Source: Gelria sp. Kuro-4 (lineage in GTDB: Bacteria > Bacillota > DTU030 > DUMP01). Taken from it: 64,000 nt of DNA. Both the position numbers and the translations under genes were made by a program. This document shows positions 1-64,000 of this stretch, piece by piece. The stretch is taken from positions 1,487,001-1,551,000 of the forward strand of contig NZ_AP024619.1 of the NCBI RefSeq assembly GCF_019668485.1. The letters run 5' to 3'. Each line of letters opens with the position of its first letter. Position 1 is the stretch's first letter. The notes beneath the pieces were generated by a model that was not told where the DNA came from, searched no databases, and saw nothing but the letters and a program-made list of their open reading frames with translations.

Positions 1-1
1 T

Positions 2-829
2 TCGCAACCGACGATCAGCATGCAGATGGCAGCGCTGGAGAAAGAACTGGGGGCGAAACTCTTTGAACGCCAGGGCCGAAGGAACGCGCTGACCCCGGCC
101 GGGAAGATGTTCCTTAGGTATGCGACGGATATCCTGATGCTGCGCGCCAAAGCGGTCAAAGCCGTGAGCGCCTACTCCCGGGAGATTGCCGGTACGGTGA
201 ATGTGTGGGCCAGCAGCGTACCGGCCGACTACCTGCTCCCCCGCTTCCTGCCGGACTTCTTGCGGCAGCACCCACGCGTTTTCATCAACCTGGCCCGCTC
301 CGACTCGCAGGAGGTGTGGGAGAAGGTGGCGGGTTACGCGGCCGACCTAGGCGTGGTGGGTACGCTTGGGGACGGGGCAGAGATCGGGTACGTGCCCTTC
401 TTGGCCGACCACATTATCGTGGTGGCGGCACCCGAGGGCAAGTACGGGCGATGGGGGCCGGAAATCGGGGTGGAGACACTTTTGGCCGAACCCCTGGTAG
501 TGCGGGAGGTGGGGTCGGGGACCCAGCACACCTTTGAACAGGCCCTGGCGGAGAAGGGGTTCCCGGCTGCAACCCTGCACGTGGTGGCCCGCCTGCAGAG
601 CACGGAGGCGGTTAAAGCCGCGGCGGCGGCCGGCCTGGGCCTAGGGGTTATCTCCGAGCTCGCGGCCCGACGGGAACTTGCGGCTGGCACGCTGCGCGGT
701 TTCCGGGTCAAGGACCTTAACCTCAGGCGCCAGTTCTACCTGATCACCCATAAGCAGAAGGTGCTTTCGCCGGCGACGGAGGCGCTCCGGTGCTACCTGA
801 TAGAAAAGGCGGGAGAGGAGGAAACATAG
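2..829 (+). CDS. LysR-family transcriptional regulator (5' end outside window)
   Basis: The reading frame is already open at base 2, upstream of the first ATG at 20, and the residues SQPTIS before that ATG belong to the LysR helix-turn-helix, so the true start lies before the window. The HTH tail (LEKELGAKLFERQGRR, TPAGK) is followed by a periplasmic-binding-like effector domain of about 190 residues. The stop is immediately followed by the GTG of the cysteine-desulfurase-like gene, so the two are probably one operon. LysR regulators next to this desulfurase type are known from selenium-metabolism loci; that link is inference, as no selenium gene is visible here. Confidence 0.9.
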   Translation, partial: SQPTISMQMAALEKELGAKLFERQGRRNALTPAGKMFLRYATDILMLRAKAVKAVSAYSREIAGTVNVWASSVPADYLLPRFLPDFLRQHPRVFINLARSDSQEVWEKVAGYAADLGVVGTLGDGAEIGYVPFLADHIIVVAAPEGKYGRWGPEIGVETLLAEPLVVREVGSGTQHTFEQALAEKGFPAATLHVVARLQSTEAVKAAAAAGLGLGVISELAARRELAAGTLRGFRVKDLNLRRQFYLITHKQKVLSPATEALRCYLIEKAGEEET

Positions 830-1984
830 GTGCTGTATTTTGATAACGCGGCCACGTCCAACCCCAAGCCCGAGGTTACCTGGCAGGCCATGGAGCACTA
901 CATGAGGGATGTTGGGTGTAACCCGGGTCGGGGCGGCTATGCCGGCAGCATCGCGGCGGGCCGGATTGTCTTCATGGCCCGGGAGCGGCTCATGACCCTG
1001 TTCAATGCTCCTTCCGAAAAACAGGTCATCTTCACCCCCAACGTCACCTATGCCTTGAATTTCGCCATCAAAGGCCTCCTTACGCCGGGGGATCACGTGA
1101 TCCTGAGCAGCATGGAACATAATTCCGTGGTGAGGCCGCTCCGGTTTATGGAAAAGAACTGCGGGGTGGAGCTTTCCGTTGTTCCGTGCGACCGCGCCGG
1201 GAGGCTCAATCCAGAGGACATCCGCCGGGCACTGAGAAAAAACACCAAACTGGTTGTGCTCACCCACGCCTCCAATGTTACGGGAACGATTCTGCCCGTA
1301 AACGAAGTGGCCGCCATCGTCCGGCAGACAGATGCCTTTTTCGTCCTCGACACGGCGCAGACGGCCGGGGTGCTGAGCATCGACTTTCAGGAGCTGGGCC
1401 TCGATTTCCTTGCCTTTACCGGGCACAAGTCCCTCTACGGCCCGCCTGGGACGGGCGGCTTTGTCGTCAGCGAGCGGGCTGCAGAGCGCCTGATCCCATT
1501 GGTGGAGGGGGGCACGGGCAGCAAGTCCGACCAGGAGGAACAGCCGGACTTCCTTCCCGATAAATTCGAGGCCGGCACGGCCAACACCGTGGGCATTGCC
1601 GGCCTGGGCGCCGGGGCTCAGTTTGTCCTCGGCACCGGCTTGGAGAAGATCCGGGAGCACGAACAACATTTAACCCGGCTCTTCCTGGCTGGCATACGGG
1701 AGATTCCAGGCGTGCAGGTGTACGGGCCGGCAAAGGTGGAGGAACGGGTGGCTACCGTTTCGCTCACCCTGGGTGGGGCCGATTTAGGGGAGGTAGCCGC
1801 GGTTTTGGACGCGGAGTACGGGATTATGGTGCGTTCCGGCCTGCACTGCTCGCCCCTGGCGCACCGGACCCTCGGCACCTTCCCGGCCGGTACCCTGCGC
1901 TTCAGCTTCGGCTACTTCAATACGGAAGAAGAAGTGCAGACGGCGGTAGAGGCCTTGCATACACTGGCAAGACAATACTGCTAA
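830..1984 (+). CDS. Cysteine desulfurase-family aminotransferase class V
   Basis: PLP enzyme of 384 residues (fold type I, NifS/SufS-related) predicted to remove sulfur or selenium from cysteine or selenocysteine. Visible features are the N-terminal YFDNAAT, the PLP lysine in FTGHKS (K200), the cofactor-contacting D174 and Q177, and a reactive cysteine in SGLHCSPLAH (C340). The GTG start sits directly on the stop of the LysR gene with SD GGGAGAGGAGG. It resembles the EF2568-type subfamily more than the housekeeping IscS/SufS, since no iscU or suf genes adjoin it. The sulfur acceptor is unknown. Class call firm, substrate role uncertain. Confidence 0.9.
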   Translation: MLYFDNAATSNPKPEVTWQAMEHYMRDVGCNPGRGGYAGSIAAGRIVFMARERLMTLFNAPSEKQVIFTPNVTYALNFAIKGLLTPGDHVILSSMEHNSVVRPLRFMEKNCGVELSVVPCDRAGRLNPEDIRRALRKNTKLVVLTHASNVTGTILPVNEVAAIVRQTDAFFVLDTAQTAGVLSIDFQELGLDFLAFTGHKSLYGPPGTGGFVVSERAAERLIPLVEGGTGSKSDQEEQPDFLPDKFEAGTANTVGIAGLGAGAQFVLGTGLEKIREHEQHLTRLFLAGIREIPGVQVYGPAKVEERVATVSLTLGGADLGEVAAVLDAEYGIMVRSGLHCSPLAHRTLGTFPAGTLRFSFGYFNTEEEVQTAVEALHTLARQYC

Positions 1985-2024
1985 GCGGCTGGCAGCGCGC
2001 GGCCGCTGCCGGGTCCCAAAAAGA

Positions 2025-2054
2025 ACCGGCTCCCCAGCGAGGAGGGGAGCCGGT
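2025..2054. terminator. GC-rich hairpin after the desulfurase gene
   Basis: An 11-bp perfect inverted repeat (ACCGGCTCCCC, 8-nt loop, GGGGAGCCGGT) lies 40 bp after the desulfurase stop. No U-run follows on the plus strand; read on the minus strand it is followed by TTCTTTTTGG. It may act as a terminator or a 3' stabilising stem. Confidence 0.45.
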
Positions 2055-2070
2055 GTCTAGTTGCAAAGGT

Positions 2071-2096
2071 TTCCCGAGTGCCCGGCGCCTGGGTTT
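2071..2096. repeat. Degenerate copy of the AGGTGCC/GGCACCT palindrome
   Basis: This stretch (CGAGTGCCCGGCGCCTGGG at its core) is a diverged copy of the palindromic element repeated exactly at 4214-4252 and 4272-4310. It lies upstream of the hemolysin III gene. Confidence 0.45.
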
Positions 2097-2188
2097 CCAG
2101 GCGAACGGCAGGATTCTGGCCGCCTTTGCCGAATGGTTCAAGGGACAACAGCTTACTGAGCAGGCGCCACCGCGAAAGGAGCCGAGCT

Positions 2189-2839
2189 ATGCCGACCCAG
2201 CGCAGACTGTTTCGCGAGCCGTTTAACGGCTTTTCCCATTCGGCGGGCGCCGGACTGTCCGTGTGGGGCCTGGTGGTCCTCATGCTGGCGGCCGCTCGGT
2301 CAGGCTCCAGCGCCCGCATAATTGCTTACGCGGTTTACGGGGCCAGCCTGATCATGCTCTACACTGCCAGCAGCGTGTATCACCTTTTGCTTGTTCCGGA
2401 GAAAGTAACGAGGGCGCTGCGCTATGTTGACCACATGATGATTTATTTTCTCATCGCCGGGACTTATACGCCCATTTGCCTTTTAGTCCTGCCCGGTAGC
2501 TGGGGACGGAACATCCTCATCGGCATTTGGGCACTGGCCGGTGCGGGGATGGTTACGACAGGCTTATGGCTGAATGCCCCGCGCTGGCTGTCCACCCTGA
2601 TTTATGTATTGATGGGGTGGGCGATCATCATCGCTACGCCCCCGCTGCTCCGGTCCTTGGGCAGGGCCGCCTTCGCTTGGCTACTGGCGGGCGGTCTTTT
2701 TTACAGCGTAGGTGCCTTCATTTATGCCACCAAGCGGCCGAACTTTGCTGCCAAGATCCTGGGATTTCACGAGCTCTTTCACCTGTTCATTTTAGCCGGG
2801 AGCTTCTGCCACTACTGGCTGATACTGAAGTATGTGTAG
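2189..2839 (+). CDS. Hemolysin III family (PAQR-like) membrane protein
   Basis: Integral membrane protein of 216 residues with about seven hydrophobic segments. The conserved polar residues of the family are visible: FNGFSHSAGA near the N-terminus, SSVYHLL, YVDHMMIYFLIAGTYTP and, at the C-terminus, HELFHLF and FCHYW, whose histidines and aspartate would form the buried metal site. An in-frame upstream start at 2078 exists, but the ATG at 2189 has SD AAAGGAG at good spacing and gives the normal family length. Despite the name, most bacterial members are not shown haemolysins; related proteins affect membrane lipid homeostasis. Flanked on both sides by short palindromes. Confidence 0.9.
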   Translation: MPTQRRLFREPFNGFSHSAGAGLSVWGLVVLMLAAARSGSSARIIAYAVYGASLIMLYTASSVYHLLLVPEKVTRALRYVDHMMIYFLIAGTYTPICLLVLPGSWGRNILIGIWALAGAGMVTTGLWLNAPRWLSTLIYVLMGWAIIIATPPLLRSLGRAAFAWLLAGGLFYSVGAFIYATKRPNFAAKILGFHELFHLFILAGSFCHYWLILKYV

Positions 2840-2880
2840 GTGCCGAGCGCCTAGCAGATGTCCCCAGGTGCCTGGTACCA
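2837..2880. repeat. Two degenerate AGGTGCC-type palindromes
   Basis: TAGGTGCCGAGCGCCTA (2837-2853) and CCAGGTGCCTGGTACCA (about 2864-2880) resemble the 39-bp palindromic repeat found twice near 4.2 kb. They lie in the 88-bp gap between the convergent hemolysin III and cysteine-synthase-like genes. Confidence 0.4.
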
Positions 2881-2927
2881 TTACCGGCTGATTTTGCCAT
2901 TGGACACATCGGAAGCCGAGCTTCTAC

Positions 2928-3896
2928 CTACAAATACAGGTCAGTGCTCAGGTACTTCAGACCAGAATCGTTGATGGTAAGGGCGACGGTACTCCACCGC
3001 TCTGGGCCGCGCAGGAGTTTAAGAGCGGCGGCGACGTTGGCGCCGGAGGAGAAACCGGCAAAGATTCCCTCCAGCCGGGCGAGCTCGCGCGCGGCGGCCA
3101 TGGCCTCCTCGTCGCTCACGGCCAGATAACCGTCGACGAGCTCCTTTTCCAGAAGCGGCAGGTCCATATTGTACCCCCCGCCCTGGATGCGGTGGTTGGG
3201 ATTGGTGACGGGCCGCCCGGCCAGGTGGGCGGCCGTGGCCGGCTCGACCACATAGCAGCGGACGGCGGGGTTATGTCTCTTTAGCGCCAGCGCGCAGCCG
3301 GCAAAGGTGCCACCGGTGCCGGCGAAGTCCACGTAGGCGTCGATCTTTCCCTCCGCCTGCGCCCACATTTCTTCGCCGGTGTGAAGCTCGTGGGCGCGCA
3401 CGTTGGCGTCGTTGTTGAACTGGTCGGCGCGGAAGGCGCCCCTTTCCTGCACGATGCGCTCTGTTTCTTGTTCGACCAGCGCCAGGTCCTCGCCCGAGAC
3501 CTGGCCCGCCGGCGAGCCGGGCGCCTGGTCCACCAGGACCACCTCCGCCCCCAGCGCCCGCATCATGCGTGCCCGCTCCGGCGAGTTGCCTTTGGACATC
3601 ACGGCTACGAACTTATAGCCTTTCACGGCGCAGACGATGGCGAGGCCCGTGCCCGTGTTGCCGCTGGTGAGCTCCACCACCGTCTGCCCCGGCTTGAGCG
3701 CGCCGCTTCTTTCCGCCTCTTCGATAATCTGAAGAGCGATGCGGTCCTTTTTGCTGTAGCCCGGGTTCAGGTACTCCAGCTTGGCGTAAATGTGTCCTGT
3801 CAGTCCGTGTGCCCGGACGAGGCGCTCCAGGTCTACCAAAGGAGTTTCACCGATGGCCTCCACCACGCTGGGCAAAAGTTTCCGCACGCTCTCCAC
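2928..3896 (-). CDS. PLP-dependent cysteine synthase-family protein
   Basis: Fold type II PLP enzyme of about 322 residues related to O-acetylserine sulfhydrylase and cystathionine beta-synthase. Seen: IGETPLVDL at the N-terminus, the PLP lysine in NPGYSKKDR, the substrate loop ELTSGNTGTGLA and the phosphate-binding GTGGTFAG. The lysine motif departs from the usual NPxGSVKDR, so the amino donor or nucleophile may differ from classical CysK. The GTG at 3896 has its SD only 2 nt away; a GTG three codons in (3887) sits 9 nt after GGAAAGGAA and may be the true start. Last gene of a leftward set after hisC. Confidence 0.85.
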   Translation of the reverse strand: MESVRKLLPSVVEAIGETPLVDLERLVRAHGLTGHIYAKLEYLNPGYSKKDRIALQIIEEAERSGALKPGQTVVELTSGNTGTGLAIVCAVKGYKFVAVMSKGNSPERARMMRALGAEVVLVDQAPGSPAGQVSGEDLALVEQETERIVQERGAFRADQFNNDANVRAHELHTGEEMWAQAEGKIDAYVDFAGTGGTFAGCALALKRHNPAVRCYVVEPATAAHLAGRPVTNPNHRIQGGGYNMDLPLLEKELVDGYLAVSDEEAMAAARELARLEGIFAGFSSGANVAAALKLLRGPERWSTVALTINDSGLKYLSTDLYL

Positions 3897-3966
3897 TTCC
3901 TTTCCGACTACCTTACACCACGGCCGGCGTACTGCACCTAACCCCCACGCCGACCGGCTTTGTCCT

Positions 3967-4197
3967 TTACTTCGCCGCAGTCTCCGCCTTTTCCTCTTTC
4001 CGCTCGGACTTCAGCTCTCTTATTTGCTCGGCAAGATAAACAGTGCAGCCCACAATTAAGCCGCTCAAGAAGACTATGCCCAGGTATATCGGTTTCAGGT
4101 TGGATTCTGCCCACGGAAAAAGCAGGTTGGCCAGCGGATAGCCTTGCCATAAGACGAAGACGTGAAAGAAGACCATTGTAATCAAAACGGATTTCAA
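3967..4197 (-). CDS. Small membrane protein with charged C-terminal tail
   Basis: Hypothetical protein of 76 residues. It has two predicted membrane segments (about residues 3-24 and 36-54) followed by a strongly charged tail (EQIRELKSERKEEKAE) that may be helical. The TTG start is supported by SD AGGAGGGTGAGG about 4-9 nt upstream. It lies between hisC and the cysteine-synthase-like gene on the same strand, separated from hisC by two 39-bp palindromic repeats. No family is recognised. Confidence 0.65.
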   Translation of the reverse strand: MKSVLITMVFFHVFVLWQGYPLANLLFPWAESNLKPIYLGIVFLSGLIVGCTVYLAEQIRELKSERKEEKAETAAK

Positions 4198-4213
4198 CTT
4201 GCCTCACCCTCCT

Positions 4214-4252
4214 GTTTTTCCAGGTGCCCGGCACCTGGGAAAAAGTAGATGC
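4214..4252. repeat. 39-bp palindromic repeat, copy 1
   Basis: The core CCAGGTGCCCGGCACCTGG is nearly self-complementary, with TTTTT before it and AAAAA after it, and is followed by GTAGATGC. It is identical to 4272-4310. Because U- and A-runs flank it symmetrically it could fold on either strand. Confidence 0.8.
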
Positions 4253-4271
4253 CGCCAGAGGCGCTGCCCGG

Positions 4272-4310
4272 GTTTTTCCAGGTGCCCGGCACCTGGGAAA
4301 AAGTAGATGC
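4272..4310. repeat. 39-bp palindromic repeat, copy 2
   Basis: Exact second copy of 4214-4252, separated from it by 19 bp. Both copies lie in the gap between hisC and the small membrane protein gene; diverged relatives lie near 2.07 and 2.85 kb. Confidence 0.8.
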
Positions 4311-4346
4311 AGGCGTTTGCCCGCGCTGGCTAAGCGGTGCCGCCGG

Positions 4347-5414
4347 TCAAGCTAGGGCCGCGGCCAGGGCTTTCAGGAAGACGGCGTTCTCTTCCGCCGT
4401 GCCGGTGCTGACGCGCAGACAGCTTTTAAGGAGCGGGTCGCGGCTGACGTCCAGGATGAGGACGCCGGCGGCGAAGAGCTTGCGCCATACCGTGCTGGGC
4501 GGCTGGGGCACGGTGAAGAGGATGAAGTTGGTGTGGGTGGGGAAGGGGTGTACGCCCGGGAGGGCGGCCAGGCCCTGCCAGAGCTTGTCCCGCTCGGCAA
4601 GGAGGGCGGCCACTTGGGGCTTGAAGAGGGGGGCGTTTTCCACCGCGGCCTGGGCCAAGCCCTGGGTGAACATGTTCACGTTGAAGGGCAGCCGCACCCG
4701 GTCGAGCGCGGCCACCACCTCCGGCACGGCGATGACGTACCCCAGGCGCAGGCCGGCCAGGCCGAAGGCCTTAGAGAGGGTCCGCATCACCGCTAGGCGC
4801 GGGTTGCGGGCCACCTCACCGGCCAGGGTGGTGCCGGCATATTCGTAGTACGCTTCGTCCACCACCAGGAGTGATTCGGTTTCGGCAAGAATCCTCAGCA
4901 GGGCCTCCCGGGGAATGAGATTGCCCGTTGGGTTGTTGGGGTTGACGATGAAGACGACACCGGGCTTTTCCTTCGCAAGCCGAACGACCTGTTCAATATC
5001 CAGGGCAAAGGGGTCGGCACTTTCGGCCGGTGCCAGCGGCACCTCCACCAGCTCCGCCCCGCTCAGGATGGCCTCGCGCCGGAAGGTGACGAAGGTGGGG
5101 CGGGGGACGATGACGCGCCGGCCGTTTCCACCGAAGGCGGTAAGGAAAAGGTGGATGATCTCATCCGACCCGTTGCCGCAGAAAACCATCTCCGGCCTTA
5201 CCCCGGCGTAGGCGGCCAGGGCCGAACGCAGGGCGGAGGCGCCGCTGTCGCCGTAGCGGGCGAAGTTGAGCCGCCCGGCGATATCCACGGCCGCCCGGCG
5301 CACCGGCTCGGGCAGCGGGAAGGGGTTCTCGTTCATGTCGAGCTTTACCTTGGCCCCGCTGGGGAAGGGTTGGTAGGGCGGCAGGGCGGCCGCCTCTTTC
5401 CGCAGGAGTTCCAC
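4347..5414 (-). CDS. hisC: Histidinol-phosphate aminotransferase
   Basis: PLP aminotransferase (355 residues) converting imidazole-acetol phosphate to histidinol phosphate in histidine biosynthesis; paralogues can serve aromatic amino acids. Family signatures are LPPYQPF, KLDMNENPFPLP, YGDSGA, FCGNGSDEII, NPNNPTGN, VVDEAYYEY and the PLP lysine in RTLSKAFGLAGLRLGY. The frame is open far upstream, but the GTG at 5414 follows AAGAGGTG with 8-nt spacing, while the ATG at 5435 has no SD. No other his gene is present, so it may be an orphan copy. Confidence 0.9.
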   Translation of the reverse strand: MELLRKEAAALPPYQPFPSGAKVKLDMNENPFPLPEPVRRAAVDIAGRLNFARYGDSGASALRSALAAYAGVRPEMVFCGNGSDEIIHLFLTAFGGNGRRVIVPRPTFVTFRREAILSGAELVEVPLAPAESADPFALDIEQVVRLAKEKPGVVFIVNPNNPTGNLIPREALLRILAETESLLVVDEAYYEYAGTTLAGEVARNPRLAVMRTLSKAFGLAGLRLGYVIAVPEVVAALDRVRLPFNVNMFTQGLAQAAVENAPLFKPQVAALLAERDKLWQGLAALPGVHPFPTHTNFILFTVPQPPSTVWRKLFAAGVLILDVSRDPLLKSCLRVSTGTAEENAVFLKALAAALA

Positions 5415-5662
5415 GGCTGATGCACCTCTTTTCATAGCATAGCGTGTCGGTAGGAGCATTTGCTCGATCCTTCTGGGCCGGAGTAGGGTAGTGATGTTTT
5501 GAGGGCATGCGAATACTTTCGCCGGACCGGTACGAATTCCTGCTGCCTTGCAGCGGCCAAAGGGTTTTGCCGGAGTCTTTAACAATTCGAGGGAAAATGC
5601 TTGACCCTCGAGTCGGGCCCGATCTGGCAGGATCAGGTTGATAAAAAAATTCCAGGGAAAAA
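5415..5662. other. Intergenic region between divergent hisC and ftsZ
   Basis: About 250 bp without a coding frame I can support. The plus strand holds a TTGACC hexamer (5601-5606) without a convincing -10 and an AT-rich stretch near 5640-5670. No clear hisC promoter was found on the minus strand. Confidence 0.5.
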
Positions 5663-5687
5663 AGGGAATTTCAGCCGCATGTTGAAT
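5663..5687 (+). promoter_or_regulatory. Candidate sigma-H-type promoter of ftsZ
   Basis: AGGGAAT, 11 nt, GTTGAAT, close to the B. subtilis sigma-H consensus (RNAGGAWWW, 11-12 nt, RNNGAAT). It lies 44 bp before the ftsZ ATG. The same layout (AGGGAAT, 11 nt, GTCGAAT) occurs before yggS. B. subtilis ftsAZ is also partly sigma-H driven. Confidence 0.5.
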
Positions 5688-5730
5688 TCTATTAGGCAGC
5701 AGGCTAGAGAGCTGAGGAGGGCGCCAGTTT

Positions 5731-6810
5731 ATGCTGGAATTCGATATGGATACGGACCGTTTTGCCGATATCAAGGTTATCGGCGTAGGTGGCGGCGGTA
5801 ACAACGCCGTGAACCGCATGATTGCCTCCGGGCTTAAGGGAGTAGAGTTTATCTCCGTAAACACCGACGCCCAGGCGCTCCTGTTATCCCAGGCCAACCG
5901 CAAGATTCAGATCGGCGAGAAGCTCACCAAGGGCCTGGGGGCCGGGGCCAACCCGGACATCGGCAAGAAAGCGGCGGAGGAGAACCGGGAACTTTTGCAA
6001 GAGTCACTCAAGGGAGCGGACATGGTGTTTGTAACCGCCGGCATGGGTGGCGGGACGGGCACCGGTGCCAGCCCCACCGTGGCTGAGGTGGCCAAGGAGA
6101 TGGGCGCACTCACGGTGGGCGTGGTCACCAAGCCGTTCACCTTTGAGGGGCGCCGGCGCATGATGCAGGCAGAAAAGGGCATCGCTGAACTGAAGGAAAA
6201 GGTGGACACCCTGATCATCATCCCCAACGACCGCCTGCTGCAGGTGGTGGAAAAACGCACCTCCATTGTGGACGCCTTCCGCGTGGCCGACGACGTGCTG
6301 CGCCAGGGCGTGCAGGGGATTTCCGACCTCATCACCGTGCCCGGCCTTATTAACCTGGATTTTGCCGATGTCAAGACCATTATGGTGGACACCGGCTCCG
6401 CCCTCATGGGGATCGGCCGGGCGAGCGGGGAGAACCGCGCGGTGGAGGCGGCGCGCATGGCCATCTCCAGCCCCCTCCTGGAGACATCCATCGACGGGGC
6501 CAAAGGCGTGCTGCTTAACATCACGGGCGGGGCCAGCCTGGGCCTGTTCGAGGTAAACGAAGCGGCGGCCATTATTTCCGAGGCCGCCGATCCGGATGCG
6601 AACATCATCTTCGGGGCTGTTATCGATGAAACCATGGAGGACGAGGTAAAGGTTACCGTTATCGCCACCGGCTTCGAGCCGCGGGCGGGCCGCCGCGGGG
6701 AGAAGGACAAGGATAAAGATAAGGATAAATTCCTGCGCGACCTCGACATCCGCCCCTTCGCCAGCGACGAGCTCGACATCCCACCCTTCCTGCGCCGGGG
6801 CCAGGTCTAA
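5731..6810 (+). CDS. ftsZ: Cell division protein FtsZ
   Basis: Tubulin-like GTPase that polymerises into the Z ring at mid-cell or at the polar sporulation septum. 359 residues: N-terminal [14 protein letters not shown], tubulin signature GGGTGTG at residues 106-112, NPDIGKKAA and NxxD-type residues, a short linker containing a (DK)n run encoded by a GAY-AAR repeat, and the C-terminal peptide LDIPPFLRR that binds FtsA, SepF and others. ATG with SD GAGGAGGG at 9 nt. No ftsA adjoins it here. A strong terminator follows, so it is probably monocistronic. Confidence 0.98.
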
Positions 6811-6833
6811 CAAATAAATTCCTTACGGTGAAA

Positions 6834-6857
6834 GACGCGGTCGGCCGCGTCTTTTTT
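6834..6857 (+). terminator. Intrinsic terminator of ftsZ
   Basis: Stem GACGCGG / CCGCGTC with a TCGG tetraloop followed by TTTTTT, 23 bp after the ftsZ stop. Confidence 0.9.
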
Positions 6858-6869
6858 CTGATGCGGGAA

Positions 6870-6902
6870 ATGACATTTTTTGCCAGAGAGGACAGCTATA
6901 AT
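6870..6902 (+). promoter_or_regulatory. spoIIG-type promoter with long spacer
   Basis: ATGACA (6870-6875) and a perfect TATAAT (6897-6902) are 21 bp apart. The B. subtilis spoIIG promoter likewise has near-consensus sigma-A hexamers spaced too widely (22 bp) and needs Spo0A~P. A TTTGCCA sequence between them matches 5 of 7 positions of a 0A box. Spo0A control is inferred. Confidence 0.55.
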
Positions 6903-6979
6903 GGAGGTGTACTAGAGGCGGCCCGGGTCTCATACACATGTTAAGGTAGAAGTAGGTACATTTGCCAGGAGGCACGGCC

Positions 6980-7882
6980 GTGCGTTATGTTTATTTAGAC
7001 GTCCTTGTCGCCATTAACCTGGTGATGAACCTCATTATTCTTTTCCTCACTTCCTGGCTGGCCCAGGTTCCGGCACGCCTCGGGCGCCTCCTTCTGGGCG
7101 CGGCGGTGGGAACGGCGTACGCGGTGTACCTTGTGCTCACCCCCTCCACCCTGGGGGTGGGATGGGTGGCCAAGGTGCTTTTTTCCGTACTGATCCTGGC
7201 GGCTACCTTTGTTCCCGCGTCCCCGGTTCGCTTTTTGCGTGCCGCCGGCTACTTCTACTTACTGTCGTTCACGCTGGGCGGGGCGGCCCTGGCCGTGTAC
7301 TACCTGGGTCAGGGCCCGGCTGTTGAAACCAGCGGGCCGCTCCCCGGCATCCCCTGGTGGACGCTGTTGCTGGGCTTGGCAGTAACAGTGCCGGCGGCGC
7401 GGCTGGCCTGGCTGTACCTGAGCCGGCGGCGCTGGCAAAAGGAGGTGCAGGCCAAGCTTACCATCCGCTGGGGGAGCCGCGAGGCCGAACTGAAGGCGAT
7501 CTTGGATAGCGGCAACCTCCTGGTCGACCCGCTTACCGGGGCGCCGGTGGTGGTGGCGGAAGCCGCGGCCCTCTCCTTCCTGGTGTCGCCGCGTTTGCTG
7601 GCCGCCCTTAAGGAGGGCCTTGACCTGGACAGGTTGAGCCAGGTGCTGGCGGCAGAACCTGAAGCGCACCGCTTTCGCATTATACCGTTTGATTCCCTGG
7701 GGCAGACCAACTCCTTGCTTTTGGCCTTTCGCCCGGATCAGGTGGGGGTTACCTATGCCGGGCGGAAAACGAAGATCCCGCGGGCCGTAGTAGGCCTGGC
7801 GCTGCAACGCCTGTCGCCCGAGGGTGCCTACCAGGCCCTTGTTAATCCGCAGGTGCTTGCCCCATACCTGGATGAGGCTTGA
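6980..7882 (+). CDS. spoIIGA: Sporulation sigma-E processing peptidase SpoIIGA
   Basis: Membrane aspartic protease (300 residues) that cleaves pro-sigma-E after polar septation, triggered by SpoIIR from the forespore. The N-terminal half has five hydrophobic segments; the C-terminal half carries the protease loop LDSGN with the catalytic aspartate. The GTG at 6980 has SD AGGAGG at 7 nt; a TTG at 6962 lies upstream of the SD and is unlikely. It is followed 13 bp later by sigE, the usual spoIIG operon order. Confidence 0.95.
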
Positions 7883-7895
7883 GGGGGAGATGCGC

Positions 7896-8627
7896 ATGAA
7901 GCCTTTCTCGGCTGCCGGCCGCCTGGCGGTACGGCTTTTTCTCATCCGGCTGCTGCAATTTCTCGGCATTGAGCGTCGCGCCCTTTGGTATGTGGGCAGC
8001 AGTGAAGCCCTGCCACCCCCGCTTACCAGCGCGGAGGAAGGGTACCTCCTGGAACGGCTGCAGCGCGGCGACAAGGCCGTAAAAAGCCTGCTCATCGAGC
8101 ACAACCTGCGGCTCGTGGTTTACATTGCCCGCAAGTTCGAAAACACCGGCGTCGGGATAGAGGACCTGGTGTCCATCGGCAGCATCGGGTTGATCAAAGC
8201 GGTAAATACCTTTAACCCGGCGAAAAAGATCAAGCTGGCCACCTACGCCTCGCGCTGCGTGGAGAACGAAATCCTCATGTTCCTTCGCCGCAACAACAAG
8301 GTACGTTCAGAGGTGTCCTTTGACGAGCCGCTGAACATCGACTGGGATGGGAACGAGCTCCTCCTGTCCGATGTTTTGGGGACCGAGGGCGATATTATCT
8401 CCCGCTCCGTAGAGGAAGAAGTGGACAAAAAACTGCTCCACCAGGCCCTGCAAAAACTTTCAGCGCGGGAAAAACTGATCATGGAACTGCGTTTCGGCTT
8501 GAAGGGTAGTCCGGAAAAGACGCAAAAAGAGGTGGCGGACCTTTTGGGTATTTCACAGTCTTATATTTCACGTTTAGAAAAACGGATCATCAAACGCTTG
8601 CGCCGCGAAATCAAGCGCATGGAGTGA
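7896..8627 (+). CDS. sigE: RNA polymerase sporulation sigma factor SigE
   Basis: Mother-cell sigma factor (243 residues) made as an inactive precursor. The first roughly 30 residues are the hydrophobic or basic pro-region ([17 protein letters not shown]) removed by SpoIIGA. Regions 2 ([46 protein letters not shown]) and 4 ([31 protein letters not shown]) are intact. Start chosen at the second ATG (7896), 6 nt after GGGGGAG; the ATG at 7890 is too close to the SD. Cotranscribed with spoIIGA. Confidence 0.97.
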
Positions 8628-8631
8628 CGAG

Positions 8632-8661
8632 GCATAAAACCCCTCTCGCCTGGCAATACTG
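8632..8661 (+). promoter_or_regulatory. Candidate sigma-F promoter of sigG
   Basis: GCATA (8632-8636), 15 nt, GGCAATACTG (8652-8661) fits GYATA-N15-GGNNANANTW at all but the last position. The predicted start near 8668 falls inside the loop of the hairpin 8636-8690, so the short transcript would lack the left arm that covers the SD. B. subtilis sigG is likewise sigma-F transcribed. Confidence 0.6.
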
Positions 8662-8690
8662 GGACTAGGCAGCCTTCCGGGAGGGGTTTT
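8636..8690 (+). promoter_or_regulatory. Hairpin sequestering the sigG ribosome binding site / terminator
   Basis: AAAACCCCTCTCG (8636-8648) can pair with CGGGAGGGGTTTT (8678-8690) over 13 bp with one G-U, loop 29 nt. The right arm contains the only SD (GGGAGGGG) of sigG and ends in TTTT. In read-through RNA from spoIIG it would terminate transcription or block translation. Confidence 0.65.
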
Positions 8691-8691
8691 G

Positions 8692-9465
8692 GTGTTAGCG
8701 AACAAAGTTGAAATCTGTGGCGTCAACACAGCGAAACTCCCGGTGCTTTCCAACGCCAAGATGCGGGAGCTGTTCCGGGCGCTCGAGGGCGGAGACAGCT
8801 CGGCCCGCGAAAAACTGATCAGCGGCAACCTGCGCCTGGTGCTGAGCGTGATCCAGCGCTTTAACAACCGGGGCGAAAACGTGGACGATCTCTTCCAGGT
8901 GGGTTGCATTGGTCTCATGAAGGCCATCGATAACTTTGACCTTAATCAAAACGTGAAGTTCTCCACCTATGCGGTGCCCATGATCATCGGTGAAATTCGC
9001 CGCTACCTCAGGGACAACAACCCGATTCGCGTCTCCCGCTCCCTGCGCGACATCGCCTACAAGGCGCTCCAGGTGCGCGATTCCCTGGTGAACCGCTACG
9101 CCCGGGAACCGTCCGTGGGTGAGATCGCTCACGAACTCAAGGTACCGCGCGAAGAAGTGGTGTTCGCCCTGGACGCCATCCAAGAGCCCATCTCGCTTTT
9201 TGAACCGGTGTACCACGACGGCGGCGACCCGATCTTCGTGATGGACCAGGTGAAGGACGAAAAGCAGCAGGATGCAAACTGGCTGGAGGACCTGGCGGTG
9301 CGCGAGGCGATGAACAAACTGAACCCGCGCGAGCGGCATATCCTCAATCTCCGTTTCTTTCACGGCAAGACCCAGATGGAAGTGGCCGAAGAGATTGGCA
9401 TCTCCCAGGCCCAGGTCTCACGGCTCGAGAAGGCTGCGCTGCAGCGGCTGCGCCGCTACATTTAG
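8692..9465 (+). CDS. sigG: RNA polymerase sporulation sigma factor SigG
   Basis: Late forespore sigma factor (257 residues). NKVEICGVNTAKLPVL at the N-terminus is the hallmark of sigma-G, followed by region 2 (NLRLVLSVIQRF, DLFQVGCIGLMKAIDNFD, FSTYAVPMIIGEIRRYLRD), region 3 and region 4 (LNPRERHILNLRFF, ISQAQVSRLEKAAL). GTG at 8692 is preferred over TTG at 8689 from the B. subtilis N-terminus. Translation is probably tuned by the hairpin above and by the non-ATG start. Confidence 0.97.
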   Translation: MLANKVEICGVNTAKLPVLSNAKMRELFRALEGGDSSAREKLISGNLRLVLSVIQRFNNRGENVDDLFQVGCIGLMKAIDNFDLNQNVKFSTYAVPMIIGEIRRYLRDNNPIRVSRSLRDIAYKALQVRDSLVNRYAREPSVGEIAHELKVPREEVVFALDAIQEPISLFEPVYHDGGDPIFVMDQVKDEKQQDANWLEDLAVREAMNKLNPRERHILNLRFFHGKTQMEVAEEIGISQAQVSRLEKAALQRLRRYI

Positions 9466-9478
9466 GGAGGTGGTACAA

Positions 9479-9631
9479 GTGCGCCGGATGGTTCTTTTGG
9501 CCGCGGCCCTTATCATCCTCACGGTGGGCTCTTACCCTGCCTGGCGCAACCGGGCTGTCCAGGCCTACAACACCACCAACCTCCTCCGTTTTGAGGCCGT
9601 GGCCAGCCCGCATCTCGAACCAAAAGTCTGA
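9479..9631 (+). CDS. Small membrane or exported protein downstream of sigG
   Basis: Protein of 50 residues with one N-terminal hydrophobic segment (MVLLAAALIILTVG) followed by a soluble tail of about 30 residues. GTG start with SD GGGAGGTG 6-8 nt upstream, 13 bp after sigG, so it is likely cotranscribed. It occupies the place of ylmA in the B. subtilis order but is unrelated to that ABC ATPase. No family recognised; a forespore role is only inferred from position. Confidence 0.6.
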   Translation: MRRMVLLAAALIILTVGSYPAWRNRAVQAYNTTNLLRFEAVASPHLEPKV

Positions 9632-9644
9632 GGTTTAAGTTCTC

Positions 9645-9677
9645 CTTCCCCCGCATATATATGTTGTGCGGGGGAGG
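9645..9677 (+). promoter_or_regulatory. Hairpin covering the ylmC Shine-Dalgarno
   Basis: CCCCCGCA (9648-9655) pairs perfectly with TGCGGGGG (9667-9674), extendable by three pairs to 9645/9677, with an AT-rich 11-nt loop. The right arm is the GGGGGAGG SD of ylmC. No U-run follows, so it is a poor terminator. Confidence 0.55.
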
Positions 9678-9685
9678 CGAGGGCC

Positions 9686-9946
9686 ATGCTCGTACGCGGT
9701 TCGGAACTCAGGTCCCGTGAAGTTATCAATATCAGCGACGGGCGGAAACTCGGCAACGTGGTAGATGTGGACATCGACCTGGAGGCCGGGCGGATCCGCG
9801 CCCTGATTGTCCCCGGCGCAACCAGAGTGCTGGGCCTTTTCGGACGCAATGAGGACGTGGTGATCAGCTGGGAAAAGGTAAAACGCATCGGTTACGATGT
9901 GATACTCGTAGAGCATCGCCCCTTCTCCTCTCCCCCTGGCAAGTAG
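9686..9946 (+). CDS. ylmC: YlmC/YmxH-family PRC-barrel sporulation protein
   Basis: 86-residue PRC-barrel protein (REVINISDGRKLGNVVDVDIDL, VISWEKVKRIGYDVILV). Members are conserved in spore formers and sit next to sigG, but the biochemical function is unknown; the fold suggests binding of RNA or a protein partner. ATG with SD GGGGGAGG, which lies inside a hairpin. A terminator follows directly. Confidence 0.85.
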   Translation: MLVRGSELRSREVINISDGRKLGNVVDVDIDLEAGRIRALIVPGATRVLGLFGRNEDVVISWEKVKRIGYDVILVEHRPFSSPPGK

Positions 9947-9947
9947 C

Positions 9948-9971
9948 GGCCCGGCTCGCCGGGCCTTTCTT
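9948..9971 (+). terminator. Intrinsic terminator after ylmC
   Basis: GGCCCGG - CTCG - CCGGGCC followed by TTTCTT, starting 2 bp after the stop codon. Confidence 0.85.
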
Positions 9972-10062
9972 ATTGGGGCCGGAAGGCTGTGATGGAAGGG
10001 CAGGAAACGCAGCCGCCCGGGCCGAATGATGTAGCGAGGCTGAAAAGGAAAGGAAGTAGCTT

Positions 10063-10884
10063 ATGGCACAAGGGTTCAGCTGGCAGAAAGCGGGCGCTCT
10101 GGTTTATCTTACCGCCGACCTTTTTTCCGCCACCGGCCGGGTGCGGCATGGCTTCAGCACCCGGCACGGCGGCGTCTCCCGGGGCGAGGTGACCGGCCTT
10201 AACCTTGGTTTTAAGAACGGCCGGGTGGGCGAGGTGCTGGAAAACCGTTACCTTTTTCTCACCGCCCTGGGGCTTAACCCGCGGGCCTTGGTGGCCGGGC
10301 AACAGGTGCACGGCACGCACGTGGCCGCGGTTACCCCGGCCGAGGCCGGTCGCGGGGCACAGGCGTGGGAAGAGGGGCTTCCCGCCACTGACGCGCTCGT
10401 CACGTCGGTGCCGGGCCTGCCGCTTTCGGTTTACACCGCCGACTGTGTCCCGCTTCTCTTTCTCGACCCGGTGCGGCCGGCGGTGGGCGCGGTGCACGCC
10501 GGTTGGCGCGGCAGTGTGGACGGGGTGGCCCTGGCGACGCTGGCGAAGATGAGCGCGGTGTACGGGACCCGCCCCGGCGACATGCTGGTGGCGATGGGGC
10601 CTTCCATCGGCCCCTGCTGCTATGAGGTGGACGAACGCGTGCTGGCGCCGCTCAAGGCCCACTTCCCCTTTTGGCGGGAAGTGGTTCAGGCGCACGGCTC
10701 CGGACACTGGCTGCTCGATCTTTGGGAGCTTAACCGGCGGCAGCTGGTGGCGGCCGGAGTACGGCCGGAAAACATCGCTGTCGCCGGGCTGTGCACCGCC
10801 TGCCGGGTGGCGGATTTTTACTCCTACCGTGTCGAAAAGGGACGCACCGGCAGCCTGGCCGCGGTGATAGCCCTCCAGCCCTAG
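10063..10884 (+). CDS. pgeF: Peptidoglycan editing factor / YlmD-type laccase-domain protein
   Basis: 273-residue YfiH/DUF152 family protein. Family members act as cytoplasmic multicopper-like or purine-nucleoside enzymes and in E. coli (PgeF) keep L-Ser out of peptidoglycan precursors. Metal-site signatures are visible: RHGFSTRHGG, QQVHGTHV, DCVPLLF, AVHAGWRGSV, GPSIGPCCYEV and TACRVADFYSYR. The ATG follows AAGGAAAGGAAG. It is the ylmD counterpart, as expected before yggS (ylmE) and sepF (ylmF). Confidence 0.93.
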   Translation: MAQGFSWQKAGALVYLTADLFSATGRVRHGFSTRHGGVSRGEVTGLNLGFKNGRVGEVLENRYLFLTALGLNPRALVAGQQVHGTHVAAVTPAEAGRGAQAWEEGLPATDALVTSVPGLPLSVYTADCVPLLFLDPVRPAVGAVHAGWRGSVDGVALATLAKMSAVYGTRPGDMLVAMGPSIGPCCYEVDERVLAPLKAHFPFWREVVQAHGSGHWLLDLWELNRRQLVAAGVRPENIAVAGLCTACRVADFYSYRVEKGRTGSLAAVIALQP

Positions 10885-10935
10885 CCTGAAAAAACGCCGA
10901 CCCCAGGAGGAGATGACTTCCAGGATGTGGAAATT

Positions 10936-10971
10936 ATGAAGGCAATCTCTCGAACGCGAGGTGGCCTTCAT
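10936..10971 (+). promoter_or_regulatory. Hairpin covering SD and start codon of the HlyD-like gene
   Basis: ATGAAGGC (10936-10943) pairs with GCCTTCAT (10964-10971); inside it CTCG (10949-10952) pairs with CGAG (10957-10960). The structure buries the SD GCGAGGTGG and the first two bases of the ATG. An 8-codon frame (ATG at 10913, stop 10937-10939) ends on the left arm, which could open the stem; its SD spacing of 2 nt is poor. Confidence 0.5.
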
Positions 10972-12199
10972 GACGGTAGTGGAGCGGAGAAAACGCCGGC
11001 CCCCCCTTCTGGTGCTGGCCTTCCTGGCGGTGTTCGGCCTGGTGGCGGCGGTGAATACTGCCTACCTGGCCGGCCGGGCCTTCCTGGAACGGGCGGTGCG
11101 CAGCGTACCAGTAACAGAGGGAACCCTGGCGGTCAAGCTGGCGGGCGAGGCCTTGCTCCTCAGGCGCGAGGCGGTGCTGGTGGCCCCGGCGGCCGGGCTC
11201 TGGCAGATCCAGGTCGAGCCTGGAACGCGGGTAAGCGCCGGTGCCCGCATCGGGGAGATCCTGGACCCAGACCTTTTGGCACGGGCGCAGGCGCTCAAAC
11301 GGGAAGTGGAGAAAGAACGGGCCGACTGGCAGGGGGACATTAACGCCCGTTTAAGCCGGGTAGAGGCGGAGCTCAAAGAGGTAACCGGCGCCATCCAGTC
11401 CGCCCTGGCTGTCCTGCGCGTCCGGGTGCGCCAGGGCGATGAGACGGCCGCCACACGGCGCCTGGAGGAGGAGCTGGCGAGGCTGGTCGAGCGGCGCACC
11501 GCCCTCCAAGCGGAACAGGCGCGGCTCAACGACACGGCCGTCCGGGGCGGATCCTGGCGGGAAAAGAACCTGGAGGCGGAGCGGCTTTTCCAGGCGGCCG
11601 GCACCCCTGTGCTGGCGCCGGTGGCCGGGGTGGTGCTCTTTACCCTGGACGGCTGGGAGGAAGCCTTTGACCCGCTGCAGGGCGAGGCGGCCGTGACGTT
11701 GAGCGAGCCCCAAGGCGCGGTGCTCAGCACCCCTGTTCCCGCCGGGGCGAGCGTGGCGCCCGGCCAGATTCTGGCCAAGGTGGTTCAGGACGAGCCCACC
11801 TTTGTCAAGGTGAACGCCGAGGAGTTGCCGGCGGTGGACCTTAAGCCGGGTGACAGGGTGACGGTTGTCTTCACCCCGGAGGGAGCGCGCGTGGCGGCCG
11901 CCGTGGTGGCCGTGAAACGCGCCTCCGGCCCGGACACACTCCTGGTCAAGCTGGACAACGCGCCGGCAGCCCTGGCGCAAAAGCGCACGGCCAGCGTAGA
12001 GCTTGTCGCCCGGGAGCTGGTCGGCCCCCTGGTCCCGGAGAAGGCGTTGGTGCAGGAGGGGGAAGAAACGGGTGTTTACGTGCGCCGCGGCGGCAGGTGG
12101 CGGTTTGCAGCGGTAGAGGTGCGCTTGCAGCAAAACGGCCAGGCCTTAGTGGCGGGTCTCAAGGCCGGGGATGAGGTGGCGGTGGGCTGGCACCCCTAA
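10970..12199 (+). CDS. HlyD-like membrane-fusion/adaptor protein
   Basis: 409-residue protein with one N-terminal membrane anchor (about residues 12-32), a biotinyl-lipoyl-like barrel (LVAPAAGLWQIQVEPGTRVSAG), a coiled-coil hairpin (about residues 100-185) and a second half of the barrel (APVAGVVLF), then a beta-domain with RVTVVFTPEG. This is the HlyD/RND-adaptor architecture, but no ABC or RND transporter adjoins it, so it is an orphan adaptor in the ylm division cluster. The ATG at 10970 is preferred over GTG 10961, which overlaps the SD. The partner transporter is unknown. Confidence 0.8.
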   Translation: MTVVERRKRRPPLLVLAFLAVFGLVAAVNTAYLAGRAFLERAVRSVPVTEGTLAVKLAGEALLLRREAVLVAPAAGLWQIQVEPGTRVSAGARIGEILDPDLLARAQALKREVEKERADWQGDINARLSRVEAELKEVTGAIQSALAVLRVRVRQGDETAATRRLEEELARLVERRTALQAEQARLNDTAVRGGSWREKNLEAERLFQAAGTPVLAPVAGVVLFTLDGWEEAFDPLQGEAAVTLSEPQGAVLSTPVPAGASVAPGQILAKVVQDEPTFVKVNAEELPAVDLKPGDRVTVVFTPEGARVAAAVVAVKRASGPDTLLVKLDNAPAALAQKRTASVELVARELVGPLVPEKALVQEGEETGVYVRRGGRWRFAAVEVRLQQNGQALVAGLKAGDEVAVGWHP

Positions 12200-12317
12200 A
12201 TCTCGTTTTTTCGCCTCGATGATAGTTTTTTCGCTGCGCTTGAAGGGAATAACTGGATAGTGTCGAATAGCATGGGAAAGGGTCTTTCCCTGTGAGGGTG
12301 CAAAGGAGGCATTGGCC
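12200..12317 (+). promoter_or_regulatory. Candidate sigma-H-type promoter region of yggS-sepF
   Basis: At 12244-12268 the sequence AGGGAAT, 11 nt, GTCGAAT has the same spacing and bases as the element before ftsZ. It overlaps TGTCGAA (12261-12267), an exact 0A-box heptamer. Transcription would start about 12275, 27 bp before the yggS SD. Two T-runs near 12206 and 12226 have no strong stem. Confidence 0.45.
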
Positions 12318-13007
12318 GTGGGGACGGTGGCAGACAACGTGGCCGCGGTACGCGAGCGGATCGCGGAGGCTGCTCTCCGTTCTGGTCGCCGACCAGAAGA
12401 TATTCGCCTGATAGCGGTAACGAAAACAGTCAGCCCGGAGGTGATTGGCCAGGCTTTAGCAGCGGGTATAACCGATGTGGGGGAAAACCGGGTCCAGGAG
12501 GCCCTGGGCAAGGCACCGGCCCTGCCGGCCGGTATTACCTGGCACCTCATCGGCCACCTGCAAACCAACAAGGCCAAGCAGGCCGTGCAGCTTTTCCCCT
12601 GGGTGCATTCGCTGGACAGCCTGCACCTGGCGCAGGCCCTGGAGAAACGCGCCGCGGCCGCGGGCGTGCGGGTAAAGTGCTTGGTGGAGGTGAATGTGGC
12701 CGGTGAGGCCAGTAAGCACGGGGTGCGGCCGGAGGAAGCGCTAAAGCTCCTGGAAGGTGTGGCGGCCTTGGAGCACATCGAGGTGCGCGGCTTGATGACG
12801 GTGGCCCCGTACGTGACCGACCCGGAGGAGGTGCGGCCGGTTTTCCGAGAACTGGCTGCGCTGGCCCGGCAGGCGGCAGAGCTTAAGCTGCCGCAGGTCA
12901 CCATGACCGAGCTGTCCATGGGCATGAGCGGCGACTTCGAGGTGGCAATAGAAGAAGGTGCCACCATGGTGCGTATCGGCACGGCTATCTTTGGCCGCCG
13001 GAGTTAA
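12318..13007 (+). CDS. yggS: YggS-family PLP homeostasis protein
   Basis: 229-residue single-domain protein with the alanine-racemase N-terminal barrel; it binds PLP and buffers free cofactor. Signatures are LIAVTKTV with the PLP lysine, GENRVQE, WHLIGHLQTNK, VNVAGEASKHG, GLMTVAP and LSMGMSGDFEVAIEEGATMVRIG. GTG at 12318 sits 8 nt after AAAGGAGG; the TTG at 12312 is too close. It is the YlmE homologue preceding sepF, as in B. subtilis. Confidence 0.95.
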   Translation: MGTVADNVAAVRERIAEAALRSGRRPEDIRLIAVTKTVSPEVIGQALAAGITDVGENRVQEALGKAPALPAGITWHLIGHLQTNKAKQAVQLFPWVHSLDSLHLAQALEKRAAAAGVRVKCLVEVNVAGEASKHGVRPEEALKLLEGVAALEHIEVRGLMTVAPYVTDPEEVRPVFRELAALARQAAELKLPQVTMTELSMGMSGDFEVAIEEGATMVRIGTAIFGRRS

Positions 13008-13040
13008 GACGGGAGTGACTAAGAGAAGGAAGGTGCAAGC

Positions 13041-13475
13041 ATGGCAGGAGGTTGGGTGGGAAAGTTCCTCAACCTGATGGGGTTTGAGGAGATGCTGGTC
13101 GAAGGCGAGCCGGAAGAGGCCGCCCCGGAGATGGAGGCGCCTCCGGCCCGGTCCGAGCGGAAAAAAGGTAAGGTGGTGGGCCTGCCCAGCGCCGCCGGCG
13201 GCAGCAAGGTGGTGGTGGTGCAACCGGAAGGCTTTGAAGCCGCAAAAACCGTGGCCGACCATCTTAAGTCCCGCCGCACGGTGATTGTGAACCTGGCCGA
13301 GGTGGATGACGCCACGGCCCAGCGCCTGGTGGACTTTGTCAGCGGCGCCGCCTTTGCGCTGAGCGGCACGGTGGAACGGGTGGGGGCGGACATTGTGCTC
13401 TTTGCCCCCAGCAACGTGGATGTGCTGGCGCCGGAAAGGGAAGTAAAAGAAGCAGCTTTACCCTGGCTGAGGTAA
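13041..13475 (+). CDS. sepF: Cell division protein SepF
   Basis: 144-residue Z-ring anchoring protein. It has a short amphipathic N-terminus, a variable linker, and the SepF core (VVVVQPEGFEAAKTVADHLKSRRTVIVNLAEVDDATAQRLVDFVSGAAFALSG split as seen by eye into strand-helix repeats). It binds the FtsZ C-terminal peptide and the membrane, and may be especially important here because ftsA is not visible near ftsZ. ATG with SD GAAGGAAGG. Confidence 0.95.
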   Translation: MAGGWVGKFLNLMGFEEMLVEGEPEEAAPEMEAPPARSERKKGKVVGLPSAAGGSKVVVVQPEGFEAAKTVADHLKSRRTVIVNLAEVDDATAQRLVDFVSGAAFALSGTVERVGADIVLFAPSNVDVLAPEREVKEAALPWLR

Positions 13476-13510
13476 AAAGGCCGGAATTGGAAGTGGAGGC
13501 AAAGCGAGTT

Positions 13511-14323
13511 ATGGCAGAGACGGTTGGTTTTATCGGCGGCGGTGCCATGGCCGAAGCGCTGCTCAAAGGCTTTATCGCCCAGGGGCTGGTTGAACCGGGG
13601 CAGGCCGTGGTGAGCGACATCGACGCGGAGCGCGTCTCTTACCTGGCCCGGACTCTGGGCGTGCAGGCGGTGCGAGACAACAAAGAGGTGCCGGCGCGCG
13701 CCGACATTGTCTTTTTAGCGGTGAAGCCGCAGGCGGCCGCCGCCGTGCTGGCAGGACTCCAGGGTACCTGGGAGGCGCGCCACCTGGTGGTCTCCATTAT
13801 GGCCGGGGTGCCTACCTCCTACCTGGCCGGTTTCCTTAACCCGGCCCGTTTGGTGCGGGTGATGCCCAACACCCCGTGCCTGGTACAGGCGGGCGCGGCG
13901 GGCGTGGCGGCCGGCCCAGGGGCAACGCAGGCCGACGTGGAGAAAGTGGCCGAGTTTCTGGGAGCGGTGGGCAAGGCCTTTATCCTGAACGAAGGCCTGC
14001 TGGACGCCGTCACCGGCCTCAGCGGTTCGGCCCCGGCCTATGTCTACATGTTCATCGAAGCTCTGGCGGACGGCGGGGTGTTGGCCGGCTTACCGCGATC
14101 GGTGGCCCAGACCCTGGCAGCGCAAACAGTGCTCGGCGCCGCTAAAATGGTGCTGGAGACGGGCGAACACCCCGGCAACCTGAAAGACCGGGTGGCTTCG
14201 CCGGCCGGTACCACCATCGCCGGCATTGCCGCTTTGGAGGCCGGTGGTTTCCGCGGCCTGGTGCTCCAGGCGGTGCAGGCGGGGGCAGAGCGCTCGGCGG
14301 AGCTGGGGGCGGCCCGAAAGTAA
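13511..14323 (+). CDS. proC: Pyrroline-5-carboxylate reductase
   Basis: 270-residue NAD(P)H-dependent reductase for the last step of proline synthesis. N-terminal Rossmann loop GFIGGGAMAEAL, the VKPQ and RVMPNTPCLV segments, and the C-terminal signature SPAGTTIAGIAALEAGGF. An in-frame TTG lies at 13487, but the ATG at 13511 has GGAGG 11 nt upstream and the expected N-terminus. It lies between sepF and yggT, a place where many Firmicutes carry it. Confidence 0.96.
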   Translation: MAETVGFIGGGAMAEALLKGFIAQGLVEPGQAVVSDIDAERVSYLARTLGVQAVRDNKEVPARADIVFLAVKPQAAAAVLAGLQGTWEARHLVVSIMAGVPTSYLAGFLNPARLVRVMPNTPCLVQAGAAGVAAGPGATQADVEKVAEFLGAVGKAFILNEGLLDAVTGLSGSAPAYVYMFIEALADGGVLAGLPRSVAQTLAAQTVLGAAKMVLETGEHPGNLKDRVASPAGTTIAGIAALEAGGFRGLVLQAVQAGAERSAELGAARK

Positions 14324-14337
14324 GCGGGGGTGAAGGT

Positions 14338-14601
14338 TTGTTCCTTTATAACGTTGTTGCCCGGCTGTTCGACCTATACAACCTCCTTATCTTGATCCGC
14401 CTGCTCCTTTCCTGGGTAAACCCGGACCCCTACGCCCCCTGGGTGCGCTTTGTCTACCAGCTGACGGAGCCTTTCCTGGAGCCCTTCCGGCGGCTTTTGC
14501 CGCCGGTGGGGATGATTGACTTTTCCCCGCTCTTGGCGCTCCTAGTGCTTTCCTTTATCCGCCGGCTGGTGCTGAGCCTGATCCTTAATCTCGTAATGTA
14601 A
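14338..14601 (+). CDS. YggT/YlmG family membrane protein
   Basis: 87-residue protein with two membrane helices and the conserved YggT signature SWVNPDPYAPWVRFVYQLTEPFLEP followed by RRLLP. The family is linked to division and envelope biogenesis, though its mechanism is unknown. TTG start with SD GGGGGTGAAGG. The RNA-binding S4 gene ylmH, usual between yggT and divIVA in B. subtilis, is absent. Confidence 0.9.
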   Translation: MFLYNVVARLFDLYNLLILIRLLLSWVNPDPYAPWVRFVYQLTEPFLEPFRRLLPPVGMIDFSPLLALLVLSFIRRLVLSLILNLVM

Positions 14602-14616
14602 GGTAGGAGGGCCGCT

Positions 14617-15123
14617 ATGCTTACCCCTCTGGACATTCAGAAAAAGGAGTTCCACCGGCGCCTGCGCGGTTACAGCGAGGCAGAGGTGGATGAGTTTCTC
14701 GACCAGGTGCTGGAGGATTATGAACTGCTGTACCGGCAAAACGCCAGCCTCAAGGACGAGGTGGGGCGGTTGCGGGCGGAAACAGAACGCTACGCCAACC
14801 TGGAAGAGACGCTGAAGAACACCCTGGTGCTGGCCCAGAAAGCGGCCGACGCCACCCGCACCAACGCCGAGAAAGAGGCCGAGCTGATCATTTCCCAGGC
14901 GCGGAGCGAGGCGCAGGCGCTGGCCGAGGAAGGGCGCCGGCGCCTCAAGGAGCTGGAGGAGGAATACTCCCGGCTCCAAAGTGAAGTGGCGGCCTACAAG
15001 GCCCAGACGCGCGCCCTGCTTTTGGGGGCGGTGGCGCTTCTGGACGCACCGGCGGAGGAGAAGGGGGAAGCTGAAGCGGATGGAGCGGGAGAAACTGGCG
15101 CACAGCCTGACGGCGGGTCTTAA
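14617..15123 (+). CDS. divIVA: DivIVA-domain cell division/polarity protein
   Basis: 168-residue coiled-coil protein that recognises negatively curved membrane at septa and poles. The N-terminal membrane-binding segment is typical (LTPLDIQKKEFHRRLRGYSEAEVDEFLDQV), followed by heptad-rich coiled coil to about residue 130 and a short acidic, Gly/Ala-rich tail. ATG with SD GGTAGGAGGG. The 3' end overlaps the next gene by 44 bp. Confidence 0.95.
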   Translation: MLTPLDIQKKEFHRRLRGYSEAEVDEFLDQVLEDYELLYRQNASLKDEVGRLRAETERYANLEETLKNTLVLAQKAADATRTNAEKEAELIISQARSEAQALAEEGRRRLKELEEEYSRLQSEVAAYKAQTRALLLGAVALLDAPAEEKGEAEADGAGETGAQPDGGS

Positions 15124-15508
15124 GAACGCCTTCTCCGTGCTCTGGCTTTTGGCCAAGGTGATGGTGCCGGCCACCCTGGCCGTGACTTTCCTCGACCGTA
15201 CCGGCTGGCTGACCCGGCTCGCCCGGGCCTTTGCCCCGGCCATGGCCTGGCTGGGGCTGCCCGGGGAGGCAGCCGTTGCCCTGGTGGCGGGCAACCTTTC
15301 CAGCATGTACGCCGGGGTGGGAGCCATGGCCGTCCTGGAACTCAGCGCCAAGCAGCGCCTCATTCTTGCCGCCATGCTGATGCTCTCGCATTCCTTGCCC
15401 CAGGAAGGCGCCATTGTCGCCCAGGCCGGTGGGGAAGTAGCCACTGTAATCGCTGCCCGGCTCTTAACGGCGGGCGCCGTGGGCCTGGCACTCAATCTGC
15501 TTTTTTAA
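15080..15508 (+). CDS. Nucleoside-recognition (Gate) domain membrane protein, first half
   Basis: 142-residue integral membrane protein with four or so hydrophobic segments and the Gate-domain pattern (GNLSSMYAGVGAMAVL, LSHSLPQEGAIVAQAG). It starts inside divIVA (ATG at 15080, SD AAGGGGGAAG) and is followed 14 bp later by a second Gate protein. Paired small Gate proteins are known in spore maturation (SpmA/SpmB) and in some transporters. Substrate unknown. Confidence 0.75.
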   Translation: MEREKLAHSLTAGLKNAFSVLWLLAKVMVPATLAVTFLDRTGWLTRLARAFAPAMAWLGLPGEAAVALVAGNLSSMYAGVGAMAVLELSAKQRLILAAMLMLSHSLPQEGAIVAQAGGEVATVIAARLLTAGAVGLALNLLF

Positions 15509-15522
15509 GGGGGAGGCGCACG

Positions 15523-15996
15523 GTGGCATTTCTCTGGGAGGTCCTGGCGGACGGCCTTACGGCCAGCTTTTTTTCCCTGGCCAGGGTTGCTTTCCTCCTG
15601 GTGCCCCTCTTGACCGGCATGGAGCTGGCCAAGGAAATGGGCTGGCTGGAGAAGGTGAGCGGTAGCCTGGCGGGCGGCTTAAGGCGGCTTTTTCTGCCGG
15701 AGCGGGCGGCGCTCCCTTTGGCGACCGGCCTGATCATCGGTTTTACCTATGGGGCCGGTGTAATCCTGGCGGCGGTGCGGGAAGGCGGCTGGACGCGGCG
15801 CGAACTCACCCTGCTCTGGGTGTTTTTAAGCCTCAACCATGCCATTATTGAAGATACGGCCATTTTTGCCGCGCTGGGCCTGCCGGCGCTCGGCGTTTTG
15901 GCCGTGCGCCTGGTTCCGGCGGTTATGGCCACCGGGGTGCTTTCGCTGTGGCTACGCCGGCGGGAGAGGGTGCCCAAACGCGGCGCGGGCGCTTAA
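15523..15996 (+). CDS. Nucleoside-recognition (Gate) domain membrane protein, second half
   Basis: 157-residue membrane protein with Gate-like segments (LIIGFTYGAGVILAAVREG and LSLNHAIIEDTAIFAALG). GTG start with SD GGGGGAGG. Directly after the preceding Gate protein, so the two probably form a heteromeric or split transporter like SpmA/SpmB or the halves of YlbJ. The ileS promoter begins at its stop codon. Function not assigned. Confidence 0.75.
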   Translation: MAFLWEVLADGLTASFFSLARVAFLLVPLLTGMELAKEMGWLEKVSGSLAGGLRRLFLPERAALPLATGLIIGFTYGAGVILAAVREGGWTRRELTLLWVFLSLNHAIIEDTAIFAALGLPALGVLAVRLVPAVMATGVLSLWLRRRERVPKRGAGA

Positions 15997-16025
15997 TTGA
16001 CTTTTGCTTCGCCGGGCTGTATAAT
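15997..16025 (+). promoter_or_regulatory. Sigma-A promoter of the ileS T-box operon
   Basis: TTGACT (15997-16002), 17-bp spacer, TATAAT (16020-16025). Confidence 0.9.
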
Positions 16026-16032
16026 GGGCATA

Positions 16033-16273
16033 ATCAAAAAGCTAAAGGCGATGAACGGGAAAGTAGGCCGAGGCCTACGGGCAGAGAGCCGGGGAAGGTG
16101 CGAGCCGGCACGGCGGTCCAGGCTGAAGATCACCCGGGAGTCGGGCGCTGAAACTCTAAAGGAGTAAGCGGCCCCGGCTGAGGCCGTTACCGGACGCGAG
16201 CGGGTGCACTTTTGCGCCCAGATGGGTGGTACCGCGGGAATAACTCTCGTCCCAAAGGGGACGGGAGTTTTCT
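16033..16273 (+). promoter_or_regulatory. T-box riboswitch, tRNA-Ile responsive
   Basis: The leader of ileS has the T-box sequence GGGTGGTACCGCGGG (16224-16238) followed by a terminator (ACTCTCGTCCC, AAA, GGGGACGGGAGT, then TTTTCT; 16243-16273). A specifier codon ATC in GAAGATCACC (16129-16131) fits isoleucine. Uncharged tRNA-Ile would stabilise the antiterminator and permit ileS transcription. The upstream stem I pairs were not fully folded by hand. Confidence 0.93.
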
Positions 16274-16336
16274 GTTTCAGGAAGAGAGTCAACCCGGGCA
16301 AGCTCCGGGTCGAACAGTGCTTTTGGAGGTGGAGGC

Positions 16337-19138
16337 ATGGATTACTCGAAGACCCTTAACCTACCCAAGACCAGGTTCCCCATGCGGGCGAATCTGCCCC
16401 AGCGCGAGCCCGAGATTCTAGCCCGCTGGGAAGAGATGGATATTTACGGCCTGACCCGCAAACATGCGGCGGGCCGGCCCAAGTTCATCCTGCACGACGG
16501 CCCCCCGTACGCCAACGGTAACATTCACCTGGGCACGGCCCTCAACAAGGTGCTGAAGGACATTGTCAACAAGTACAAGTACATGCGCGGCTACGATACG
16601 CCCTACGTACCGGGCTGGGACACCCACGGCCTGCCCATTGAACACGCGGCCATCAAAAACCTGGGCCTCAACCGGGCCGAGATCTCTACGGCGGAGCTGA
16701 GAAAGCGCTGTGCCGAGTACGCCCTGCACTTCGTGGCCGAGCAGCGCGCGGAGTTCAAGCGCCTGGGCGTGCGGGGCGACTGGGAACACCCCTACCTGAC
16801 GCTCAAGCCGGAATACGAGGCCAAGCAGATTGAGGTTTTCGGGGCCATGGCCCAGAAGGGCTACATTTACAAGGGCCTTAAGCCGGTCTACTGGTGCACC
16901 ACCTGTGAGACGGCCCTGGCCGAGGCCGAGGTGGAGTACCGGGAGGCTAAGTCCGATTCGCTCTACGTGAAGTTCCCCCTCAAGGCCGACCCCACCGGGC
17001 GCCTCACCGTGCTGGCGCCGGCCGACAAGATCTACTTTGTGATCTGGACCACCACCACCTGGACCCTGCCGGCCAACCTAGCCGTTTGCCTCAACCCGCG
17101 CTTTGAGTATGCGCTGGTGAAAACAGGCGACGAGTACTATGTACTGGCCAAAGACCTGGTGGAGATGGTGATGCAGGAAGTCGGGCGCCGGGCCGACGGC
17201 ATTGTGGGTACCTTCCGGGGCGAGGAGCTAGAGGGCGTCGAGTGCTGGCACCCGTTTATCGAGCGCCCCTCGGTGGTGATCCTGGGCGAGCACGTTACCC
17301 TGGATGCCGGTACCGGCTGTGTGCATACCGCGCCGGGCCACGGCCTCGAGGACTTCGAGGTGGGGCAGAAGTATAAGCTTCCCATCCTCAACCCGGTGAA
17401 CGGTAAAGGCGTCTTTACCGAAGAAGCCGGTAAGTTCGCGGGCCTGCCGGTGCGGGAGGCCACCGAACCCATCGTTGCGGAACTGAAGCGGCACGGCGCG
17501 CTGCTCCACTTCAGCACCATCACCCACCAGTACCCGCACTGCTGGCGCTGCAAAGACCCGGTGCTGTTTTTGGCCACCGAGCAGTGGTTTGCTTCGGTGG
17601 ACGCCTTCCGGGATAAGACCCTGGAGGCGATCAAGGACGTCAAGTGGTACCCGAGCTGGGGCGAGGAGCGCATCAGCGCCATGGTGCGCGAACGCTCCGA
17701 CTGGTGCATTTCGCGCCAGCGCGTTTGGGGTGTGCCCATTCCCATCTTCTACTGCGAACAGTGCGGCCAGGAACTCATCACTCCTGAAAGCATTGCGGCG
17801 GTGCGCGATCTCTTTAAGCGTGAAGGCTCCAACGGCTGGTTTACACACAGCGCGGCGGAGATCCTGCCGCCCGGCACCGCCTGCGCCGAGTGCGGCAATA
17901 CCACCTTCCGCAAAGAGACCGATACCATGGACGTGTGGTTCGATTCCGGCTCCAGCCACTTTGCGGTGCTGGAGACCCGGCCGGAACTCAAGTGGCCCTG
18001 CGACCTTTACCTGGAGGGCAGCGACCAGCACCGCGGCTGGTTCCAGTCCTCGCTCCTTACGGCGGTGGCGGTGCGCGGGCGGGCGCCGTACAACGCGGTG
18101 CTCACCCACGGTTACGTGGTCGATGGCGAGGGCCGCAAGATGTCCAAGTCCATCGGGAACGTGATCTTTCCCCAGGAGATCATCAAGGAGTTCGGGGCGG
18201 ACATCCTGCGCCTCTGGGTGGCCTCTTCCGATTTTAAAGCCGACATCCGCGTGTCGCGGGAGATTCTCCTGCAACTGGCCGAGGTGTACCGCAAGATCAG
18301 GAACACGGCGCGCTTCCTCCTGGGTAACCTGTACGACTTCGACCCGGCCCGGGATAAAGTGCCGTATGCAGAGCTTGGCGAGCTGGATCGCTGGGCGCTT
18401 TTAACGCTGGCGCGCCTCACCGAGAAGGTCACCGCCGCCTACGAGAACTACGACTACCACCTGCTCTACCACGCCCTGCACAACTTCTGTGCCCTCGACA
18501 TGAGCGCCTTTTACCTGGACGTCATCAAGGACCGCCTCTACTGCAGCACTCCCGAGGCGCGCGATCGCCGGGCGGCCCAGACGGTGCTCTACGAGGTACT
18601 CACAACGCTGGTGCGCCTGATGGCGCCGGTGCTCACCTTTACTGCCGAGGAAATCTGGACCTACGTGCCGGGCGAGGACAAGGAAGCGAGCGTGCAGCTT
18701 ACGGCCTGGCCCGAGGTGAAAAAGGAGTACCTGGACATCGACCTGGAGGCACGCTGGAACGAGCTCCTTCAGGTCCGGGACGACGTGGCCAAGGCCTTGG
18801 AGAAGGCGCGCCAGGAAGGCCTCATCGGCACCTCGCTCCGGGCGCGCGTGGACCTCTGGTTCCCAGAGAACCTGCGGCAAACCTATGAGCTGTTGAAGCG
18901 CTACGCCGACCAGCTGCCCACGCTCTTTATCGTTTCCCAGGTGGAGCTGCACGGGCCGGAGGACACGCCGCCGGCGGAGGCCGCGGCGATGGAGCGCTTC
19001 TTCGGGGCGCGCTGCCGGGTGAGCCTGGCGGCGGGCGAAAAGTGCGAGCGCTGCTGGATGTACCACGAGGATATCGAGGGCGGTGTCTGCCCGCGCTGCC
19101 GCGCAGTGCTGGCGGAACCGGGGCGCCGTCAAGGCTGA
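16337..19138 (+). CDS. ileS: Isoleucyl-tRNA synthetase
   Basis: Class Ia synthetase of 933 residues charging tRNA-Ile. Visible: the HIGH-type motif in PPYANGNIHLG (residues 57-66), editing (CP1) domain with TTTTWTLPAN and HTAPGHG, KMSKS at residues 601-605, WFDSGSSH, and a C-terminal zinc finger CERCWMYHE / CPRC. It is the usual bacterial long form. ATG with SD GGAGGTGGAGG. Expression is controlled by the T-box leader. A strong hairpin terminator follows, which fits a single-gene unit. Confidence 0.98.
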   Translation: MDYSKTLNLPKTRFPMRANLPQREPEILARWEEMDIYGLTRKHAAGRPKFILHDGPPYANGNIHLGTALNKVLKDIVNKYKYMRGYDTPYVPGWDTHGLPIEHAAIKNLGLNRAEISTAELRKRCAEYALHFVAEQRAEFKRLGVRGDWEHPYLTLKPEYEAKQIEVFGAMAQKGYIYKGLKPVYWCTTCETALAEAEVEYREAKSDSLYVKFPLKADPTGRLTVLAPADKIYFVIWTTTTWTLPANLAVCLNPRFEYALVKTGDEYYVLAKDLVEMVMQEVGRRADGIVGTFRGEELEGVECWHPFIERPSVVILGEHVTLDAGTGCVHTAPGHGLEDFEVGQKYKLPILNPVNGKGVFTEEAGKFAGLPVREATEPIVAELKRHGALLHFSTITHQYPHCWRCKDPVLFLATEQWFASVDAFRDKTLEAIKDVKWYPSWGEERISAMVRERSDWCISRQRVWGVPIPIFYCEQCGQELITPESIAAVRDLFKREGSNGWFTHSAAEILPPGTACAECGNTTFRKETDTMDVWFDSGSSHFAVLETRPELKWPCDLYLEGSDQHRGWFQSSLLTAVAVRGRAPYNAVLTHGYVVDGEGRKMSKSIGNVIFPQEIIKEFGADILRLWVASSDFKADIRVSREILLQLAEVYRKIRNTARFLLGNLYDFDPARDKVPYAELGELDRWALLTLARLTEKVTAAYENYDYHLLYHALHNFCALDMSAFYLDVIKDRLYCSTPEARDRRAAQTVLYEVLTTLVRLMAPVLTFTAEEIWTYVPGEDKEASVQLTAWPEVKKEYLDIDLEARWNELLQVRDDVAKALEKARQEGLIGTSLRARVDLWFPENLRQTYELLKRYADQLPTLFIVSQVELHGPEDTPPAEAAAMERFFGARCRVSLAAGEKCERCWMYHEDIEGGVCPRCRAVLAEPGRRQG

Positions 19139-19185
19139 AAGCCGGAAGATTAAACCCATTAAGCACGGCGCACAGGAGTTTTTCA

Positions 19186-19226
19186 GGAACCCCCTTGCTT
19201 CAAGAAGAGACAAGGGGGTTCCCGTT
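19186..19226. terminator. Terminator between ileS and the convergent regulator gene
   Basis: GGAACCCCCTTG (19186-19197) pairs perfectly with CAAGGGGGTTCC (19211-19222) and is followed by CGTTTT on the plus strand. The regulator gene on the minus strand ends at 19227, so this may serve both. Confidence 0.85.
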
Positions 19227-19811
19227 TTACCCCTCTTTCAGGTAGTTCTTCATCACCGCCGGGGCCATAATGCAGAGCAGGCTGACGTCCTGATCCTCGC
19301 CGTTGTAGTAGTTGTGGGGAGCAAAAGACGAAATATAGATGCTGTCTCCTTCACACAAGACGAAACGCTCTTCACGGATCAACACATCTACCTTACCACT
19401 CAAGACGATGCTGCATTCATCTGCTTCATGAACCATGAAAACCTGGTTTAGATAGGACTTAGGCTTAAGCACCACATAGAAGACATCGAACTGACGTTTA
19501 ATGCCTTTGTTGAAAATCGGTGTCAGGATCTCCAGGGAATAGCACGCGTTCGGGAGCCTGAAAACAGCTCGTTCATCTTTTTTTACAATGTTGTTTTCTG
19601 TTACCCTATCTACGTCGTTCATGAGAAAGAAGAAAGAAGGAACGTCCAGTGCCTGGGCGATCTTTTCCAGGGCCTTTAGCGAGGGAACTATTTTGCCCCG
19701 TTCGAGCAGAGACAGATAGCCGCTGCTCAAGCCTGTTTTGCCGGCCAGCTCTTTAAGCAGCAGCCCTTTTTTCTTACGTATTTCAGCAATACGCTGTCCA
19801 ACAAAGTTCAC
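19227..19811 (-). CDS. XRE-family regulator with cupin sensor domain
   Basis: 194 residues. The N-terminal HTH (residues about 5-60: IAEIRKKKGLLLKELAGKTGLSSGYLSLLERG) precedes a small cupin barrel (KPKSYLNQVFMVHEADECSIVLSGKVDVLI, APHNYYNGEDQDV). Such regulators (PuuR/SinR-cupin type) usually sense a small molecule and control neighbouring catabolic or transport genes. GTG at 19811 is preceded by AAGGAGG with 6-nt spacing. It is divergent from the dipeptidase-permease-hydrolase genes, the obvious targets. Base composition is lower in GC than in the flanking core genes. Confidence 0.88.
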   Translation of the reverse strand: MNFVGQRIAEIRKKKGLLLKELAGKTGLSSGYLSLLERGKIVPSLKALEKIAQALDVPSFFFLMNDVDRVTENNIVKKDERAVFRLPNACYSLEILTPIFNKGIKRQFDVFYVVLKPKSYLNQVFMVHEADECSIVLSGKVDVLIREERFVLCEGDSIYISSFAPHNYYNGEDQDVSLLCIMAPAVMKNYLKEG

Positions 19812-20096
19812 CCCAATCCTCCTTAACGCTTGAACTTTCCATACAAGTATAACACCCACTAGAGAAGAAAGAAAGAACAGGAAACAAGGTGGTTAGTATC
19901 AAGGCACCGAGGTCAATGCGGATGAAAGAGGCCACTCCTGGCCAGCGATGGCAACGATAGCGCTTCGGTATGTGTAAGCCATCCTCGATAGGAAGCTTCT
20001 TCAGCGTATTCCCTACGGTCTGGCGCGTTACAAGGTTGCCACGGTCGCAGGCTGCCCGAGCGTAAGACTCGTGGGTCGCATGGGCGGTATGCCGTC
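19812..20096. other. Intergenic region of the accessory island
   Basis: About 285 bp before the dipeptidase promoter. A minus-strand open stretch reads through here (HATHESYARAACDRG...TVGNTLKKL) and faintly recalls degraded transposase sequence, but no domain or terminal repeat is recognisable. No gene is called. Confidence 0.4.
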
Positions 20097-20126
20097 TTGA
20101 CGGATCCAACTTTAGCTATATATAAT
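20097..20126 (+). promoter_or_regulatory. Promoter of the dipeptidase-permease-hydrolase operon
   Basis: TTGACG (20097-20102), 18-bp spacer, TATAAT (20121-20126). A 175-bp leader follows before the first gene. Confidence 0.75.
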
Positions 20127-20130
20127 TTGG

Positions 20131-20145
20131 TTAAGTATTACTAAA
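20131..20145 (+). promoter_or_regulatory. Candidate operator just downstream of the -10 box
   Basis: TTAAGTATTACTAAA is an odd-centred palindrome (AGTA-T-TACT with matching outer TT/AA) placed over the expected transcription start. Its position suggests repression, probably by the divergent XRE-cupin protein. Confidence 0.45.
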
Positions 20146-20172
20146 CTTTGTGCGTGGTAGTTTTGCGGTAAT

Positions 20173-20206
20173 GTACAAGGGGACCACTTGGCGGCCCTTT
20201 GTAAAT
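20173..20206 (+). promoter_or_regulatory. Leader hairpin of the dipeptidase operon
   Basis: GTACAAGGG and CCCTTTGTA form an imperfect stem with one bulge in the 5' leader. No U-run follows. A strong SD (AAGGAGGTG, 20234-20242) further on has no credible gene behind it. Function unknown. Confidence 0.3.
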
Positions 20207-20302
20207 CCCTAGACAACCTCATAGGTAGTCGGAAAGGAGGTGAACGGGAGGAGGAAAGACAGACGGCAACCAATCTAGACTAGGTGAGGAGCGATTAGCA
20301 CG

Positions 20303-21328
20303 GTGGCAGAAGGTAAACAAAAGGCTTTGGTGGTTGATGCGCATTTTGATTTACTCTTCGATCTGGGCAAGAGGCACACCTTGGGAGAAAAGCAGGTGAT
20401 CAAGAACAGGTATCTTCCGTTGTTTCGAGAAGGCGGGGTTGACGTTGTTGCCGGGGCTATTTATGTGGATGATGCCTATCTGCCGGAGATGGCACTCCGG
20501 CAGGCGTTGGACCAAGTAAGCTCCCTTTATCAAGAATTGCAAGATACGCCTGACGATATCCAACTTTGCTGCACATACCAAGACATCGTTGCTGCCAGTG
20601 AAGCCGGTAAGGTTGCGATCATCCTTACTATGGAAGGAGTGGAGCCCCTTTTTAATGACCTTAATCTCCTCCCCGTTTTTTATCAGCTTGGCGTACGAGT
20701 AGTCACTCTGACTCACAGCCGCAGAAATTATGCTGCCGACGGTTGCGCGTACACGGAAGTTCCGTCAGGTAAAGCAGGGGGGCTGACTGATTTCGGCGTG
20801 AGGGTAGTTGAGCTGGCTCAAAGGCTTGGCATAGTCGTCGATGTGAGCCATCTCAACGAAGAAGGTTTTTGGGATGCGATGGAGTTTTGCCCTGGGCCGG
20901 TGATCTTTTCACACTCAAACCCTAAGGCGCTTTGCAACGTTCCGAGAAACGTCACCGATGACCAGATCAAGGCTATTGCACAACATAACGGAGTCGTTTG
21001 TATTAATGCAACGAATCTTATGCTCGACACCAATCCCCAGCGAGTCGACGTCTCCCGGTATCTTGATCATGTGGAGTATGTTGCTGATTTGGTCGGAGTA
21101 GATTTTGTAGGCCTCGGATTCGATTTTTGCGATCACCTTCTTGCCTTCTTATCTGACGCTGAGAAGGCCCGCCTGCCCAAGTTCTTTGCCGCCCCTGGAA
21201 TTTCCAACCATGGAGAAGTTGTAAATGTGAAAAAAGGACTCTTGCAGCGTGGGTTTAGTGAATCTGAAGTAGCGCGAATCATGGGCGGCAATTATTTGCG
21301 CGTCTTCAAGGAAGTAGTTGGAAAATAA
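20303..21328 (+). CDS. Membrane dipeptidase family (peptidase M19)
   Basis: 341-residue binuclear zinc amidohydrolase of the renal dipeptidase family, which cleaves dipeptides, including those with a C-terminal D-residue, and in some members beta-lactams. The metal-binding pattern is visible: VDAHFDLLFDL (HxD), TMEGVEPL (bridging Glu), LTHSRRNYAADGC, DVSHLNEEGFWD, FSHSNPKALC and GLGFDFCD. There is no signal peptide, so it is cytoplasmic. GTG start with SD GTGAGGAG at wider than usual spacing. First gene of an operon with a permease and a CocE-like hydrolase. Confidence 0.92.
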   Translation: MAEGKQKALVVDAHFDLLFDLGKRHTLGEKQVIKNRYLPLFREGGVDVVAGAIYVDDAYLPEMALRQALDQVSSLYQELQDTPDDIQLCCTYQDIVAASEAGKVAIILTMEGVEPLFNDLNLLPVFYQLGVRVVTLTHSRRNYAADGCAYTEVPSGKAGGLTDFGVRVVELAQRLGIVVDVSHLNEEGFWDAMEFCPGPVIFSHSNPKALCNVPRNVTDDQIKAIAQHNGVVCINATNLMLDTNPQRVDVSRYLDHVEYVADLVGVDFVGLGFDFCDHLLAFLSDAEKARLPKFFAAPGISNHGEVVNVKKGLLQRGFSESEVARIMGGNYLRVFKEVVGK

Positions 21329-21437
21329 GAGCGTAATCACGTGAGCCGGCTCGTCTGGTTCCAGTCAATCATGTCTGGCGGTTGTGCCTTCAGGCCATTT
21401 AACTAAGACTTATCAAAACTGGAGGAGGAGATTCGGG

Positions 21438-22598
21438 GTGCCTTCGTTGATCTCAACTCAGCCGGGCCTTCTGGCCGGAGTCGCCGCAATGGTGGCCACA
21501 TCGTTATTTCTACAAAAGTACAGGTTCTTTAAGTCGATCGGTCCTGCGCTTACCTGCATTGTTCTCGGGATAATCGTCTCTAACTTAAAGATCCTCCCAC
21601 ATTCGGATGAAACGTATGGCGTGTTTTTCACCTACGCGATTCCCCTTGCTCTTACCATGTTCTTGCTTTCAGTAAATATCAAGGAGTGGATCAGACTCTC
21701 ACGCCAACCGCTGTTCGCTATGCTGTTGGCCGTTATCAGCGTAAGCATTATGGCCCTTGCCACCGGTTTGGTGCTGGCCCCGAAGATTGACGAAGGTTGG
21801 AAGATCGCAGGCATGTTTGTAGGTACCTACACCGGAGGCAGCAGCAACCTAGCGGCGATCGGGACAGGACTTGAGGTGACACCTACGACCTTCGCAACCG
21901 CTAACGCCGCCGACTATGTGATCGGTATCCCTACGATTGTCTTTTTCTTTGCTGCTCCCGCCCTTATTGCCCGTTCTAAGGCTTTTAAGAAATTCTGGCC
22001 GTATAGTCTGAGAGATCATGAGCTTGTGGGCGATGACGCGGCGTCCCTTCTTACGAAGAAAGAGTGGTCGGTGATCGACATAGCGGTACTTTTCGCCATT
22101 GGTTTCGTAGTGACTGCTGTCTCTACTCAAATCGCTGGTTACTTTAATAAAGCGGTGGCAGGTGCAGTACGCATCATCTCAGTCACAACCTTATCCCTTA
22201 TCTTGGCTCAGTTTAAACCAATGCGGCAGATTAAAGGAAACATGGACTTAGGCCTCTTTGTTTCGTTGTTCTACTTGGCAGCTATTGGTTTAGCCATTGA
22301 CCTTAAACAGTTTTTAGGCTCTGCCCCTCTGGTTACCCTGTACTGCTTTTTCGTTGCTGTGGGTTCTCTTTTGTTGCACGCTACTCTCTGTCGGTTGTTC
22401 AAGGTCAGCTATCAGTACACGCTGATCTCCATCGTCGCTTCCATCGCTGATGGCACGACATCTGCGCTGGTGGCTGGTTCGGGCGGTTGGAACGGCATCA
22501 TAGGTACGGCCGTAATCCTGGGGGCCATCGGCAACGCGGTAGGAAACTACTTGGGGATAGGGGTTGCGTACCTGCTCAAAACGGTGCTGGGTCTGTAG
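21438..22598 (+). CDS. DUF819 family membrane protein (putative permease)
   Basis: 386 residues with about 10-11 membrane helices. Family features include the Gly/Ser-rich GTYTGGSSNLAAIGTGL with NAADYVIGIP after it, and a C-terminal inverted-looking repeat (SIADGTTSALVAGSGGWNGIIGTAVILGAIGNAVGNYLG). The family (e.g. B. subtilis YjcL) is not biochemically defined but looks like a secondary transporter. The GTG at 21438 lies 7 nt after GGAGGAGGAG. It is placed between two peptidase/amidase-type genes, so it may import the substrate they cleave. Confidence 0.88.
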   Translation: MPSLISTQPGLLAGVAAMVATSLFLQKYRFFKSIGPALTCIVLGIIVSNLKILPHSDETYGVFFTYAIPLALTMFLLSVNIKEWIRLSRQPLFAMLLAVISVSIMALATGLVLAPKIDEGWKIAGMFVGTYTGGSSNLAAIGTGLEVTPTTFATANAADYVIGIPTIVFFFAAPALIARSKAFKKFWPYSLRDHELVGDDAASLLTKKEWSVIDIAVLFAIGFVVTAVSTQIAGYFNKAVAGAVRIISVTTLSLILAQFKPMRQIKGNMDLGLFVSLFYLAAIGLAIDLKQFLGSAPLVTLYCFFVAVGSLLLHATLCRLFKVSYQYTLISIVASIADGTTSALVAGSGGWNGIIGTAVILGAIGNAVGNYLGIGVAYLLKTVLGL

Positions 22599-22617
22599 TA
22601 AAGGAGCGCGCAACAAG

Positions 22618-24726
22618 ATGGATACCGGGAATCAGGTTTTTGCGTACTACAAGTATGGGGTGCATCGAGCCGACGTGATTCTGGAACGCGCCGGCGTCTT
22701 GCACCGAAAAAAGGATGTCGGTACCGGGGCGTGGTCGGACTTCCGCCCTGTGGGAGAAAAAGACAGTGCTTTCTACGAGCTTCCGCTGGCTGAGATAGCC
22801 CAAAATCTCGAGGAGTTAAACAGCGCCTTCCGGGAAGGCGCCGCGGAAGTTACACTTGGTTATGGTGCGCATTATCATCGTTATCAAAGGGTCGCCGGTT
22901 CGGTGGCCGGGAAGCGGGACACCGCCTGGATTTGGGTGCAACGAGGGGTTAAGTTCCCGCTCGATGTAGTTGCCTGCCGGGATGAAGTCATAGGTTTCAT
23001 CAAGACCCGGAGGGAAGGCTGCCTGATTCTTGTGCGGCCCGGGTACGAGGACCTGACTCCTCTAGGAGAGTGGCACCGGCCGGGTCTTTCCCAGGCGGTG
23101 CACACCGTTAAGCACATGGGCACCTTCCAGGTGGAAATGCGAGATGGAGTAAAGCTGGCAACTGAGGTCTATTTGCCGGGGGATTTGCTCCCGGGGACCA
23201 AGGTACCTACCATTCTGATTCGTACGCCGTACGGGCGGACCAAGTTTGCTGAGCCGGAACTGCGCTTTGTTTTCCGCGGGTACGCAGTGGTGGCACAGGA
23301 TTGCCGGGGGCGTGGAGATTCTGAAGGAGAGTGGCTGCCGTTCGTGCACGAGCTCGCCGACGGCAGCGATACCCTGGATTGGATCGCCGCCCAACCATGG
23401 TCGGACGGCAAAGTGGGGATGATCGGCGGCTCTTACGGAGGCTTCGTCCAGTGGGCTGCCGCCGGAAGCGGCAACCCCCACCTCAAGGCTATGGTGAGTC
23501 TTGTGACTTCAGGCAGTCCCTTTGGGGATCTCCCGCGTAAAGGGGGGACCCTCATGTCGGGCGTCCTTGCCTGGTGCTTCATGGTAGCGGCGAAACACGC
23601 CGACCCGGCGGCTGTAAAGCGTGACGACTGGGACAAGGTTCTCAGCCACCGGCCGATAAAGGACATTCCCTTCAAGGCTTTGGGTAAAGAAATACCCTTC
23701 TGGAGCGAGTGGATGCGCCACCCAGATTACGACCGGTTTTGGCAGGCAGGGGACTGGAGATGTCACGGTGACAAGATTAACGTGCCGGCACTGATCATCT
23801 CTGGGTGGTATGACGACGATGGCCAGGGCACCAGTGAGGCCTGGGAAATGGTTAACAAATACCGCCGGGGGAATCAGCGCCTTATCCTTGGCCCCTGGTA
23901 TCACCAGGCCAACACTACGCGCGACATTCACAACATTGCCTTCGGCGACAACGCCATCCGGTATGACCTCGACGTACTCTATTTGCGTTGGTTTGATCGT
24001 TTTCTCAAAGGCGTTGAGAACGAAGTGGAGAAGGAGCCGCGCGTTCAATACTACCTCGTGGGTGCCGGCGAATGGCGGAACGCCGACGCTTGGCCGCCGG
24101 CAGAAGTGAAGCTTACCAAACTCTATTTGCGTGCAGGCGGCAGGCTATCATTCACTGCCCCGCCGACTCAAGAGCGACCCGATACGTATACTTTCGATCC
24201 GTCCGACCCTGCTCCTCATCTGATCGACGTTTCGGAAAACGAGCTCAGTGTTCCTGAAAACTACAAAGAAGTAGAAAAAAGAGCAGATGTTCTCACTTAT
24301 ACCACCGAGCCGCTGGCGGAAGACGTGACCGTCGCCGGTGACCTTTTTGCCTGCCTCTACGCTGCCAGTAGTGCCAAGGATACTGACTGGGTCATCCGGG
24401 TGACGGATGTGGACGACCAAGGTAATTCAATTCGGGTTTCTGACGGTATTCTACGAGCCCGCTACCGGCATGGATTTGACTGCCCCAAGCTCCTTACCCC
24501 CGGCCAGGTGGAGGAGTACCGACTGCGTTTAACCCGCGTCGGCTATGTCTTTAAGGAAGGCCACAGGATTAGAGTACAGGTAACCTCTGGTGCCCAAAAC
24601 CTTGCTTTTCCTAATACCAATACGGGCAATGATCCAGCTGCCGACACAGAAAGCGTGGTCGCGAACCAGACTGTGTTGCACGAGCCGGATTATCCGAGCC
24701 ACGTGGAACTGCCTCTTCTCAGTTAG
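22618..24726 (+). CDS. CocE/NonD-family serine hydrolase with N-terminal extension
   Basis: 702-residue alpha/beta hydrolase of the X-Pro dipeptidyl-peptidase/cocaine esterase type (alpha-amino acid ester hydrolases, glutaryl acylases). Catalytic triad: S272 in GGSYGG, D399 in SGWYDD, H429 in LGPWYH; the C-terminal jelly-roll domain starts about residue 480. The usual N-terminus (QVEMRDGVKLATEVYLP) begins only at residue 171; about 170 residues of unrecognised sequence precede it. No signal peptide. ATG with SD AAGGAG 12 nt upstream. Third gene of the island operon. Confidence 0.9.
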   Translation: MDTGNQVFAYYKYGVHRADVILERAGVLHRKKDVGTGAWSDFRPVGEKDSAFYELPLAEIAQNLEELNSAFREGAAEVTLGYGAHYHRYQRVAGSVAGKRDTAWIWVQRGVKFPLDVVACRDEVIGFIKTRREGCLILVRPGYEDLTPLGEWHRPGLSQAVHTVKHMGTFQVEMRDGVKLATEVYLPGDLLPGTKVPTILIRTPYGRTKFAEPELRFVFRGYAVVAQDCRGRGDSEGEWLPFVHELADGSDTLDWIAAQPWSDGKVGMIGGSYGGFVQWAAAGSGNPHLKAMVSLVTSGSPFGDLPRKGGTLMSGVLAWCFMVAAKHADPAAVKRDDWDKVLSHRPIKDIPFKALGKEIPFWSEWMRHPDYDRFWQAGDWRCHGDKINVPALIISGWYDDDGQGTSEAWEMVNKYRRGNQRLILGPWYHQANTTRDIHNIAFGDNAIRYDLDVLYLRWFDRFLKGVENEVEKEPRVQYYLVGAGEWRNADAWPPAEVKLTKLYLRAGGRLSFTAPPTQERPDTYTFDPSDPAPHLIDVSENELSVPENYKEVEKRADVLTYTTEPLAEDVTVAGDLFACLYAASSAKDTDWVIRVTDVDDQGNSIRVSDGILRARYRHGFDCPKLLTPGQVEEYRLRLTRVGYVFKEGHRIRVQVTSGAQNLAFPNTNTGNDPAADTESVVANQTVLHEPDYPSHVELPLLS

Positions 24727-24857
24727 CCCTTTCATCAGTGCTTTACTGAGATCAATTGTCTGAAATTTGTCCGGTTGCTGTGATCGGCACTTGGAGAATT
24801 CAACTGTTCTGGGTCCTCACGCTTTCCCCTGATCGGCGCGGATACTTTTCCCAGTTG

Positions 24858-24886
24858 AGAGGAGGGGGCTAACCGCCCCCTCTTCT
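24858..24886 (+). terminator. Hairpin closing the accessory operon
   Basis: AGAGGAGGGGGC and GCCCCCTCTTCT pair over 12 positions with a 5-nt loop (TAACC); a weak U-rich tail follows. It lies 130 bp after the hydrolase gene. The rest of the 268-bp gap holds nothing else I can support. Confidence 0.65.
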
Positions 24887-24994
24887 CGATTATGGAAAGT
24901 GTGGAAAGGAATTCTCCCGGCCGCGGCGAATGAAATAGGGTATGGTGCACTAAGGATGGTCTCTGCCGGGCATTCTAAAGACGAGGTGACGGGT

Positions 24995-25285
24995 GTGGGC
25001 GTGGAGGGTGAGAAGCGAGAACTGGGAACACAGGTAGAGCGGCTGGCCCGGACCCTGGAGCAGAACCGGATTGCCGAGTACGTCACGCTGCAGCAGGACA
25101 CGCGGCGGCTTCTTTACCTCAACTTCGTCGCCGGTGTGGCGCGGGGCCTGGGCATGGCTGTGGGTTTCACCCTGGTGGGCGCCGTGGCCCTCTATATCCT
25201 GCGCCGGATGGTGAGCATCCCCGTCATCGGCACCTTCATTGCCCAGATCGTGGACATCGTCACCACACAGCTGGGGAGGCACTAG
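24995..25285 (+). CDS. DUF5665-type small membrane protein
   Basis: 96 residues: a short hydrophilic, partly coiled N-terminus (VERLARTLEQNRIAEYVTLQQDTRRLLYLNFVAGVARGLGMAVG) and one or two C-terminal membrane segments ending in IVDIVTTQLG. The pattern matches the DUF5665 family, common in spore-forming Clostridia and of unknown function. GTG at 24995 has SD GAGGTG at 6 nt; an ATG at 24956 is open upstream but lacks a usable SD. It lies 1 bp from the yteA-type gene and is probably cotranscribed. Confidence 0.7.
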   Translation: MGVEGEKRELGTQVERLARTLEQNRIAEYVTLQQDTRRLLYLNFVAGVARGLGMAVGFTLVGAVALYILRRMVSIPVIGTFIAQIVDIVTTQLGRH

Positions 25286-25286
25286 C

Positions 25287-25955
25287 ATGGAAGATGTCCG
25301 GCGCTTCCGCGCTCTTTTGGAAAAGAAAAGAGAGGAGCTCAGCGACAGGGCCAAAACCATACACAGGTACGGCCTGGACGAGGCCCAGGCGGACTCGGTG
25401 GGGGAGCTTTCCGCCTATGATAACCATCCCGCCGACCTGGGAGACGAGACCTTCGAGCGCGGCAAAGACCTGGGGCTCCTGGACAATACGCGCGTGCTCC
25501 TGGGGAAGGTGGAGGAGGCCTTGGCCCGCATCAAGAGCGGCACCTACGGCCGCTGCGAACTCTGCGGCCGGGACATCGACCTCGACCGGCTGGAGGCGGT
25601 GCCCTGGACGACGCTCTGCCGGGAGTGCAAGGAGAAGGAGGAGCGGCGCGAGTGGGGGCCGTCCGACCGGCCGCTGGAGGAGCCGGTTTTAGACGAACCA
25701 TTTGGGCGCACCTTCCTTGACAACACCGACTACGTGGGCTTCGACGGCGAAGACGCCTGGCAGGCAGCGGCCCGCTACGGTACGTCCGAAGGGCCCCAGG
25801 ACGTAGGCGGCGTCGATTCCTACAACGACACCTACATCAATTCCGACGAGCAGCGCGGGGCGGTGGAAGACGTGGAGGAAGTGGTGATCGAGGACCCGGC
25901 GGAGCTCTTTGGCCGGGCCCGCCCCAGCCCAGGTCGTTCCAGGCGGCGCAGCTGA
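25287..25955 (+). CDS. YteA/YlyA-type TraR/DksA zinc-finger protein
   Basis: 222 residues. N-terminal coiled region (RFRALLEKKREELSDRA), the conserved SELSxYDNHPADLGDETFERGKDLGL-like block, then a C4 zinc finger (CELCGRDI ... CRECKEK) of the TraR/DksA type, and an acidic C-terminal half ending in a basic tail. Relatives are sporulation-linked (YteA) or act on RNA polymerase (YlyA). It occupies the ylyA position before lspA. ATG with SD GGGGAGG. Confidence 0.88.
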   Translation: MEDVRRFRALLEKKREELSDRAKTIHRYGLDEAQADSVGELSAYDNHPADLGDETFERGKDLGLLDNTRVLLGKVEEALARIKSGTYGRCELCGRDIDLDRLEAVPWTTLCRECKEKEERREWGPSDRPLEEPVLDEPFGRTFLDNTDYVGFDGEDAWQAAARYGTSEGPQDVGGVDSYNDTYINSDEQRGAVEDVEEVVIEDPAELFGRARPSPGRSRRRS

Positions 25956-25991
25956 GCGCCGGGAGGGGAGAACAGCAAAGGGGGACTCTTG

Positions 25992-26435
25992 GTGCGGATT
26001 TTTATCGGTGCCGGCTTGGTGGTGCTCTTGGACCAGGTGACCAAACTGGCCGTACGGCGCCGTCTCTTACCGGGGCAGAGCATACCTGTTTGGCCGGGGG
26101 TGTTTCACGTGTCCTACGTGCAGAATCCCGGCGCGGCCTTCGGCATTCTCAAGTACCAGACCGGCCTTTTTATTGCCGTCACGGCGGTGGTGGCCACCGC
26201 CATCATCATCTACGCGCGCCGCCTGGGGCCGGGGGCCGGCTGGTTGCGCCTGGCCCTGGCTCTGGAACTGGGCGGGGCGCTGGGCAACCTCATCGACCGC
26301 CTGCGCTTCGGCTACGTGGTGGATTTTCTCGATTTTCGCGTCTGGCCGGTGTTCAACGTGGCCGACATGGCGGTGGTGGTGGGCGTGGGACTGCTTTTCC
26401 TCCATCTTCTGCGGGCCGAGGGGCAGCGGGCGTGA
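25992..26435 (+). CDS. lspA: Lipoprotein signal peptidase (signal peptidase II)
   Basis: 147-residue membrane aspartic protease that cleaves prolipoprotein signal peptides after lipidation. Four membrane helices; conserved QVTKL, NPGAAFG, GNLIDRLRFGYVVDFLD and FNVADMAVVVG, the last two giving the catalytic aspartates. The GTG at 25992 lies 6 nt after AAAGGGGGA. The stop overlaps the rluD GTG (GTGA), indicating translational coupling. Confidence 0.96.
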   Translation: MRIFIGAGLVVLLDQVTKLAVRRRLLPGQSIPVWPGVFHVSYVQNPGAAFGILKYQTGLFIAVTAVVATAIIIYARRLGPGAGWLRLALALELGGALGNLIDRLRFGYVVDFLDFRVWPVFNVADMAVVVGVGLLFLHLLRAEGQRA

Positions 26436-27394
26436 GCGGCCCTTCCACCCCTGAAGGCACCCGGCACGTTCTGACGGTGCGCCCGGAGGAAGCCGGTACC
26501 AGGCTTGATGTTTTTCTGGCCGCGGCCGGGCTGGGTCTCAGCCGTTCCCAGGCCCAGCGCCTGATAGCTGAAGACCGGGTTACGGTGAACGGGCAGACGG
26601 CGAAGGCCAGCCTCAGACTTACGGCCGGCATGGAAGTAAGAGCCGTGGTGCCGCCGCCGCTCCCCCTGGCGGTGGAGGCGGAGCCGCTGCCGCTCAACAT
26701 CGTCTATGAAGATGAGCACCTTATCGTCCTAGACAAACCGGCCGGCGTGGTGGTGCACCCGGCGCCCGGCCATGCCGGGGGAACGCTGGTGAACGCCCTC
26801 CTGGCCCACTGTGGACCCGGCCTTAAGGGGATCGGCGGGGTGCTGCGCCCCGGCATCGTGCACCGGCTGGACAAAGACACCTCCGGTCTTTTGGTGGTGG
26901 CCAAGAGCGAGGCGGCACAGCGGGGTCTCAGTTCAGCCATCAAGGTGCATGAGGTTGAGCGCGCCTACCTGTGCCTGGCCTTCGGGGTGCTCGCACCCGA
27001 TGTGAGCACGGTGGATGCGCCCATCGGGCGCCACCCGGTGCAGCGTAAGAAGATGGCGGTGGTGGAACACAACGGCCGCCCGGCGCGGACACACCTTTAC
27101 GTGCGCGAGCGTTTTTCCCGCTACACCTTCTTGGAGGCACGGCTTGAGACGGGACGCACCCACCAGATCCGGGTGCACCTGGCCTTCATCGGCCACCCGG
27201 TGGTGGGTGACCCCGTCTACGGACGGCGCCAGGGGAACCTGGGCCTTAAGCGGCAGTTCCTGCACGCCGCGCGCCTGAGTTTTGTTCACCCGGTGAACGG
27301 GAAGGAGCTTGCCTTCACCAGCCCCTTGCCTTCCGACCTGGCGGCGGTGCTGGCTGCCCTGCGGGCGGGGAAAGAGGACGAAAAAAATCCTTGA
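26432..27394 (+). CDS. rluD: Pseudouridine synthase, RluD family
   Basis: 320 residues. N-terminal S4 RNA-binding domain (RLDVFLAAAGLGLSRSQAQRLI, VTVNGQTAKAS), then the RluA/RluD catalytic domain with GIVHRLDKDTSGLLVVAK (catalytic Asp), RTHLYV and TGRTHQIRVHL. It modifies uridines in 23S rRNA helix 69 or a related site; it corresponds to YlyB in B. subtilis. The GTG start overlaps lspA. The pyr promoter -35 begins inside its last codons. Confidence 0.92.
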   Translation: MSGPSTPEGTRHVLTVRPEEAGTRLDVFLAAAGLGLSRSQAQRLIAEDRVTVNGQTAKASLRLTAGMEVRAVVPPPLPLAVEAEPLPLNIVYEDEHLIVLDKPAGVVVHPAPGHAGGTLVNALLAHCGPGLKGIGGVLRPGIVHRLDKDTSGLLVVAKSEAAQRGLSSAIKVHEVERAYLCLAFGVLAPDVSTVDAPIGRHPVQRKKMAVVEHNGRPARTHLYVRERFSRYTFLEARLETGRTHQIRVHLAFIGHPVVGDPVYGRRQGNLGLKRQFLHAARLSFVHPVNGKELAFTSPLPSDLAAVLAALRAGKEDEKNP

Positions 27395-27419
27395 CGATTT
27401 GCAGGCGGCATGGTAAACT
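27391..27419 (+). promoter_or_regulatory. Promoter of the pyrR-uraA unit
   Basis: TTGACG (27391-27396), 17-bp spacer, TAAACT (27414-27419), overlapping the rluD stop codon. Confidence 0.85.
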
Positions 27420-27429
27420 TAGGCCGATA

Positions 27430-28066
<637 letters not shown>

Positions 28067-28080
28067 GTGAAAACCCCTTT

Positions 28081-28157
28081 AAGGCGGTCCTGTGAGGCCG
28101 GTAAGGGGAGGGAAGGACACAACCTCCTTACCGGTGCAGGCCGGCGAGGAGGTTTTT
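28081..28157 (+). promoter_or_regulatory. PyrR-dependent attenuator, uraA leader
   Basis: A second PyrR loop (GGTCCTGTGAGGCCGGTAAGG, 28086-28106) is followed by a terminator with arms AACCTCCT (28121-28128) and AGGAGGTT (28147-28154), inner CCGG/CCGG pairs and a T-run. The arrangement repeats the pyrR leader and lets PyrR act between the two genes. Confidence 0.9.
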
Positions 28158-28183
28158 CTATATCACCCAAAGGAGGAGTTAAC

Positions 28184-29518
28184 GTGCGCCGCATCATCAA
28201 CCCTGAGGAGAGGCTGCCCCTTCTCACGACCCTCCCCCTGAGCATCCAGCACCTGTTCGCCATGTTCGGCGCCACCATCCTGGTTCCTATCTTGACCGGA
28301 CTTCATCCTTCCGTGGCTCTTCTTGGCAGCGGCTTAGGCACCTTCACCTACATCATTTGCACCCGCGGTAAAATCCCCGCCTACCTGGGCTCTTCCTTCG
28401 CCTTCATTGTTCCCATCATTGTGGCCAGCAAGTACTACGGGGTTCCAGCTGCACTGGGCGGCTGCCTGGTGGCCGGCCTGGTGTACGTGGCGGTGGCCGC
28501 CGTGATCCACAAGGCCGGTACGGGCTGGCTGGACCGGCTGTTGCCCCCTGTGGTGGTGGGCTCGGTGGTTATCGTCATCGGCCTGGCTCTGGCGCGCACA
28601 GCCGTGGACATGGCGGGGCTGTTGCCTAAGGACGGCCAGACGATCAACCTTTTGACCTCCCCCGGGGTCTGGACCGCCATGTTCACCCTGGCGGTGGCGG
28701 TGATCGCCTCGGTGTACCTCAAGGGCATCCTGAACGTGATCCCCATCCTCATCGGTATCCTCGCCGGCTATGGCTTTGCTTTCACCCAGGGCCTGGTTGA
28801 CCTGACGCCGGTGCTCGCGGCCGAGTGGTTTGCCCTGCCGCCCTTTGTAACCCCGCGCTTCTCGCTTCCGGCCGTTCTGCTCATCGCCCCGGTGGCGGTG
28901 GTGAGCATCACGGAACACATCGGACACCTCCTCGTCACCAACAACATCGTCGGCCGCGACTTTACCAAAGATCCCGGGCTCGATCGCTCCATCCTGGGCG
29001 ATGGCCTGGCCACCTCGCTGGCGGCCCTGTTCGGTGCACCGCCCAACACCACCTACGGCGAGAACATCGGAGTGATGGCCATCACGCGGGTCTACAGCGT
29101 CTGGGTGATCGGCTGGGCGGCCGCCATTGCCGTGGTCCTCTCCTTCGTGCAGAAGCTGGGCGTGGCCATCCAGACCATACCCACCCCGGTGCTCGGCGGC
29201 ATTTCCATCCTCCTCTTCGGCACCATCGCCGCCGCCGGCGTGCGCATGCTGGTGGAGAGCCAGGTGGACTTCTCCCAAACCCGCAACCTGATTCTGGCCT
29301 CGGTGATCCTGGTCATCGGCATCGGCGGAGCGGAACTGCACATCGGCAGTTTCAATGTCAGCGGCATGCCGCTCGCGACGCTCATCGGCATCGTGCTCAA
29401 CCTGATTCTCCCTACGGCGCAAGAGGAGACGGGCCCGGCACCGGCCGGCGAACCGGAAGACCGGGCGCAGGCGGCGCACGAAGCTTCCCCGGCCAAGGCC
29501 GCCGCCGGGGGTCGGTGA
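28184..29518 (+). CDS. uraA: Uracil permease (NCS2 family)
   Basis: 444-residue nucleobase:cation symporter with about 14 hydrophobic segments. Recognisable: LSIQHLFAMFGATILVPILTGL, the signature SITEHIGHLLVTNNIVGRDF and APPNTTYGENIGVMAITRVYS. The cytoplasmic C-terminus is Ala/Glu-rich. GTG at 28184 is 5 nt after AAAGGAGGAG. Sits after pyrR as pyrP does in B. subtilis, but the biosynthetic pyr genes do not follow; the next gene is convergent. Confidence 0.95.
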   Translation: MRRIINPEERLPLLTTLPLSIQHLFAMFGATILVPILTGLHPSVALLGSGLGTFTYIICTRGKIPAYLGSSFAFIVPIIVASKYYGVPAALGGCLVAGLVYVAVAAVIHKAGTGWLDRLLPPVVVGSVVIVIGLALARTAVDMAGLLPKDGQTINLLTSPGVWTAMFTLAVAVIASVYLKGILNVIPILIGILAGYGFAFTQGLVDLTPVLAAEWFALPPFVTPRFSLPAVLLIAPVAVVSITEHIGHLLVTNNIVGRDFTKDPGLDRSILGDGLATSLAALFGAPPNTTYGENIGVMAITRVYSVWVIGWAAAIAVVLSFVQKLGVAIQTIPTPVLGGISILLFGTIAAAGVRMLVESQVDFSQTRNLILASVILVIGIGGAELHIGSFNVSGMPLATLIGIVLNLILPTAQEETGPAPAGEPEDRAQAAHEASPAKAAAGGR

Positions 29519-29550
29519 AAAGGGGCGCTTCAGGAGGTCTAAGAACTAAG

Positions 29551-29583
29551 AAGCCCTCTAGGAGCTCACGCTCTGGAGGGCTT
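29551..29583. terminator. Bidirectional hairpin between uraA and rqcH
   Basis: AAGCCCTC / GAGGGCTT with an inner GAGC-TCAC-GCTC stem. It overlaps the last codons of rqcH (minus strand) and lies 32 bp after uraA. The tails are only moderately U-rich on either strand. Confidence 0.7.
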
Positions 29584-31324
29584 TCAGGTTTTCTGCGGAG
29601 GGCGTTACGTAGAGGGTGCGCTGGTGGTCGTAGATGACAAAGCCGGGGCGGGCACCGGCGGGTTTGCGCACGTGCCGGCAGCGGGTGTAGTCCACCGGCA
29701 CCCGGGAGGAGAGGCGGGCGCGGCTGTGGTAGGCGGCGAGGAGCGCTGCCTGGTACAGGGTGGTCTCCGGCGGCTCTCGGCCCTCGGGACAGCGCACCAC
29801 CACGTGGGAACCCGGGATGTTCTGCGCGTGCAGCCAGAGGTCGTGGGGACGGGCCAGGCGCAGGGTGAGACGGTCGTTTTGTCGGTTGTTGCGGCCGACC
29901 AGGATGGTCCAGCCGTCGGTGGAAAGAAAACTCCACGGCTCCGAGCGCGGCGCCCGGGGTGCGGCCCCGTGCCGGGCGGGGGCCGGCCGCTTGACATACC
30001 CTTCCTTCTCGAGCTCCAGGTGGATCTCTTCCAGGTCGGTGAGGTCCCGGGCTTCCTCCAGGGCCAGGGCCAGGCTCTCCAGGTAGGCGAGCTCTTCCCG
30101 GTCGTGCATGGCCTGCTCGCGTGCGGCGCTTAAGGTTTTCTTGGCTTTGGTGAAGCGGCGCAGGTAGGCCTGGGCGTTTTGCCCGGGGGTAAGGCGGGGA
30201 TCGAGGGGAATGCGCAGGCGGGCGCCGCTTTCCCAGTCCTCGGCCTCGAACTCAGTTGCCCCGGGCGGCACGTTCTGGCCATAGGCGAAGAGCAGTTCGC
30301 CGAAGCGGCGGTATGCTTCAGCGGCGCCGGCCTGCTCGAGCGCTTCCAGGTGCAGGCCGAGCTTTTTCTCGGCACGCTCCTTGGCGCGGGTGACCACCGC
30401 GAGGAGGTTGTGCCGGGTGGTGCTGATGAGTTCCTCCTCTTCCCTCCGGCCGTAAAAACAGTCTAAGGCGGCGCTGGCGGTAGAGAAGCCTTGCGCGGCC
30501 ATCCCCGCGAAGAGGACGAGGGGAAAGGGGGCTACCTCCAGCACCCGGCCTTCCGGGGTAAAGTAGACGGTGGGCCGCCAGGCGCCGTTGGTGAGCGTAG
30601 CGTACACCTCCTCCAGGGCGTGCCACAGGCGCCCCAGCTCGGCCCGGGTGGCCTGCCGTACGTTTTGCCGCTCGTCCACGCCGGCCCGGGCGGCCACCTC
30701 CCGGGCCAGGAGCGGGCTGAAGCCGGACAGGGTGCCAACGAGGGCCGGCACCACCGCCTTCCCCCGGGCCTGCAGGGCGGAATAAAAGGCCAGCTCGGTG
30801 AGTTCAGCCGGCGGCACCCTGTCCTGAGCCGGGGGATTACGGTAGGGCAGCCCGGGCAGAACCTCCCGGAAGCGGTTTATCTCTTCTGTGACGTGTTTGA
30901 TGGCCTCCAAAATGAGGCCGCTTTTGGTGTTTACCAGGATGATGTTGCTGTGCTTGCCCATGATCTCTGCGATAAGCTCTAAATCCTGCCGCTCCCCCAG
31001 CTCATCGCGCCCCTCAAAGCGGAGACCGATGATGCGTTCGGCCGGCGGCCGGCGGATGCCCACGAGGCGGGCGCCTTCCAGGTGACGCCGGAGGTACATG
31101 CAGAAGGCAGGCGGTACCGCCGGGTTGGGCTGCGTGCGGGTGGTGAGGTGCAGCCGCGCCCGTTCGGGATGAGCGCTGACGAGCAGGCGCACGTTTTCCC
31201 GCTCGTGGCGCAGGGTGAGGACGAGCTCCAGGCGGGTCGGCTGGTAAACTTTCAGGATCCGGCTTCCGCACAGCGCGTGGAGTTCCGGTTCCAAGGCGCT
31301 TAGCATTGCAGCATCGAAGGCCAT
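29558..31324 (-). CDS. rqcH: Ribosome-associated quality control protein RqcH (NFACT, Fbp/YloA family)
   Basis: 588-residue NFACT protein that binds stalled 50S-peptidyl-tRNA complexes and recruits tRNA-Ala to add alanine tails; older annotations call it fibronectin-binding protein. N-terminal NFACT-N domain (MAFDAAMLSALEPEL, GSRILKVYQPT), central coiled coil (about 330-440) and C-terminal NFACT-R domain (ILVGRNNRQNDRLTLRLA, DLWLHAQNIPGSHVVVR). The third ATG of a run (31324) best fits SD AAAGAGG and the family N-terminus. Same locus as yloA, divergent from the P-type ATPase. Confidence 0.93.
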   Translation of the reverse strand: MAFDAAMLSALEPELHALCGSRILKVYQPTRLELVLTLRHERENVRLLVSAHPERARLHLTTRTQPNPAVPPAFCMYLRRHLEGARLVGIRRPPAERIIGLRFEGRDELGERQDLELIAEIMGKHSNIILVNTKSGLILEAIKHVTEEINRFREVLPGLPYRNPPAQDRVPPAELTELAFYSALQARGKAVVPALVGTLSGFSPLLAREVAARAGVDERQNVRQATRAELGRLWHALEEVYATLTNGAWRPTVYFTPEGRVLEVAPFPLVLFAGMAAQGFSTASAALDCFYGRREEEELISTTRHNLLAVVTRAKERAEKKLGLHLEALEQAGAAEAYRRFGELLFAYGQNVPPGATEFEAEDWESGARLRIPLDPRLTPGQNAQAYLRRFTKAKKTLSAAREQAMHDREELAYLESLALALEEARDLTDLEEIHLELEKEGYVKRPAPARHGAAPRAPRSEPWSFLSTDGWTILVGRNNRQNDRLTLRLARPHDLWLHAQNIPGSHVVVRCPEGREPPETTLYQAALLAAYHSRARLSSRVPVDYTRCRHVRKPAGARPGFVIYDHQRTLYVTPSAENLKALQSVSS

Positions 31325-31358
31325 AACCATCATCCTCTTTTTTTCCAGGTTACACTTC

Positions 31359-31387
31359 AGTATAACCCGGCCGGGAACGGGGGTCAA
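31359..31387 (-). promoter_or_regulatory. Sigma-A promoter of rqcH
   Basis: On the minus strand TTGACC (31387-31382), 17-bp spacer, TATACT (31364-31359), 35 bp before the ATG. Confidence 0.8.
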
Positions 31388-31462
31388 TTTGGGCGGGTTA
31401 TTTTTTCCGTCCCTGGGGCATAGGGATTTTCTTGGAACCAGTCCCAGGGAGGAGAGAATGCG

Positions 31463-34117
31463 GTGCAACCATGGCATGCTCGGCCCCTTGCCGACCTCAT
31501 TGCCTACCTAAAAACCGACCCGGTCACCGGCTTGGCACCGGCCCAGGCACGTCAACGGCAGCTGGAGTACGGCCGCAACGAGCTCCCCGCCCGCCGCAAG
31601 AAGAGCGCCCTGCAGGTGTTTGCGGCGCAGTTTCAGGATTTCATGGTGCTGGTGCTCCTTACGGCGGCCCTGCTCTCGACCCTTCTGGGCGAGTGGAACG
31701 ATGCCGTCACCATCCTGGCCATCGTCATCTTGAACGCGGCCTTGGGCTTTTTTCAGGAGTACCGGGCGGAGCGCTCGCTGGCGGCCTTAAAGCAGCTTAA
31801 CGCCCCCCGGGCCCGCTGCCGCCGCAGGGAGCTGGAGGTGGAGGTTCCGGCGGCCGAGCTGGTGCCCGGAGACCTGCTGCTCTTGGCGGCCGGGGACCGA
31901 GTGGCGGCGGACGCGCGGCTGGTTAAGAGCTGGGATCTGGCCTGCGACGAGTCGCTCCTAACGGGAGAATCCTTGCCGGTGGCCAAAGAGGTAAGGGAGC
32001 TGCCCCCGGCGGCAGCGTTGGCCGAGCGGCGCAACATGGTATTTGCCGGCTCCCTGGTGACGCGCGGCAAGGCCGAAGCCGTGGTGGTGGCGACCGGCCT
32101 GCGCACGGAAATGGGCCAGATAGCGCGTTTCTTAAAACGCGATACGGGAGAGTTTACGCCGCTGCAGCGGCGGCTCGACCAGCTCGGGCGGCTTTTGGTG
32201 GCGGGCTGTATCGCCATCTGCGCCGTGGTGGTCTTCCTCGGGCTCCGGCGCGGCGGCCCCCCCTTGGAACTGGTGATGGCCGGCATCAGCCTGGCGGTGG
32301 CGGCCATCCCCGAGGGGCTGCCGGCGGTGGTGACCCTGGCCCTGGCGGTGGGGGTGCAGCGCATGGTCCGCCGGCAGGCCATCGTCCGGCGGCTCCCGGC
32401 GGTGGAGACCCTGGGCTGTACCACGGTGATCTGCGCCGACAAGACCGGGACGCTGACCGAGAACCGGATGAGCCTGCGCCGGATCGAGGCGGAGGACCGG
32501 GAGCTCGCCCTTACCATCGGTGCCCTCTGCAATAACGCCGTCCTCACGCGCGCCGGGCCGGCGGTGGCCAACCTGTGGCGCCGGCGGCTGGAAGGGGAAG
32601 AAAAATGGATGGCTACGGGCGATCCCACCGAGGCAGCGCTGCTGACGGCGGCGGCCGCCGCCGGGCTGGTGCGCGGCTTTCTGGAACAGGAGCACCCCCG
32701 CCTTGGCGAGGTGCCCTTTGATTCTGACCGTAAACTCATGAGCACGGCCCACCGCTGGGGTGCCGGGGTACGGCTCTTGGTCAAGGGCGCCCCGGACGTG
32801 GTCCTGGAGCGTTGCCGGGCCTACCACGACGGGCGGCAGGTACGGCCCTTGGACGCCGGCGCGCGGAAAGCGTGGCTTGGCCGGAACGAGGCCCTGGCGG
32901 GACAGGCCTTGCGGGTGCTGGCGGTGGCGTACCGGGACCTGCCTGACTTGGAGCCGAAAGCGGGTCCTGAACTCGAAAACGAACTGGTTTTTGTCGGCCT
33001 CGTGGGCTTAAGCGACCCGCCGCGGCCCGGCGTGCGGGAGGCCATCGCGCGCTGCCGGCGGGCCGGAATCAAGACGGTGATGATCACCGGCGATCACCAG
33101 GCGACGGCGGTGGCCATCGCTAAAGAGTTGGGCCTGCCCTGGGAAAACGGGGTGGCCACCGGGGCCGAGCTGGAGAGCTGGAGCCAGCGCGAGCTGGAAG
33201 AGAAGGTGGAAAGGCTCTCGGTCTATGCCCGCGTCAGTCCCCGCCACAAGCTGCGCATCGTGCGGGCGCTGAAGCGCCGGGGCCACGTGGTGGCCATGAC
33301 CGGCGATGGCATCAACGACGCCCCCGCCATCAAGGAGGCCGATATCGGTGTGGCCATGGGGCAGAGCGGCACTGCTGTGGCCAAAGAGGCTGCCGCCATG
33401 GTCATCCAGGATGACAACTTCACCACCATCGTCGCTGCGGTCGAAGAAGGGCGTGCCATTTACGACAACATCAGGAAGTTCATTCGCTATCTCTTGGCCT
33501 GCAACATCGGTGAGGTCGTCACCATGCTGCTGGCCGCCCTGTTGGAGATGCCGCTGCCGCTCCTTCCCACGCAGATCCTCTGGGTGAACCTGGTCACCGA
33601 CGGCCTGCCTGCCCTGGCACTGGGGCTCGACCCGCCGACTGCCGACATTATGGAGCGAGCGCCGCGCCACCCGGGGGAAAGCGTCTTTTCCCGCGGCCTG
33701 GCGCGTAAGATCCTGCTGCGCGGCCTGACGATTGGAGTCTTCACGGTGGCCGTGTTCATGCTGGGCCTGTATGGCGGCGGCGGGCTGCCGCTGGCGCGCA
33801 CCCTGGCGTTTACCGTGCTGGTTTTACAGCAGCTGTTTCATGTGCACGAGTGCCGTTCGGAGACCCGCTCGGTATTCGCCGTCGGCCTGTTCAGCAACCC
33901 GTATCTTTTCGGGGCTACGGCCGTCTCGTTCGGTATGCAGTGGGCCGTTCTCTATCATCCTGTTTTAAGCCGGGTCTTTGCCACCGCAGCTCTGACGGGC
34001 CGCGAGTGGGCCCTGCTCCTTCTGGTGGCCGGCGGGTCGTTTCTCGGCCGGGGACTACTCTGGGCCTCTGGGTGGACAGAAAAGCGCCAGCTTGATATAA
34101 TGGGTAATAATACATGA
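31463..34117 (+). CDS. Cation-transporting P-type ATPase (Ca2+-type, YloB-like)
   Basis: 884-residue P2-type ATPase. Actuator loop ESLLTGES, membrane motif PEGLP in helix M4, phosphorylation site DKTGTLT with D326, KGAPD nucleotide-binding motif, and the hinge TGDGINDAPAIKEADIG. Ten membrane segments expected, with an N-terminal cation-ATPase domain and large C-terminal helices (NLVTDGLPALALG). These fit SERCA/PMCA-like Ca2+ pumps; B. subtilis YloB is at the same locus. GTG with SD GGGAGGAGAG. The 3' end carries the dapF promoter. Confidence 0.92.
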   Translation: MQPWHARPLADLIAYLKTDPVTGLAPAQARQRQLEYGRNELPARRKKSALQVFAAQFQDFMVLVLLTAALLSTLLGEWNDAVTILAIVILNAALGFFQEYRAERSLAALKQLNAPRARCRRRELEVEVPAAELVPGDLLLLAAGDRVAADARLVKSWDLACDESLLTGESLPVAKEVRELPPAAALAERRNMVFAGSLVTRGKAEAVVVATGLRTEMGQIARFLKRDTGEFTPLQRRLDQLGRLLVAGCIAICAVVVFLGLRRGGPPLELVMAGISLAVAAIPEGLPAVVTLALAVGVQRMVRRQAIVRRLPAVETLGCTTVICADKTGTLTENRMSLRRIEAEDRELALTIGALCNNAVLTRAGPAVANLWRRRLEGEEKWMATGDPTEAALLTAAAAAGLVRGFLEQEHPRLGEVPFDSDRKLMSTAHRWGAGVRLLVKGAPDVVLERCRAYHDGRQVRPLDAGARKAWLGRNEALAGQALRVLAVAYRDLPDLEPKAGPELENELVFVGLVGLSDPPRPGVREAIARCRRAGIKTVMITGDHQATAVAIAKELGLPWENGVATGAELESWSQRELEEKVERLSVYARVSPRHKLRIVRALKRRGHVVAMTGDGINDAPAIKEADIGVAMGQSGTAVAKEAAAMVIQDDNFTTIVAAVEEGRAIYDNIRKFIRYLLACNIGEVVTMLLAALLEMPLPLLPTQILWVNLVTDGLPALALGLDPPTADIMERAPRHPGESVFSRGLARKILLRGLTIGVFTVAVFMLGLYGGGGLPLARTLAFTVLVLQQLFHVHECRSETRSVFAVGLFSNPYLFGATAVSFGMQWAVLYHPVLSRVFATAALTGREWALLLLVAGGSFLGRGLLWASGWTEKRQLDIMGNNT
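34073..34101 (+). promoter_or_regulatory. Promoter of dapF inside the ATPase 3' end
   Basis: TGGACA (34073-34078), 17-bp spacer, TATAAT (34096-34101), ending 16 bp before the ATPase stop. It would drive dapF separately from the ATPase. Confidence 0.7.
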
Positions 34118-34132
34118 AAGTGGGGCCTGAAC

Positions 34133-34984
34133 GTGCATTTTCATAAAATCCACGGTCTAGGCAATGATTTTGTCCTTACCCGGGATTTGGATCCGGCGCG
34201 GCACGACCTGGCCCGGACGGCGCGCGCGCTCTGCGACCGCCACTTTGGCATCGGCGCCGACGGCCTGATCCTGGTGCTGCCCAGTGAAAAGGCCGATTTT
34301 AGCATGCGGATCTTCAATCCGGACGGCAGCGAAGCCGAGATGTGCGGCAACGGCATCCGCTGCTTCGCCAAGTACGTCTACGAACAAGGCCTGACAGAGA
34401 AGACGAACCTGGCCGTGGAAACCCTTGCCGGTATCATTAAGCCGCAGCTTAAGGTCAGCGGGGGCGAGGTGCAGGAGGTGCGGGTGGACATGGGCCGGCC
34501 GCGCCTTACCGCCGCCGAGATTCCGGTGGCGGGCTTCGGCCCGGGACCGGTGCGCGAGGCCGAGCTTACGGTGGACGGTACCAAGCTCACCTTCACCGCG
34601 GTTTCCATGGGCAACCCCCACGCCGTGATCCAGGTGGATGACCTGGCGCGGCTGCCGTGGCAAACCCTGGGCCCGGCGGTGGAAAGCCATAGCGCCTTCC
34701 CGCGCAAGACCAACGTCGAGTTCGCCCAGGTACTGGGCCCACAGGAGGTGCAGGTGGCGGTGTGGGAACGCGGGGCTGGGGCAACCCTGGCCTGCGGTAC
34801 CGGTGCCTGTGCCGCGGTGGTGGCGCTTTCCCTCACAGGGCGGCTCGAGCGCCGCTCTACCGTGCACCTCCCCGGCGGGGACCTCGAGATCCTCTGGGCC
34901 GAAAACGACCACGTGTACATGACGGGGCCGGCCGCCACGGTTTTTACCGGCGAGTACCTGCTGGACCTTGCCACCCTGGCGTGA
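34133..34984 (+). CDS. dapF: Diaminopimelate epimerase
   Basis: 283-residue cofactor-independent epimerase converting LL- to meso-diaminopimelate for lysine and peptidoglycan. Both catalytic cysteines are present in EMCGNGIRC and ACGTGACA; FHKIHGLGNDF at the N-terminus and GNPHAVI are also typical. GTG start; SD weak (GTGGGG). Followed after 116 bp by dapL, which supplies its LL-DAP substrate. Confidence 0.95.
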   Translation: MHFHKIHGLGNDFVLTRDLDPARHDLARTARALCDRHFGIGADGLILVLPSEKADFSMRIFNPDGSEAEMCGNGIRCFAKYVYEQGLTEKTNLAVETLAGIIKPQLKVSGGEVQEVRVDMGRPRLTAAEIPVAGFGPGPVREAELTVDGTKLTFTAVSMGNPHAVIQVDDLARLPWQTLGPAVESHSAFPRKTNVEFAQVLGPQEVQVAVWERGAGATLACGTGACAAVVALSLTGRLERRSTVHLPGGDLEILWAENDHVYMTGPAATVFTGEYLLDLATLA

Positions 34985-34993
34985 GAAGGGCAA

Positions 34994-35032
34994 CCCGAGG
35001 GCCATTCCCCCACGGAGGCCGACAACCTCGGG
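34994..35032 (+). other. Inverted repeat in the dapF-dapL gap
   Basis: CCCGAGG (34994-35000) and CCTCGGG (35026-35032) can pair around a 25-nt loop. There is no T-run, so it is not a good terminator. Confidence 0.35.
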
Positions 35033-35100
35033 TCCAGCGTAAAAATGAAAAGCACTGATAAAAAGCGACCGATGACAAGCTGTTGAGGGAGGTTAAAACA

Positions 35101-36282
35101 TTGATTCAGCGTGCCAAGCGTATCGCCGCGATACCGCCCTACCTGTTCGCCGAGATCGACAAACTCAAGGCCGCGGCCCGGGCGCGGGGCGTGGATGTGA
35201 TCGACCTGGGGATCGGTGACCCGGACAAGCCTACACCCGAGCATGTGGTGGAGGCGCTGGCCGCGGCGGCCCGCGACCCGGCGACGCACCGCTATCCCCC
35301 CTATGAGGGCCTGTCTGAGCTCAAGCAAGCCATTGCCCGCTGGTACGACGAGCGCTACGGGGTAAAGCTCGATCCGGAAAACGAAGTGCTGGTACTCATC
35401 GGTTCCAAGGAAGGTATTGCGCACGTCTTTTGGGCCTTCGTGGACCCCGGGGATGTCACCCTGGTACCGGACCCGGCCTACCCGGTGTACCGCACCGGTA
35501 CGCTCCTCGCCGGCGGCCGGCCGTACACAATGCCCCTGACCCCCGAGCGCGGGTTCCTGCCCGACCTTACGGCCGTGGAACCGGAAGTGGCCGAGCAGGC
35601 GAAACTCCTTTTTCTCAACTACCCGAACAACCCCACCGCGGCGGTGGCGCCGCCCGAGTTCTTCGCTGAAGTGGTGGACTTTGCCCGCCGCCACAACATC
35701 ATCGTCTGCCACGACTTTGCCTACTGCGAGACCACCTTTGACGGTTACCGGGCGCCGTCTTTTCTGGCGACACCGGGGGCGAAAGAGGTGGGCATCGAGT
35801 TCAACTCCCTCTCCAAACCGTACAACATGACGGGTTGGCGCGTGGGCTTTGCCGTAGGTAACAAGGAAGTCCTGGCGGCCCTCTCCATCATCAAGACCAA
35901 TGTCGACTCCGGCGTGTTTGACGCCGTGCAGCTGGCGGCGCGCGCCGCCCTGACCGGCCCGCAGGACATCATCGAGCGCATGAACAAGATCTACACCGGC
36001 CGGCGCAACGTCATCATCCAAGGTCTGAACAGCTTGGGTTGGCGGCTGGAGCCCACCAAGGCCACCTTTTACGTCTGGGCGCCGGTGCCGGCGGGTTACA
36101 CCTCTAAAGAGTTTGCCGCGCTCTTACTCGAGCAGGCCGGGGTGAACGTGGCGCCCGGCAACGGCTACGGTGAGCAGGGCGAGGGCTTTTTCCGCATTGC
36201 CCTTACCGTGGACGAAGACCGCCTGGCCGAGGCGGTAAAGCGGCTGCGGCAGGCGGGCATCACTTTTGCAGGGAAGCGATAA
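35101..36282 (+). CDS. dapL: LL-diaminopimelate aminotransferase
   Basis: 393-residue PLP aminotransferase making LL-DAP directly from tetrahydrodipicolinate, bypassing the acyl steps. Seen: DLGIGDPDKPTP, YPPYEGLSELKQAIA, FLNYPNNPTAAVA, and the PLP lysine in NSLSKPYNMTGWRVGFAVG. TTG at 35101 lies 8 nt after GAGGGAGG; the frame is open further up but without SD. Pairs with dapF for lysine and DAP supply. Related to the LysN/AspC class, but the neighbour supports DapL. Confidence 0.92.
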   Translation: MIQRAKRIAAIPPYLFAEIDKLKAAARARGVDVIDLGIGDPDKPTPEHVVEALAAAARDPATHRYPPYEGLSELKQAIARWYDERYGVKLDPENEVLVLIGSKEGIAHVFWAFVDPGDVTLVPDPAYPVYRTGTLLAGGRPYTMPLTPERGFLPDLTAVEPEVAEQAKLLFLNYPNNPTAAVAPPEFFAEVVDFARRHNIIVCHDFAYCETTFDGYRAPSFLATPGAKEVGIEFNSLSKPYNMTGWRVGFAVGNKEVLAALSIIKTNVDSGVFDAVQLAARAALTGPQDIIERMNKIYTGRRNVIIQGLNSLGWRLEPTKATFYVWAPVPAGYTSKEFAALLLEQAGVNVAPGNGYGEQGEGFFRIALTVDEDRLAEAVKRLRQAGITFAGKR

Positions 36283-36283
36283 C

Positions 36284-37156
36284 GTGCACAGCATGACCGG
36301 CTTTGGCCGGGGCAGCGCCCGAGCGGGCGACACAACGTTCACGGTGGAGATTCGTACCCTCAACCACCGTTTTGTCGAGTGGATGCTGCACCTGCCCCAC
36401 GAACTGGGCGAGTGGGAAGAGCGCCTGCGCCAGAGGCTCGGCCGGGCGCTGGCCCGCGGCCGGGTAGAGGTGTGGGTTACGGTGAGCGGCCGGGCGTGGC
36501 CCAAAACGGTACGGGTGGACAAGCAGCTGGCGGCCGCGTACTGGCAGGCAGCCCAAGCTCTGGCGGCGGAGCTTAACACGGAAACGGGGGTTACGCCGGG
36601 CTTCTTGCTCACCCTTCCCGAGGTGGTCCAGGTGGAGGAGGAGCAGGTTGACCTGGAGGCCTGGTGGCCGGCCTGCGCGGCGGCCCTGGAAGAGGCGCTG
36701 GCGCAGGTCCTGGCGATGCGGGCGCGCGAAGGGAAGGCCCTGGCCGCCGATCTAAGGGAGCGTGCTCTTAACCTGCGTCAGCTCCATACAGCACTCGAGC
36801 GGGAAGCCGCCCAAGTTCCCCGCCTCTACCGGGATAGGCTGAAGGAACGTCTGGCTACACTAGAGGTGGCGGGCGGTATCGACGAGCTCAGGCTGGCACA
36901 GGAGGTGGCGCTTCTGGCCGACCGGGCGGACGTTACCGAAGAGCTGGTGCGGCTGGCGAGCCATCTGGATCAGCTCGTACAAGCGCTGGCAGGGGAGGGT
37001 CCGGTGGGCCGGCGCCTGGAGTTCTTGCTGCAGGAGGCCAACCGCGAGGTTAACACCATCGGTGCCAAGGCGCAGGGCCTCAGCCTCGGCCAGCTGGTGG
37101 TTGAGTGCAAAGCGGAGCTGGAGAAGATGCGTGAACAGGTGCAAAACATCGAGTAG
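36284..37156 (+). CDS. yicC: YicC-family endoribonuclease
   Basis: 290 residues. N-terminal YicC domain starting VHSMTGFGRGSA, with the conserved TLNHRFVEW, and the C-terminal DUF1732 domain (DVTEELVRLASHLDQ, VGRRLEFLLQEANREVNTIGAKAQ). Homologues (YicC, B. subtilis YloC) are metal-dependent endoribonucleases affecting sRNA turnover. GTG at 36284, one base after the dapL stop, with SD AGGGAAG inside dapL. Confidence 0.92.
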   Translation: MHSMTGFGRGSARAGDTTFTVEIRTLNHRFVEWMLHLPHELGEWEERLRQRLGRALARGRVEVWVTVSGRAWPKTVRVDKQLAAAYWQAAQALAAELNTETGVTPGFLLTLPEVVQVEEEQVDLEAWWPACAAALEEALAQVLAMRAREGKALAADLRERALNLRQLHTALEREAAQVPRLYRDRLKERLATLEVAGGIDELRLAQEVALLADRADVTEELVRLASHLDQLVQALAGEGPVGRRLEFLLQEANREVNTIGAKAQGLSLGQLVVECKAELEKMREQVQNIE

Positions 37157-37211
37157 GAAAGAGCGCTGCCCGGGGACCGGCGCGGCGGTCCAGCCTACGG
37201 AGGAGGTTTAA

Positions 37212-37481
37212 GTGGTGGAAATACGTCTCATCAACATCGGTTTCGGCAACATCGTTTCGGCCAACCGCATCGTGGCCATTGTGAGCCCCGAGTCGGCGCC
37301 CATCAAGCGCATCGTCCAGGAGGCCCGGGACAGGGGCATGCTCATTGACGCCACCTACGGGCGGCGCACGCGGGCGGTGATCATCACCGACAGCGACCAC
37401 GTGATCCTCTCGGCGGTGCAGCCGGAGACGGTGGCCAACCGCCTGGCGGACCACGATGAAGAGGACGACGAAGAAGAGTAA
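37212..37481 (+). CDS. remA: Extracellular matrix regulator RemA (DUF370)
   Basis: 89-residue DNA-binding regulator that in B. subtilis activates biofilm-matrix operons. The family core [28 protein letters not shown] is complete, with [37 protein letters not shown] after it, and the extreme C-terminus is all acidic. Two consecutive GTG codons (37212, 37215) both follow AGGAGG; the second gives the usual MEIRLIN-like start. In most Clostridia its targets are unknown. Leads into gmk-rpoZ-coaBC. Confidence 0.95.
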
Positions 37482-37493
37482 GGGGTGAGGTAA

Positions 37494-38111
37494 GTGCCGC
37501 AGGGCTTGCTGGTGGTGCTTTCGGGGCCTTCCGGCGCCGGCAAGGGCACTGTTTGCCAGCTGCTCCGGCAGCGCAATTCCGCCCTGGCCTACTCGGTGTC
37601 CGCCACCACGAGGCGCCCTCGTCCCGGTGAACGGGACGGGGTCAACTATTTCTTTCTCACCCGGGAAGAGTTTCTCGCCAAGCGCGCGGCAGGGGAGTTT
37701 CTGGAGTCGGCGGAGGTGTACGGCAACCTTTACGGAACGCCGCGCTCGTACGTGCAGGAAAAGCTGGCCGGGGGGCAGGACGTGCTGCTGGAGATCGACA
37801 CGCAAGGAGCCATGCAGGTGAAGACGAACTACCCCGCAGGGGTGTTTATTTTCCTGCTGCCGCCTTCCCTGGTGGAACTGGAGGCGCGGATAACGCGCCG
37901 GGGCACGGAAAACCTGGGAGAAAGGGCGCGCCGCCTGGCGGCCGCCCAGAGCGAAATCGCTCAGGTACGTTCTTATGACTACGTGGTGATCAACGACAAG
38001 GTGGAGCAAGCTGTGGCCCGGGTGGAGGCCATTCTCTTGGCGGAGCATACCCGGGTGGAGCGCTTTAGCGATGCCGAGCTAAAGGAACTACTGGGGGGAC
38101 AGTTGGTATGA
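37494..38111 (+). CDS. gmk: Guanylate kinase
   Basis: 205 residues; phosphorylates GMP to GDP. P-loop GPSGAGKGT near the N-terminus, SATTRRPRPGERDGVNYFF (GMP binding), and the lid ITRRGTE. GTG start with SD GGGGTGAGG. The stop overlaps the rpoZ ATG by 4 bp. Gmk is a (p)ppGpp target in Firmicutes, which is not visible in the sequence itself. Confidence 0.97.
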   Translation: MPQGLLVVLSGPSGAGKGTVCQLLRQRNSALAYSVSATTRRPRPGERDGVNYFFLTREEFLAKRAAGEFLESAEVYGNLYGTPRSYVQEKLAGGQDVLLEIDTQGAMQVKTNYPAGVFIFLLPPSLVELEARITRRGTENLGERARRLAAAQSEIAQVRSYDYVVINDKVEQAVARVEAILLAEHTRVERFSDAELKELLGGQLV

Positions 38112-38335
38112 AAGGACCAAGCCTGGCAACGCTGCGGAAGAGGATCCCGAACAAATACCTGCTGGTGGCGGCTACGGCCAAGCGTGCCCGGCAACTCATG
38201 AACGGTGCGGCTCCTCGCCTTCCAGAGGTTGAAGGCAAGGCTGTTACCATGGCGCTGGAGGAATTTGCCGCCGGTGTGGTGACCGTGGTGACGCCGGGAG
38301 CGGAGGGCCAGGTTGAGGATAAAAGGCAGGGGTGA
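38108..38335 (+). CDS. rpoZ: RNA polymerase omega subunit
   Basis: 75-residue omega subunit, which helps beta-prime folding. Signatures: NKYLLVAATAKRARQLMNGA and a downstream KAVTMALEEFAAG. ATG overlaps the gmk stop (ATGA); it is followed after 3 bp by coaBC, so this is a tightly coupled operon. Confidence 0.93.
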   Translation: MKGPSLATLRKRIPNKYLLVAATAKRARQLMNGAAPRLPEVEGKAVTMALEEFAAGVVTVVTPGAEGQVEDKRQG

Positions 38336-38338
38336 CCG

Positions 38339-39559
38339 GTGGCGGAAAAGACGGTGATCCTCGGCGTAACCGGCGGCATTGCCGCCTATAAGGCGGCGGA
38401 GGTGGCCAGCCGCCTGGTTCAGGCCGGGCATACGGTTAAGGTGATTATGACAGAGGCGGCCACCCGTTTTGTGGCACCGCTTACCTTTCAAACCCTCACC
38501 GGCCAGCCCGTGGTGGTTGACATGTTCGCTGCCCCGCCGGTCTGGAACGTCGCCCATGTCGCTTACGCCGCGGCGGCGGATTTAGTGCTCATCGCTCCCG
38601 CCACCGCCGACGTGCTGGCCAAACTGGCCCATGGCTTGGCCGACGATATGTTGACGACGACGGTGTTGGCGACGCGGGCGCCGGTGCTGGTGGCGCCGGC
38701 CATGAACAGCAGCATGTACCTTAACCCCGCCGTGCAGCAGAACCTGGCCATTTTGCGCGGGCGGGGTTTCCACATGGTGGAGCCGGAGACCGGCCGGCTG
38801 GCTTGCGGCACGAGCGGCCCCGGACGCCTGGCGGCCCCGGAAGCCATTGTGGCAGCGGCGGAAGAGCTGCTCAGGCCGGCCTGCGACCTGGCGGGCTGGC
38901 GGGTGGTGGTGACGGCCGGCCCGACGCGCGAGGCGCTCGACCCGGTGCGCTTTTTGTCCAATCGCTCGAGCGGCAAGATGGGCTATGCCCTGGCGCAGGT
39001 GGCGGCGGCCCGCGGCGCGGCGGTGACTTTAATCAGCGGGCCGACGGCCCTGGCGGTCCCGCCCGGGGTGGAGCGGGTCGAGGTGACCACCGCTGCGGAG
39101 ATGTGCGCCGCCGTGCTGGAGCATTTTTCCGGGGCAACGGCGCTGGTGATGGCGGCGGCGGTGGCGGACTGGCGGCCCAAGGCCTTCAGCCCGGAAAAGA
39201 TTAAGAAAGGCGAGCATAAGTCCCTGCTCCTGGAGCTGGAGCGGACGCCCGATATTCTGGCGGCGGTGGCGCCGCGCAAAAAGCCGGGACAGCTGGTGAT
39301 CGGCTTTGCCGCGGAAAGCTCGCGCCTTACCGAGAACGCCCGGGAGAAGTTGCTAAGGAAGCGGCTGGATTTCATTGTGGCCAACGACATCACTCGCAGC
39401 GACGCCGGCTTTGCCAGCGATGCCAATGAGGTGAAGATACTGTGGCCGGATGGGCGGGTGGAGGAGCTGCCGCGGGCCGCGAAGGAGGAGGTGGCTGCGG
39501 CCATCTGGAACCGGGCGGTGGCGGCGCGAAAGGATATGGCAGACGCGGCGCCGAAATAA
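38339..39559 (+). CDS. coaBC: Bifunctional phosphopantothenoylcysteine decarboxylase/synthase
   Basis: 406 residues making 4'-phosphopantetheine for coenzyme A. CoaC half (1 to about 185): GVTGGIAAYK, catalytic His in WNVAHV, PAMNSSMY and the active Cys in ACGTSGPGRLA. CoaB half: TAGPTREALDPVRFLSNRSSGKMG (split reading), IKKGEHK and VANDI. GTG with SD GGGGTGACC. Frame continues to 39559; a shifted frame inside its 3' end is not a gene. Confidence 0.96.
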   Translation: MAEKTVILGVTGGIAAYKAAEVASRLVQAGHTVKVIMTEAATRFVAPLTFQTLTGQPVVVDMFAAPPVWNVAHVAYAAAADLVLIAPATADVLAKLAHGLADDMLTTTVLATRAPVLVAPAMNSSMYLNPAVQQNLAILRGRGFHMVEPETGRLACGTSGPGRLAAPEAIVAAAEELLRPACDLAGWRVVVTAGPTREALDPVRFLSNRSSGKMGYALAQVAAARGAAVTLISGPTALAVPPGVERVEVTTAAEMCAAVLEHFSGATALVMAAAVADWRPKAFSPEKIKKGEHKSLLLELERTPDILAAVAPRKKPGQLVIGFAAESSRLTENAREKLLRKRLDFIVANDITRSDAGFASDANEVKILWPDGRVEELPRAAKEEVAAAIWNRAVAARKDMADAAPK

Positions 39560-39579
39560 CCACGGGGGAGGGTGAAGCG

Positions 39580-41802
39580 ATGCCGGAGCTGGCCGCCGTG
39601 GTGGTGGACCTTGTAAACCCGGGGACGAACAGGGCCTTTACGTACAGCGTCCCGGTGGAGCTGGCCGGCCGGGTGCGCTGCGGGACCGCGGTCCGCGTAC
39701 CATTTAACAAGCGGTGGCTGACGGGCTACGTGGTCCCGGAGGCGGCGCCGCCGGTGGAGGGCGTACGGTCCATCGCCGCCGTGCTGGCCGAGGGCCTGTT
39801 TACACCGGCCGGCTGGGAACTGGTGCGCTGGCTCAGCGAGCGTTACGTCTGCCACCTGGTGGAAGCCCTGCGCCTTATCCTACCGCCGCGGGCCGGGGCG
39901 CAGGCGGCGCGCGCCCGGCAGTTTAAGGTGGGGCTGGCCGTCCCGCCGGAAGAGGCCCTGGCCTTAAGCCGGGAACTGGAAAGACGCGCCCCGGCTCAGG
40001 CCCGCCTGCTTAAAACGCTGGCGGAGGTGCCGGCCCCCCTGGCGCGCGCCCGGCTCCTGGCGCTGGCGGATGCAGGGGCTGATAGCCTGAAGGGGCTGCT
40101 CCGGCGTGGCGCCGTTTCTCTGGCCGCTGAAGCGCCGGCAGCGGCAGGAAAAAACGCCCTCCGCGCCGACTTGTCCTGCGGGGTGCCGCCGGAGCTTACG
40201 CCGGCGCAGGCCGCAGCTGCCGCCGCCATCGGCGCGGCGGTGAAGGAAGGGAACTACCAGGCCTTTCTCCTGCACGGGGTGACGGGGAGCGGCAAAACGG
40301 AGGTTTACCTGCGGGCGTTGGCAGCGGCGCTGGCTGAGGGACGGGGCGGGATAATGCTCGTTCCCGAGATAGCCTTGACGCCGCAGACCCTGGAGCGCTT
40401 CGCCCGGCGTTTCGGCCGGGAAGTGGCCGTGCTACATAGCGCTTTGAGTGCCGGGGTAAGATACGCCCAGTGGGAGCGCATCCGCCGGGGCGAGGCGCGG
40501 GTGGTGGTGGGCGCCCGTTCGGCCCTGTTTGCCCCGCTGGCCCGCCCCGGGGTGATTATCCTGGATGAAGAACATGAACCGGCCTACAAGCAAGAGGAGA
40601 GTCCGCGCTACCTGGCGCGCGAAGTCGCGGGCTGGCGCGCCCGGCAGGAAGGGGCGGTGCTCGTCCTGGGCAGTGCCACGCCGGCGGTGGAGACATATTA
40701 CTATGCCACCCAGGGGCGTTACCGGCTGCTGACGCTGCCGGAGCGCATTGCCCGGCGTCCGTTGCCGGAGGTTACGGTGGTGGACATGCGGGCGGAGCTG
40801 GCGGCGGGCAACCGCAGCATCTTCAGCCGCAACCTGGCGCAGGCGCTTGAGGAAACCGTCGGCCGGCGAGAGCAGGCCATTCTCTTTTTGAACCGCCGCG
40901 GTTACAGCACCTTTGTTCTTTGCCGGCAGTGCGGACTGGTGGCGAGTTGCCCGCGCTGCGAACTCGCCCTTACCCTGCACCAAGACAGCGGGCGGCTCGT
41001 CTGCCATCACTGCGGCTACACGGCGCTGCCCTACCGTACCTGCCCGCGCTGCGGCAGCCGCTATATCCGCGATTTTGGGTGCGGTACGGAGCGCGTGGCG
41101 GCCGCGGCCGCCCAGCTCCTGCCTGCTGCCCGCATTCTGCGCCTGGACGGTGACACCACGGTGCGGCGCGGGGCCCACGACCGGATTCTCAGCAGCTTTG
41201 CCGCGCATGAGGCCGATGTGCTGGTGGGAACGCAGATGGTGGCCAAAGGGCTGGATTTCGCCCGGGTATCCCTGGTGGGTATCATCAGTGCCGACCTGGC
41301 CCTGCACCTTCCCGACCCCTATGCCTGGGAGCGGACGTTCCAGCTCCTGGAGCAGGTGGCGGGACGTACCGGGCGGGGGGAGGCGCCGGGCCGGGTGATC
41401 CTCCAGACATACAATCCCGCGCATACCAGCATAGTATGCGCCGGGCGACACGACTATGGCGGTTTCTACCGTGCCGAGCTTGCCCGGCGCCGGCGACACC
41501 ATTACCCGCCCTTTGCTGAGGTGGTGTTGGTGCGGGCCCTGGCGCCGAGCGAGGAGGCGGCCCGGCGCCTCCTGGAGGAACTAATGGCACGCCTGGCAGC
41601 CGGCGCGGTCGAGGTGGAGGGGCCGGCGCCCTGCCCCTTTCCGAAGACCGGGGACGATTATCGCTGGCAGGCGATCTTTAAGGGTACGGACTTGGGGGAG
41701 CTGCGCCGGCGGCTGGCGGTGGAGGTGCCGGAGCTCAACGCCGGCTGGCGGCGGCAGGGCGCCCGGCTGAGCGTTGACGTTGATCCCATGTCTTACCTGT
41801 AG
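39580..41802 (+). CDS. priA: Primosomal protein N' (replication restart helicase PriA)
   Basis: 740-residue superfamily 2 helicase that reloads the replisome. N-terminal 3'-binding domain ([18 protein letters not shown]), Walker A GVTGSGKT at about residues 233-240, DEEH box, aromatic loop [12 protein letters not shown], and a zinc-binding region with CRQCG, CPRCE, CHHCG and CPRCGS. The ATG at 39580 has SD GGGGGAGGGTG. PriA here is not preceded by dnaT or similar, as usual for Firmicutes. Confidence 0.97.
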
Positions 41803-41822
41803 TAGGAAGAGGAGAGGACAGC

Positions 41823-42314
41823 ATGGATACCCTAAAGATTCGCCTTTACGGTGACCCAGTGCTGCGCGAGAAGGCCCAGCCCGTTGACCGCGTGGATGCC
41901 GGGGTGAAGCGGATCCTGGCCGCCATGCTGCGTACCATGTATGCGGCGGAAGGAGTAGGCCTGGCTGGACCGCAGGTGGGAGTGCTCAAGTGCCTGGTAG
42001 TGATCGATGTGGGTGAAGGACCGCTGGAGCTGATCAACCCGGAGATCATCGCCCGGGAAGGTACCCAGGACGGGGTCGAGGGTTGCCTCAGCCTGCCCGG
42101 GCTGGTGGGCGACGTGGTGCGCAGCGAGAAGGTGACGGTGCGGGCCCTGGATGCCCGGGGCCGGGAACGCGAAATCGTTGGGGAAGGGCTTCTGGCCCGG
42201 GCTCTGCAGCATGAAATCGATCACCTGGACGGGATCCTTTTTGTCGACAAGGCCCGCAACCTGCGCCCGGCCCAGAGCGAAGGAGAAATGGATGAAGGCC
42301 AGGGGGGAAGATAA
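41823..42314 (+). CDS. def: Peptide deformylase
   Basis: 163 residues; removes the formyl group from nascent N-termini with a bound Fe2+ or other metal. The three motifs are present as [10 protein letters not shown] (motif I has Gly for the usual second Ala), EGCLSLPG (metal Cys) and QHEIDHLDG (HExxH). ATG with SD GGAAGAGGAG. It is 2 bp ahead of fmt, and the two are coupled functionally (deformylation and formylation). Confidence 0.97.
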
Positions 42315-42316
42315 AC

Positions 42317-43249
42317 ATGCGGCTCATCTTTATGGGAACACCTGCCTTTGCCGTGCCCTCTCTGGACAAACTGGCCGCGGCGGGCTTTGAGATCGCCGCG
42401 GTGGTCACCCAGCCGGATCGCCCGCGCGGGCGCGGGCAGCGGCTGCTCCCTTCGCCGGTGAAGGAGCAGGCCTTGGCCCTGGGCCTGACCGTCCTGCAGC
42501 CGCCCAAGGTGCGCGAGCCGGCTTTTATCGCGCAGCTGAAGGAGCTGGCACCAGATCTTATCCTGGTGGTTGCGTTCGGGCAGATACTGCCGCCTGCCCT
42601 GCTTGACCTGCCGCCTTTGGGCTGCGTCAACCTGCATGCCTCCTTGCTGCCGCGCCTGCGCGGCGCGGCTCCCATCCAGTGGGCGCTCTTAAACGGTGAT
42701 GCGCTGACGGGGGTGACCACCATGTACATGGCCCCGGCCCTGGATACGGGGGACATCATCCTGCAGGAAGAGGAAGCGATTCGCGACGATGATACGGCCG
42801 GCACCCTGGCCGCCCGGCTGGCGGCGCGCGGGGCGGAGCTGCTGCTTACCACTGTGCGCGCCATCCGGGCCGGGCAGGCGCCGCGGCGGCCGCAGGACGA
42901 GGCGGAGGCCACCTACGCGCCGCCGCTCACGCGGGCAGACGAGGTGCTTGACTGGCAGGAGCCCGCCCTCGCTTTGGCGCGGCGGGTGCGCGCCCTTAAC
43001 CCGCAGCCGGGCGCCGTGACCCGGGTGGCCGGCAAAGCGGTTAAGATCTGGCGGGCGCGCCCGGTGCAAGAAGCGGCGGGGGAGCCGGGCCGGGTGCTCG
43101 CCGTCAAGGGCGGCGGCGGTATCTTGGTCGGGAGCGGGGCCGGCGCGCTGCTGGTGGAGGAGGTGCAGCCGGCCGGCAGGCGGGCGATGCCGGCGACGGC
43201 GTTCGCCAGCGGCTACCGGGTTGCAGAAGGCGATGTTTGGGGCCGCTGA
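42317..43249 (+). CDS. fmt: Methionyl-tRNA formyltransferase
   Basis: 310 residues; formylates Met-tRNAi using 10-formyl-tetrahydrofolate. Signatures: FMGTPAFAVPSL, the catalytic stretch NLHASLLPRLRGAAPIQWAL, and TTMYMAPALDTGDI. A C-terminal OB-fold tRNA-binding domain follows (about 205-300). ATG start just after the def stop. Confidence 0.97.
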   Translation: MRLIFMGTPAFAVPSLDKLAAAGFEIAAVVTQPDRPRGRGQRLLPSPVKEQALALGLTVLQPPKVREPAFIAQLKELAPDLILVVAFGQILPPALLDLPPLGCVNLHASLLPRLRGAAPIQWALLNGDALTGVTTMYMAPALDTGDIILQEEEAIRDDDTAGTLAARLAARGAELLLTTVRAIRAGQAPRRPQDEAEATYAPPLTRADEVLDWQEPALALARRVRALNPQPGAVTRVAGKAVKIWRARPVQEAAGEPGRVLAVKGGGGILVGSGAGALLVEEVQPAGRRAMPATAFASGYRVAEGDVWGR

Positions 43250-43276
43250 GCCAGAGGTTTGAGGGGGGAGAAAGCG

Positions 43277-44047
43277 ATGCTGGCGAGGAAAAGGCTCATT
43301 CTCGGAATCGCGCTCAGCCTGCTCCTGGCGCTCACCGGGTTCACCGCCGGGCTTTGGCATGTGTTTTTCCACGGATTGGACGGGCTGTCGCGGCTGGTGT
43401 TCTTCGGCCTGGGGGTTTTCTTTGCCATCGTCATTTTGACGGCTTTCCTGGGACTTGTCGGCGTGGTGCTCATCATCCTCCGGCACCGGCCGTTTCCCTT
43501 CCTGGAGCGGCCGGTGAGCATCCTGATCACGCGCTTACTGCCCCTGGTGATGTACCTGGGCCGGCTCTTCCATGTGGCCAAGGAAAAACTGGAACGCTCG
43601 TTCATCGAGATTAACAACGCCCTGGTCAGGACGCGCCAGGTGGCGGTGGCGCCCTCCCGGCTTCTCATTTTGGCCCCCCACTGCCTGCAGTATTCAGGCT
43701 GCCCGCACAAGATCACCATGGACGTCAACAACTGCCGGTTGTGCGGGCGCTGTCAGGTGAAGGACCTGGTGCTCCTGGCGCGGGAGCTGGGCGTTAACCT
43801 GGCGGTGGTCACCGGGGGAACCCTGGCCCGCAAACGGGTGGAGGAACTGCGGCCGCGGGCGGTGGTGGCGGTGGCCTGTGAACGGGACCTCACCAGCGGG
43901 CTGCAGGATGTCTATCCTTTGCCGGCCTTGGGGATTCTAAACCAACGCCCCTACGGCCCCTGCGTGGACACCCGCGTGGACATCGAACGGGTACGGCAGG
44001 CGGTGCTGGATCTCATCGGCCGCCCGGCGGCAAAGGGGGCGGTGTAG
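43277..44047 (+). CDS. DUF116 family membrane protein, cysteine-rich
   Basis: 256 residues. Two N-terminal membrane segments (about 8-30 and 38-65) are followed by a cytoplasmic DUF116 domain with a cysteine cluster (CLQYSGCPHKI, CRLCGRCQVKDL) that may bind a metal or an Fe-S cluster, then VAVACERDLTSGLQD and a final PCVDTRVD. Family function is unknown. ATG with SD GGGGGGAGAAAG. It ends directly at the start of the next gene, a DUF6391 protein, so the two may work together. Confidence 0.85.
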   Translation: MLARKRLILGIALSLLLALTGFTAGLWHVFFHGLDGLSRLVFFGLGVFFAIVILTAFLGLVGVVLIILRHRPFPFLERPVSILITRLLPLVMYLGRLFHVAKEKLERSFIEINNALVRTRQVAVAPSRLLILAPHCLQYSGCPHKITMDVNNCRLCGRCQVKDLVLLARELGVNLAVVTGGTLARKRVEELRPRAVVAVACERDLTSGLQDVYPLPALGILNQRPYGPCVDTRVDIERVRQAVLDLIGRPAAKGAV

Positions 44048-44716
44048 GTGCCGCTCCTTCTCTTTTTTCTCTTCCTCATCGTCTTTTTCCCCTGGCTGAT
44101 TTTACCCCTGGCCGCGTTCTTTCTCCTGAATCTGCTCCTTTTGCCCTTTGGCTTTACGCTGCGCTCTCTGTGGAACTTTTTTACCGTCCCCGGTGAGCTT
44201 GCGCGTATCGCCCTGAACCCGAACCTGCGGAAGAATCATGCCCTGGAGCATGCCACCATCAACGTCCTGGAAGAACGCTTTGGACCGCAGCACCTCGCTG
44301 GTAACGCAGCGGAGGACGGCTTTTACATCCACGGGGCGGCCGACCCGCGCCTCATTGAAGAGGCGGCGCAGATCGGCTACGGGCGCCTGGTGGCGGGCGA
44401 GCGGCATCTGGCCATTCACAAACGCTGTGGAACAACCATTGCCGCCGCCAATTTTGTCGCTTCGGCGGTGTTCCTGTTGCTGCTTTTGACCAGCGGGCAC
44501 TTTAATCTGCTCAATGTCATCCTGGCCCTGGCCGTTGCCAATTTAAGCGGGCCGCTGCTGGGGGACTTCCTGCAGGCGCATCTCACCACAAACTGGGACG
44601 TGCGCGACCGCGTGATTGTCGGGGTGGAGTACAGCCCAGAGCGCCCGGCGTTTGTTTCCTGGGGTTGGCAGGTCCTGCCGACGGAGTTTTTCGTGCGCAC
44701 CCGGCGGCTGGTCTAA
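44048..44716 (+). CDS. DUF6391 family membrane protein
   Basis: 222 residues with a hydrophobic N-terminus (about 1-40), then the conserved block KNHALEHATINVLEERF typical of DUF6391 and HKRCGTTIAAANF, two further membrane segments (about 140-175), and a soluble end. The His-rich ALEHAT stretch could be a metal or catalytic site, but no activity is known. GTG directly on the DUF116 stop. Next is rsmB. The DUF116-DUF6391 pair is not in the B. subtilis order. Confidence 0.8.
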   Translation: MPLLLFFLFLIVFFPWLILPLAAFFLLNLLLLPFGFTLRSLWNFFTVPGELARIALNPNLRKNHALEHATINVLEERFGPQHLAGNAAEDGFYIHGAADPRLIEEAAQIGYGRLVAGERHLAIHKRCGTTIAAANFVASAVFLLLLLTSGHFNLLNVILALAVANLSGPLLGDFLQAHLTTNWDVRDRVIVGVEYSPERPAFVSWGWQVLPTEFFVRTRRLV

Positions 44717-44743
44717 CACTGAGAGTGAAAGAAGGGAAGCGGC

Positions 44744-46099
44744 GTGGCAAAAGCGAGGTCGGCCCGGGCTGTGGCCTTGGAGGTGCTGCGGCGCGTGGAG
44801 GAGGGCGGGGCTTATGCCAACCTGCTGCTGCCGCGGGCCCTCGCTTCGAGCGGCCTGGAGGCGCGGGACCGCGCGCTGGCCACCGAATTAGTCTATGGGA
44901 CGGTACGCACCCAGGGCACCCTGGACTGGGCTTTAAGCCGGTGGAGCAGTATTCCGCTGGACAAACTGGACCCGCCTGTGCTTGCGGTGCTCCGGCTGGG
45001 GGCCTACCAGCTCCTTTTCACGCGCGTCCCTGCCCGGGCGGCGTGTTACACGGCGGTGGAACAGGCCAAAGAGGTGGGCCACGCCGGCAGTGCCGGGTTC
45101 GTCAACGCCGTGCTACGGCGGTTGGCCCGTGAGCGGGACCGGCTGAGCTACCCTGACCTGAACAAAGAGCCGGTGCGGCACATCGCCTTGAAGTACTTTC
45201 ACCCGGAGTGGCTGGTCGCCCGCTGGTTGGAGCGGCTCGGGGTGGAAGAGACCATCCGCCTCTGCCGGGCGAACAACGAGGTACCACCCCTGACGCTGAG
45301 GACGAACACTGTCCGCATCAGCCGCAGCGAACTGGTGGGCTACTTTGAAGAGCGAGGTTTTGCCGTGGGCCACTTCTTGTACGCGCCCGAAGCCCTGCAC
45401 CTGAAAGAAGCAGGTGCGGTGGAGCGCCTGCCGGGCTTCAGCGAGGGGCTCTTCACGGTGCAGGATGAAAGCTCGATGCTGGCGGCCCACGCGCTGGCTC
45501 CCCGGGCGGGAGAACGGGTGCTGGATGCCTGCGCCGGCCCCGGCGGCAAGACCACGCACCTGGCCGAACTCATGGGCAATGCGGGGGAGGTTACGGCTCT
45601 CGACGTGCACCCGCACAAGGTTGAACTCGTTCAGGCCGCCGCCGCCCGCCTGGGTCTTAGTATTATCCAGGCCGAGATGGGCGATGCCCGCCGGCTTCCT
45701 GAGGCCTACCAGGGTCGCTTCGACCGGGTGCTGGTGGACGCGCCCTGCTCCGGGACCGGCGTGCTGCGGCGCCGCCCGGACCTGCGCTGGCATAAGTCGC
45801 CGGAGGAGATTGCCTCCCTGCCGCCGCTGCAGCTGGCCATCTTGACCGGGGCTGCCGCTGCGGTGGCCCCCGGCGGTGTCCTCGTTTACAGCACCTGCAG
45901 TATCGAGCCGGAAGAGAACCTGGCGGTGGTCAGGGCTTTTCTGGCGCAAAACGGCGCCTTTCGGCTGGAGGGCCTTGCGCCGCAGCTGGGGCGGCACCTG
46001 TCCGCCGAGACTTTGAACCAGGGTTATCTACAGCTTTATCCCCACCGGCACCGGGTGGACGGCTTTTTCCTGGCCCGCCTGCGCCGGCAAGGGAGGTGA
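44744..46099 (+). CDS. rsmB: 16S rRNA m5C967 methyltransferase RsmB
   Basis: 451 residues. N-terminal NusB-like RNA-binding domain (1 to about 140), then a SAM-dependent Sun/NOL1 methyltransferase: DACAGPGGKTTHLAEL (SAM motif I), DAPCSGTGVLRRRPDLRW (motif IV) and YSTCSIEPEEN (catalytic Cys region). Acts on the 30S decoding region. GTG with SD GAAGGGAAGCGG. Confidence 0.95.
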   Translation: MAKARSARAVALEVLRRVEEGGAYANLLLPRALASSGLEARDRALATELVYGTVRTQGTLDWALSRWSSIPLDKLDPPVLAVLRLGAYQLLFTRVPARAACYTAVEQAKEVGHAGSAGFVNAVLRRLARERDRLSYPDLNKEPVRHIALKYFHPEWLVARWLERLGVEETIRLCRANNEVPPLTLRTNTVRISRSELVGYFEERGFAVGHFLYAPEALHLKEAGAVERLPGFSEGLFTVQDESSMLAAHALAPRAGERVLDACAGPGGKTTHLAELMGNAGEVTALDVHPHKVELVQAAAARLGLSIIQAEMGDARRLPEAYQGRFDRVLVDAPCSGTGVLRRRPDLRWHKSPEEIASLPPLQLAILTGAAAAVAPGGVLVYSTCSIEPEENLAVVRAFLAQNGAFRLEGLAPQLGRHLSAETLNQGYLQLYPHRHRVDGFFLARLRRQGR

Positions 46100-46105
46100 T
46101 GGTGA

Positions 46106-47161
46106 GTGGAAAAGACCGCTCTCAAAGGCCTAAGCCGGGAAGAGGCGGCCGCACTGCTCGGCTCCTGGGGTGAGCCGCGCTACCGCGCCGCCCAGCTCTA
46201 CACCTGGCTGTACCGGCGGCTGGCCCGGTCGTACGCCGAGATGACCGACCTTCCCGCCGAACTGCGCGCGCGCCTGGCGGACAAGACGGAGTTGAACGCC
46301 GTTACCGTAACCCGCCGCGAGTTTTCCCAGGCCACCGGTACGGTGAAGCTCCTCTTTTCTTTGCGCGACGGCCAGGCGGTGGAGGGAGTGCTGATGCGCT
46401 ACCGCAACTGGTTCAGCGCCTGCATCTCCTCCCAGGCGGGGTGCCGCATGGGCTGCCGCTTCTGCGCCTCGACTCTGGGGGGCCTGGCCCGCAACCTGGA
46501 GGCGGCGGAGATGGTGGACGAGGTGGTGGCGCTGGCGCGGGAGGCGCGCGCCCAGGGCGGCCGGGTGCGCAGCGTGGTGCTCATGGGCACCGGCGAACCC
46601 TTGGACAACTACGAGGCCGTGCTGCACTTCATCCACCTCATCGCCCAGCCGGAGGGCCTGGGGATCGGCTACCGCCACATTTCACTCTCGACCTGTGGGT
46701 TGGTGCCGGGGATCCGCCGCTTGGCCCGCGAAGGGCTGCCCTTAACCCTTTCCGTTTCCCTGCACGCCCCCACAGATGAACTGCGCAGCCGGCTGATGCC
46801 GGTGAACCGGCGCTATGCCCTCCCCGAGCTCCTGGCGGCCTGCCGCGAGTACGCCGCCTTAACCGGGCGGCGGGTGACCTTTGAGTACGCCCTCATCGCC
46901 GGAGTAAACGATTCCGCACGGCAGGCCCGCGCGCTGGCCCAACTCGTGGGGGGGCTTTCGGCCCACGTCAACCTTATACCGCTCAACCCGGTGGCCGAAC
47001 GGGGGCTGGCGCGCCCGGACCGGCGGCGCATCACGGCGTTTGCTGCGATCCTGCGGGCCCGGGGAGTACCGACCACGGTGCGGCGTGAACTGGGCACCGA
47101 CATCTCCGCGGCCTGCGGGCAGCTCCGGCACCGCGTCCTCGGCGAGGAGGGGAGAGCGTGA
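46106..47161 (+). CDS. rlmN: Dual-specificity 23S rRNA/tRNA methyltransferase RlmN
   Basis: 351-residue radical-SAM enzyme installing m2A2503 in 23S rRNA and m2A37 in tRNA. Radical-SAM CxxxCxxC at C113, C117, C120 (GCRMGCRFCAS), and C-terminal GTDISAACGQLRH with the second reactive cysteine. N-terminal accessory domain with EPRYRAAQLYTWLY. GTG with SD GGGAGGTGA. The last 4 bp overlap fhaA. Confidence 0.96.
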   Translation: MEKTALKGLSREEAAALLGSWGEPRYRAAQLYTWLYRRLARSYAEMTDLPAELRARLADKTELNAVTVTRREFSQATGTVKLLFSLRDGQAVEGVLMRYRNWFSACISSQAGCRMGCRFCASTLGGLARNLEAAEMVDEVVALAREARAQGGRVRSVVLMGTGEPLDNYEAVLHFIHLIAQPEGLGIGYRHISLSTCGLVPGIRRLAREGLPLTLSVSLHAPTDELRSRLMPVNRRYALPELLAACREYAALTGRRVTFEYALIAGVNDSARQARALAQLVGGLSAHVNLIPLNPVAERGLARPDRRRITAFAAILRARGVPTTVRRELGTDISAACGQLRHRVLGEEGRA

Positions 47162-47874
47162 AAGCGCTGCGGCTGCTGGACGGCTTACGCGAGAGGTGGC
47201 GCCGCCGCATGGCGGTGCGGCGCCGGGAGCGGCTACCGGAGGTGCTGCGCCTCAACCTGGTGGCTGCGCTGGAGGAGAGCAGAGGCGGAGGTAAGGTGCG
47301 GGCCAACCATTATGAATTAAGTCTCCCGGCGGCCGATTACGCCAGCGCTGCTTTCTGGCCGGACCTGGCCGACCGCCTGGCCCGGGAGCTGGCGGAAGAG
47401 GCCGGGCGGCGCGGTTACCCGCTGGCCGGGCCCGTGACGGTGGAGATTGTGAAGGGAGAGGGGCTTGCGATCGGCATTGTGGCAACGAAGCGGCCTGGGC
47501 CGCCCCCGGAGCCGGCCGAAAAAAAGGAGCTGGAGGCGACGCTCACCTTTCGCCCGGCGCACAGGGTGCAAGGCCTCCGGCCCCGGAAGGCGGGCACGCT
47601 GGTGGTGCTCGCGGGACCGGACCGGGGTTCTACCTTCACCCTGTGGGGCGATATAATATACGTAGGGCGGCGCGCTACAAATCACGTCGTCCTGCATGAC
47701 CCCGGCATCTCCCGCGTTCACTTGGAGCTCGTGCGGACGGCCGACGGGTGGCGGATAAAAGACCGGGGCAGCCTTAACGGGACCTGGGTCAACGGCGAGT
47801 GCGTTACGGAGACTTTGCTCGAGCCGGGCGATCAGATTACTCTGGGTTCAACCTGCCTTGAGTACCGGGAGTGA
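47158..47874 (+). CDS. FhaA-type protein (DUF3662 + FHA)
   Basis: 238 residues. N-terminal DUF3662 domain (about 20-125), a linker, and a C-terminal FHA domain (about 160-238) with YVGRRATNHVVL, ISRVHLEL and GSLNGTWVNG, which binds phosphothreonine. In actinobacteria and some Firmicutes such proteins link PknB to wall synthesis. Here it starts the set of fha - PP2C - rodA - pbp - pknB. GTG start inside rlmN. Confidence 0.88.
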   Translation: MKALRLLDGLRERWRRRMAVRRRERLPEVLRLNLVAALEESRGGGKVRANHYELSLPAADYASAAFWPDLADRLARELAEEAGRRGYPLAGPVTVEIVKGEGLAIGIVATKRPGPPPEPAEKKELEATLTFRPAHRVQGLRPRKAGTLVVLAGPDRGSTFTLWGDIIYVGRRATNHVVLHDPGISRVHLELVRTADGWRIKDRGSLNGTWVNGECVTETLLEPGDQITLGSTCLEYRE

Positions 47875-47880
47875 TGGTGC

Positions 47881-48045
47881 ATGTCCGTCATGAGCATCCT
47901 GCGACTGGCAGTACACCTTCTTTTCCTTGCTTTTTTCTACCGCTTTCTTTACAGTATAGTCAAAGCCATCGAACGGGACCTCGCGGCGGCCGGTACGGAG
48001 AAGAACCCCAGGGGTGGCCGCCGTGAGGGCCCGGCAGGAGAGTGA
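47881..48045 (+). CDS. Tiny membrane protein in the FhaB position
   Basis: 54 residues: one membrane segment (about residues 5-27, LRLAVHLLFLAFFYRFLYSI) and a short basic tail. ATG 7 bp after the fhaA stop with SD GGGAG. The stop overlaps the phosphatase GTG (GTGA), so it is coupled. In many genomes this position holds FhaB, which begins with just such a membrane anchor and then an FHA domain; here the FHA part is missing. It could be a remnant or a free anchor. No protein evidence. Confidence 0.6.
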   Translation: MSVMSILRLAVHLLFLAFFYRFLYSIVKAIERDLAAAGTEKNPRGGRREGPAGE

Positions 48046-48791
48046 GGAGATTGCTGAAGACCTGGGCGCAAACCGATGTGGGGCGCGTGCGTGCCAACAA
48101 TGAAGACGCGTTCTGGGAAGGCGGTGGCAGGGACTGGTACCTGGCCTTGGTGGCCGACGGCATGGGCGGTCACCAGGCGGGCGAGGTGGCCAGCCGGGTG
48201 GCGGCGGAGGTTATCGGCCGGACGGTGGAAAGCGCCGACCCCGCCGGTAAAGACGGGCCCGCCTGCCGAGCGCTGCTTCTCAAGGCCGTCGCCCGGGCAA
48301 ATGATGAGGTGTACCGGCTCGCCCAAAAAGAGCCCGGTCTGGCCGGCATGGGCACCACTGTGACGGCTGCCCTGATCCACGGGCGGGAGATGGAACTGGC
48401 GCACGTGGGTGACAGTCGTGCTTACCGCCTGCGGGGGGAGCGGCTGGAACTACTCACGGAGGACCATTCCCTGGTCCAGGAGCTGGTCAACCAGGGCTCC
48501 CTTGCTCCCGGCGAGGCGCGCTTTCACCCCCAGCGGCACATTCTGACCCGGGCCCTGGGGACGGGGCCGGTGCTCAAGGTGGATACGCGCCACGAAGAGC
48601 TGCGGCCGGGCGACGTACTGCTTTTATGCACGGACGGCCTTTCGGGGACGCTGAGCGATGCGGAACTTCTGGAGACGCTCAGAAACACGCCGCGGGCGCA
48701 AGCGGGCGCCGAGCTCATCCGGCTGGCGAACAGCCGCGGCGGGAGGGACAACGTTACCGTGGTCATCGTTGAAGTGGGTGCAGCCGTATGA
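48042..48791 (+). CDS. PP2C-type serine/threonine phosphatase (PrpC/Stp)
   Basis: 249-residue metal-dependent phosphatase opposing PknB. PPM motifs: DVGRVRANNEDAFW, LVADGMGGHQAGEVAS, GMGTTVTAAL, HVGDSRAYRLRG, LLLCTDGLSGTLSD and GGRDNVTVVI, all with the Mg/Mn aspartates. GTG at 48042 overlaps the tiny gene before it; its ATGA junction with rodA shows a compact operon. Confidence 0.95.
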   Translation: MRRLLKTWAQTDVGRVRANNEDAFWEGGGRDWYLALVADGMGGHQAGEVASRVAAEVIGRTVESADPAGKDGPACRALLLKAVARANDEVYRLAQKEPGLAGMGTTVTAALIHGREMELAHVGDSRAYRLRGERLELLTEDHSLVQELVNQGSLAPGEARFHPQRHILTRALGTGPVLKVDTRHEELRPGDVLLLCTDGLSGTLSDAELLETLRNTPRAQAGAELIRLANSRGGRDNVTVVIVEVGAAV

Positions 48792-50053
48792 AGACGACGG
48801 GTGCGCGGCGCACCGAAGGAGCGCTGCTTTCCTCCGCCTTTGTCCTGGGCGGGCTGGCCTTTGCTGCGGTCTGGGCCGCTTCCCGGCCGCTGGAGCCGCT
48901 GGCCTGGCTGTACCCGCTGACCGTGTCGGTGGCGTTCTGGCTGGTGCACCTGGCGCTCGTCAAGCTGGACCTTACAGCCGACGAGTTGCTGCTGCCGCTC
49001 CTGGCGGTGCCGCTGCTTCTCTCGGTGGCCACTTTGTACCGCCTGGACCGTTGGAGCGCCTTCTGGCAGGTGGTGTGGGCGATACTGGGTCTGGGGCTGG
49101 CTCTGGCCGTGCCGGCGTTTCTTCCGGGTGTGGCGGGCCTCAAGCGGTGGTGGCCGGCCTTTCTTGTTCTGGGACTTGTTCTTTTGGCGGCAACGCTGCT
49201 TTTCGGTGTGGAGGTTTACGGGGCGCGCAGCTGGCTGGTGCTGGGGCCGGTGCGCTTCCAGCCTTCCGAGCCGGCCAAGGTGCTTTTCAGCCTTGCCCTG
49301 GCCGGCTACCTGGCAGGGCGCAAAGAGCTCCTTATGGTGCGCGGCTGGCGTCTCGGGCCCCTTACCCTGCCCCACCCGGCCTACTTCGGCCCCCTGCTTC
49401 TGGTGGTGCTCCTCGCCCTGGTGCTCATGGTGGGCCAGCGGGATTTGGGGACGGCGCTTCTTATGTTCGGCCTCTTTGCCTGTGAGCTTTATGTGGCGGC
49501 ACCGCGGCTGGATTACCTGCTCTTGGGCGCGGCGGCCCTCCTCGGCGGAGGCGCCATCGGTTACCGGCTGTTTGGACACGTCCGGGCCCGCATTGATGTC
49601 TGGCTGAACCCGTGGGCGCAAGCGAGCGGCCCCGGGTACCAGTTGGTGCAGTCGCTCCTGGCCATCAGCGCGGGCGGCCTCCTGGGTGCCGGCCTGGGCC
49701 AGGGGCAGCCGCTGCTCATTCCGGCCGTCACCACTGATCTCACCTTTGCCGCCTGGGCCGAGGAGACGGGGTTGGCCGGGTCGTTGGCGCTCCTGGCCGT
49801 GTACCTGCTCCTTACCGAGCGGGGCTTTCGCGCCGCACTCAGCAGCCGCGACAGCTTCTCGACCCTGGCCGGGGTGGGGATTTCCGGCCTTTTTGCCCTG
49901 CAGTCCCTGGTGATTTTAGGCGGCGCGTTACGCCTGATCCCCCTCACCGGGGTCACCCTGCCGCTTTTCAATTACGGGGGCAGCTCGCTGGTGAGCACGC
50001 TTGGCGGGTTCGGCCTTTTGCTGCTTATTTCAGCGGAGGGGCGGACGCCATGA
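48788..50053 (+). CDS. FtsW/RodA/SpoVE-family glycosyltransferase (SEDS)
   Basis: 421 residues with about 10-12 membrane helices. SEDS features include GARSWLVLGPVRFQPSEPAKV, the long loop and QRDLGTALLMFGLF, and the C-terminal LPLFNYGGSSLVSTLGGFGLLL. These polymerise lipid II together with a class B PBP; the PBP is the next gene. Whether it is division (FtsW) or elongation (RodA) type is not settled; the pknB cluster suggests RodA in actinobacteria. Confidence 0.93.
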   Translation: MKTTGARRTEGALLSSAFVLGGLAFAAVWAASRPLEPLAWLYPLTVSVAFWLVHLALVKLDLTADELLLPLLAVPLLLSVATLYRLDRWSAFWQVVWAILGLGLALAVPAFLPGVAGLKRWWPAFLVLGLVLLAATLLFGVEVYGARSWLVLGPVRFQPSEPAKVLFSLALAGYLAGRKELLMVRGWRLGPLTLPHPAYFGPLLLVVLLALVLMVGQRDLGTALLMFGLFACELYVAAPRLDYLLLGAAALLGGGAIGYRLFGHVRARIDVWLNPWAQASGPGYQLVQSLLAISAGGLLGAGLGQGQPLLIPAVTTDLTFAAWAEETGLAGSLALLAVYLLLTERGFRAALSSRDSFSTLAGVGISGLFALQSLVILGGALRLIPLTGVTLPLFNYGGSSLVSTLGGFGLLLLISAEGRTP

Positions 50054-51429
50054 AACGCAACATCAACTACCTGTTCCGGGCCCTGGTGGCGGCCTTCGCG
50101 GTGGTCACCCTGGTGCTCACCAACCTTACGGTCCTGCAGCGGGAAGAGCTGATGTCGGCTGCGGCCAACAGCCGTCGGCTGGCTGGGTGGGATAACCAGA
50201 GCCGGCGGGGAGGAATTTACGACCGCAGTGGCGAAGTTTTAGCCCAAACTGAATCTGCCGGCGGCCCGCGTCGCTACCGGGACAGCTGGGCCTTTGGACC
50301 GGTGCTCGGTTACCTTAACCCGCGGCTGGGCGCGAGCGGGGTGGAGGCGCGGTACGCGGCGGTGCTGACGGGCCGCCCGGCGGTGTGGTCGGCCCTGGGG
50401 CTGAGCTTCCCGCTGACCGGACGGGGCGAAGACTTGATCCTCACCGTGGATAGAGGTGTTCAGGAGGAGGCCATGCGCCTCCTGGCCGGGAAAAAGGGCG
50501 CTGCCGTGGTACTGGATCCACGCTCGGGCGCTGTGCTGGCACTGGCGAGCCGGCCGGCTTTCGACCCGGCGAGCGTGGCCCAGGAATGGGAAAAGATAAG
50601 CAAAGACGAGGATGCACCGCTGCTCAACCGGGCGACGCAGGGCCTCTACCCGCCGGGGTCTACGCTCAAGCTCCTTACCCTGGCCACGGTGCTCAGCCGG
50701 CAGCCGGCTGCCGGCGAGCAGCGCTACAATTGCCCCGGGAAGCTGGTTCTGCCCGGGTATACCGTGCATTGCCCGCGCGCCCACGGCGACGTGGATTTGG
50801 CTCAGGCGCTGGCGGTTTCGTGTAACGTCACCTTTGCCAAGCTGGGCCTGGCGGCGGGCAATCCAGCGCTGGCGGAAGAGGCGGAAAAAGCGGGTTTCAA
50901 CAAGGCGGTGCCCTTTGACCTGCCGACGGCGGTAAGTTCTTTTCCCCGGGGCAGGCCGGGCGCGGGAGAGACGGCCCAGCGCGCCATCGGCCAGGGCGAG
51001 GTACTGGCAACGCCGCTTACCATGGCACTCCTTACGGCCGGCATCGCCAACGGCGGGAGCATCATGCGCCCGTATCTGGTTCAGGAACGGCGGCTGGGCG
51101 CTTTGGTGGTGGATGACACCGTCCCGCAAAAGCTCAGTACGTTCGTTACCCCGGACACGGCGGCTGCCATCACCCGCATGATGGTGGGGGTGACACAGCA
51201 CGGGACCGGGCGCTCCGCGGCGCTGCCCGGGGTGGCGGTGGCCGGCAAGACTGGAACGGCGGAAAACCCCCACGGCGCGCCCCACGCCTGGTTTGTGGGC
51301 TTTGCGCCGGCGGAGGCGCCGCGGGTGGTGGTGGCGGTGATTGTGGAAAACGGCGGCAGCGGCGGGGGCGCGGCGGCGCCCATCGCGCGCCGGCTGCTGC
51401 AGACGGCCCTCGAGGTGGTGAGACAGTAA
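50050..51429 (+). CDS. Class B penicillin-binding protein (PbpA-like)
   Basis: 459-residue monofunctional transpeptidase with a single N-terminal membrane segment (about 11-28). Active-site motifs: SxxK as S204-T-L-K207 in YPPGSTLKLL, SxN at 257-259 (SCN), and KTG at 400-402 (AGKTGTAE). The short non-penicillin-binding domain fits mycobacterial PbpA. Overlaps the SEDS gene by 4 bp and ends 0 bp before pknB. The partner is the SEDS gene. Confidence 0.94.
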   Translation: MKRNINYLFRALVAAFAVVTLVLTNLTVLQREELMSAAANSRRLAGWDNQSRRGGIYDRSGEVLAQTESAGGPRRYRDSWAFGPVLGYLNPRLGASGVEARYAAVLTGRPAVWSALGLSFPLTGRGEDLILTVDRGVQEEAMRLLAGKKGAAVVLDPRSGAVLALASRPAFDPASVAQEWEKISKDEDAPLLNRATQGLYPPGSTLKLLTLATVLSRQPAAGEQRYNCPGKLVLPGYTVHCPRAHGDVDLAQALAVSCNVTFAKLGLAAGNPALAEEAEKAGFNKAVPFDLPTAVSSFPRGRPGAGETAQRAIGQGEVLATPLTMALLTAGIANGGSIMRPYLVQERRLGALVVDDTVPQKLSTFVTPDTAAAITRMMVGVTQHGTGRSAALPGVAVAGKTGTAENPHGAPHAWFVGFAPAEAPRVVVAVIVENGGSGGGAAAPIARRLLQTALEVVRQ

Positions 51430-53286
51430 ATGAGCGACGTTTTGGCGCACCGGTACGAGATGCTCGAGACGATCGGCGCGGGCGGCATGGCGGTAGTCAT
51501 GAAAGCCCACGACACGCTACTCGACCGGCTGGTGGCCATTAAGCTGCTGCGGGACCAATATGCCGCCAATCAGGAGTTCCTGGACCGCTTCAAGCGCGAG
51601 GCGCGGGCGGCAGCGCGCTTGTCCCATCCGAACATCGTCTTGATTTACGACGTGGGGCAAGAGGGAGACAAACAGTTCATCGTGATGGAGTACGTCCAGG
51701 GACAGAACCTAAAGGACTACCTGCGCCGCCAGGGGCCGCTCCCGCCCCGGACGGTGGCGGAAATCGGGCGGCAGATCGCCGGGGCGTTGGCACATGCCCA
51801 CCAGCGTGGCATTATCCACCGCGATATCAAGCCACACAACATTTTAATGACCCCGGAGGGCCAGGTGAAGGTGACGGATTTCGGCATCGCCCGCGCAGCC
51901 GCCGCCTCCAGCCTTACCGAAACCGGTGTGGTCTTGGGTTCTGTTCACTACTTTTCCCCGGAACAGGCCCGGGGGGCAGCGGTGGACAGCCGCTCGGACA
52001 TTTACGCCCTGGGTGTGGTACTCTACGAACTCCTTACGGGCCGGCTTCCCTTTGAGGGCGATTCCCCCATTGCCATTGCCTTGCGGCACCTGGATTCCGA
52101 CGCGCCGCGCCCCGGCGAGGTGCGCCCGGACGTGCCGCCGGAGCTCGAGCGCATTGTTATGAAGGCCATGGCGCGGGACCCGGCGGAACGGTTCCAAACG
52201 GCCGGCGAGCTCAAGCTGGCCCTGGAGACCTTTTTAGGCACGGCGCTCCCGGTGGACGAGCCGACCCGCGTCCTGCGGTCGCCGGCGACTGCCCTGCCGG
52301 CCGAGCGGGAGGTGGCCGTGCCGAAACGGCGCGGCGGTCTTCTCTGGGCGGTGGCGGTGCTGCTCTTTTTGGCCGTCTTGGGAGGAGGAATGCTGGCTTT
52401 CCGCTCCTACTTCCTGGTGCCGGTGGTTAAGGTGCCGGACGTGGTGGGGAAAAGCGCGGCAGAGGCGCGGCGATTGATCGAGGAGAAGGGCCTGGTGTAC
52501 AAGATCCTGCGCTCCGAGTACAGCGACAAGGCGCCGGACACGGTGCTGGCCCAGGATCCGGAGGCGGGCACACCGCGCAAGAGCGGCGTGGGTGAAACCG
52601 TGAGCGTGGTGCTGAGCCGGGGACCGGAAAAGGCGGAGGTGCCGGACGTGCGCGGGCAAACGCGCGCCGCCGCCGAGGCGGCCCTCACCGAGCGGAAACT
52701 GGTGTTGGGCACAGTGCGGGAGGAGTACGACGCGGTGACGCCCGCCGGACTGGTGGTGAGCCAGGAACCCGCACCCAAGGCCCAGGTGGGGCCGGGAAGT
52801 CGGGTCTCCATCGTGGTATCGCTGGGTCCGCCGCCCATGAACCGCATCTTGCCGGACTTTGAAGGCCAGGACCTGGATAAGGTAATAAAGGCGCTGCAAA
52901 GCCTTCATTTGAAGGAGGGCCAAATTACCCAGGAGCCCAGCAACATCTTCAGCGCCGGCAAGGTGATCCGGACGGACCCGCCGGCGCAGGCAGAGGTGGC
53001 CGAAGGCAGCAGCGTGGACCTGGTGGTGAGCCAGGGCCCGCCGCCGGAGCCCCAGCCGCAAAAGACCACCTATAACCTCAAGTTTACGGTGCCGGATGGG
53101 CCGCCGCTCCAGCTGGTGGAGGTGTGGGTGGTGGAAGGTCAAGACAGCCGGCGAAAATATCGGCAGCGCCTGGCCCCGGGCACAACGGTGGAGCTGGCCC
53201 TGGATGTGAACACCCCGGGCACAGTGCGGGTGATCATTGACGGCCGTGTCTGGAAGGAGTATCCGGTGGGTGGCGGTGGACAGTAA
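51430..53286 (+). CDS. Serine/threonine protein kinase with PASTA domains (PknB/PrkC)
   Basis: 618 residues. Kinase domain (1 to about 265): glycine loop GAGGMAVV, K38, HRDIKPHN with D132, DFG at 150-152. Membrane segment about 303-325. Three extracellular PASTA repeats (about 333-535: VPDVVGKSAAEARRLI, VPDVRGQTRAAAEAAL, LPDFEGQDLDKVIKAL), then a roughly 75-residue C-terminal beta-rich domain. It senses peptidoglycan fragments or lipid II and regulates wall growth and spore germination. ATG directly after the PBP stop. Confidence 0.96.
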   Translation: MSDVLAHRYEMLETIGAGGMAVVMKAHDTLLDRLVAIKLLRDQYAANQEFLDRFKREARAAARLSHPNIVLIYDVGQEGDKQFIVMEYVQGQNLKDYLRRQGPLPPRTVAEIGRQIAGALAHAHQRGIIHRDIKPHNILMTPEGQVKVTDFGIARAAAASSLTETGVVLGSVHYFSPEQARGAAVDSRSDIYALGVVLYELLTGRLPFEGDSPIAIALRHLDSDAPRPGEVRPDVPPELERIVMKAMARDPAERFQTAGELKLALETFLGTALPVDEPTRVLRSPATALPAEREVAVPKRRGGLLWAVAVLLFLAVLGGGMLAFRSYFLVPVVKVPDVVGKSAAEARRLIEEKGLVYKILRSEYSDKAPDTVLAQDPEAGTPRKSGVGETVSVVLSRGPEKAEVPDVRGQTRAAAEAALTERKLVLGTVREEYDAVTPAGLVVSQEPAPKAQVGPGSRVSIVVSLGPPPMNRILPDFEGQDLDKVIKALQSLHLKEGQITQEPSNIFSAGKVIRTDPPAQAEVAEGSSVDLVVSQGPPPEPQPQKTTYNLKFTVPDGPPLQLVEVWVVEGQDSRRKYRQRLAPGTTVELALDVNTPGTVRVIIDGRVWKEYPVGGGGQ

Positions 53287-54163
53287 ACGCGGCATCGTTG
53301 TGCGAGCGGTGGGCGGTTTCTTCTTCGTCGCCTGTCAGGACACGACGTACCGCTGTGTTATCAAAGGAACCCTCAAGAAAAGGCAAGAGGTGCTCGTGGG
53401 CGACCGGGTGGTGCTGAGGCCCACGGCACCGGGAGAAGGGCTGGTTGTTGCCCTTGAACCGCGAACGCTGCGCCTGGTACGCCCGCCGGTGGCCAATGTG
53501 GACAAAGCACTGGTGGTTTTTGCAGCGCGAACCCCCGCCCCCAGCTTCTCTTTACTGGACCGCATTTTGGTCCAGGTGGAGGCGGCAGGAATCAGGCCCG
53601 CCATGTGCCTCAACAAAGTGGATCTGGCTGCAGGCCCGGACGAGGTGGAACAGCTTCTTTGGCCCTACCGCCTGGCGGGTTACGCCACCTACGCGGTGAG
53701 CAGCAGAACCGGCCTTAACATTGACACGGTGGCCCGGGAGCTGGCCGGCGCGGTTACGGTGCTGGCCGGGCAGTCGGGGGTGGGTAAGTCCAGCCTCATC
53801 AATGCCGTGGCGCCCGGTCTGAAGCTTACCACCGGGCAGGTGAGCGAACGCACCGCGCGCGGCCGGCACACCACGCGGCGGGTGGAGCTTTTGCCGCTGC
53901 CTCAAGGCGGCTGGGTGGCGGACACGCCCGGATTCAGCTCCTTGGAACTCCCTGCCGTAGAAGTGGACGAGCTGGTGTACCTGTTCCCCGAGCTGGGGGC
54001 CTATGCCCCCGCCTGTCGTTTCCCCGGTTGTCGGCACGAGGAGGAGCCCGACTGCGCCGTGCGAGCGGCCGCGGCAGTCGGCAAGGTTGCCCCCAGCCGC
54101 CTGGCCTCCTACCGGGAGATGGCACAGGAACTGAGGGAACGAAGGAGGAAAAACAGATGGTAA
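53270..54163 (+). CDS. rsgA: Ribosome small subunit-dependent GTPase A
   Basis: 297-residue circularly permuted GTPase for late 30S assembly. N-terminal OB fold, G4 NKVD before G1 GQSGVGKSSLIN and G3 DTPGFSS, and a C-terminal zinc finger (CRFPGCRHEEEPDC). It starts inside pknB (GTG 53270, SD AAGGAG at 10 nt); a TTG at 53237 has no SD. Corresponds to cpgA in B. subtilis. Ends 7 bp into rpe. Confidence 0.95.
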   Translation: MAVDSKRGIVVRAVGGFFFVACQDTTYRCVIKGTLKKRQEVLVGDRVVLRPTAPGEGLVVALEPRTLRLVRPPVANVDKALVVFAARTPAPSFSLLDRILVQVEAAGIRPAMCLNKVDLAAGPDEVEQLLWPYRLAGYATYAVSSRTGLNIDTVARELAGAVTVLAGQSGVGKSSLINAVAPGLKLTTGQVSERTARGRHTTRRVELLPLPQGGWVADTPGFSSLELPAVEVDELVYLFPELGAYAPACRFPGCRHEEEPDCAVRAAAAVGKVAPSRLASYREMAQELRERRRKNRW

Positions 54164-54828
54164 AGATTGCGCCCTCGCTCTTGGCGGCGGACTTCGCCGC
54201 CCTGGGTGCGGAGGCGGCACGAGCGGAGGCGGCGGGGGCCGACCTGCTGCACCTGGACATCATGGACGGCCACTTTGTTCCCAACATCTCCTTCGGGCCC
54301 CAGGCGGTCCGGGCGATCCGGCAGCATACCCGCCTGCCCCTGGACGTTCACCTGATGATCACCAGGCCGGATGAATACCTGGCGGAGTTTGCGGCGGCGG
54401 GCGCCGACATCATCTCCGTGCATGCGGAAACCTGCCTGCACCTCAGCCGGACGCTCCAAAGAATCCGGGAACTCGGTAAGGTGCCGGCGGTGGCGCTGAA
54501 CCCGGCGACGCCGCTCACGGTTCTGGAGTATGTGCTGGACCTGACGGGTCTCATTCTTCTTATGACGGTGAATCCCGGCTTCGGCGGGCAACAGTTCCTC
54601 CCGGCGGTGCTGCCTAAAATCGCGGCGCTGGCCACTTTGCTCAAAGAACGCAGCCGGGCGATCCCCATTGAAGTGGACGGCGGCATCAATGCCGCCACCG
54701 CCCGGCCGGCGGTGCAGGCGGGGGCCGGGGTGCTGGTGGCCGGTTCGGCTGTGTTCGGGCAGGCGGACCTCCAGGCGGCGGTGGCCGGCTTAAGAAGGGC
54801 CGCCGCCGGGGAGGGCGCCGGCCGATGA
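54157..54828 (+). CDS. rpe: Ribulose-phosphate 3-epimerase
   Basis: 223-residue TIM-barrel enzyme interconverting ribulose-5-P and xylulose-5-P. Signatures: APSLLAADFA, LDIMDGHFVPN, DVHLM, MTVNPGFGGQ and EVDGGI. ATG 54157 with SD GAAGGAGGA, overlapping rsgA by 7 bp. It ends 4 bp into thiN. Confidence 0.97.
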   Translation: MVKIAPSLLAADFAALGAEAARAEAAGADLLHLDIMDGHFVPNISFGPQAVRAIRQHTRLPLDVHLMITRPDEYLAEFAAAGADIISVHAETCLHLSRTLQRIRELGKVPAVALNPATPLTVLEYVLDLTGLILLMTVNPGFGGQQFLPAVLPKIAALATLLKERSRAIPIEVDGGINAATARPAVQAGAGVLVAGSAVFGQADLQAAVAGLRRAAAGEGAGR

Positions 54829-55463
54829 GGGCTACGGTGGTGGCGTTCGGCGGCAGGGTGGATGAGCGCGTCCGTCCCTACCTGGAGGCAGCCGACATGA
54901 TAGTTGCGGCCGATGGCGGGGCGGCGGCTCTGCTGGCGCTGGGGATGGTCCCCCAGGTGGCCGTGGGCGATTTCGACTCGCTGGCGCAGGAAGCGCGCGA
55001 GCGTCTCATAAGCCTGGGTTGCCCGCTGGTGCGGGTACGCCCGGAAAAGGATGAGACCGATACCGAGCTGGCCGTACGCTGCGCGCTGGAGCAGGGCGCC
55101 AGTTCCATAACCCTCCTGGGGGGTATCGGGTCCCGCCTGGACCACACCTGGGCTAACCTGGTGCTTCTGGCCCGGCTGGCGCAGCGGGGAATTGAGGCCC
55201 AGGCCGTTACTCCTCCCCTTACAGTGCACGCCACCGGCAGCCGGTTGACCATCTGTGGGCGGCCGGGTGACACCGTTTCCGTGTTCCCCGTTTTCGGCAG
55301 CGCCGTGGGGGTTACCGAGGAGGGTTTTAAGTACGCCTTGAACGACCGTACCCTGAAGGACTCCGACATTCTAGGCGTAAGTAACGAACTCAGCAGCCGC
55401 GAGGGAAGGATCACGGTAAGAAGCGGCGTGCTCCTGGTTTTTCATTACCGGCAGGAGGAGTGA
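54825..55463 (+). CDS. thiN: Thiamine pyrophosphokinase
   Basis: 212 residues; phosphorylates thiamine to the diphosphate. Family motifs: AADGGAAALLALG, VGDFDS and EKDETDTELAVR, and LGGIGSRLDH; C-terminal beta-domain with EGFKYAL. ATG overlaps the rpe stop. It is the yloS counterpart. A strong terminator follows. Confidence 0.95.
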   Translation: MRATVVAFGGRVDERVRPYLEAADMIVAADGGAAALLALGMVPQVAVGDFDSLAQEARERLISLGCPLVRVRPEKDETDTELAVRCALEQGASSITLLGGIGSRLDHTWANLVLLARLAQRGIEAQAVTPPLTVHATGSRLTICGRPGDTVSVFPVFGSAVGVTEEGFKYALNDRTLKDSDILGVSNELSSREGRITVRSGVLLVFHYRQEE

Positions 55464-55467
55464 AGGC

Positions 55468-55494
55468 AAAAAGCCCGGGCGAACCGGGCTTTTT
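55468..55494 (+). terminator. Terminator after thiN
   Basis: AAAAAGCCCGG and CCGGGCTTTTT, 11-bp stem, 5-nt loop, then TCTTTT. It closes the operon that starts upstream of fhaA. Confidence 0.92.
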
Positions 55495-55586
55495 CTTTTG
55501 GCGCGCCGAGGAGCCAAATCCAGGAGGCGGGAATATAATGTAACAAATCCAGGGGGGTGCTAGTACCAAAGGGGGGTGGTAAGGAG

Positions 55587-55748
55587 GTGAGACGGCGCAC
55601 GCGTTTCCGGATCAAGATCGTGGGAGGAATACTAGCGGCGGGCGGGGCCATCATCTTCGCCCTGGCCATCCCCGGTTGGCTCTGGACAATGCTCTTGGGA
55701 CTTACCTTGGCCGCGCTGGGAGGGTATCTCTTTGTCAGGTCTGGTTAA
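55587..55748 (+). CDS. Small two-helix membrane protein upstream of spoVM
   Basis: 53 residues: a basic N-terminus (RRRTRFRIK), two hydrophobic segments (about 10-28 and 30-47). GTG at 55587 is 10 nt after GGGGGG; a GTG at 55557 is possible but has poor spacing. A TATAAT at 55534-55539 could be its -10. It lies 12 bp before spoVM and may be cotranscribed. No family name is recognised. Confidence 0.6.
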   Translation: MRRRTRFRIKIVGGILAAGGAIIFALAIPGWLWTMLLGLTLAALGGYLFVRSG

Positions 55749-55760
55749 GGAGGGAGCAAA

Positions 55761-55844
55761 ATGCGTATCCATGTGATCCGGGTGCCCAAGTTTCTCGGCA
55801 GCATCCTTATGGGCCTGCTCAGCGTGTTTCACCGCGGCGAATGA
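55761..55844 (+). CDS. spoVM: Stage V sporulation protein M
   Basis: 27-residue peptide, easily missed. Its sequence (start MRIHVIRVPKFLGSIL) matches B. subtilis SpoVM at the key PKFLG, with a following amphipathic helix and a charged end (FHRGE). SpoVM sits on the convex forespore membrane and anchors SpoIVA for the coat. ATG with SD AAGGAGGGAG at 6-7 nt. The position between thiN and rpmB is the same as in B. subtilis. Confidence 0.92.
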   Translation: MRIHVIRVPKFLGSILMGLLSVFHRGE

Positions 55845-55894
55845 AGGTGTGCTAGGCCTCCTGGGGGGTGAGACGGGGAAGGGAGAGAAGGAAG

Positions 55895-56065
55895 GTGGGT
55901 GAAAGGCTCCTCTGCAAAACCAGCGGCTACCGGCTGGTCGACACAGCATACCGGCGCTTGATCCTTTATGAGGTGCTGCTGGCGGAGATCAACCAGATTT
56001 ACCGTAAAATAGAGACTGACAATGTCAAAGAGGTTTACTACAAGCTCGAGGTTACCGGTCAGTGA
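55895..56065 (+). CDS. Small hypothetical protein after spoVM
   Basis: 56 residues, no membrane segment, with a helical middle (TAYRRLILYEVLLAEINQIYRKIETD). GTG 55895 preceded by GGGAGAGAAGG; spacing tight. Overlaps a terminator at its 3' end. Nothing recognised; base and codon use agree with the neighbours. It may belong to the spoVM transcript. Confidence 0.55.
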   Translation: MGERLLCKTSGYRLVDTAYRRLILYEVLLAEINQIYRKIETDNVKEVYYKLEVTGQ

Positions 56066-56081
56066 AAGGTAACCTCCTTTT
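56048..56081 (+). terminator. Terminator after the small hypothetical gene
   Basis: GAGGTTACC (56048-56056) pairs with GGTAACCTC (56068-56076), then CTTTT. The left arm is inside the coding sequence. Confidence 0.8.
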
Positions 56082-56094
56082 CCATTTTTAGGGA

Positions 56095-56123
56095 TTGCTC
56101 TACCTGGTCAGAGGTGCTACAAT
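56095..56123 (+). promoter_or_regulatory. Promoter of the FlK-like thioesterase gene
   Basis: TTGCTC (56095-56100), 17-bp spacer, TACAAT (56118-56123), 36 bp before the ATG. Confidence 0.65.
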
Positions 56124-56159
56124 ATTAACATAAAATACTGTAACGGGGAGGGGCGAAGC

Positions 56160-56585
56160 ATGGCTGTGCTGCAGCTTTCACCCGGAATAAGCGCCGTCGT
56201 GCAGAAACGGGTCACCGAGGCCGACACCGCCCTTCACTTCGGCAGTGGTGCGTTAAAGACCATGTTCGCCACGCCGGTCCTGGCGGCGCTGGTGATTGAG
56301 GCCGCGGTCAAGGCCGTCGACGCTGAGTTGCCTGAGGGTCTGGTAACGGTAGGAACAGGGCTTGAAATCCGGCACACCGCGCCCACGCCCCAAGGGCTAA
56401 CGGTTACTGTCCAGGCTGTTCTGGAAAAAGTGCAGGATAACCGGCTTTTTTTCCGTTTCCGGGCCTACGATGAGATGGGAGAAATTGGGCACGGCACTCA
56501 TCAACGGGCTGTTGTTAGCCTGAGCGGGATCCTGGCCCACGCTGCGGCCCGGCGCGAACGCCTGGAAGGGGAGAAGAAGAAATAA
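56160..56585 (+). CDS. FlK-like hotdog thioesterase
   Basis: 141-residue hotdog-fold protein related to fluoroacetyl-CoA thioesterase. The FlK-type catalytic set is visible as Thr in FATPVLAALVIEAA, Glu in the same helix, and His in EIRHTAPTP. Real substrates of most members are unknown; it could hydrolyse short acyl-CoA. ATG with SD GGGGAGGGG. Own promoter; shares a terminator with the convergent rpmB. Confidence 0.87.
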   Translation: MAVLQLSPGISAVVQKRVTEADTALHFGSGALKTMFATPVLAALVIEAAVKAVDAELPEGLVTVGTGLEIRHTAPTPQGLTVTVQAVLEKVQDNRLFFRFRAYDEMGEIGHGTHQRAVVSLSGILAHAAARRERLEGEKKK

Positions 56586-56604
56586 AAGCGCACTAGGCGC
56601 TTTT
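56584..56604. terminator. Bidirectional terminator between thioesterase gene and rpmB
   Basis: AAAAGCGC / GCGCTTTT with a short loop; T-runs at the end on both strands. It overlaps the stop of each gene. Confidence 0.85.
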
Positions 56605-56794
56605 ACAGTGCTCGCTTGACTTTTCCAGACCGGAGGCACCGGGTGCACACATTAACCCGCTGCGGGGTTCCATCCACCAGGATCTTCACCCGCTGAATGT
56701 TCGGCCGCCAGGGCCGTTTGGTGCGAATATGCGAGTGGCTCACCTGCAACCCCATCTGCCTTTGCTTACCGCAAACAAAACACACTTTGGCCAC
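56603..56794 (-). CDS. rpmB: 50S ribosomal protein L28
   Basis: 63 residues. MAKVCFVCGK with SHSHIRTKRPWRPNIQ and VCTRCLRSGKV. Two CxxC pairs show the zinc-binding (C+) form. ATG with a normal SD (GGAGGTG). Always on the opposite strand to yloU-yloV in this region of Firmicutes. Confidence 0.97.
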   Translation of the reverse strand: MAKVCFVCGKQRQMGLQVSHSHIRTKRPWRPNIQRVKILVDGTPQRVNVCTRCLRSGKVKRAL

Positions 56795-56846
56795 GTTTTC
56801 ACCTCCGGAATTTGCTCGCGCTTAGGGGGCCAAGGCCCATAAAAGA

Positions 56847-56875
56847 ATTCTAGCACAGGAAAACGAACTCCGCAA
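56847..56875 (-). promoter_or_regulatory. Promoter of rpmB
   Basis: Minus strand TTGCGG (56875-56870), 17-bp spacer, TAGAAT (56852-56847), 52 bp before the ATG. Confidence 0.7.
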
Positions 56876-56970
56876 GGGGCGGGTTGGCTCCCGCAAGTCG
56901 AGAGGGGGGATGCCGGGGAGGAAAGACTGGTTCCGGAGGCCTTAAGCCGAGAAAGGGGAGGGGAAAGAAC

Positions 56971-58182
56971 GTGAAACTGTGGGCCAAGATCCTGATCGGT
57001 TTTGTCCTGGGTGCGATCGTCGGGCTGCTGGTGGGGCCACCGGCTGCCGCCTTAAAACCGTTGGGAGATCTTTTTATTCGTCTTATTAAAATGCTGATCG
57101 TCCCCCTGGTGTTCTCCTCGCTGGTGATCGGAGCGTCCAGCATGGGCGATGTGCGTAAACTGGGGCGGGTGGGGGCCAAAACGCTGGCCTACTACTTGGT
57201 AACCACTGCCGTGGCGGTCACCATCGGTCTTATCCTGGCGACGCTACTGCATCCCGGGGCCGGCTTCCAGATTCCAACGGAAACCTACAAGGCCAAGCCC
57301 CTCCCGAGCCTGGTGGAGACGCTCCTTAACATTATTCCCACCAATCCCCTTGGCGCCATGGTCTCGGACAACATGCTGCAGATCATCGCCTTCGCTCTCT
57401 TTATGGGTGTCGCCATCGCTCTCATCGGCGACAAGGGTAAGCCGGTGCACGCCTTTTTTGACAGCCTGGCCGAAGTGATGTACAAGATCACCGGGATCGT
57501 CATGGAGTTTGCCCCCATCGGCGTCTTTGCCCTTATGGCCTGGGTCACGGCCACCAACGGCCCGGACGTGCTCGTACCGCTGGCCAAGGTTATTTTTGTG
57601 GTTTACCTGGGCTGCTTCCTGCACGCGGCCGTTGTCTACTCCTCGGCCGTTTCCATCTTTGCGCGGATGAATCCGCTCAGGTACTTCCGCGGTTTCTTCG
57701 ACGCCTCGCTGGTGGCCTTCAGTACCTGCTCGAGCTCGGCCACGCTGCCGGTTTCGCTGCGCTGCGCCCAGGAGAACCTGGGGGTGCCCAAAGACATCGC
57801 CAGCTTTGCCCTGCCGCTCGGCGCCACCATCAACATGGACGGCACGTCCATCTACCAAGGCGTGTGTGCGCTCTTCATCGCCGAGGTTTACGGCATTCCG
57901 CTCGGTATGCCACAATACCTGACCATTATTCTCACCGCCACCCTGGCGTCCATCGGCACGGCGGGCGTACCGGGCGCCGGCATGATTATGCTCACCATGG
58001 TGCTGCAGGCGGTGGGTCTCCCGCTCGACGGCATTCTGCTCATCGCCGGCATCGACCGGGTGCTGGATATGGCCCGGACGTGTGTCAACGTCACCGGCGA
58101 CGGCGCGGGTGCAGTGGTGGTGGCGGCCACGGAGGGCGAGCTCAAGACCCTGCCCGCCGGCACAACCCTGGCTGGGAAATAG
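56971..58182 (+). CDS. Dicarboxylate/amino acid:cation symporter (DAACS)
   Basis: 403 residues with about eight membrane helices and two re-entrant hairpins. The serine-rich hairpin (TCSSSATLPVSL) and the cation site (LGATINMDGTSIYQG) and GIDRVLDMARTCVNVTGDG are textbook for GltP/DctA carriers of glutamate, aspartate or C4-dicarboxylates. GTG at 56971 with SD GGGGAGGGG. Own terminator. Substrate not determinable. Confidence 0.93.
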   Translation: MKLWAKILIGFVLGAIVGLLVGPPAAALKPLGDLFIRLIKMLIVPLVFSSLVIGASSMGDVRKLGRVGAKTLAYYLVTTAVAVTIGLILATLLHPGAGFQIPTETYKAKPLPSLVETLLNIIPTNPLGAMVSDNMLQIIAFALFMGVAIALIGDKGKPVHAFFDSLAEVMYKITGIVMEFAPIGVFALMAWVTATNGPDVLVPLAKVIFVVYLGCFLHAAVVYSSAVSIFARMNPLRYFRGFFDASLVAFSTCSSSATLPVSLRCAQENLGVPKDIASFALPLGATINMDGTSIYQGVCALFIAEVYGIPLGMPQYLTIILTATLASIGTAGVPGAGMIMLTMVLQAVGLPLDGILLIAGIDRVLDMARTCVNVTGDGAGAVVVAATEGELKTLPAGTTLAGK

Positions 58183-58229
58183 ACGACTGCGCCGGCTCGG
58201 CGGCTTGTCGGACCGGGTTGATTCTCCTG

Positions 58230-58257
58230 GCCCCCGCCCACTGGGTGGGGGCTTTTT
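58230..58257 (+). terminator. Terminator after the symporter gene
   Basis: GCCCCCGCCC and GGGTGGGGGC, loop of 3, then TTTTT. One G-U pair. Confidence 0.93.
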
Positions 58258-58271
58258 ATTTGCCACGGCGC

Positions 58272-58300
58272 TTGAGCTTGATGCCCGGACAAGTTATACT
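58272..58300 (+). promoter_or_regulatory. Promoter of the asp23-fakA operon
   Basis: TTGAGC (58272-58277), 17-bp spacer, TATACT (58295-58300), 34 bp before the asp23 ATG. Confidence 0.75.
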
Positions 58301-58334
58301 TGATAGGAGCACATTCTGGGAAGGGGGCGCGCAA

Positions 58335-58715
58335 ATGCTCAGCGAAAATCGCAATGAGTTCGGCAGTATCGCCATCGGCGACGAAGTGATCGCCACCTTG
58401 GCCGGAGCGGCGGCGATGGAGTGCTACGGCCTGGTGGGCATGGCTTCGCGCCGGATCACCGATGGCTTTGTGGAGCTCCTGGGCCGGGATAACTGGAGCC
58501 GGGGCGTTGAGGTTAAGCTGGAAGAGGACCGTGTGTATGTCACGCTGCATATCATCGTCAGCTACGGGGTGCGCATCTCTGAGGTAGCGAAAAACGTAAT
58601 GGAAAAGGTCAAGTATGCGGTCGAAAGCGTCACCGGCCTTAAGGTGGCGCGGGTGGACGTTTATGTACAGGGCGTGCAACTCAGCCAGGCGCGACCAGGG
58701 GGGCAAAAGCGGTGA
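58335..58715 (+). CDS. Asp23/Gls24 family protein (YloU-like)
   Basis: 126 residues. Typical pattern: GSIAIGDEVIATLAGAAAMECYGLVGMASR, then VEVKLEEDRVYVTLHIIVSYGVRISEVAKNVMEKVKYAVES and VARVDVYVQGV. The family is linked to envelope stress and lipid metabolism. ATG with SD AAGGGGGCG. It overlaps fakA by 4 bp. Confidence 0.92.
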   Translation: MLSENRNEFGSIAIGDEVIATLAGAAAMECYGLVGMASRRITDGFVELLGRDNWSRGVEVKLEEDRVYVTLHIIVSYGVRISEVAKNVMEKVKYAVESVTGLKVARVDVYVQGVQLSQARPGGQKR

Positions 58716-60346
58716 CAGTGGGCGCGATTACAGGGCGCCACCTGCGGGCCATGCTCCAGGGGGCGGCGGCCCTCCTGGAGAAAAACAAGGAGCAGGTAAA
58801 CGCCCTGAATGTCTTTCCGGTGCCGGACGGCGACACCGGTACCAATATGTTCCTTACGCTGACGGCGGCGGTGCGGGAGGCCTTGCAGGGGGCGGAGGAT
58901 GTGCCCAGCGTGGCTGCGGCGGCCAGCACCGGCTCGCTCATGGGCGCCAGAGGCAATTCCGGGGTGATCCTATCCCAGCTCTTCCGCGGGGCCGCGCAGG
59001 GCCTGGCCCAGCACCCGACAGCCGGTCCTAAGGAGGTGGCGCAGGCCCTGGTAGAGGCCACGCGCACGGCCTACCGGGCGGTATTGAAACCGGTGGAGGG
59101 GACCATCCTCACGGTGGCCCGGCTGGCGGCGCGGGAGGCGCTTCTGGCGGCGCGCAGCGGCAGCGATGTGGAGGGAGTGCTACGGGCCGCGGTTTCCGGG
59201 GCCAGGGAGGCGCTGGCCAAGACGCCGGCGCTGCTGCCGGTGCTGCGCGAGGCAGGCGTGGTGGACGCCGGGGGCCAGGGGCTGGTCTATATCCTGACCG
59301 GGGCGTTGGCTGCGCTGGAGGGCACCGGGGTGGGAGAAGCAGGTACTCCCGCGGTGGTGCCGGCGGCCCCGCCCCCGGCCAAGGAGGAGCCGGTTCCGGC
59401 CGTGCCCGCCGAGCTTGTTTACGGCTACTGCACCGAAGCCCTGTTGCGCGGTGAGCGGCTGGAGGTCGCCGGGCTGCGGCAGAGGCTGGCCGGCTACGGG
59501 GACAGCCTCCTGGTGGTGGGCGGGGCCGATACGGTAAAGGTGCACATCCACACGAACCACCCGGGACAGGTGCTGGAAGAACTTTTGGCCTGCGGTACAC
59601 TCCACGACATAAAAATCGATAATATGCGCGACCAGCATCGCGAATCCGTGGCGGTGCCGCCGCCGGCGGCGCCCGCGCCCCAAGGAGAAAAAGAGCTGGG
59701 CGTGGTGGCGGTGGCCCAGGGGGAAGGTATCAAGGCTGCCTTCTCGGGCTTAGGGGCGGACGAGGTGCTGAGCGGCGGTCAAACCATGAACCCCAGCACC
59801 GAAGAGTTCCTCGCCGCCATCACCCGGATTCCGGCCCGGAGTATCCTCATTTTACCCAACAACAAGAACGTCATCTTGGCGGCGCGCCAGGCAGAGGAGC
59901 TGACGGAAAAGAAGGTCGCCGTGGTGCCCACGCGCAGCATACCGCAGGGGATTGCGGCCCTTTTGGCCTTCAACCCGGAGCTCGACCTGGCCGCCAACGC
60001 CGGCAACATGGAAAAAGCCGCGCAGAAGGTGAAAACGGGCGAGATCACCTACGCTGTGCTCTCCAGGCGGGTGAACGGCCGTACGATCGCCGCCGGCGAC
60101 ATTCTCGGCCTGGTGGACGATGAGCTCGTGGCCACCGGCCGCGAGGTGGAGCAGGTGGCCGAGGAAGTGCTGGAGAAGATGGTAGGCCCGGAAAGCGAGC
60201 TGATAACGGTGTTTGCCGGGCAGGGCGTAAGTTCCGCGGCGGCCGAGCGACTGGGGGCGCGTATCAAGGAGCGTTTCCCGCACTGCGAGCTGGAGGTACA
60301 CCCGGGCGGTCAGCCGCTTTATTACTACATCCTTTCAGTGGAATAA
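58712..60346 (+). CDS. fakA: DAK/DegV fatty acid kinase subunit FakA (YloV)
   Basis: 544 residues. N-terminal DhaL (ATP-binding) domain with NVFPVPDGDTGTNM (Mg-ATP aspartates), ARGNSGVILSQLFRG and VDAGGQGLV; then middle domain (YGYCTEALL, VVGGADTVKVHIHT) and C-terminal DegV-like domain. FakA phosphorylates acyl chains held by a FakB, which is not in this window. GTG start overlapping asp23. Confidence 0.92.
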   Translation: MTVGAITGRHLRAMLQGAAALLEKNKEQVNALNVFPVPDGDTGTNMFLTLTAAVREALQGAEDVPSVAAAASTGSLMGARGNSGVILSQLFRGAAQGLAQHPTAGPKEVAQALVEATRTAYRAVLKPVEGTILTVARLAAREALLAARSGSDVEGVLRAAVSGAREALAKTPALLPVLREAGVVDAGGQGLVYILTGALAALEGTGVGEAGTPAVVPAAPPPAKEEPVPAVPAELVYGYCTEALLRGERLEVAGLRQRLAGYGDSLLVVGGADTVKVHIHTNHPGQVLEELLACGTLHDIKIDNMRDQHRESVAVPPPAAPAPQGEKELGVVAVAQGEGIKAAFSGLGADEVLSGGQTMNPSTEEFLAAITRIPARSILILPNNKNVILAARQAEELTEKKVAVVPTRSIPQGIAALLAFNPELDLAANAGNMEKAAQKVKTGEITYAVLSRRVNGRTIAAGDILGLVDDELVATGREVEQVAEEVLEKMVGPESELITVFAGQGVSSAAAERLGARIKERFPHCELEVHPGGQPLYYYILSVE

Positions 60347-60359
60347 AGAGCCGGCGGCC

Positions 60360-61334
60360 TCACTGGAGATAGCGTTCGCCCTCGGCGGCGGTGACGCGCG
60401 GGTGCAGGGCGGCGTTGAGACCGCTGGCCAGCACGCGCGCGGTGTCGGCGATTAGGGCGTCGATCTCTTTGGGCGTGATAAAAAGGTCTTCCCAGTGGTC
60501 GGGGAGAAGCTCCCGGACGAGCTTTTGCCGTTCGGCCGGTGTGAAGGCCTCGGCCAGTTTGGCCCCGCCGCCGTCGGCCCGGGAGAGGGTGCCCAGCATA
60601 AGGTCGAGCGCGTCACTGGCTAAGGTGGTGGCGTGGACCACCGTGGGTACCCCGACTGCGATTACCCGGGTACCGAGGGATTCCGCTGTCAGCCCGAGGC
60701 GCTTGTTGCCGACGCCGGAACCGGGGTGGATGCCGCTGTCGCTGAGCTGGACCGTGGTGCAGACCCGTTCCAGGCTGCGCGCAGCCAGGGCGTCGATGGC
60801 AACGACCAGATCGGGCCGGATGTGTTGCACCACGCCCTTGACGATTTCTTCAGTTTCGATGCCGGTAAGGCCTAACACCCCGGGGGCGAGGGCGGCCACG
60901 GACCGCAGCCCGCCTTTGAGCTCTTGGGGCGCGTATTCAAAGAGGTGCCGGGTGACCATAACGCTGTCCACCACCCGGGGCCCCAGGGCGTCCGGGGTGG
61001 CGTTCCAGTTTCCCAGGCCGATGACGAGGATGCCGGCCTTTTCCGGGAGGCCGGCCAGGGCGCCGAGCTCTGCGGTGAGCACCTCGGCCACCTCGCTCGC
61101 TACTACCCGGCTTCCCTGCCGGAGTTCGGGTGCTTCAATGGTGATGTAGGTGCCGGGGGGTTTACCGAGCCGGCGTGCTCCTGCCTCTGAGGTTACCTTT
61201 ACCCTGGTGACGCGCGTGTGGGCCGTGGTGCGCCCACTGGTCTCGATGCCGGCCACCTCACGCCGGGCTTCCTTAAGCAGGGCTTCGCGCGCTTCCAGTG
61301 CCAGATCGGTTCGAATGAGGCCATGTGCGGTCAT
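60360..61334 (-). CDS. gpr: Germination protease GPR
   Basis: 324-residue protease that degrades small acid-soluble spore proteins during germination; made as a zymogen in the forespore. RTDLALEA at the N-terminus, VIGLGNWNATPDALGP with D115 and VAIDALAARS with D181 (the two catalytic aspartates of the family), and SGIHPGSGVGNKR. ATG with SD AAGGAGGTAA. It runs convergent to fakA with only 13 bp between stops. A matching forespore promoter lies upstream. Confidence 0.95.
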   Translation of the reverse strand: MTAHGLIRTDLALEAREALLKEARREVAGIETSGRTTAHTRVTRVKVTSEAGARRLGKPPGTYITIEAPELRQGSRVVASEVAEVLTAELGALAGLPEKAGILVIGLGNWNATPDALGPRVVDSVMVTRHLFEYAPQELKGGLRSVAALAPGVLGLTGIETEEIVKGVVQHIRPDLVVAIDALAARSLERVCTTVQLSDSGIHPGSGVGNKRLGLTAESLGTRVIAVGVPTVVHATTLASDALDLMLGTLSRADGGGAKLAEAFTPAERQKLVRELLPDHWEDLFITPKEIDALIADTARVLASGLNAALHPRVTAAEGERYLQ

Positions 61335-61366
61335 CCTGTTACCTCCTTGCTGGCCCGCGAAAGTTT

Positions 61367-61394
61367 AAATGGCGGCCGGGGAGGGCCGCCATTT
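61367..61394. other. Perfect 11-bp inverted repeat in the gpr leader
   Basis: AAATGGCGGCC (61367-61377) and GGCCGCCATTT (61384-61394) with a 6-nt loop, between the gpr promoter and start. It could be an RNA stem that affects gpr leader stability, or a protein site. No T-run for termination. Confidence 0.55.
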
Positions 61395-61452
61395 GGGAGA
61401 GGAGAAACCGGAGGAAAGAGCTCATGGGGGAGAAGTAAAATTTTACTACCTA

Positions 61453-61482
61453 AATTGTGGCCGGTAAATGGTGGTTTTATAC
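61453..61482 (-). promoter_or_regulatory. Candidate sigma-F/sigma-G promoter of gpr
   Basis: On the minus strand GTATA (61482-61478), 15 nt, GGCCACAATT (61462-61453) fits GYATA-N15-GGNNANANTW at every fixed position, and has the same spacing as the sigG element. B. subtilis gpr is read by sigma-F and sigma-G. Confidence 0.7.
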
Positions 61483-61525
61483 CTGAAATGTTAAGGTAAT
61501 ATATTCCAGCTGGGAGGTGATGCTG

Positions 61526-63046
61526 ATGCGGCAGGCGCCGGCCGTCAAAGGGAAAAAACCGGCGGCGCGCGGCGATCCGGCGGGGGCCTTGGCGGCGGTG
61601 GGGGCCATTACGCTCAGCCAGGATGAGTTCCGCCTCCTGGTGGACTCACTTTCCGACGGAGTTATTCTCACCGATGCCGCCGGGATTATTCTCTTGGCCA
61701 ACCGGAACTGGGAGCAGATCAGCGGCCTGGAACGACAGGAAGTGGAAGGGCGCAACGTCCGCATCCTGGTCCGTGAAGGTTACTACTCGCATTCGGTGGT
61801 GGCCCAGGCCCTGAGCGAAGGGCAGACGGCGGCGTCCCTGGTGCGTTTCCGCAACGGCACCGAGGCGCTGGCCACGGCCATACCCGTGCGAGCCGATGGC
61901 AAAATAAAGTTGGTCATCTGCAGCGTCCAGGACGTGGTGGAGCTGGAGGCCGGTTACACCGCCTGGGAAAACAGCCGCTACCTAAAGGAACGGTTGCCGG
62001 CGGAGTGGCAGGAGCGCGCACAGGAGATTCCCGAGCTCAAGAACCTGGCGGCGCACAGCGGGGCCATGCAGTCGCTGCTTCGTTCCCTGGTGCAGGTGGC
62101 CAAGGTGGATTCCACCGTCCTCCTTACCGGTGAGTCGGGAACCGGGAAAACTATGCTGGCGCGTCTTTTGCACTCCCTGAGTCCCCGCTCCGGGCGGGGC
62201 CGTTTTCTCGCCATCAACTGTGCCGCGGTGCCGGCGACGCTCCTGGAATCGGAGCTTTTCGGCTATGAGGGCGGCGCTTTTACCGGGGCACGCAAAGAGG
62301 GCAAAGTGGGGCTGGTGGAGGCGGCGCAGGGCGGGACGCTGCTCCTCGACGAAATCGCGGAGCTGCCGCTGGAGCTGCAACCGAAACTGCTCGAGGTGTT
62401 GCAGTCGAAAACCTTCGTGCGGGTAGGATCAACGCGGCCGCGGTACAGCGACGTGCGCTTTATTTGTGCCACCAACCGGAACCTGGAGGCCATGGTGGCC
62501 GCTGGTCGCTTCCGCGAGGACCTCTACTGGCGCATCAACGTGCTGCCGGTGTACGTGCCGGCGCTGCGGGAACGGCGCGAGGACATCCCCTTTTTGGCCC
62601 GTCACTTCCTGGACCGCTTGAATGAACGTTATCACCTGGAAAAACAGCTGGCGCCCGATACCCTGTCCTGCCTCCAGGCTTACGCCTGGCCCGGTAATGT
62701 GCGCGAGCTGGAGAACCTCTTGGAGCAGCTTACGGTACTCACCCCCGGCAACACCATTACCCGGGGTGACCTGCCGGCGCGGCTGAAACGGCTGGCCGGC
62801 TGCGGTGAGAACCGCTGGCACGGGCAACCGCTGAAAGAGGCGGTGGCGGAGTTTGAGCGCGAAATCATCGAAGAAGTGCTGCAGGCCAGCCCGAGCTTGG
62901 CCGCTGCGGCGGAAGCCTTGGGGATAGACGTCTCGACTTTGACGAGAAAACGACAACGTTACCGCCGGCAGCAGAGGCATTTGTGCAAGCTATGTGCAAA
63001 TATGCACAACACGCCCGCCGAGAAAACGCGGCGACAGGGCCTGTAA
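61526..63046 (+). CDS. Sigma-54-dependent activator with PAS domain
   Basis: 506 residues. PAS domain (about 33-140: LLVDSLSDGVILTDAAG), linker helix, AAA+ domain with Walker A GESGTGKT (202-209), GAFTGA (250-255) that contacts sigma-54, Walker B LLLDEI (272-277), and a C-terminal Fis-type HTH (about 445-485: LAAAAEALGIDVSTLTRKRQRY). ATG at 61526 is 8 nt after GGGAGG. The downstream gene has a sigma-54 promoter, so this is its likely activator. Confidence 0.95.
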   Translation: MRQAPAVKGKKPAARGDPAGALAAVGAITLSQDEFRLLVDSLSDGVILTDAAGIILLANRNWEQISGLERQEVEGRNVRILVREGYYSHSVVAQALSEGQTAASLVRFRNGTEALATAIPVRADGKIKLVICSVQDVVELEAGYTAWENSRYLKERLPAEWQERAQEIPELKNLAAHSGAMQSLLRSLVQVAKVDSTVLLTGESGTGKTMLARLLHSLSPRSGRGRFLAINCAAVPATLLESELFGYEGGAFTGARKEGKVGLVEAAQGGTLLLDEIAELPLELQPKLLEVLQSKTFVRVGSTRPRYSDVRFICATNRNLEAMVAAGRFREDLYWRINVLPVYVPALRERREDIPFLARHFLDRLNERYHLEKQLAPDTLSCLQAYAWPGNVRELENLLEQLTVLTPGNTITRGDLPARLKRLAGCGENRWHGQPLKEAVAEFEREIIEEVLQASPSLAAAAEALGIDVSTLTRKRQRYRRQQRHLCKLCANMHNTPAEKTRRQGL

Positions 63047-63108
63047 GTCCTGAATCCGCCGACGACACGCCTGCAGAGCAGCCTGAACTATGCAAGAATG
63101 CACATGCA
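62981..63108 (+). promoter_or_regulatory. Candidate upstream activator sites for the sigma-54 regulator
   Basis: TTGTGCA (62981-62987), TGTGCA (62993-62998) and TGCACAA (63003-63009) form inverted pairs at the end of the activator gene. A second cluster with TATGCA (63089-63094) and ATGCACATGCA (63098-63108) lies 80-100 bp nearer the promoter. They are 85-210 bp upstream of the sigma-54 box, the usual enhancer distance. Confidence 0.5.
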
Positions 63109-63140
63109 GTGGACTCCAGCGCAGACGGCTTTGTTACGTT

Positions 63141-63174
63141 GCCGACCTGTCAATTAAGGCGGGTCGGCGTTTTT
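63141..63174 (+). terminator. Terminator of the activator gene
   Basis: GCCGACC (63141-63147) and GGTCGGC (63162-63168), 14-nt loop, then GTTTTT. It separates the activator from the acyl-CoA dehydrogenase gene. Confidence 0.85.
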
Positions 63175-63191
63175 ATTTCGGGGCCGAAACG

Positions 63192-63207
63192 TGGCATAAG
63201 AGTTGCA
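63192..63207 (+). promoter_or_regulatory. Sigma-54 (-24/-12) promoter
   Basis: TGGCATAAGAGTTGCA has the invariant GG and GC with the exact spacing of TGGCACG-N4-TTGCA. Only the two bases after TGGCA deviate. It lies 70 bp before the dehydrogenase ATG. Confidence 0.85.
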
Positions 63208-63277
63208 ATAAAAAAGGGCGGTCCGCCGCTTGCCGGCCGGGAGCGGCGGCCCAAAAAGCGCTTAGGAGGTTAGACGT

Positions 63278-64000
63278 ATGGACTTCAAACTCAGTGAAGA
63301 GCTGGAAATGTGGCGCCGGACGGTGCGGGAGTTCACGGAGAAGGAAGTGGCGCCGCACGACGCTGAGATGGACCGGGCGAACGACCTCCCCTGGGACATC
63401 ATCCAGAAGATGAGCGCCAACGGGTTCTTTGGTATCCCTTATCCGGAAGAATACGGGGGCGCCGGCATGGGTTCACTGGCGGCGGTGATCACCATTGAGG
63501 AACTGGCCCGCGGTTCGGCCAGCGTGGCCTTAACCCTGGATGCGCACTGGCTGGCTGTCGACCCCATCTTCCTTTTCGGCACCGAGGAGCAGAAAAAGAA
63601 GTACCTGCCTGACTTGGTCGGCGGGAAAAAACTGGCGGCCTTTGCCCTGACGGAGCCCGTGGCCGGTTCGGATGCCGCCGGGATCATCAGCACGGCCGTG
63701 CGGGATGGCGACTATTGGGTGCTGAATGGCACCAAGGCCTTTATCACCAACGGGGGTGCGGCCGAAATCTATGTTATAGCCGTCAAGACTGATAAGACCA
63801 AGGGTGCCCGCGGTATTTCCACGTTCATCGTGGAAAAGGGTACCCCCGGCTTCAGCATCGGCAAGAAAGAGGACAAGATGGGCTGCCGGGGTTCGGTGAC
63901 GACGGAACTTGTCCTGGATAACTGCCGGGTGCCGGCGGCCAACCTGTTGGGTAAAGAGGGCGAAGGCTTCAAGGTAGCCATGACGACCCTGGACTTCGGC
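63278..64000 (+). CDS. Acyl-CoA dehydrogenase (3' end outside window)
   Basis: First 241 residues of an FAD acyl-CoA dehydrogenase. N-terminal helical domain (LSEELEMWRRTVREFTEKEVAP), then PYPEEYGGAGMG, FALTEPVAGSDAA (FAD/substrate signature), LNGTKAFITNGG and ELVLDNCRVPAANLLG. The catalytic Glu lies beyond the window. Strong SD TTAGGAGGT. It is likely the first gene of a sigma-54 controlled operon for short-chain acyl-CoA oxidation or butyryl-CoA formation. Confidence 0.95.
   Translation, partial: MDFKLSEELEMWRRTVREFTEKEVAPHDAEMDRANDLPWDIIQKMSANGFFGIPYPEEYGGAGMGSLAAVITIEELARGSASVALTLDAHWLAVDPIFLFGTEEQKKKYLPDLVGGKKLAAFALTEPVAGSDAAGIISTAVRDGDYWVLNGTKAFITNGGAAEIYVIAVKTDKTKGARGISTFIVEKGTPGFSIGKKEDKMGCRGSVTTELVLDNCRVPAANLLGKEGEGFKVAMTTLDFG

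Follow-up and report, generated by a model that had tools for sequence, protein, structure and literature searches.

The M15 family contains the D-Ala-D-Ala dipeptidases. In E. coli, DdpXABCDF encodes a D-Ala-D-Ala dipeptidase together with a transporter (PMC8743547), and in Neisseria meningitidis a DUF819-M15 gene pair has been reported (PMC12671195). DUF819 proteins have been assigned to the CPA-reentrant fold group, alongside carriers of amino acids and organic acids such as ESS and AAEx (PMC8396727), and no function for DUF819 was found in the literature searched. Among hydrolases related to cocaine esterase, the α-amino acid ester hydrolases (AEH) hold the amino group of the substrate with Asp209, Glu310 and Asp311, carboxylates located near the catalytic Asp308 (PMC3890990).

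We analyzed a 64,000-nucleotide stretch of Gelria sp. Kuro-4 DNA (contig NZ_AP024619.1), hereafter the window, in which a block of four intact genes encodes an XRE-cupin regulator on the minus strand and an M19 dipeptidase, a DUF819 permease and a CocE/NonD hydrolase on the plus strand. All four genes exceeded the curated Pfam cut-offs, in agreement with the first-pass annotation, which had named these genes at this position. It had also placed them between ileS and the ylyA-type gene; the location is right, although the direct neighbor is DUF5665 and the ylyA/dksA-type gene lies one further on. The features of the region are as follows.

16042-16257, plus strand: T-box leader upstream of ileS, an ordinary regulatory element (Rfam RF00230, 104 bits)
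19139-24895, no strand: low-GC inserted island between ileS and DUF5665 (empty site in G001 and G002, GC dip; ends approximate)
19227-19859, minus strand: XRE-cupin transcriptional regulator, transcribed away from the operon (Pfam HTH_3 9.7e-13, Cupin_2 6.8e-12)
19783-20109, minus strand: probable decayed ISLre2/UPF0236-type IS remnant between regulator and operon (repeat similarity)
20097-20126, plus strand: candidate sigma-70 promoter for the operon, TTGACG-18-TATAAT (11/12 consensus match)
20303-21328, plus strand: M19 dipeptidase (Pfam Peptidase_M19, E=2.9e-90)
21438-22598, plus strand: DUF819 permease of the CPA/AT superfamily, 386 aa (Pfam, E=4.7e-45)
22618-24726 (from ATG), plus strand: CocE/NonD hydrolase (Pfam Peptidase_S15 and PepX_C; NCBIfam CocE_NonD, E=8e-116)
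22618-23178, plus strand: undescribed N-terminal domain of CocE (~165 aa and linker), kept in distant relatives
23179-24726, plus strand: S15/CocE catalytic and PepX_C domains (Pfam, NCBIfam; PDB cocaine esterase, E=7e-78)
24857-24887, no strand: GC-rich inverted repeat 3' of the CocE gene, possible terminator (read from the sequence)
25287-25955: ylyA/dksA-type gene, beyond DUF5665

The island is 5.8 kb in size and interrupts the order ileS–DUF5665–ylyA(dksA)–lspA. In both same-genus genomes the site is empty, with only about 40-100 bp from ileS to DUF5665, and the homology to these genomes ends at window position ~19125 and restarts at ~24900. The insert was absent from every family or class relative carrying ileS and DUF5665 on one contig. 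The lower GC noticed at first reading was also found when composition was computed: GC was about 0.50-0.59 in the island versus 0.62-0.67 in the flanks, and GC3 was 0.50-0.64 in the island genes versus 0.75-0.85 in most flanking genes. The island reading is thus borne out by the empty site, and the island is horizontally acquired foreign DNA. It displays two features of a genomic island, namely its absence from the empty site of close relatives and its atypical composition, and the only trace of mobility (mobility gene, integrase or att repeats) is the decayed IS remnant. No flanking repeat pair was found at the borders and no integrase among the island ORFs, and a conjugative or integrase-borne origin was rejected on these grounds.

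The regulator is 34% identical to a regulator adjoining a DUF819-M19 pair at another locus (L109). Against NCBIfam PuuR it scored 57.3 bits, below the cut-off of 211, so that the architecture alone matches. The ORF at 19783-20109, which had no Pfam match, is probably an IS remnant, since positions 19894-19957 resemble two other sites in the same genome at 76-85% identity, one of them adjoining a UPF0236 fragment. The sigma-70 candidate is weak because the regional match count was no higher than in shuffled sequences, and a consensus scan did not call the inverted repeat. The DUF819 ORF was listed as 21384-22598, and the GTG start at 21438 is favored by alignment to relatives and by the GGAGGAGG site; with this start, the gap from M19 to DUF819 is 109 bp. 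DUF819 and CocE are separated by only 19 bp on the same strand, with an AAAGGAG ribosome site between them.

The M19 protein scored 303 bits against PF01244 (cut-off 26), and the alignment places a complete set of binuclear metal ligands at H14, D16, E111, H183, H204 and D274. Its PDB relatives are dipeptidases, and the best PDB sequence matches include the gliotoxin dipeptidase GliJ. Neither M19 nor CocE has a signal peptide as judged by eye, as was also noticed at first reading. In the M19 tree, a second M19 of the genome (G000:C1:2643586) is the vertically inherited copy, placed among the M19 proteins of its genus and family. The island M19 clusters with proteins from Maledivibacter and of the Desulfobacterales type and falls outside both the DUF819-linked and the CocE-linked M19 clades. 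One of its four nearest relatives lies in a Maledivibacter cluster with an M55 D-aminopeptidase, a serine-dehydratase-like enzyme and an ornithine-racemase-like protein.

The DUF819 permease matched PF05684 with 154.7 bits over profile positions 3-377 of 379 and contains about 9-10 hydrophobic segments; no PDB relative was found by sequence. It forms a deep branch of its own in the tree, outside the peptidase-linked DUF819 clade. When the class of G056 was searched with the DUF819 profile, G056 was the sole match.

The CocE hydrolase scored 388 bits against TIGR00976 (cut-off 66.3), and the family alignment assigns the catalytic triad to S272, D399 and H429, with Tyr205/Tyr273 as oxyanion-hole residues. 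Its N-terminal domain had no Pfam match at E<1, and a profile of this domain searched against the PDB matched only through the start of the S15 domain. Structure prediction from the single window sequence was uninformative (pLDDT 37.7). Two CocE relatives on viral contigs gave matches without the N-terminal domain. The acidic residues D304 and D401 are invariant across the N-extended CocE group. D401 lies at +2 from the catalytic Asp, the spacing of AEH Glu310, and the distance of D304 from the Ser is +32, versus +34 for Asp209 in XrAEH. The third AEH carboxylate is missing, the +3 position being Gly/Ser, and short PDB queries for a residue-level alignment returned no AEH match. This pattern suggests that CocE may recognize a free amino group.

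To see whether these genes recur together, we searched a sample of roughly 630 genomes, in which the counts take in related genomes. The full four-gene set was not found elsewhere in this sample, whereas pairs of its members do recur, contrary to the outcome that would refute the first-pass reading, genes that never recur together. DUF819 adjoins M19 in six other Bacillota loci (L109, L112, L114, L189, L190 and L221) spanning four families (f38, f92, f46 and f116), in a divergent arrangement in L112 and L189. An XRE-cupin gene is present in four of the six (L109, L112, L189 and L221), and a D-Ala-D-Ala ligase-family gene lies within three of these clusters (L109, L112 and L189). At another locus, L218, the partner of DUF819 is a VanX/DdpX-type M15 'D-ala-D-ala dipeptidase' (E=1.1e-27). 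Several DUF819 genes have no peptidase neighbor and another DUF819 branch adjoins an acetyltransferase gene; the association with peptidases is therefore not universal. The window DUF819 and M19 are distinct from the peptidase-linked clades; the sets may have been assembled independently, in which case the link would be stronger, or may have diverged together long ago.

Some details of these loci were observed in their own right. In L221 (9642-10088), an internally deleted DUF819 lies beside an intact M19 and an XRE-cupin gene, such that the transporter decays while the peptidase stays. The D-Ala-D-Ala ligase-family gene is directly 5' of, or overlaps, the XRE-cupin gene in L112 (14307-16069) and L189 (3849-5625). 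On a Ruegeria pomeroyi megaplasmid (L192, 4642-6969), DUF819 immediately follows a DSD1-family PLP enzyme gene, and a D-arabinono-1,4-lactone-oxidase-type gene lies just 5' of this pair.

CocE recurs in a different context. Relatives of the window CocE at E<=1e-130 were found in 32 of the 201 genomes of one Bacilli order, most of them aligning through the ~165-aa N-terminal domain, and in all 20 Bacilli loci inspected (L066, L117 and L171-L188; three families) an ornithine-cyclodeaminase-like gene, M19 and CocE stand in a row. These CocE proteins are about 44% identical to that of the window and belong to the same N-extended subfamily. The subfamily, conserved in Bacilli and other Bacillota, is undescribed, and nothing joining ornithine cyclodeaminase, membrane dipeptidase and CocE was found in the literature searched. 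In the two copies aligned, the M19 of the Bacilli cluster has retained two His and the Asp, but neither the HxD pair nor the bridging Glu. Due to this ligand loss, the M19-CocE pairing may not mean dipeptide hydrolysis, and the Bacilli protein is possibly an M19 fold with new chemistry. At L118 and at L191 (a Subdoligranulum plasmid), the N-extended CocE gene comes directly after genes of the Dpp/Opp peptide ABC type. CocE genes without the extension likewise adjoin ABC transporters.

Considering these pairings together, we regard the island, with moderate confidence, as a horizontally acquired operon that takes up and hydrolyzes a small, unusual nutrient of peptide-like nature. Uptake followed by intracellular cleavage is supported by the recurrence of DUF819 with M19 (and XRE-cupin), DUF819 with M15, CocE with M19 and CocE with peptide ABC transporters. 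The intact catalytic residues of the window M19 and CocE, and the use of different peptidases (M19, M15) with the same carrier family, point in the same direction. The D-Ala-D-Ala ligase and DSD1 genes beside DUF819 at other loci and the Maledivibacter D-aminopeptidase also count toward this reading, although ddl genes may occur near DUF819-M19 through other causes. Against the operon reading, the quartet was seen only in the window among the genomes sampled, and both the window DUF819 and M19 fall outside the linked clades. Of the earlier proposal that an unusual peptide, amide or β-lactam is imported and cleaved, the peptide-like part is supported by the recurrent pairings and the β-lactam or detoxification part gained no specific support.

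The proteins would share a substrate class, probably a dipeptide with a D-residue or an aminoacyl compound. The XRE-cupin protein would sense this compound or its product and control the divergent operon, and DUF819, a carrier of the CPA/AT fold, would import the dipeptide or aminoacyl compound, probably bearing a D-residue as released from peptidoglycan. The cytoplasmic M19, with its complete metal site, would then split the dipeptide, an activity predicted at family level. The N-extended CocE-like serine hydrolase would cleave a related bond, whether an aminoacyl ester, an amide or one of X-Pro type, where D304 and D401 may hold the free amino group of the substrate.

It is less probable, and on the whole unlikely, that the island combines two separate acquisitions, an XRE-cupin/M19/DUF819 module for D-dipeptides and an independent CocE with an unrelated substrate. 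The GC of the CocE gene is 0.57 compared with 0.47-0.51 in the other three, so CocE may have a separate source, and no other locus examined has both the DUF819-M19 and the CocE-M19 pair. However, the 19-bp gap on one strand with its ribosome site ties CocE to DUF819, and N-extended CocE is found elsewhere with M19 and peptide transporters. That the genes are chance neighbors at an insertion-prone site, as the decayed ISLre2-like remnant within the island could indicate, is improbable, since DUF819-M19 recurs in four families and CocE-M19 in three, far above the expectation for genomes that carry one or two M19 genes each.

Renal dipeptidase acts on carbapenems, a family-level precedent for detoxification of a β-lactam or another amide or ester antibiotic, in which M19 would open carbapenem-like rings and CocE would cut the acyl-amino side chain. 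AEHs act on ampicillin and cephalexin (PMC3890990), and the window CocE has acidic residues, D401 and D304, close to the sites of two of the three AEH carboxylates. Nevertheless, the third is Gly/Ser, the neighbors at related loci are D-Ala-D-Ala ligase or dipeptidase, D-aminopeptidase and peptide transporters, no resistance or penicillin-binding genes were recognized among the related loci examined, and uptake first makes little sense for a compound active outside the membrane. As such, we consider detoxification very unlikely. The least probable case is that the island serves to make or trim a secondary metabolite derived from a peptide and DUF819 exports the product, with M19 acting as GliJ does, a protein among its best PDB matches; no biosynthetic gene lies in or beside the island and the Maledivibacter cluster has a catabolic character.

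Compared with known systems, the uptake-and-hydrolysis operon resembles each of them only in part. The window CocE shares with AEH and cocaine esterase (S15/CocE) the fold, the catalytic triad and the PepX_C domain, and with AEH a conserved acid two residues past the catalytic Asp, but it has an extra ~165-aa N-terminal domain and no third AEH carboxylate. In the Bacilli clusters an N-extended CocE likewise stands beside an M19-family protein, whereas an ornithine-cyclodeaminase-like gene takes the place of DUF819 and the M19 is without several metal ligands; they represent a second uncharacterized system, with no description found in the literature searched. At the N. meningitidis methylcitrate locus (PMC12671195), DUF819 also adjoins a metallopeptidase, yet of family M15 instead of M19, and neither CocE nor a cupin regulator is reported there. 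The pairing of DUF819 with two unrelated dipeptidase families leads to a concrete, testable substrate hypothesis for DUF819. As for DdpXABCDF, a carrier gene and a dipeptidase gene are encoded together in the island as in the Ddp arrangement, and the island would similarly join an importer and a cytoplasmic dipeptidase for a D-residue dipeptide in one operon. In contrast, Ddp combines a Dpp-type ABC transporter with the M15 enzyme DdpX under NtrC/RpoN control, whereas the island, with no ABC genes among its ORFs, has a single-gene DUF819 carrier, M19 and CocE with an XRE-cupin regulator. The Ddp system was rejected as the identity of the island, as the peptidase and transporter families both differ. 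We tentatively propose, as a possibility short of an even chance, that DUF819 proteins serve across bacteria as secondary carriers for dipeptides with a D-residue, D-Ala-D-Ala-like ones among them, with cytoplasmic M19 or M15 dipeptidases as interchangeable partners, and that the island, with an N-extended CocE added, would be a new, ABC-free system for scavenging peptidoglycan dipeptides.
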